DNA of 9,505 nt from an uncultured Candidatus Saccharimonas sp. GTDB lineage: Bacteria; Patescibacteriota; Saccharimonadia; Saccharimonadales; SZUA-47. The stretch is taken from positions 1 through 9,505 of the forward strand of contig CALRCT010000011.1 of assembly GCA_943354655.1 (NCBI GenBank). Reading direction: 5' to 3'. A program made the position numbers and the translations under genes. The notes below the pieces were generated by a model. It saw only the letters and a list, made by a program, of their open reading frames with translations. It ran no database searches and was not told the origin of the DNA. Positions within the stretch are counted from its first letter, which is position 1. Each line of letters begins with the position of its first letter. Positions 1 to 9,505 of the stretch are shown here, piece after piece.

Positions 1-31
1 AAAAAACCGCTCGTATAAGAGCGGTTTTTTT
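1..31 (-). terminator. Bidirectional intrinsic terminator after rpmA
   Basis: A perfect stem pairs 1-12 with 19-30 around the 6-nt loop GTATAA. It has a GC core (CCGCTC/GAGCGG) flanked by A6 on one side and T7 on the other, so it gives a hairpin plus U-tract when transcribed from either strand. It lies 16 nt past the rpmA stop and should end the minus-strand TRM11-rpmA transcript. It could also end a converging gene left of the window. Confidence 0.9.
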
Positions 32-46
32 AATAATCAAGATGAT

Positions 47-319
47 TTAAATAACTTGAACTTCGGTGCGACGAACTGTTTTACCAGTGTATGTCTTTTT
101 GCTTCTTTGAACAAAAGTAACAATTCCGTCTTTAGCTGCGTGGATGGTGTAATTACGGCTAAGGCTTGTGCCTTTTCCTGCTAATTTAGTCATTCCAACT
201 TGTCTAAAAATTATCTGTCCAACAGTAACTTTTTGACCGCCGCTGCGTTTGATTCCAAGTCTTTTACCAGCACTATCTCTGGTATTTTTGGCGGTACCGC
301 CAGCTTTAACGTGTGACAT
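47..319 (-). CDS. rpmA: 50S ribosomal protein L27 (bL27)
   Basis: This is a large-subunit ribosomal protein whose flexible N-terminus reaches toward the peptidyl-transferase centre. The family signature is clear: it starts MSHVKAGGTAKN, continues RDSAGKRLGIKR (residues 15-26) and has the IIFRQ strand near 36-40. At 90 aa it has normal length. The conserved start lies at residue 1, so it lacks the cleavable N-terminal extension seen in Firmicutes and their relatives. It starts 6 nt after the stop of the upstream methyltransferase gene, with AGGA-type purine runs in the overlap region as ribosome binding site, so the two are probably co-transcribed and translationally linked. The usual partner rplU (L21) is not adjacent in this window. 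The terminator at 1-31 closes the unit. Confidence 0.97.
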   Translation of the reverse strand: MSHVKAGGTAKNTRDSAGKRLGIKRSGGQKVTVGQIIFRQVGMTKLAGKGTSLSRNYTIHAAKDGIVTFVQRSKKTYTGKTVRRTEVQVI

Positions 320-325
320 ATATTC

Positions 326-1603
326 CTAATCCTTTACTAATACTACAAGTTCACGTCCAACAATCTGGTTTTCTCTGTGATAAATCAGATCATCTTTAGA
401 CACATGAACAAACTTGACTCTATTATAGCCCAACTCCTGTAAATGGTCAAGGACTGGCAAGTGCAAAAAGCCACTTTTGGTATACCATGCAGGTACGGCC
501 AAACAAATACGTGTACCTTTTTTAACTTGTTTTTGTAAATTAAACAAAAATTTACGATGCAAACTGTCGACGTAACGTATATTTTTTTGTAATTGTTCTT
601 GGGGTGGAAGGCTAGCATAGGCCTGACCTAAGTATGTTTCGCTAGCTAATAAATCTATGGGCTGTTGCCATTTATGTTCTGTTGCATCACCTAGTTCTAT
701 TCGGACAGTTTCTCCGGCAACATCAAATTTTTCTCTTATCCAGTGCATGTTTCCAATACTATATTCAACCATTCTTGGTTCTAAGTCAGTGCCATAAGCG
801 TCAAATCCCATAAGTGATGCTTCTTGCAATAAAACACCTGTACCACAAAACGGATCTAGCAAGACAAGGTTCTGAGTTCTGGGTTCTAAGTTCTGGGTAG
901 CTTCTGTTGGTAGCGTTGTCGGCTGTTGCCTAGAACCTAGAACCGACAACCTAGAACTATGATCATTAATCTTGCTAACAGCAAGATTAATGATCGTTTG
1001 AGCTAATTTTGGCGGCAACATACCAACTCGCGCGTCGCGGTAGGGCCGTGCTTGATCGCGCGCTGCGTATCCTTCAATGTCCTGAATAAATACAGTTTGT
1101 GCAAGAAAAGCCGTAGCACCGTTGCTTATAATTACTAACTCCCAGCCGTTCGAACTTGTAAGGTTATTGTGTATAACTTGTGCCGCATTTAATTCCGCAG
1201 TTTTATTTGGAACAATTCGCACCGATCTGCCCAAGGCTTTAACGGCTTTTTTTGCTCCCAACAAACAACGTTCAATGTCTTTTGTATCTACTTTAATGCC
1301 AATTACGCTTACGCCAATAGTTAATTTGCCCTCTGGGACATATTTTTCGTGATCTGGGATAGTTTTAGCCAAAAAATCTCTGGCTGCAGACCATGACGCC
1401 GCAGGAAGCTCGGCAAGCACCTTACATAACCTAGTACTACCCCCAAGGCGAGCAAAATTTACTTTGCTGGATTCTATATTTAAAAACGTTGCTTCTGTAC
1501 CGTAGGGTTTAACGTTTTCGGCACCATAAAGGCTCTCTAATTCGGCGATTCCCATAGATGGTTGTCGACCAAGCGTAAGTATTGTTGGAAATGATTCTTT
1601 CAT
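326..1603 (-). CDS. THUMP/TRM11-like class I SAM-dependent RNA methyltransferase carrying an in-frame repeat insert
   Basis: This 425-aa protein is probably a tRNA or rRNA nucleobase methyltransferase of the TRM11/TrmG10 type. Residues about 45-175 fit a THUMP-like RNA-binding region, followed by the family segment RVGMLPPKLAQTIINLA (192-208). SAM motif I is DPFCGTG (250-256) and an acidic SAM-contact segment is GTDLEP (271-276). Two things are odd. The catalytic motif IV, normally DPPY(G) in N-methylating members, reads ASETYLG (320-326), so target chemistry is uncertain. Second, homologues I recall have only a short linker between the LPPKLAQ segment and motif I, whereas here about 33 residues (211-244) are encoded by palindromic heptad repeats and look inserted. 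The gene remains open, so the protein may tolerate the insert as a surface loop. The start at 1603 has no ribosome binding site and sits 7 nt behind a minus-strand TATTAT box, suggesting a leaderless message. Family assignment is good; substrate is unknown. Confidence 0.85.
   Translation of the reverse strand: MKESFPTILTLGRQPSMGIAELESLYGAENVKPYGTEATFLNIESSKVNFARLGGSTRLCKVLAELPAASWSAARDFLAKTIPDHEKYVPEGKLTIGVSVIGIKVDTKDIERCLLGAKKAVKALGRSVRIVPNKTAELNAAQVIHNNLTSSNGWELVIISNGATAFLAQTVFIQDIEGYAARDQARPYRDARVGMLPPKLAQTIINLAVSKINDHSSRLSVLGSRQQPTTLPTEATQNLEPRTQNLVLLDPFCGTGVLLQEASLMGFDAYGTDLEPRMVEYSIGNMHWIREKFDVAGETVRIELGDATEHKWQQPIDLLASETYLGQAYASLPPQEQLQKNIRYVDSLHRKFLFNLQKQVKKGTRICLAVPAWYTKSGFLHLPVLDHLQELGYNRVKFVHVSKDDLIYHRENQIVGRELVVLVKD
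869..957. repeat. Inverted heptad-repeat element inside the TRM11-like gene
   Basis: The left block 869-896 is four tandem 7-mers of form GTTCTRR (GTTCTGA, GTTCTGG, GTTCTAA, GTTCTGG). The right block 929-956 is the opposite orientation, CCTAGAA, CCTAGAA, CCGACAA, CCTAGAA. Arms 869-896 and 930-957 match as an imperfect inverted repeat (22 of 28 by eye) around a 33-nt centre. An extra perfect 8-bp pairing joins 915-922 (GTTGTCGG) with 943-950. The block is 89 nt long, is translated as part of the methyltransferase, and gives a 7-residue peptide period (TQNLEPR-TQNL). It resembles a repetitive palindromic element rather than native coding sequence. Confidence 0.85.
961..995. repeat. Perfect 16-bp inverted repeat, 3-nt loop, inside coding sequence
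   Basis: The arm 961-976 (GATCATTAATCTTGCT) is exactly complementary to 980-995, with AAC (977-979) as loop. It directly abuts the heptad-repeat element and encodes residues about 203-215 of the TRM11-like protein. The arm at 980-995 encodes the family-like TIINLA segment; the other arm looks like an inverted copy of it. Confidence 0.93.
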
Positions 1604-1609
1604 TAGTTG

Positions 1610-1615
1610 TATAAT
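1610..1615 (+). promoter_or_regulatory. -10 box (TATAAT) for the UPF0104 membrane protein gene
   Basis: This is a consensus TATAAT, 8 nt before the ATG at 1624, with no room for a Shine-Dalgarno sequence, so the message is predicted leaderless. A possible -35 is TTGGAA at 1585-1590, at a long 19-nt spacing, so the -35 assignment is weak. Confidence 0.6.
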
Positions 1616-1616
1616 A
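1611..1616 (-). promoter_or_regulatory. -10 box for the TRM11-rpmA unit
   Basis: On the minus strand TATTAT lies 7 nt before the ATG at 1603, so transcription would be expected to start at or beside the start codon. It overlaps, on the other strand, the TATAAT that serves the divergent gene. No clear -35 box was identified. Inferred from sequence only. Confidence 0.5.
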
Positions 1617-1623
1617 ACCCTTA

Positions 1624-2664
1624 ATGGCTCGTAAACCCAAAAATAGTCCTTACAAATCTATCCTTAGCGCTGTTACTATTGTCGCGCTTTTTATTTTTGT
1701 ATATTTGTTACGACATCAAATAGTAGACACATTCAATAACTTAAAAAATGTTAACATGTGGGCAATTGCACTTATGCCACTATTACAAGTGGTAAATTAT
1801 CATTCATATTCTAAAATGTATCAGCATATTTACGCTGTATTAGGTGACGATCTTGAATATAAAAAACTATACAGAGTTTGTTTAGAACTTAACTTTGTAA
1901 ATAATGTTTTTCCTAGTGGTGGGGTATCGGGTATTTCATACTTTAGTTTACGAATGCGTTCGTTAGGTGCAGGAACAGGAAAATCCACACTAGTTCAAGT
2001 AATAAAGTTTGCATTAATTTTTTTATCTTTTCAGATAATGCTTGCTTCTGGATTGTTGGTTTTGGCTATCGGCGGAAAAGCCAGTAACTTCTTAATTTTG
2101 ATTGCTGCAAGCTTGTCTACTTTACTATTTGTCGGATCACTTATGGCAGCATATATATTAGAAAGTAGGGGACGCATAAACAGCTTTTTTGCTTTTATAA
2201 CAAGAGTAATAAACAAGGTAATATTTTATTTTAGACGAAGCCATCCAGAAACAATAAAAATAGACAAAGTGCACGAAACATTCAACGAACTCCACGATAA
2301 TTACACTTTGATACGAAAAGATTTAAAAAAGCTTAAAAAGCCATTAATGTACGCACTTTTGGCAAATGTTACAGAAGTATTAACGATTTATGCTGTTTAT
2401 ATGGCATTTGGTCAGTTTATTAACGTCGGTGCAATAATTATTGCTTATGCAGTAAGTAATTTTGCTGGTCTTATATCTGTACTACCTGGCGGCATCGGTA
2501 TATACGAAGCAATTATGACTGGTACTTTAGTTGCGGCCGGTATTCCTGCGGCTCTTAGTTTACCTGTAACTGTAATGTATCGAATATTAAATTCTTTTAT
2601 ACAATTGCCTTTAGGTGGATATTTTTACCACAAAACACTGCACGCGCGCCAAGAAGAGGAATAA
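1624..2664 (+). CDS. UPF0104 / lysylphosphatidylglycerol-synthase-type transmembrane protein (MprF N-terminal or AglD-like)
   Basis: This 346-aa multi-pass inner-membrane protein matches the flippase-like domain of MprF and its stand-alone relatives. Visible family features are NNVFPSGGVSGISYFSLRMR (residues 93-112) and, near the C-terminus, LISVLPGGIGIYEAIMTGTL (283-302) followed by a hydrophobic VMYRILNSF segment (318-326). Hydrophobic spans are near 13-29, 45-57, 128-150, 154-178, 241-262, 268-290 and 305-330. A basic, charged cytoplasmic-looking loop covers about 180-240. The aminoacyl-transferase catalytic domain of full MprF is absent, so lipid lysinylation is not expected from this protein alone; movement of a lipid or lipid-linked sugar is a family-based guess. 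Its stop is 3 nt before xseA, so the two share a transcript. The last codons carry the xseA ribosome binding site. Confidence 0.85.
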   Translation: MARKPKNSPYKSILSAVTIVALFIFVYLLRHQIVDTFNNLKNVNMWAIALMPLLQVVNYHSYSKMYQHIYAVLGDDLEYKKLYRVCLELNFVNNVFPSGGVSGISYFSLRMRSLGAGTGKSTLVQVIKFALIFLSFQIMLASGLLVLAIGGKASNFLILIAASLSTLLFVGSLMAAYILESRGRINSFFAFITRVINKVIFYFRRSHPETIKIDKVHETFNELHDNYTLIRKDLKKLKKPLMYALLANVTEVLTIYAVYMAFGQFINVGAIIIAYAVSNFAGLISVLPGGIGIYEAIMTGTLVAAGIPAALSLPVTVMYRILNSFIQLPLGGYFYHKTLHARQEEE

Positions 2665-2667
2665 TAA

Positions 2668-3771
2668 ATGGAAGGTATCGAACTTTCTCCAAGCGATTTT
2701 GTAGCGCTGTTAAATCAGACTCTAGATTATGCGTACCCAAGCGTGACTATAGTTGGCGAATTGGCCAATTTTAGAATAAGTAGAGGTAAATGGGTCTATT
2801 TTGATCTAAAAGATGATTTTGCTAGTGTAAAATTTTTTGGGACAATTTATGCACTTCCTGGTCCCTTAGAAGATGGAATGACCGTATCGGTGGTAGGCAA
2901 GCCTCATTTGCATGATTTGTATGGATTTAGTATTCAGGTTTCTAGCATACAACCAGTAGGTGAGGGAACTATAAAAAAAGCCGCCGATTTGTTAGCTAAA
3001 AAACTTCAAGCCGAAGGATTGTTTGACGTTGAACGAAAACGAATATTGCCTTATCCACCTAAGACTATTGGTTTAATTGCATCATTACAGTCTGCCGCTT
3101 ACGCTGATTTTATAAAAGTACTTGGCGCCCGATACGGCGGAATTGTAATTAACGTTTATGACGTACAGGTTCAGGGCGAACAAGCACCCGCAGATATAAT
3201 ATCGGCAATAAAATACTTTAGCGAACAAGCCGAACTAGTTGATGCAATAGTAATTACACGCGGTGGAGGCAGTGCAGACGATCTAGCGGCATTTAGCCAC
3301 GAACAAGTCGTTAGGGCTGTATCGGCAAGTCGTATACCTACATTGGTTGCAATAGGGCACGAAGTAGACTTAAGTTTGGCCGAACTAGCAGCCGATGCTA
3401 GGGCCAGTACGCCAAGCAATGCGGCGGAACTTTTAGTACCAGACAAAAAAGATCTGGCGTTACAACTTAATAACAAATCCCAATGGCTACAAAAAGGCTT
3501 ATTAACAAAACTAGAACTAGCAAAATTATGGATATCAGACCGAAGTAATCAAATTAATGACGAAATTTTAAATTCGTTAAAAGTTCAAAAAGAAAACTTA
3601 AACTCACAAAAAAGATTACTAGAAATACTTAATCCAATCGCTATTTTAAAACGAGGCTATGCACTAGTTAGGTTAGAAGGCGAGGTGCTTAAAAGTATTA
3701 AGCAAGCAAAGCCAAAGCAATTAATTAAAGTTCAATTATCGGACGGAGAACTGTCTGCTCGTGTAGAATAG
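2668..3771 (+). CDS. xseA: Exodeoxyribonuclease VII large subunit (short form)
   Basis: This is the catalytic subunit of ExoVII, which with several XseB copies degrades single-stranded DNA from both ends in the cytoplasm. Residues about 1-95 form the OB-fold (SVTIVGELANFRISRGKWVYFDLKD). Residues about 100-258 form the nuclease core, with TRGGGSADDL (197-206), AIGHEVDLSLAELAADARAS (228-247) and TPSNAAEL (248-255). By eye, the residues corresponding to E. coli D155, R205, H238 and D241 are D147, R198, H231 and D234, so activity is expected. The C-terminal NPIAILKRGYALV (322-334) is also conserved. At 367 aa it is about 90 residues shorter than the E. coli protein; the missing part is in the coiled-coil arm (about 260-320) that binds XseB. 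The Shine-Dalgarno AAGAGGA (2654-2660) sits 7 nt before the ATG. Confidence 0.96.
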   Translation: MEGIELSPSDFVALLNQTLDYAYPSVTIVGELANFRISRGKWVYFDLKDDFASVKFFGTIYALPGPLEDGMTVSVVGKPHLHDLYGFSIQVSSIQPVGEGTIKKAADLLAKKLQAEGLFDVERKRILPYPPKTIGLIASLQSAAYADFIKVLGARYGGIVINVYDVQVQGEQAPADIISAIKYFSEQAELVDAIVITRGGGSADDLAAFSHEQVVRAVSASRIPTLVAIGHEVDLSLAELAADARASTPSNAAELLVPDKKDLALQLNNKSQWLQKGLLTKLELAKLWISDRSNQINDEILNSLKVQKENLNSQKRLLEILNPIAILKRGYALVRLEGEVLKSIKQAKPKQLIKVQLSDGELSARVE

Positions 3772-3782
3772 ACTATAAGACT

Positions 3783-3971
3783 ATGAATAAAGAACAATCA
3801 ACAATTCAACTACAAACAGAACTAGACGAACTTATATTATGGTTCGAATCAGACAATGTAGATCTTGATTTAGCTATAAAAAAATATCAACGCGGAACAG
3901 AAATAATTGCAGAACTTCAAAGCAGATTAAAAACTGCCGAAAACATAATCAAAAAAATAACTAAAAGTTAA
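3783..3971 (+). CDS. xseB: Exodeoxyribonuclease VII small subunit
   Basis: This is a 62-aa helical protein that binds the XseA coiled-coil arm and regulates ExoVII activity. The family pattern is recognisable: LQTELDELILWFESDNVDLD, then LAIKKYQRGTEIIAELQ, then a helix ending in KTAENIIKKI. This corresponds to the usual two-helix hairpin with the S/D-x-x-L-D-x-A-x-x-x-Y turn. It begins 11 nt after the xseA stop without a recognisable Shine-Dalgarno, so it is probably translated by coupling. Position and length fit the standard xseA-xseB pair. No clear terminator follows before the next gene. Confidence 0.93.
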   Translation: MNKEQSTIQLQTELDELILWFESDNVDLDLAIKKYQRGTEIIAELQSRLKTAENIIKKITKS

Positions 3972-4021
3972 ATGTATTTTTTAAATATTAAATATAAGTT
4001 ATCGGTTATTTGTAAAAGCCT

Positions 4022-4510
4022 ATGCTAATACTTTGGGGCGTAGGTATTTTATGCGTTTTGCTTTTTGGATTTACTGCATTTTTTGGAGCACCGTTTTTGC
4101 CAACTTTAAATAATCGAACTAATGATGCATTAGACATGCTAGATTTAAAACCTGGCGAGCTGTTGTTAGAACTTGGGTCTGGAGATGGTCGTTTGCTAGC
4201 CGCTGCAGCTAAGCGGGGTATAAAAAGTATTGGCTATGAGCTTAACCCATTATTGGTTTGGTATTCAAAAATTAGACTTTGGAAATACCGCAAACTAGCA
4301 AAAGTAAAAGTCGCAAACTATTGGCAAATAGACCTTCCAAACGCAGACGGCATATATGTTTTTTTGCTACAACCGTATATGCAAAAACTTGATAATAAAA
4401 TTACGCAAAGTAAAGTCACCCCTGTAAAATTAGTATCATTTGCCTTTACCATACCGAACAAAAAACCAGTGCAAGAGAAGCAGGGCATGCGCCTATACCT
4501 ATATAAATAG
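4022..4510 (+). CDS. Membrane-anchored class I methyltransferase resembling FAM173 / ATPSCKMT lysine methyltransferases
   Basis: This 162-aa protein has one N-terminal transmembrane helix (residues about 3-22) followed by GAPFLPT (23-29). SAM motif I is ELGSGDGR (50-57), then the striking GYELNPLLVWYSKIRLWKYR (71-90), and a F/V-rich strand VFLLQPYMQKL (113-123). By eye this matches the eukaryotic FAM173 family: the PF(V/L)P entry, the LGSGDGR motif, the GYELNP-LVWYS segment and the FxxP tail. In mitochondria those enzymes trimethylate lysines of the ATP-synthase c subunit (ATPSCKMT) and of the adenine nucleotide translocase (ANTKMT). The bacterial substrate is not known; a membrane protein lysine is a reasonable inference. 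The core domain is shorter than typical methyltransferases. It follows xseB by 50 nt. There is no Shine-Dalgarno, and only a poor -10 candidate (TATTTG, 4007-4012). Confidence 0.78.
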   Translation: MLILWGVGILCVLLFGFTAFFGAPFLPTLNNRTNDALDMLDLKPGELLLELGSGDGRLLAAAAKRGIKSIGYELNPLLVWYSKIRLWKYRKLAKVKVANYWQIDLPNADGIYVFLLQPYMQKLDNKITQSKVTPVKLVSFAFTIPNKKPVQEKQGMRLYLYK

Positions 4511-4536
4511 ACTATATTTCTTTAATAATTATTATA

Positions 4537-4560
4537 CAAACCTTGCAGGTTTGCGCTCTT
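4537..4560 (+). terminator. Possible weak terminator hairpin after the FAM173-like gene
   Basis: CAAACCT (4537-4543) pairs perfectly with AGGTTTG (4547-4553) over the 3-nt loop TGC. It is followed by CGCTCTTT, a poor U-tract. The hairpin lies 27 nt past the methyltransferase stop. It may end that transcript inefficiently, or it may be a regulatory structure; the short, T-poor tail keeps confidence low. Confidence 0.35.
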
Positions 4561-4591
4561 TCATACTTCTTGGTCAAAACTAAAAGTATGA
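4561..4591. repeat. Inverted repeat just upstream of the microprotein promoter
   Basis: TCATACTT (4561-4568) is exactly complementary to AAGTATGA (4584-4591), separated by 15 nt. It ends 7 nt before the TTGACA of the promoter at 4599. Position and dyad symmetry would suit an operator, but the long loop and lack of a second copy leave this open. Confidence 0.4.
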
Positions 4592-4598
4592 TAGAACA

Positions 4599-4627
4599 TT
4601 GACATAAGCGCTATAATAATGTATTGT
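4599..4627 (+). promoter_or_regulatory. Promoter of the 59-aa microprotein (shared motif copy 1)
   Basis: There is a consensus TTGACA (4599-4604), a 17-nt spacer and TATTGT (4622-4627), ending 6 nt before the ATG. The spacer holds a perfect TATAAT at 4612-4617, which is too close to TTGACA (7 nt) to pair with it but could act as an alternative -10. The 27 bases 4598-4624 match 7410-7436 at 24 positions. Confidence 0.65.
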
Positions 4628-4633
4628 TAATTT

Positions 4634-4813
4634 ATGGAATACCCAAACCAAAACTTAAAATCAATGCTACAAAAAGAAGCAGACAGACAACAACGCGACG
4701 ATTATTTATTTGGCGATACCCTTGAACTATCTGCTCCAGAACGCCACTTAAATCCTAAAATGTTATTTAGACAATACGGTGCAGCAGTACTAAGCGTAAT
4801 AGACGACCTGTAG
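4634..4813 (+). CDS. 59-aa hypothetical microprotein
   Basis: I do not recognise this protein. It starts MEYPNQNLKSMLQKEADRQQ, is rich in charged and polar residues in its first half (a likely helix at 7-22), contains DDYLFGDTLELSAPE (22-36), and ends with a mildly hydrophobic helix LFRQYGAAVLSVIDDL. There is no signal peptide, membrane segment or cysteine. Three points support it as a real gene: it begins right behind a good promoter, that promoter is nearly duplicated ahead of another small unknown gene at 7447, and the frame stays open over half of a 363-nt gap that otherwise has no gene. There is no Shine-Dalgarno; the message is probably leaderless. The next gene starts 60 nt downstream with its own candidate promoter. 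Function unknown. Confidence 0.65.
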   Translation: MEYPNQNLKSMLQKEADRQQRDDYLFGDTLELSAPERHLNPKMLFRQYGAAVLSVIDDL

Positions 4814-4837
4814 TATATTTGTTAAATTTTAGACAAC

Positions 4838-4866
4838 TTGAATATCTATGTTTATTAAGTTACCAT
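4838..4866 (+). promoter_or_regulatory. Candidate promoter for the membrane-anchored protein
   Basis: TTGAAT (4838-4843), a 17-nt spacer and TACCAT (4861-4866) end 7 nt before the ATG at 4874. The -10 is a weak match (4 of 6), but the spacing and the distance to the ATG repeat the layout of the other promoters here. There is no Shine-Dalgarno. Confidence 0.35.
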
Positions 4867-4873
4867 TAGTACA

Positions 4874-5539
4874 ATGGCTAAAAAAGATCAAGCGGGAGTA
4901 GCACAGGTTAGTGTATTAATAGCAGGATTAATGTCTGTACTATTTGTTATATCCTTAATTTTTGGTTTATTAATTTATGTTAAAAAAGCAGATTTACAAA
5001 AAAATATCGACACACAGGTAGAATCAAAATTATTGACCGAGACCAAAAAAATAGAGGCTCAAAAAACTGCCGAATATGCCGAAAAAGATAAATCACCAGT
5101 AAAATCGTATATTGGACCTACAACTTTTGGGTCAGTTGCTTTTAATTACCCTAAAAATTATAGCGCTTATATAATAGAAAACGCATCAAATTCGGGTACA
5201 GCTATAGACGGATTTTTGCATCCAAACTTTGTACCCAAAGACGACAAGGCAGTATCTTTTGCACTTAGATTCCAACTTATTTCAACGTCTTATGACACAA
5301 CTGTTAAGTCGTATGATTCACTAATTAAAACAGCAAAAGTAACGGCTAGACCGTTTAGATCAGCCAAAGTTCCAGATGTTTTAGGAATAAGATTAGACGG
5401 AGAAATCGTAGCAGCCAAACAGGGAAGTATGATAATTTTGCCGCTACGCGACAAGTCACTTAAAATATGGACCGAAAGCAAAGACACTATAATTGATTTT
5501 GACAAATACGTATTGCCAGACCTTAGTTTTATACCATAG
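4874..5539 (+). CDS. Single-pass membrane-anchored protein of unknown function
   Basis: This 221-aa protein has a short cytoplasmic N-terminus (MAKKDQAGVAQ), one transmembrane helix (residues about 12-36), a charged helical or coiled-coil stalk (38-72, rich in K, E and Q) and an outer domain of about 145 residues. The outer domain begins IGPTTFGSVAFNYPKNYSAY (80-99), a pattern like PsbP-type or similar lipoprotein-domain openings in which a strand leads to YPKxWS/YSxY; this similarity is weak and by eye. It has no cysteine and no catalytic motif that I can identify, and ends with an acidic-aromatic tail. The N-in topology (KK before the helix and K-rich after it) is ambiguous, but an outside C-terminal domain is the more natural reading. 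It lies 61 nt before the kinase-like gene and could act as its surface partner; that is inference. Proteins of this layout are common in Saccharibacteria. Confidence 0.75.
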   Translation: MAKKDQAGVAQVSVLIAGLMSVLFVISLIFGLLIYVKKADLQKNIDTQVESKLLTETKKIEAQKTAEYAEKDKSPVKSYIGPTTFGSVAFNYPKNYSAYIIENASNSGTAIDGFLHPNFVPKDDKAVSFALRFQLISTSYDTTVKSYDSLIKTAKVTARPFRSAKVPDVLGIRLDGEIVAAKQGSMIILPLRDKSLKIWTESKDTIIDFDKYVLPDLSFIP

Positions 5540-5573
5540 TAAAAACAACGTCATACAATAATAAACTAACTGC

Positions 5574-5595
5574 TATACTGTATTTAGTTAGAGGG
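5574..5595 (+). promoter_or_regulatory. Promoter -10 box and Shine-Dalgarno of the kinase-like gene
   Basis: TATACT (5574-5579) is a good -10, giving an expected start near 5586. GAGGG (5591-5595) is a Shine-Dalgarno 5 nt before the ATG at 5601. Unlike the other transcription-unit heads in the window, this one has both a short leader and a Shine-Dalgarno. No convincing -35 box was seen. The segment sits between CTAACT (5566-5571) and AGTTAG (5586-5591), a 6-bp dyad. Confidence 0.5.
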
Positions 5596-5600
5596 TAACA

Positions 5601-6308
5601 ATGGCACTTAGGCAACACGATAAGTTAGACGCAAGCGCGTTATTTTATACGCTTGCAGAAGATTTAAAAACACCACTCGTACGTATGGCGTATAAGGCAG
5701 AGCTTGTAGGTCATGACAAAAACATTTCTGATATTCGTTTAAATATTCGTACAACATTAGAACTATTAGATGCGTATTTATTAGGAGCAAAAAATGCTTC
5801 GCAAACAAACTTAGTCCTTGAACCAGTTAGTCCATCGGCAATAGCGTCAGATGCGGCTTATGGATTAAAAGATTTTGCTAAGGATTTTTCTTGTAATTTA
5901 ATAGTTGATGTCCCTCATAATAGTTCTTTTGCGCTAACACACAGGGCAATTGTTCTTGCTGCATTGTCGGCTATTGGCAAGGTGTTTATAGAAGCTCAGA
6001 GTGCTATAGCGTCTACTAAAAAATCAGTAACAATAGCGTCCTATAAAACACAAAACGGCTATTCATTAGGAATTTTTTGTGCCGAAGAATCGTTAGTTAT
6101 TAATAAAAAACAATTAGAACGGGCAAGATCTCAGGTAGGAATAGCATCTCGTCCATTTGTGGGGTTAACAAACGGAGCGTCTTCTCAATTATTTGTAGCC
6201 GAACAGCTTTTGCAAGGTTTACAAACAAGTATAAGAACAGCTCGCCGTGGCAAACTAAGTGGATTAGTAATTGATCTTATTCCTACTGCCCAATTAACAC
6301 TAGTTTAG
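5601..6308 (+). CDS. Degenerate histidine-kinase-like protein (soluble, lacks phosphoacceptor His)
   Basis: This 235-aa protein keeps the layout of a sensor kinase core without its chemistry. The HisKA H-box region reads LAEDLKTPLVRMAYKAEL (residues 18-35), where kinases have SHELRTPL; the phosphoacceptor His is Glu20. A second helix follows (43-62), then LVLEPVSPSAIASDAA (71-86), the normal lead into an ATPase domain. In that domain the N-box region (VLAALSAIGKVFIEAQ, 118-133) lacks its Asn and no DxGxG motif is visible. The final segment NGASSQLFVAEQLLQGLQTS (191-210) plus GKLSGLVIDLIP (217-228) still follows the G2-box and last-strand pattern. It has no transmembrane helix or sensor domain. 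It is probably a scaffold or ligand-binding pseudokinase. The receiver gene starts 4 nt downstream, so they are co-expressed. Confidence 0.75.
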   Translation: MALRQHDKLDASALFYTLAEDLKTPLVRMAYKAELVGHDKNISDIRLNIRTTLELLDAYLLGAKNASQTNLVLEPVSPSAIASDAAYGLKDFAKDFSCNLIVDVPHNSSFALTHRAIVLAALSAIGKVFIEAQSAIASTKKSVTIASYKTQNGYSLGIFCAEESLVINKKQLERARSQVGIASRPFVGLTNGASSQLFVAEQLLQGLQTSIRTARRGKLSGLVIDLIPTAQLTLV

Positions 6309-6312
6309 TAAA

Positions 6313-6687
6313 ATGAAATCAAAAAGTATATTACTACTAGAACCGGACAAAAGTATAGCAACGTCCGTTAAAGATTATCTTGCGCTAAATCAATACGTTA
6401 CCACGCAGGCGCATACAGCCGAAGAGGCAATAGCATTAGCCGACAAAGGCACATATTCATGCATAGTAATGGAACTAGTTTTAGGCGCGCACAGCGGCAT
6501 AGAATTTTTACACGAATTTCATAGTTACGGCGATCTTGCCAAAGTACCGGTTATTATTTTTACTTCTCAGTTAATGCAAAATAATAATGCATTTAATAAT
6601 TTAGGTGTAAAAGAATATTTATATAAACCAAACACTTCATTATTAAAGTTATTAGAATCAATAAATAAACACGTCAATAATTCATGA
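6313..6687 (+). CDS. Stand-alone pseudo-receiver (response-regulator receiver domain with Asp to Glu)
   Basis: This 124-aa protein is a single CheY-like receiver with no output domain. It opens KSILLLEPDKSIATSVKDYL, where the usual acidic pair is E10 and D12 with a proline between. The phosphoacceptor position in CIVMELVLGAHSGIEFL (50-66) is Glu54 in place of Asp. The switch Thr (T84 in VIIFTS) and the conserved Lys of the YKP motif (K105, cis-proline 106) are kept. Asp to Glu at this site often mimics the phosphorylated state, so a permanently active fold is possible. It lies 4 nt after the kinase-like gene, and its TGA stop overlaps the recO start as ATGA (6684-6687), so translation of recO is probably coupled to it. 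There is no Shine-Dalgarno. It is the only gene here that ends in TGA. Confidence 0.85.
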   Translation: MKSKSILLLEPDKSIATSVKDYLALNQYVTTQAHTAEEAIALADKGTYSCIVMELVLGAHSGIEFLHEFHSYGDLAKVPVIIFTSQLMQNNNAFNNLGVKEYLYKPNTSLLKLLESINKHVNNS

Positions 6688-7379
6688 ATTCAATAGTAGA
6701 TAAGTCTATAGTCTTAAGGCGCGTCGATTTTGGTGAAGCAGACCGAATAGTCACTATGTTAACCAGCAAAAATGGTAAAGTAAGCGTTATTTCTAAGGGC
6801 TCTCGCAGACCAAAAAGCAAAATGGCAGGTGGTATAGAACTTTTTACTGTTAATAACATTACGTACATAAATGGAAAAAACGAACTCAAAACTCTTGTAT
6901 CTGCACACGCCATAGAACATTATTCGCAGATTACTAGTAACCTTACAACCGCAAACGCAGCATACGAAATATTAAAATATGTTCATATTTATACAGAAGT
7001 AGTGTTTGAAGATGAATACTTTGATATTTGCGTTCAGTCTTTGCGTGCATTAGATGCAGGTCAGCCTGCATCGGTGGTTTTAGTTTGGTTTGGAGTGCAA
7101 TTAATGCAAATTTCTGGGCACGGAATTAATCTACGAACAGACGACAACGGTATGCCGCTAGACGTAGCTGATACGTTTAGTTTTGATTTTAGTAAGATGG
7201 CATTTAGTAAAGATTCAAATGGTAGTTTTTTATCTAAACACATTAAACTATTAAGACTTTGTAGCGTAACTACTGTAGACAAACTTACTCAAGTGCAAAA
7301 TATACAACAATTATCATCACAAATTCAGGCAACAGTAATTGAATGTGTAAAATACAATAGCCAGTCTGTGTTGCAATAA
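6684..7379 (+). CDS. recO: DNA repair protein RecO (zinc-knuckle-less)
   Basis: RecO anneals single-stranded DNA and, with RecR, loads RecA on SSB-coated DNA in the RecFOR pathway. The N-terminal OB-fold is typical: DKSIVLRRVDFGEADRIVTM (6-25), NGKVSVISKGSRRPKSKMAG (30-49), then IELFTVNNITY (51-61). The helical C-terminal part (about 85-231) follows the family order, including VLVWFGVQLMQISGHGINLR (132-151). At the place where many RecO proteins carry CxxC...CxxC (after GYxPxLxxC) there are no cysteines; only C116, C193 and C221 exist, none paired. Length 231 aa is near the family norm. The start at 6684 is set by the ATGA overlap with the receiver gene and matches the family N-terminus. Identification is firm from the OB-fold. 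Confidence 0.92.
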   Translation: MNSIVDKSIVLRRVDFGEADRIVTMLTSKNGKVSVISKGSRRPKSKMAGGIELFTVNNITYINGKNELKTLVSAHAIEHYSQITSNLTTANAAYEILKYVHIYTEVVFEDEYFDICVQSLRALDAGQPASVVLVWFGVQLMQISGHGINLRTDDNGMPLDVADTFSFDFSKMAFSKDSNGSFLSKHIKLLRLCSVTTVDKLTQVQNIQQLSSQIQATVIECVKYNSQSVLQ

Positions 7380-7410
7380 CGCATAAAAAATGTACACGCT
7401 AACTATATTA

Positions 7411-7439
7411 TTGACATAAGCACTATAATGGTGTATATT
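7411..7439 (+). promoter_or_regulatory. Promoter of the 136-aa unknown gene (shared motif copy 2)
   Basis: TTGACA (7411-7416), a 17-nt spacer and TATATT (7434-7439) end 7 nt before the ATG at 7447; there is no Shine-Dalgarno, so the message is predicted leaderless. A second TATAAT lies in the spacer at 7424-7429. It is nearly the same sequence as the promoter at 4599-4627. Confidence 0.7.
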
Positions 7440-7446
7440 AATAATC

Positions 7447-7857
7447 ATGAACAACAAAAACAAAAACCAGCCTACAAAATCAGTAAACTTTTTACCAGGA
7501 TTTAAAACACCAGACGATTTAAAATTGTTTAAAGATGCATGGGGTAAAGTAACTGCAGAGACTACTGGCGGATTATTAAACCCAAACAACGGTACTTTTG
7601 AAGAAGTTGTAGACATAAAAGGTAACACTCATATAGTTCCAAGAAATGATATCAAAACAGAAGTAAAACAAGATCACGCATTGTCTGACGCAATTGCAGA
7701 TTTTAAGGCAGTTGACGCATGGGATAAGCTTAGTCCAGAGGCTCAAACAAAAAACGGAATGGACTTAAGATTAGTTGGTGAACCTGCAGTTAAAAGTATG
7801 ATAAGCGTAGAATACATTCCTCAAAATCAAGCAATTTCAGTTTTACATACTGCCTAA
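7447..7857 (+). CDS. 136-aa hypothetical protein
   Basis: I do not recognise this protein. It is polar and soluble, with no signal peptide, membrane helix or cysteine. The first 12 residues are basic and probably disordered (MNNKNKNQPTKS). A middle segment, FKTPDDLKLFKDAWGKVTAE (19-38), looks helical. GGLLNPNNGTFEEVVDIKGN (41-60) looks like a strand pair, and a charged helix follows (77-100). The C-terminus (104-136) seems to form strands (MDLRLVGEPAVKSMISVEYI). It has its own promoter 7 nt upstream and a terminator 12 nt downstream, so it is a single-gene unit between recO and glyQS. It shares its promoter sequence with the 59-aa gene at 4634, although the proteins show no obvious similarity, which suggests common control. 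Function unknown. Confidence 0.75.
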   Translation: MNNKNKNQPTKSVNFLPGFKTPDDLKLFKDAWGKVTAETTGGLLNPNNGTFEEVVDIKGNTHIVPRNDIKTEVKQDHALSDAIADFKAVDAWDKLSPEAQTKNGMDLRLVGEPAVKSMISVEYIPQNQAISVLHTA

Positions 7858-7868
7858 CATGTAAACAA

Positions 7869-7906
7869 TAAACGGTTGTTATTAGTGACAGCCGTTTATA
7901 ATTTTA
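7869..7906 (+). terminator. Probable terminator after the 136-aa gene
   Basis: TAAACGGTTGT (7869-7879) pairs with ACAGCCGTTTA (7888-7898), with one G-U pair and an 8-nt loop, followed by TAATTTT. The tail is interrupted but T-rich. The hairpin lies 12 nt past the stop and upstream of the glyQS promoter, separating the two units. Confidence 0.65.
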
Positions 7907-7917
7907 ACCTACAGCTG

Positions 7918-7923
7918 TATACT
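7918..7923 (+). promoter_or_regulatory. -10 box of glyQS
   Basis: TATACT ends 8 nt before the ATG at 7932, predicting a leaderless or nearly leaderless mRNA. No Shine-Dalgarno precedes the ATG. No clear -35 at 17 nt spacing was found (the position reads TTTATA). Confidence 0.5.
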
Positions 7924-7931
7924 GTTAGGTA

Positions 7932-9233
7932 ATGAGTGATAAAAAAATTACATTAGAAGACATTGCTAGCTTATGCAAACGACGTGGCTTTATTTTTCAG
8001 GGCAGTGAAGTATACGGCGGCTTAAGTGGTACCTGGGATTTTGGTCCATTAGGTGTTGCTTTAAAAAAGAATATTATGAACTTATGGTGGCAGATGTTTG
8101 TTGACGACCGCGAAGATATGTATGGCGTCGATGCCTCGATATTAATGAACCAAAAAGTTTGGCAGGCAAGTGGGCACGTTGACACTTTTACCGACCCACT
8201 AGTTGAATGCGGTAACTGTAAAGCGCGCTTTAGAGAAGATCAAATAGATACTGCAAAATGCCCAACTTGCAATAAAGAAAACACGTTTGGTGAACCTAGA
8301 ATGTTCAATATGATGTTTAAAACTAATATTGGACCCGTTGACGACGAATCAAGTATTAGCTATTTACGTCCAGAAACAGCGCAGGGTATATTTACTAACT
8401 ATAAAAACGTAGTAGATACTTTTTACCCTGACGTTCCTTTTGGTATTGCGCAAATTGGCAAAGCCTTCCGTAACGAAATTAGTCCTCGCGATTTTGTTTT
8501 TAGAAGTCGTGAATTTGAACAAATGGAAATCGAATATTTTGTACACCCAAGTAAGTGGGAAGAGTCATTCGAAATGTTGCGCATAGCAATTCATGAATGG
8601 TGTAAACAGCTTGGCCTGCCAGAATCTACAATACACGAACTCGAAGTAGAAGAATCTGACCGTGCACATTACAGTAAACGTACAATAGATTTTGAATTTG
8701 ATTTTCCGCATGGCCGCAAAGAACTTTTGGGACTTGCATACCGCACCGACTTTGACCTAGCTAATATTCACAGGGTTAGCGGTAAAAGTATGGACTATCG
8801 CACTAAAGACGGCAGCGAAGTTTTTGTACCACATGTTATAGAACCTAGCTTTGGCGTGGAACGCGCAATTATGGCGGTATTAACAAGTGCCTATACAGTT
8901 GATCAAGTTAATGGCGAAGACCGTGCGTATTTAAAACTGCCACATCATTTAGCGCCAATAAAATATTGCGTATCACCGCTGCTAAAAAACAAACCAGAAC
9001 TTGTGGCCAAGGCACGTGAAGTATATGCAGTACTAAAAAAGAAGTACGGAGCAGTAATGTGGGACGATAACGGTAACATAGGCAAGCGCTACCGCCGCCA
9101 AGACGAAATTGGTACGCCCTACTGTATAGTAATTGATTTTGATACATTAGAAGACGGTACTGTAACCGTTCGTGACCGCGATACAACCAAGCAATCCCGT
9201 ACGACCCTTGAGCAGATTTTGACGGACAACTAG
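7932..9233 (+). CDS. glyQS: Glycyl-tRNA synthetase, single-chain alpha2 type
   Basis: This class II synthetase charges tRNA-Gly with glycine in the cytoplasm. It is the homodimeric type also found in archaea, eukaryotes, Thermus and mycoplasmas, not the E. coli-type alpha2beta2 (GlyQ + GlyS). It opens with LCKRRGFIFQGSEVYGGLSG and has WDFGPLG (35-41). A zinc knuckle is visible at C93-x2-C96 and C110-x2-C113. YLRPETAQGIF (144-154) binds the active site. Motif 2 is FRNEISPRDFVFRSREFEQM (179-198) and motif 3 is EPSFGVERAIMAVL (304-317). The anticodon-binding domain runs from about LAPIKYC (340-346) to DRDTTKQSR (415-423). At 433 aa it is near the short end of the bacterial alpha2 family, and all catalytic motifs are intact. 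A transporter gene begins 3 nt after the stop. The symbol glyS is also used for this type. Confidence 0.97.
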   Translation: MSDKKITLEDIASLCKRRGFIFQGSEVYGGLSGTWDFGPLGVALKKNIMNLWWQMFVDDREDMYGVDASILMNQKVWQASGHVDTFTDPLVECGNCKARFREDQIDTAKCPTCNKENTFGEPRMFNMMFKTNIGPVDDESSISYLRPETAQGIFTNYKNVVDTFYPDVPFGIAQIGKAFRNEISPRDFVFRSREFEQMEIEYFVHPSKWEESFEMLRIAIHEWCKQLGLPESTIHELEVEESDRAHYSKRTIDFEFDFPHGRKELLGLAYRTDFDLANIHRVSGKSMDYRTKDGSEVFVPHVIEPSFGVERAIMAVLTSAYTVDQVNGEDRAYLKLPHHLAPIKYCVSPLLKNKPELVAKAREVYAVLKKKYGAVMWDDNGNIGKRYRRQDEIGTPYCIVIDFDTLEDGTVTVRDRDTTKQSRTTLEQILTDN

Positions 9234-9236
9234 CGA

Positions 9237-9505
9237 ATGATGCACATAGGCATATTGCTTAGTTTGTTGCCATTAGTCTTTTGGGGAACAGGTGACTACG
9301 TCGCTGCAAAGTTGTCGCGCAAAATGTCGTCGATACAAATTAACTTTATATATGTATTTTATTCGTTAATCCCTCCAATAATAATTTGTTGTTTTTTTGG
9401 TTTTCCTAGTGTGTCGGCTTTTGTTTTTGCAAAGTTTTTGTTGGTTAGTATTTTTATTACAGCTGGGTTTTTGGCTATGGTTAAGGGCTTTTCAAAAGGA
9501 GCAAT
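9237..9505 (+). CDS. EamA/DMT-type transporter, N-terminal part (cut by window end)
   Basis: The frame is open from the ATG at 9237 to the window end, giving 89 codons (a second ATG follows directly at 9240). The protein opens MMHIGILLSLLPLVFWGTGD, the classic first helix of drug/metabolite transporters with the W-G-x-x-x-x-x-x-K pattern (WGTGDYVAAK). A second helix follows (about 35-53), then a third (about 61-80) ending near the GFLAMVKGFSKGA turn, which fits the helix-loop pattern of the EamA repeat. Substrate cannot be told from this part. It is 3 nt downstream of glyQS and almost certainly co-transcribed with it. Leucine is often TTG and third positions are richer in T and G than in the upstream genes, perhaps just its membrane-protein composition. 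The remainder lies outside the window. Confidence 0.8.
   Translation, partial: MMHIGILLSLLPLVFWGTGDYVAAKLSRKMSSIQINFIYVFYSLIPPIIICCFFGFPSVSAFVFAKFLLVSIFITAGFLAMVKGFSKGA

Follow-up and report, generated by a model that had tools for sequence, protein, structure and literature searches.

A heptad-armed palindrome in a TRM11-like methyltransferase gene of Candidatus Saccharimonas as a likely ORF-less relative of IVS/IVP elements

Our analysis showed that the 9,505-nucleotide stretch of DNA examined here (the window), from an uncultured Candidatus Saccharimonas sp., carries two oppositely oriented arrays of the heptad GTTCTRR within a TRM11-like methyltransferase gene. The palindrome that they form is likely to be a stripped-down mobile element, because similar heptad arrays flank IVP genes in many bacteria. 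More precisely, it is probably a miniature, non-autonomous copy of the IVS/IVP type, predicted to be mobilised in trans by the IVP of a full-length cassette with the same heptad. The period-7 signal in the flanks of IVP genes, taken together with a series of filled and empty plasmids, makes an ORF-less member of the IVS/IVP family the best reading of the feature. The original prediction described the palindrome and missed this link to IVP/S23 genes.

The host ORF (326-1603, minus strand, 425 aa) matches methyltransferase domains, with a TIGR01177 match below the cut-off; among the homologs listed for it, several bear the name tRNA G10 N-methylase Trm11. It is open right through the element, which occupies approximately residues 216-245, between LPPKLAQ and the LLDPF motif, and the inverted GTTCTRR arrays do lie where they were originally placed, after LPPKLAQ. 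Arm A (869-897, plus strand) has four GTTCTRR units, with exact dimers at 869, 876 and 883; arm B (929-957, minus strand), complementary to arm A, was found by inverted-repeat and period-7 detection, the period-7 arrays themselves spanning 869-895 and 929-957. The arms are 29 nt each, 79% complementary and separated by a 31-nt spacer (898-928, plus strand) without an ORF, the first part of which, GTAGCTTCTG, is found again in a second copy of the palindrome, in a GT4 glycosyltransferase gene. The fold of positions 855-970 beats 200 of 200 dinucleotide shuffles on both strands (z -3.4 and -4.1), and Rfam gave zero matches in the whole window.

The codons of the arms suggest that the window element is translated along with its host gene. 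In the phase in which TRR forms a codon, three of the four forms of GTTCTRR contain a stop. In the 5' arms of the three coding two-armed copies of this genome, TAA or TAG is present in all eight out-of-phase heptads and in none of the four in-phase ones, where the codons are TCG, TCG, TTA and TCA (odds of the pattern 1 in 495, calculated by hand). The arm B unit GTTGTCG (minus strand) deviates at precisely the position at which the consensus heptad would introduce a stop in frame. The 3' arms are less informative, having CAG or AAG as in-phase codons and TAG in only one out-of-phase unit. The earlier idea that each array reads as the same 7-residue peptide in all frames needs correcting, since a pure array of GTTCTAA or GTTCTAG would have a stop in each frame; the window array reads through because its in-phase heptads differ. 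GTTCTCG is not unique to coding copies, since the intergenic copy of the same genome also has one.

The expectation that the heptad would recur elsewhere in the genome was borne out. In the partial genome searched (507 kb, 66% complete), the exact dimer GTTCTRRGTTCTRR has 17 matches at five places, against 0 for the reversed control; with two mismatches allowed there were 77 matches against 38 in the control and no additional clear clusters, so only the exact-dimer places are meaningful. Four of the places hold two-armed copies of 64-89 nt (boundaries set by us) without an ORF: the window copy (869-957), one in mutM/fpg (contig C33) and the one in the GT4 gene (contig C56), all three in frame within their genes, and an intergenic copy in the rseP/uppS interval (C10:8656-8719). 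The GT4 copy has ACTTT at either end; the longest word shared by the ends of the window copy is 4 nt, with no 5-bp duplication. The fifth place (C10:9410-9437) is a single array located 14 nt after a PF05635 gene (23S_rRNA_IVP; TIGR02436, four helix bundle protein), and the UppS ORF takes part of its N-terminus from this array. The window copy therefore has period-7 GTTCTRR arms in common with an IVP cassette of its own genome, which is best read as the full-length member of the GTTCTRR family; the cassette has an IVP ORF, the window copy only its 31-nt spacer. The contig end cuts the C10 IVP gene, leaving the array visible on its 3' side and the 5' arm unseen. Among 112 IVP flank sets, the C10 array is the best match (rank 1) for three of the four palindromes of this genome, and for similarity to the window copy it ranks only 18 of 112. 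The genome has three IVP genes with three heptads, GTTCTRR (C10), ATCTCCC (C56) and AGTTTAT (C38, by eye), and the C56 protein matches the solved structure 2gsc. A TTCTAGG-type heptad common to CPR genomes, as originally suggested, was not supported: 17 of 98 relatives contain the exact dimer, in one to three copies each (21 matches in all, against 8 for the reversed control). We rejected a single CPR-wide heptad, as the period of 7 is common and the heptad itself differs from place to place.

Evidence for insertion comes mainly from mutM and GT4, for which 29 loci each were aligned, out of 39 and 38 relatives with a match, respectively. The GT4 insert is missing from all 29 relatives, and 26 of the 29 aligned for mutM have a short loop, so that both genes offer clean empty sites; together with the three in-frame two-armed copies, this agrees with the original view of a palindromic element that tolerates in-frame insertion. 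In the remaining three mutM genes (G020, G002 and G030), this loop is likewise occupied by period-7 inserts, each gene having its own (by eye). The G030 unit, AGAAGAT, is the unit of that genome's own IVP cassette, and the insert places its own IVP locus first of 112, tied with two other loci; the G020 insert places its own locus at rank 13 of 112. Among the best 120 of 4994 GT4 homologs, the same insert is present only in one 98%-identical homolog, and a few others have long linkers of different sequence. The GT4 linkers of two homologs, P0127 and P0155, contain LPAGRQG peptides, which we regard as the product of a different CPR palindromic repeat.

In the window gene itself, the linker measures 13-73 residues in 29 relatives and 13-78 residues in the best 120 of 6753 homologs. 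The short linker attributed to relatives was seen in 17 of the 29 (13-19 residues), but not across the range as a whole; the linker is naturally variable, length alone is therefore no proof of insertion, and the case is weaker here than for mutM and GT4. The same linker in G006 contains two arrays that are not mutually complementary (lag-7 identity 0.63), and lag-7 identity is 0.50 in G033. The original prediction was to be refuted by close homologues in many genera sharing a linker of the same length with no repeat character, or by a heptad found nowhere else in the genome. This applies in part: G009 does have a 37-residue linker without repeats (lag-7 identity 0.27), but G006 and others carry other heptads there and the GTTCTRR heptad recurs in the genome. 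The sharpest result for the window gene comes from a 96%-identical strain protein, known from its amino acid sequence only, in which exactly seven residues (RLSVLGS) are missing, as many as three heptads encode.

Period-7 arrays are not peculiar to the C10 cassette. PF05635 matches were found in 37 of 99 genomes, this one included, and flanks were analysed at 120 IVP loci in three sets: 30 loci, one per genome; 80 loci, the best of 581 that were confirmed on scanning named genomes (Bacteroidota, Firmicutes, Proteobacteria, Fibrobacter, CPR and others); and 10 loci, every one of them cyanobacterial, out of 27 plasmid records that contain IVP. Lag-7 autocorrelation in the flanks was 0.359 and 0.380 in the 30-locus set versus 0.240 and 0.253 farther out, 0.367 and 0.368 versus 0.262 and 0.258 in the 80-locus set, and 0.445 and 0.437 versus 0.229 and 0.293 in the plasmid set. 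In the 30-locus set, autocorrelation peaked at 7, 14 and 21, and the pooled lag-7 value of 0.370 compares with a maximum of 0.284 in 500 shuffles. Counted by side, strong period-7 arrays occurred in 27/60, 69/160 and 15/20 cases (30-, 80- and 10-locus sets), against 1/229, 13/589 and 3/80 far windows. Counted by locus, 20/30, 48/80 and 9/10 had one, and the search for a strong array found none at 10/30, 32/80 and 1/10 IVP loci. Periods 5, 6 and 9 appeared beside IVP genes zero to two times per set; period-8 arms were seen in an IVP subgroup (L124, L140, L141, L150, L165), on 19/160 sides versus 3/589 far windows. Arms were complementary above the 99th percentile of mismatched pairs at 11/30, 45/80 and 3/10 loci, and significant direct likeness of the arms, instead or additionally, was found at 1, 12 and 1 loci (14/120); from these counts over the 120 loci, inverted arms are common and not universal. 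The heptad sequence differs from IVP locus to IVP locus, and the period of 7 is the common feature.

Some of these cassettes lie in recurrent surroundings. The 3' array of an IVP cassette codes for the N-terminus of the next ORF at L018:8730-9455 (UppS), L020:899-2101 (GT4) and L133:3376-4701 (epimerase). The same kind of GT4 gene lies downstream of IVP cassettes with differing heptads in several families (L087, L090, L091, L093, L099, L101 and others), the alternatives being repeated insertion at one site or heptad replacement in both arms. In cyanobacterial plasmids, CRISPR-Cas operons contain IVP genes (L248, L249, L251), in the cas10/cmr3 and cas6/cas4 intervals.

Filled and empty sites for an IVP cassette are found on plasmids. 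Plasmid C of Trichormus variabilis has an IVP cassette, with IVP as the sole gene seen in it, upstream of a TrbI/VirB10 gene, and the cassette is missing from six plasmid records (H32-H37, three of them read) that are 97-98% identical around the site. Filled minus empty amounts to 428 nt, made up of a 423-bp element and a second copy of GTAAT; this 5-bp duplication suggests staggered cutting of DNA. At the site itself, the empty plasmids are entirely free of heptads, so the heptad arms and the IVP gene are missing together. Scytonema NIES-4073 has the same cassette, shorter by 14 nt (two heptads). In Nostoc C052 this place is occupied by a decayed cassette that retains heptads and IVP-like remnants, and in Brasilonema UFV-E1 by an ORF-less heptad palindrome flanked on both sides by TAATTAA (both by eye). 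ORF-less palindromes thus occupy the same kind of site as IVP cassettes. For the cas cassette of Anabaena sp. 90, the search for an empty site yielded no clean one, and the nrd site of Nostoc edaphicum was inspected by eye only.

Palindromes of this type are also present elsewhere. Across 545,520 bases of 110 IVP loci there are 20 inverted repeats with period-7 arms, compared with 0, 1, 2, 0, 2 and 0 for arm periods of 5, 6, 8, 9, 10 and 11. Of the 20, six overlap an IVP flank or the IVP ORF, and a further one is the GT4 copy described above; 15 were compared with IVP loci, five being left out (L087, the GT4 copy, which had a separate test, and L114, L120, L130 and L166, which overlap IVP flanks or ORF). 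Three of the 15 examined are in frame in convincing or likely ORFs: a Saprospiraceae MAG has one in a UDP-GlcNAc 2-epimerase gene, where residues 274-323 are unmatched relative to 4hwg, and an Acetothermia MAG has one in a CCG-domain gene and one in a second ORF. A fourth, at L136, lies within a 128-codon open frame. With two palindromes (L154) discounted as lying inside the compared flank, the heptad of the nearby IVP locus ranked 1-2 of 112 for 5/13 palindromes and did not for 8/13.

Short perfect hairpins sit directly outside heptad arrays in the window (961-995; 16 bp, 3-nt loop) and at L087, L091, L093, L131 and L162. For the window and L091, conserved coding sequence of the host makes up one arm (in the window, the codons of TIINLA) and an inverted copy of it the second, a pattern that fold-back synthesis at the junction might leave. 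A general rule of inverted host copies beside the arms was dropped, the enrichment being only mild: perfect stems of at least 8 bp occur in 13/218 windows near IVP versus 29/1157 far, and terminators may contribute.

Other explanations of the palindrome have to account for the same observations. The heptad palindromes might be independent units, moved or made by something else and merely used by IVP genes for landing. The ORF-less palindrome at the Brasilonema plasmid site, the variation of heptads among loci, and the 18 of 38 IVP loci (counted by group, and a loose fit) where one side alone is strongly periodic all lean that way; against this, the empty Trichormus plasmids are without heptads, with arms and gene missing together, and we regard this explanation as unlikely. 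Slightly less probable still is a palindrome akin to the RPEs, unrelated to IVP and spread through the lineage by unspecified means. In-frame insertion into unrelated genes, as reported for RPEs in Rickettsia in the part of the literature consulted (PMC10969869), is what it would lead one to expect, but an IVP gene abuts one of the five heptad places and period-7 arms are general at IVP loci.

Two further readings appear very improbable. One is a tandem repeat that grew in place, through slippage and template switching within a permissive linker and without any insertion; it would fit the variable linker, the strain differing by seven residues and the perfect hairpin of host sequence alongside, but not the same heptad at five unlinked places (control 0) or the clean empty sites in mutM and GT4. 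The other, equally remote, is a functional RNA hairpin of the host gene, such as an RNase III or regulatory site, for which the stable fold of 855-970 and the cutting of the Coxiella IVS stem by RNase III (PMC4990558, in its account of the IVS) could be cited; the structure is, however, missing from relatives or built from a different heptad there, and the window is without an Rfam match.

The reading as an ORF-less IVS/IVP-type copy can be set beside known systems. The 23S rRNA IVS of Coxiella burnetii, in the IVS account of PMC4990558, has heptameric repeats upstream of its S23p ORF and 28-bp terminal inverted repeats, the number of heptads differing between strains; it resembles our elements in these repeats of about 28 bp, in heptads beside the ORF and in the PF05635 protein that the cassettes also encode. 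The window copy shares its long-stem inverted ends, but lies inside a methyltransferase ORF rather than an rRNA gene, has no ORF and is apparently translated through. The same account gives excision through RNase III, treats IVS mobility as an older idea and considers S23p not to be made in vivo, which counts against a role of IVP in mobility (PMC4990558). Insertions in CPR 16S and 23S rRNA genes contain IVP ORFs (PMC11270868, in the portion consulted). The analogy to RPEs, short palindromes in frame within unrelated Rickettsia genes (PMC10969869, in part), is a fair one for behaviour, as originally proposed; unlike RPEs, the arms here are 7-base arrays, and they are shared with a family of partner genes. 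Like MITEs, the four two-armed copies have inverted-repeat ends and no ORF and occur several times per genome, but the end-sharing partner codes for IVP and no known transposase, and no duplication was seen at the window copy. Some 23S rRNA IVSs lack an IVP ORF. The STRR of cyanobacteria are tandem heptanucleotide repeats, and these 7-base units occur in a lineage whose plasmid IVP genes have heptad arms. Finally, IVP proteins match the Avd model of diversity-generating retroelements weakly, below the cut-off, but no RVT_1 was found in this partial genome and 9 of the 37 genomes with IVP matches have one.

Mobility of the elements through IVP is our inference. IVP would bind the heptad arms when these are folded into hairpins, either of DNA or of RNA, and would direct insertion; insertions would survive where they are in frame and in loops; loss of the ORF would give palindromes; and arrays might later grow or shrink through slippage, within genes in steps of three heptads. 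Neither RVT_1 nor PF01797 (RAYT-type transposase) was found in the 507-kb partial genome. RVT_1 matches occur in 17 of 99 genomes, and were not found in the four genomes richest in IVP (G087, 10; G009, 6; G042, 6; G081, 5); we rejected mobilisation by reverse transcriptase, no RVT_1 having been found in this partial genome or in the most IVP-rich ones. In three of the nine genomes with both, a weak PF05635 match directly adjoins a reverse transcriptase (G074:C2, G058:C40, G059:C5) and may be Avd of diversity-generating retroelements. No IVP was found in phage records.

To our knowledge, IVSs and their four-helix IVP protein have had no agreed role to date. Among the open-licence PMC papers listed, we recognised no description of heptad arms as a general trait of IVP genes or of heptad palindromes in CPR genes, and found IVS heptads in print for Coxiella only. 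It is possible, at somewhat less than even confidence, that IVP and heptad arms make up a widespread transposase-free class of mobile elements, with IVP as the mobility protein and ends recognised through their 7-base period rather than their sequence; its members would be rRNA IVSs, ORF-less palindromes within genes and, perhaps, the heptanucleotide repeats of cyanobacteria. If heptad arms do mark one mobile family, all of these could be tested as a single system in which protein and ends are defined and a series of empty and filled plasmids can be seen. The system, if real, would also give genes a way of acquiring peptide insertions in frame, with a coding effect that can be predicted because 3 and 7 are coprime.
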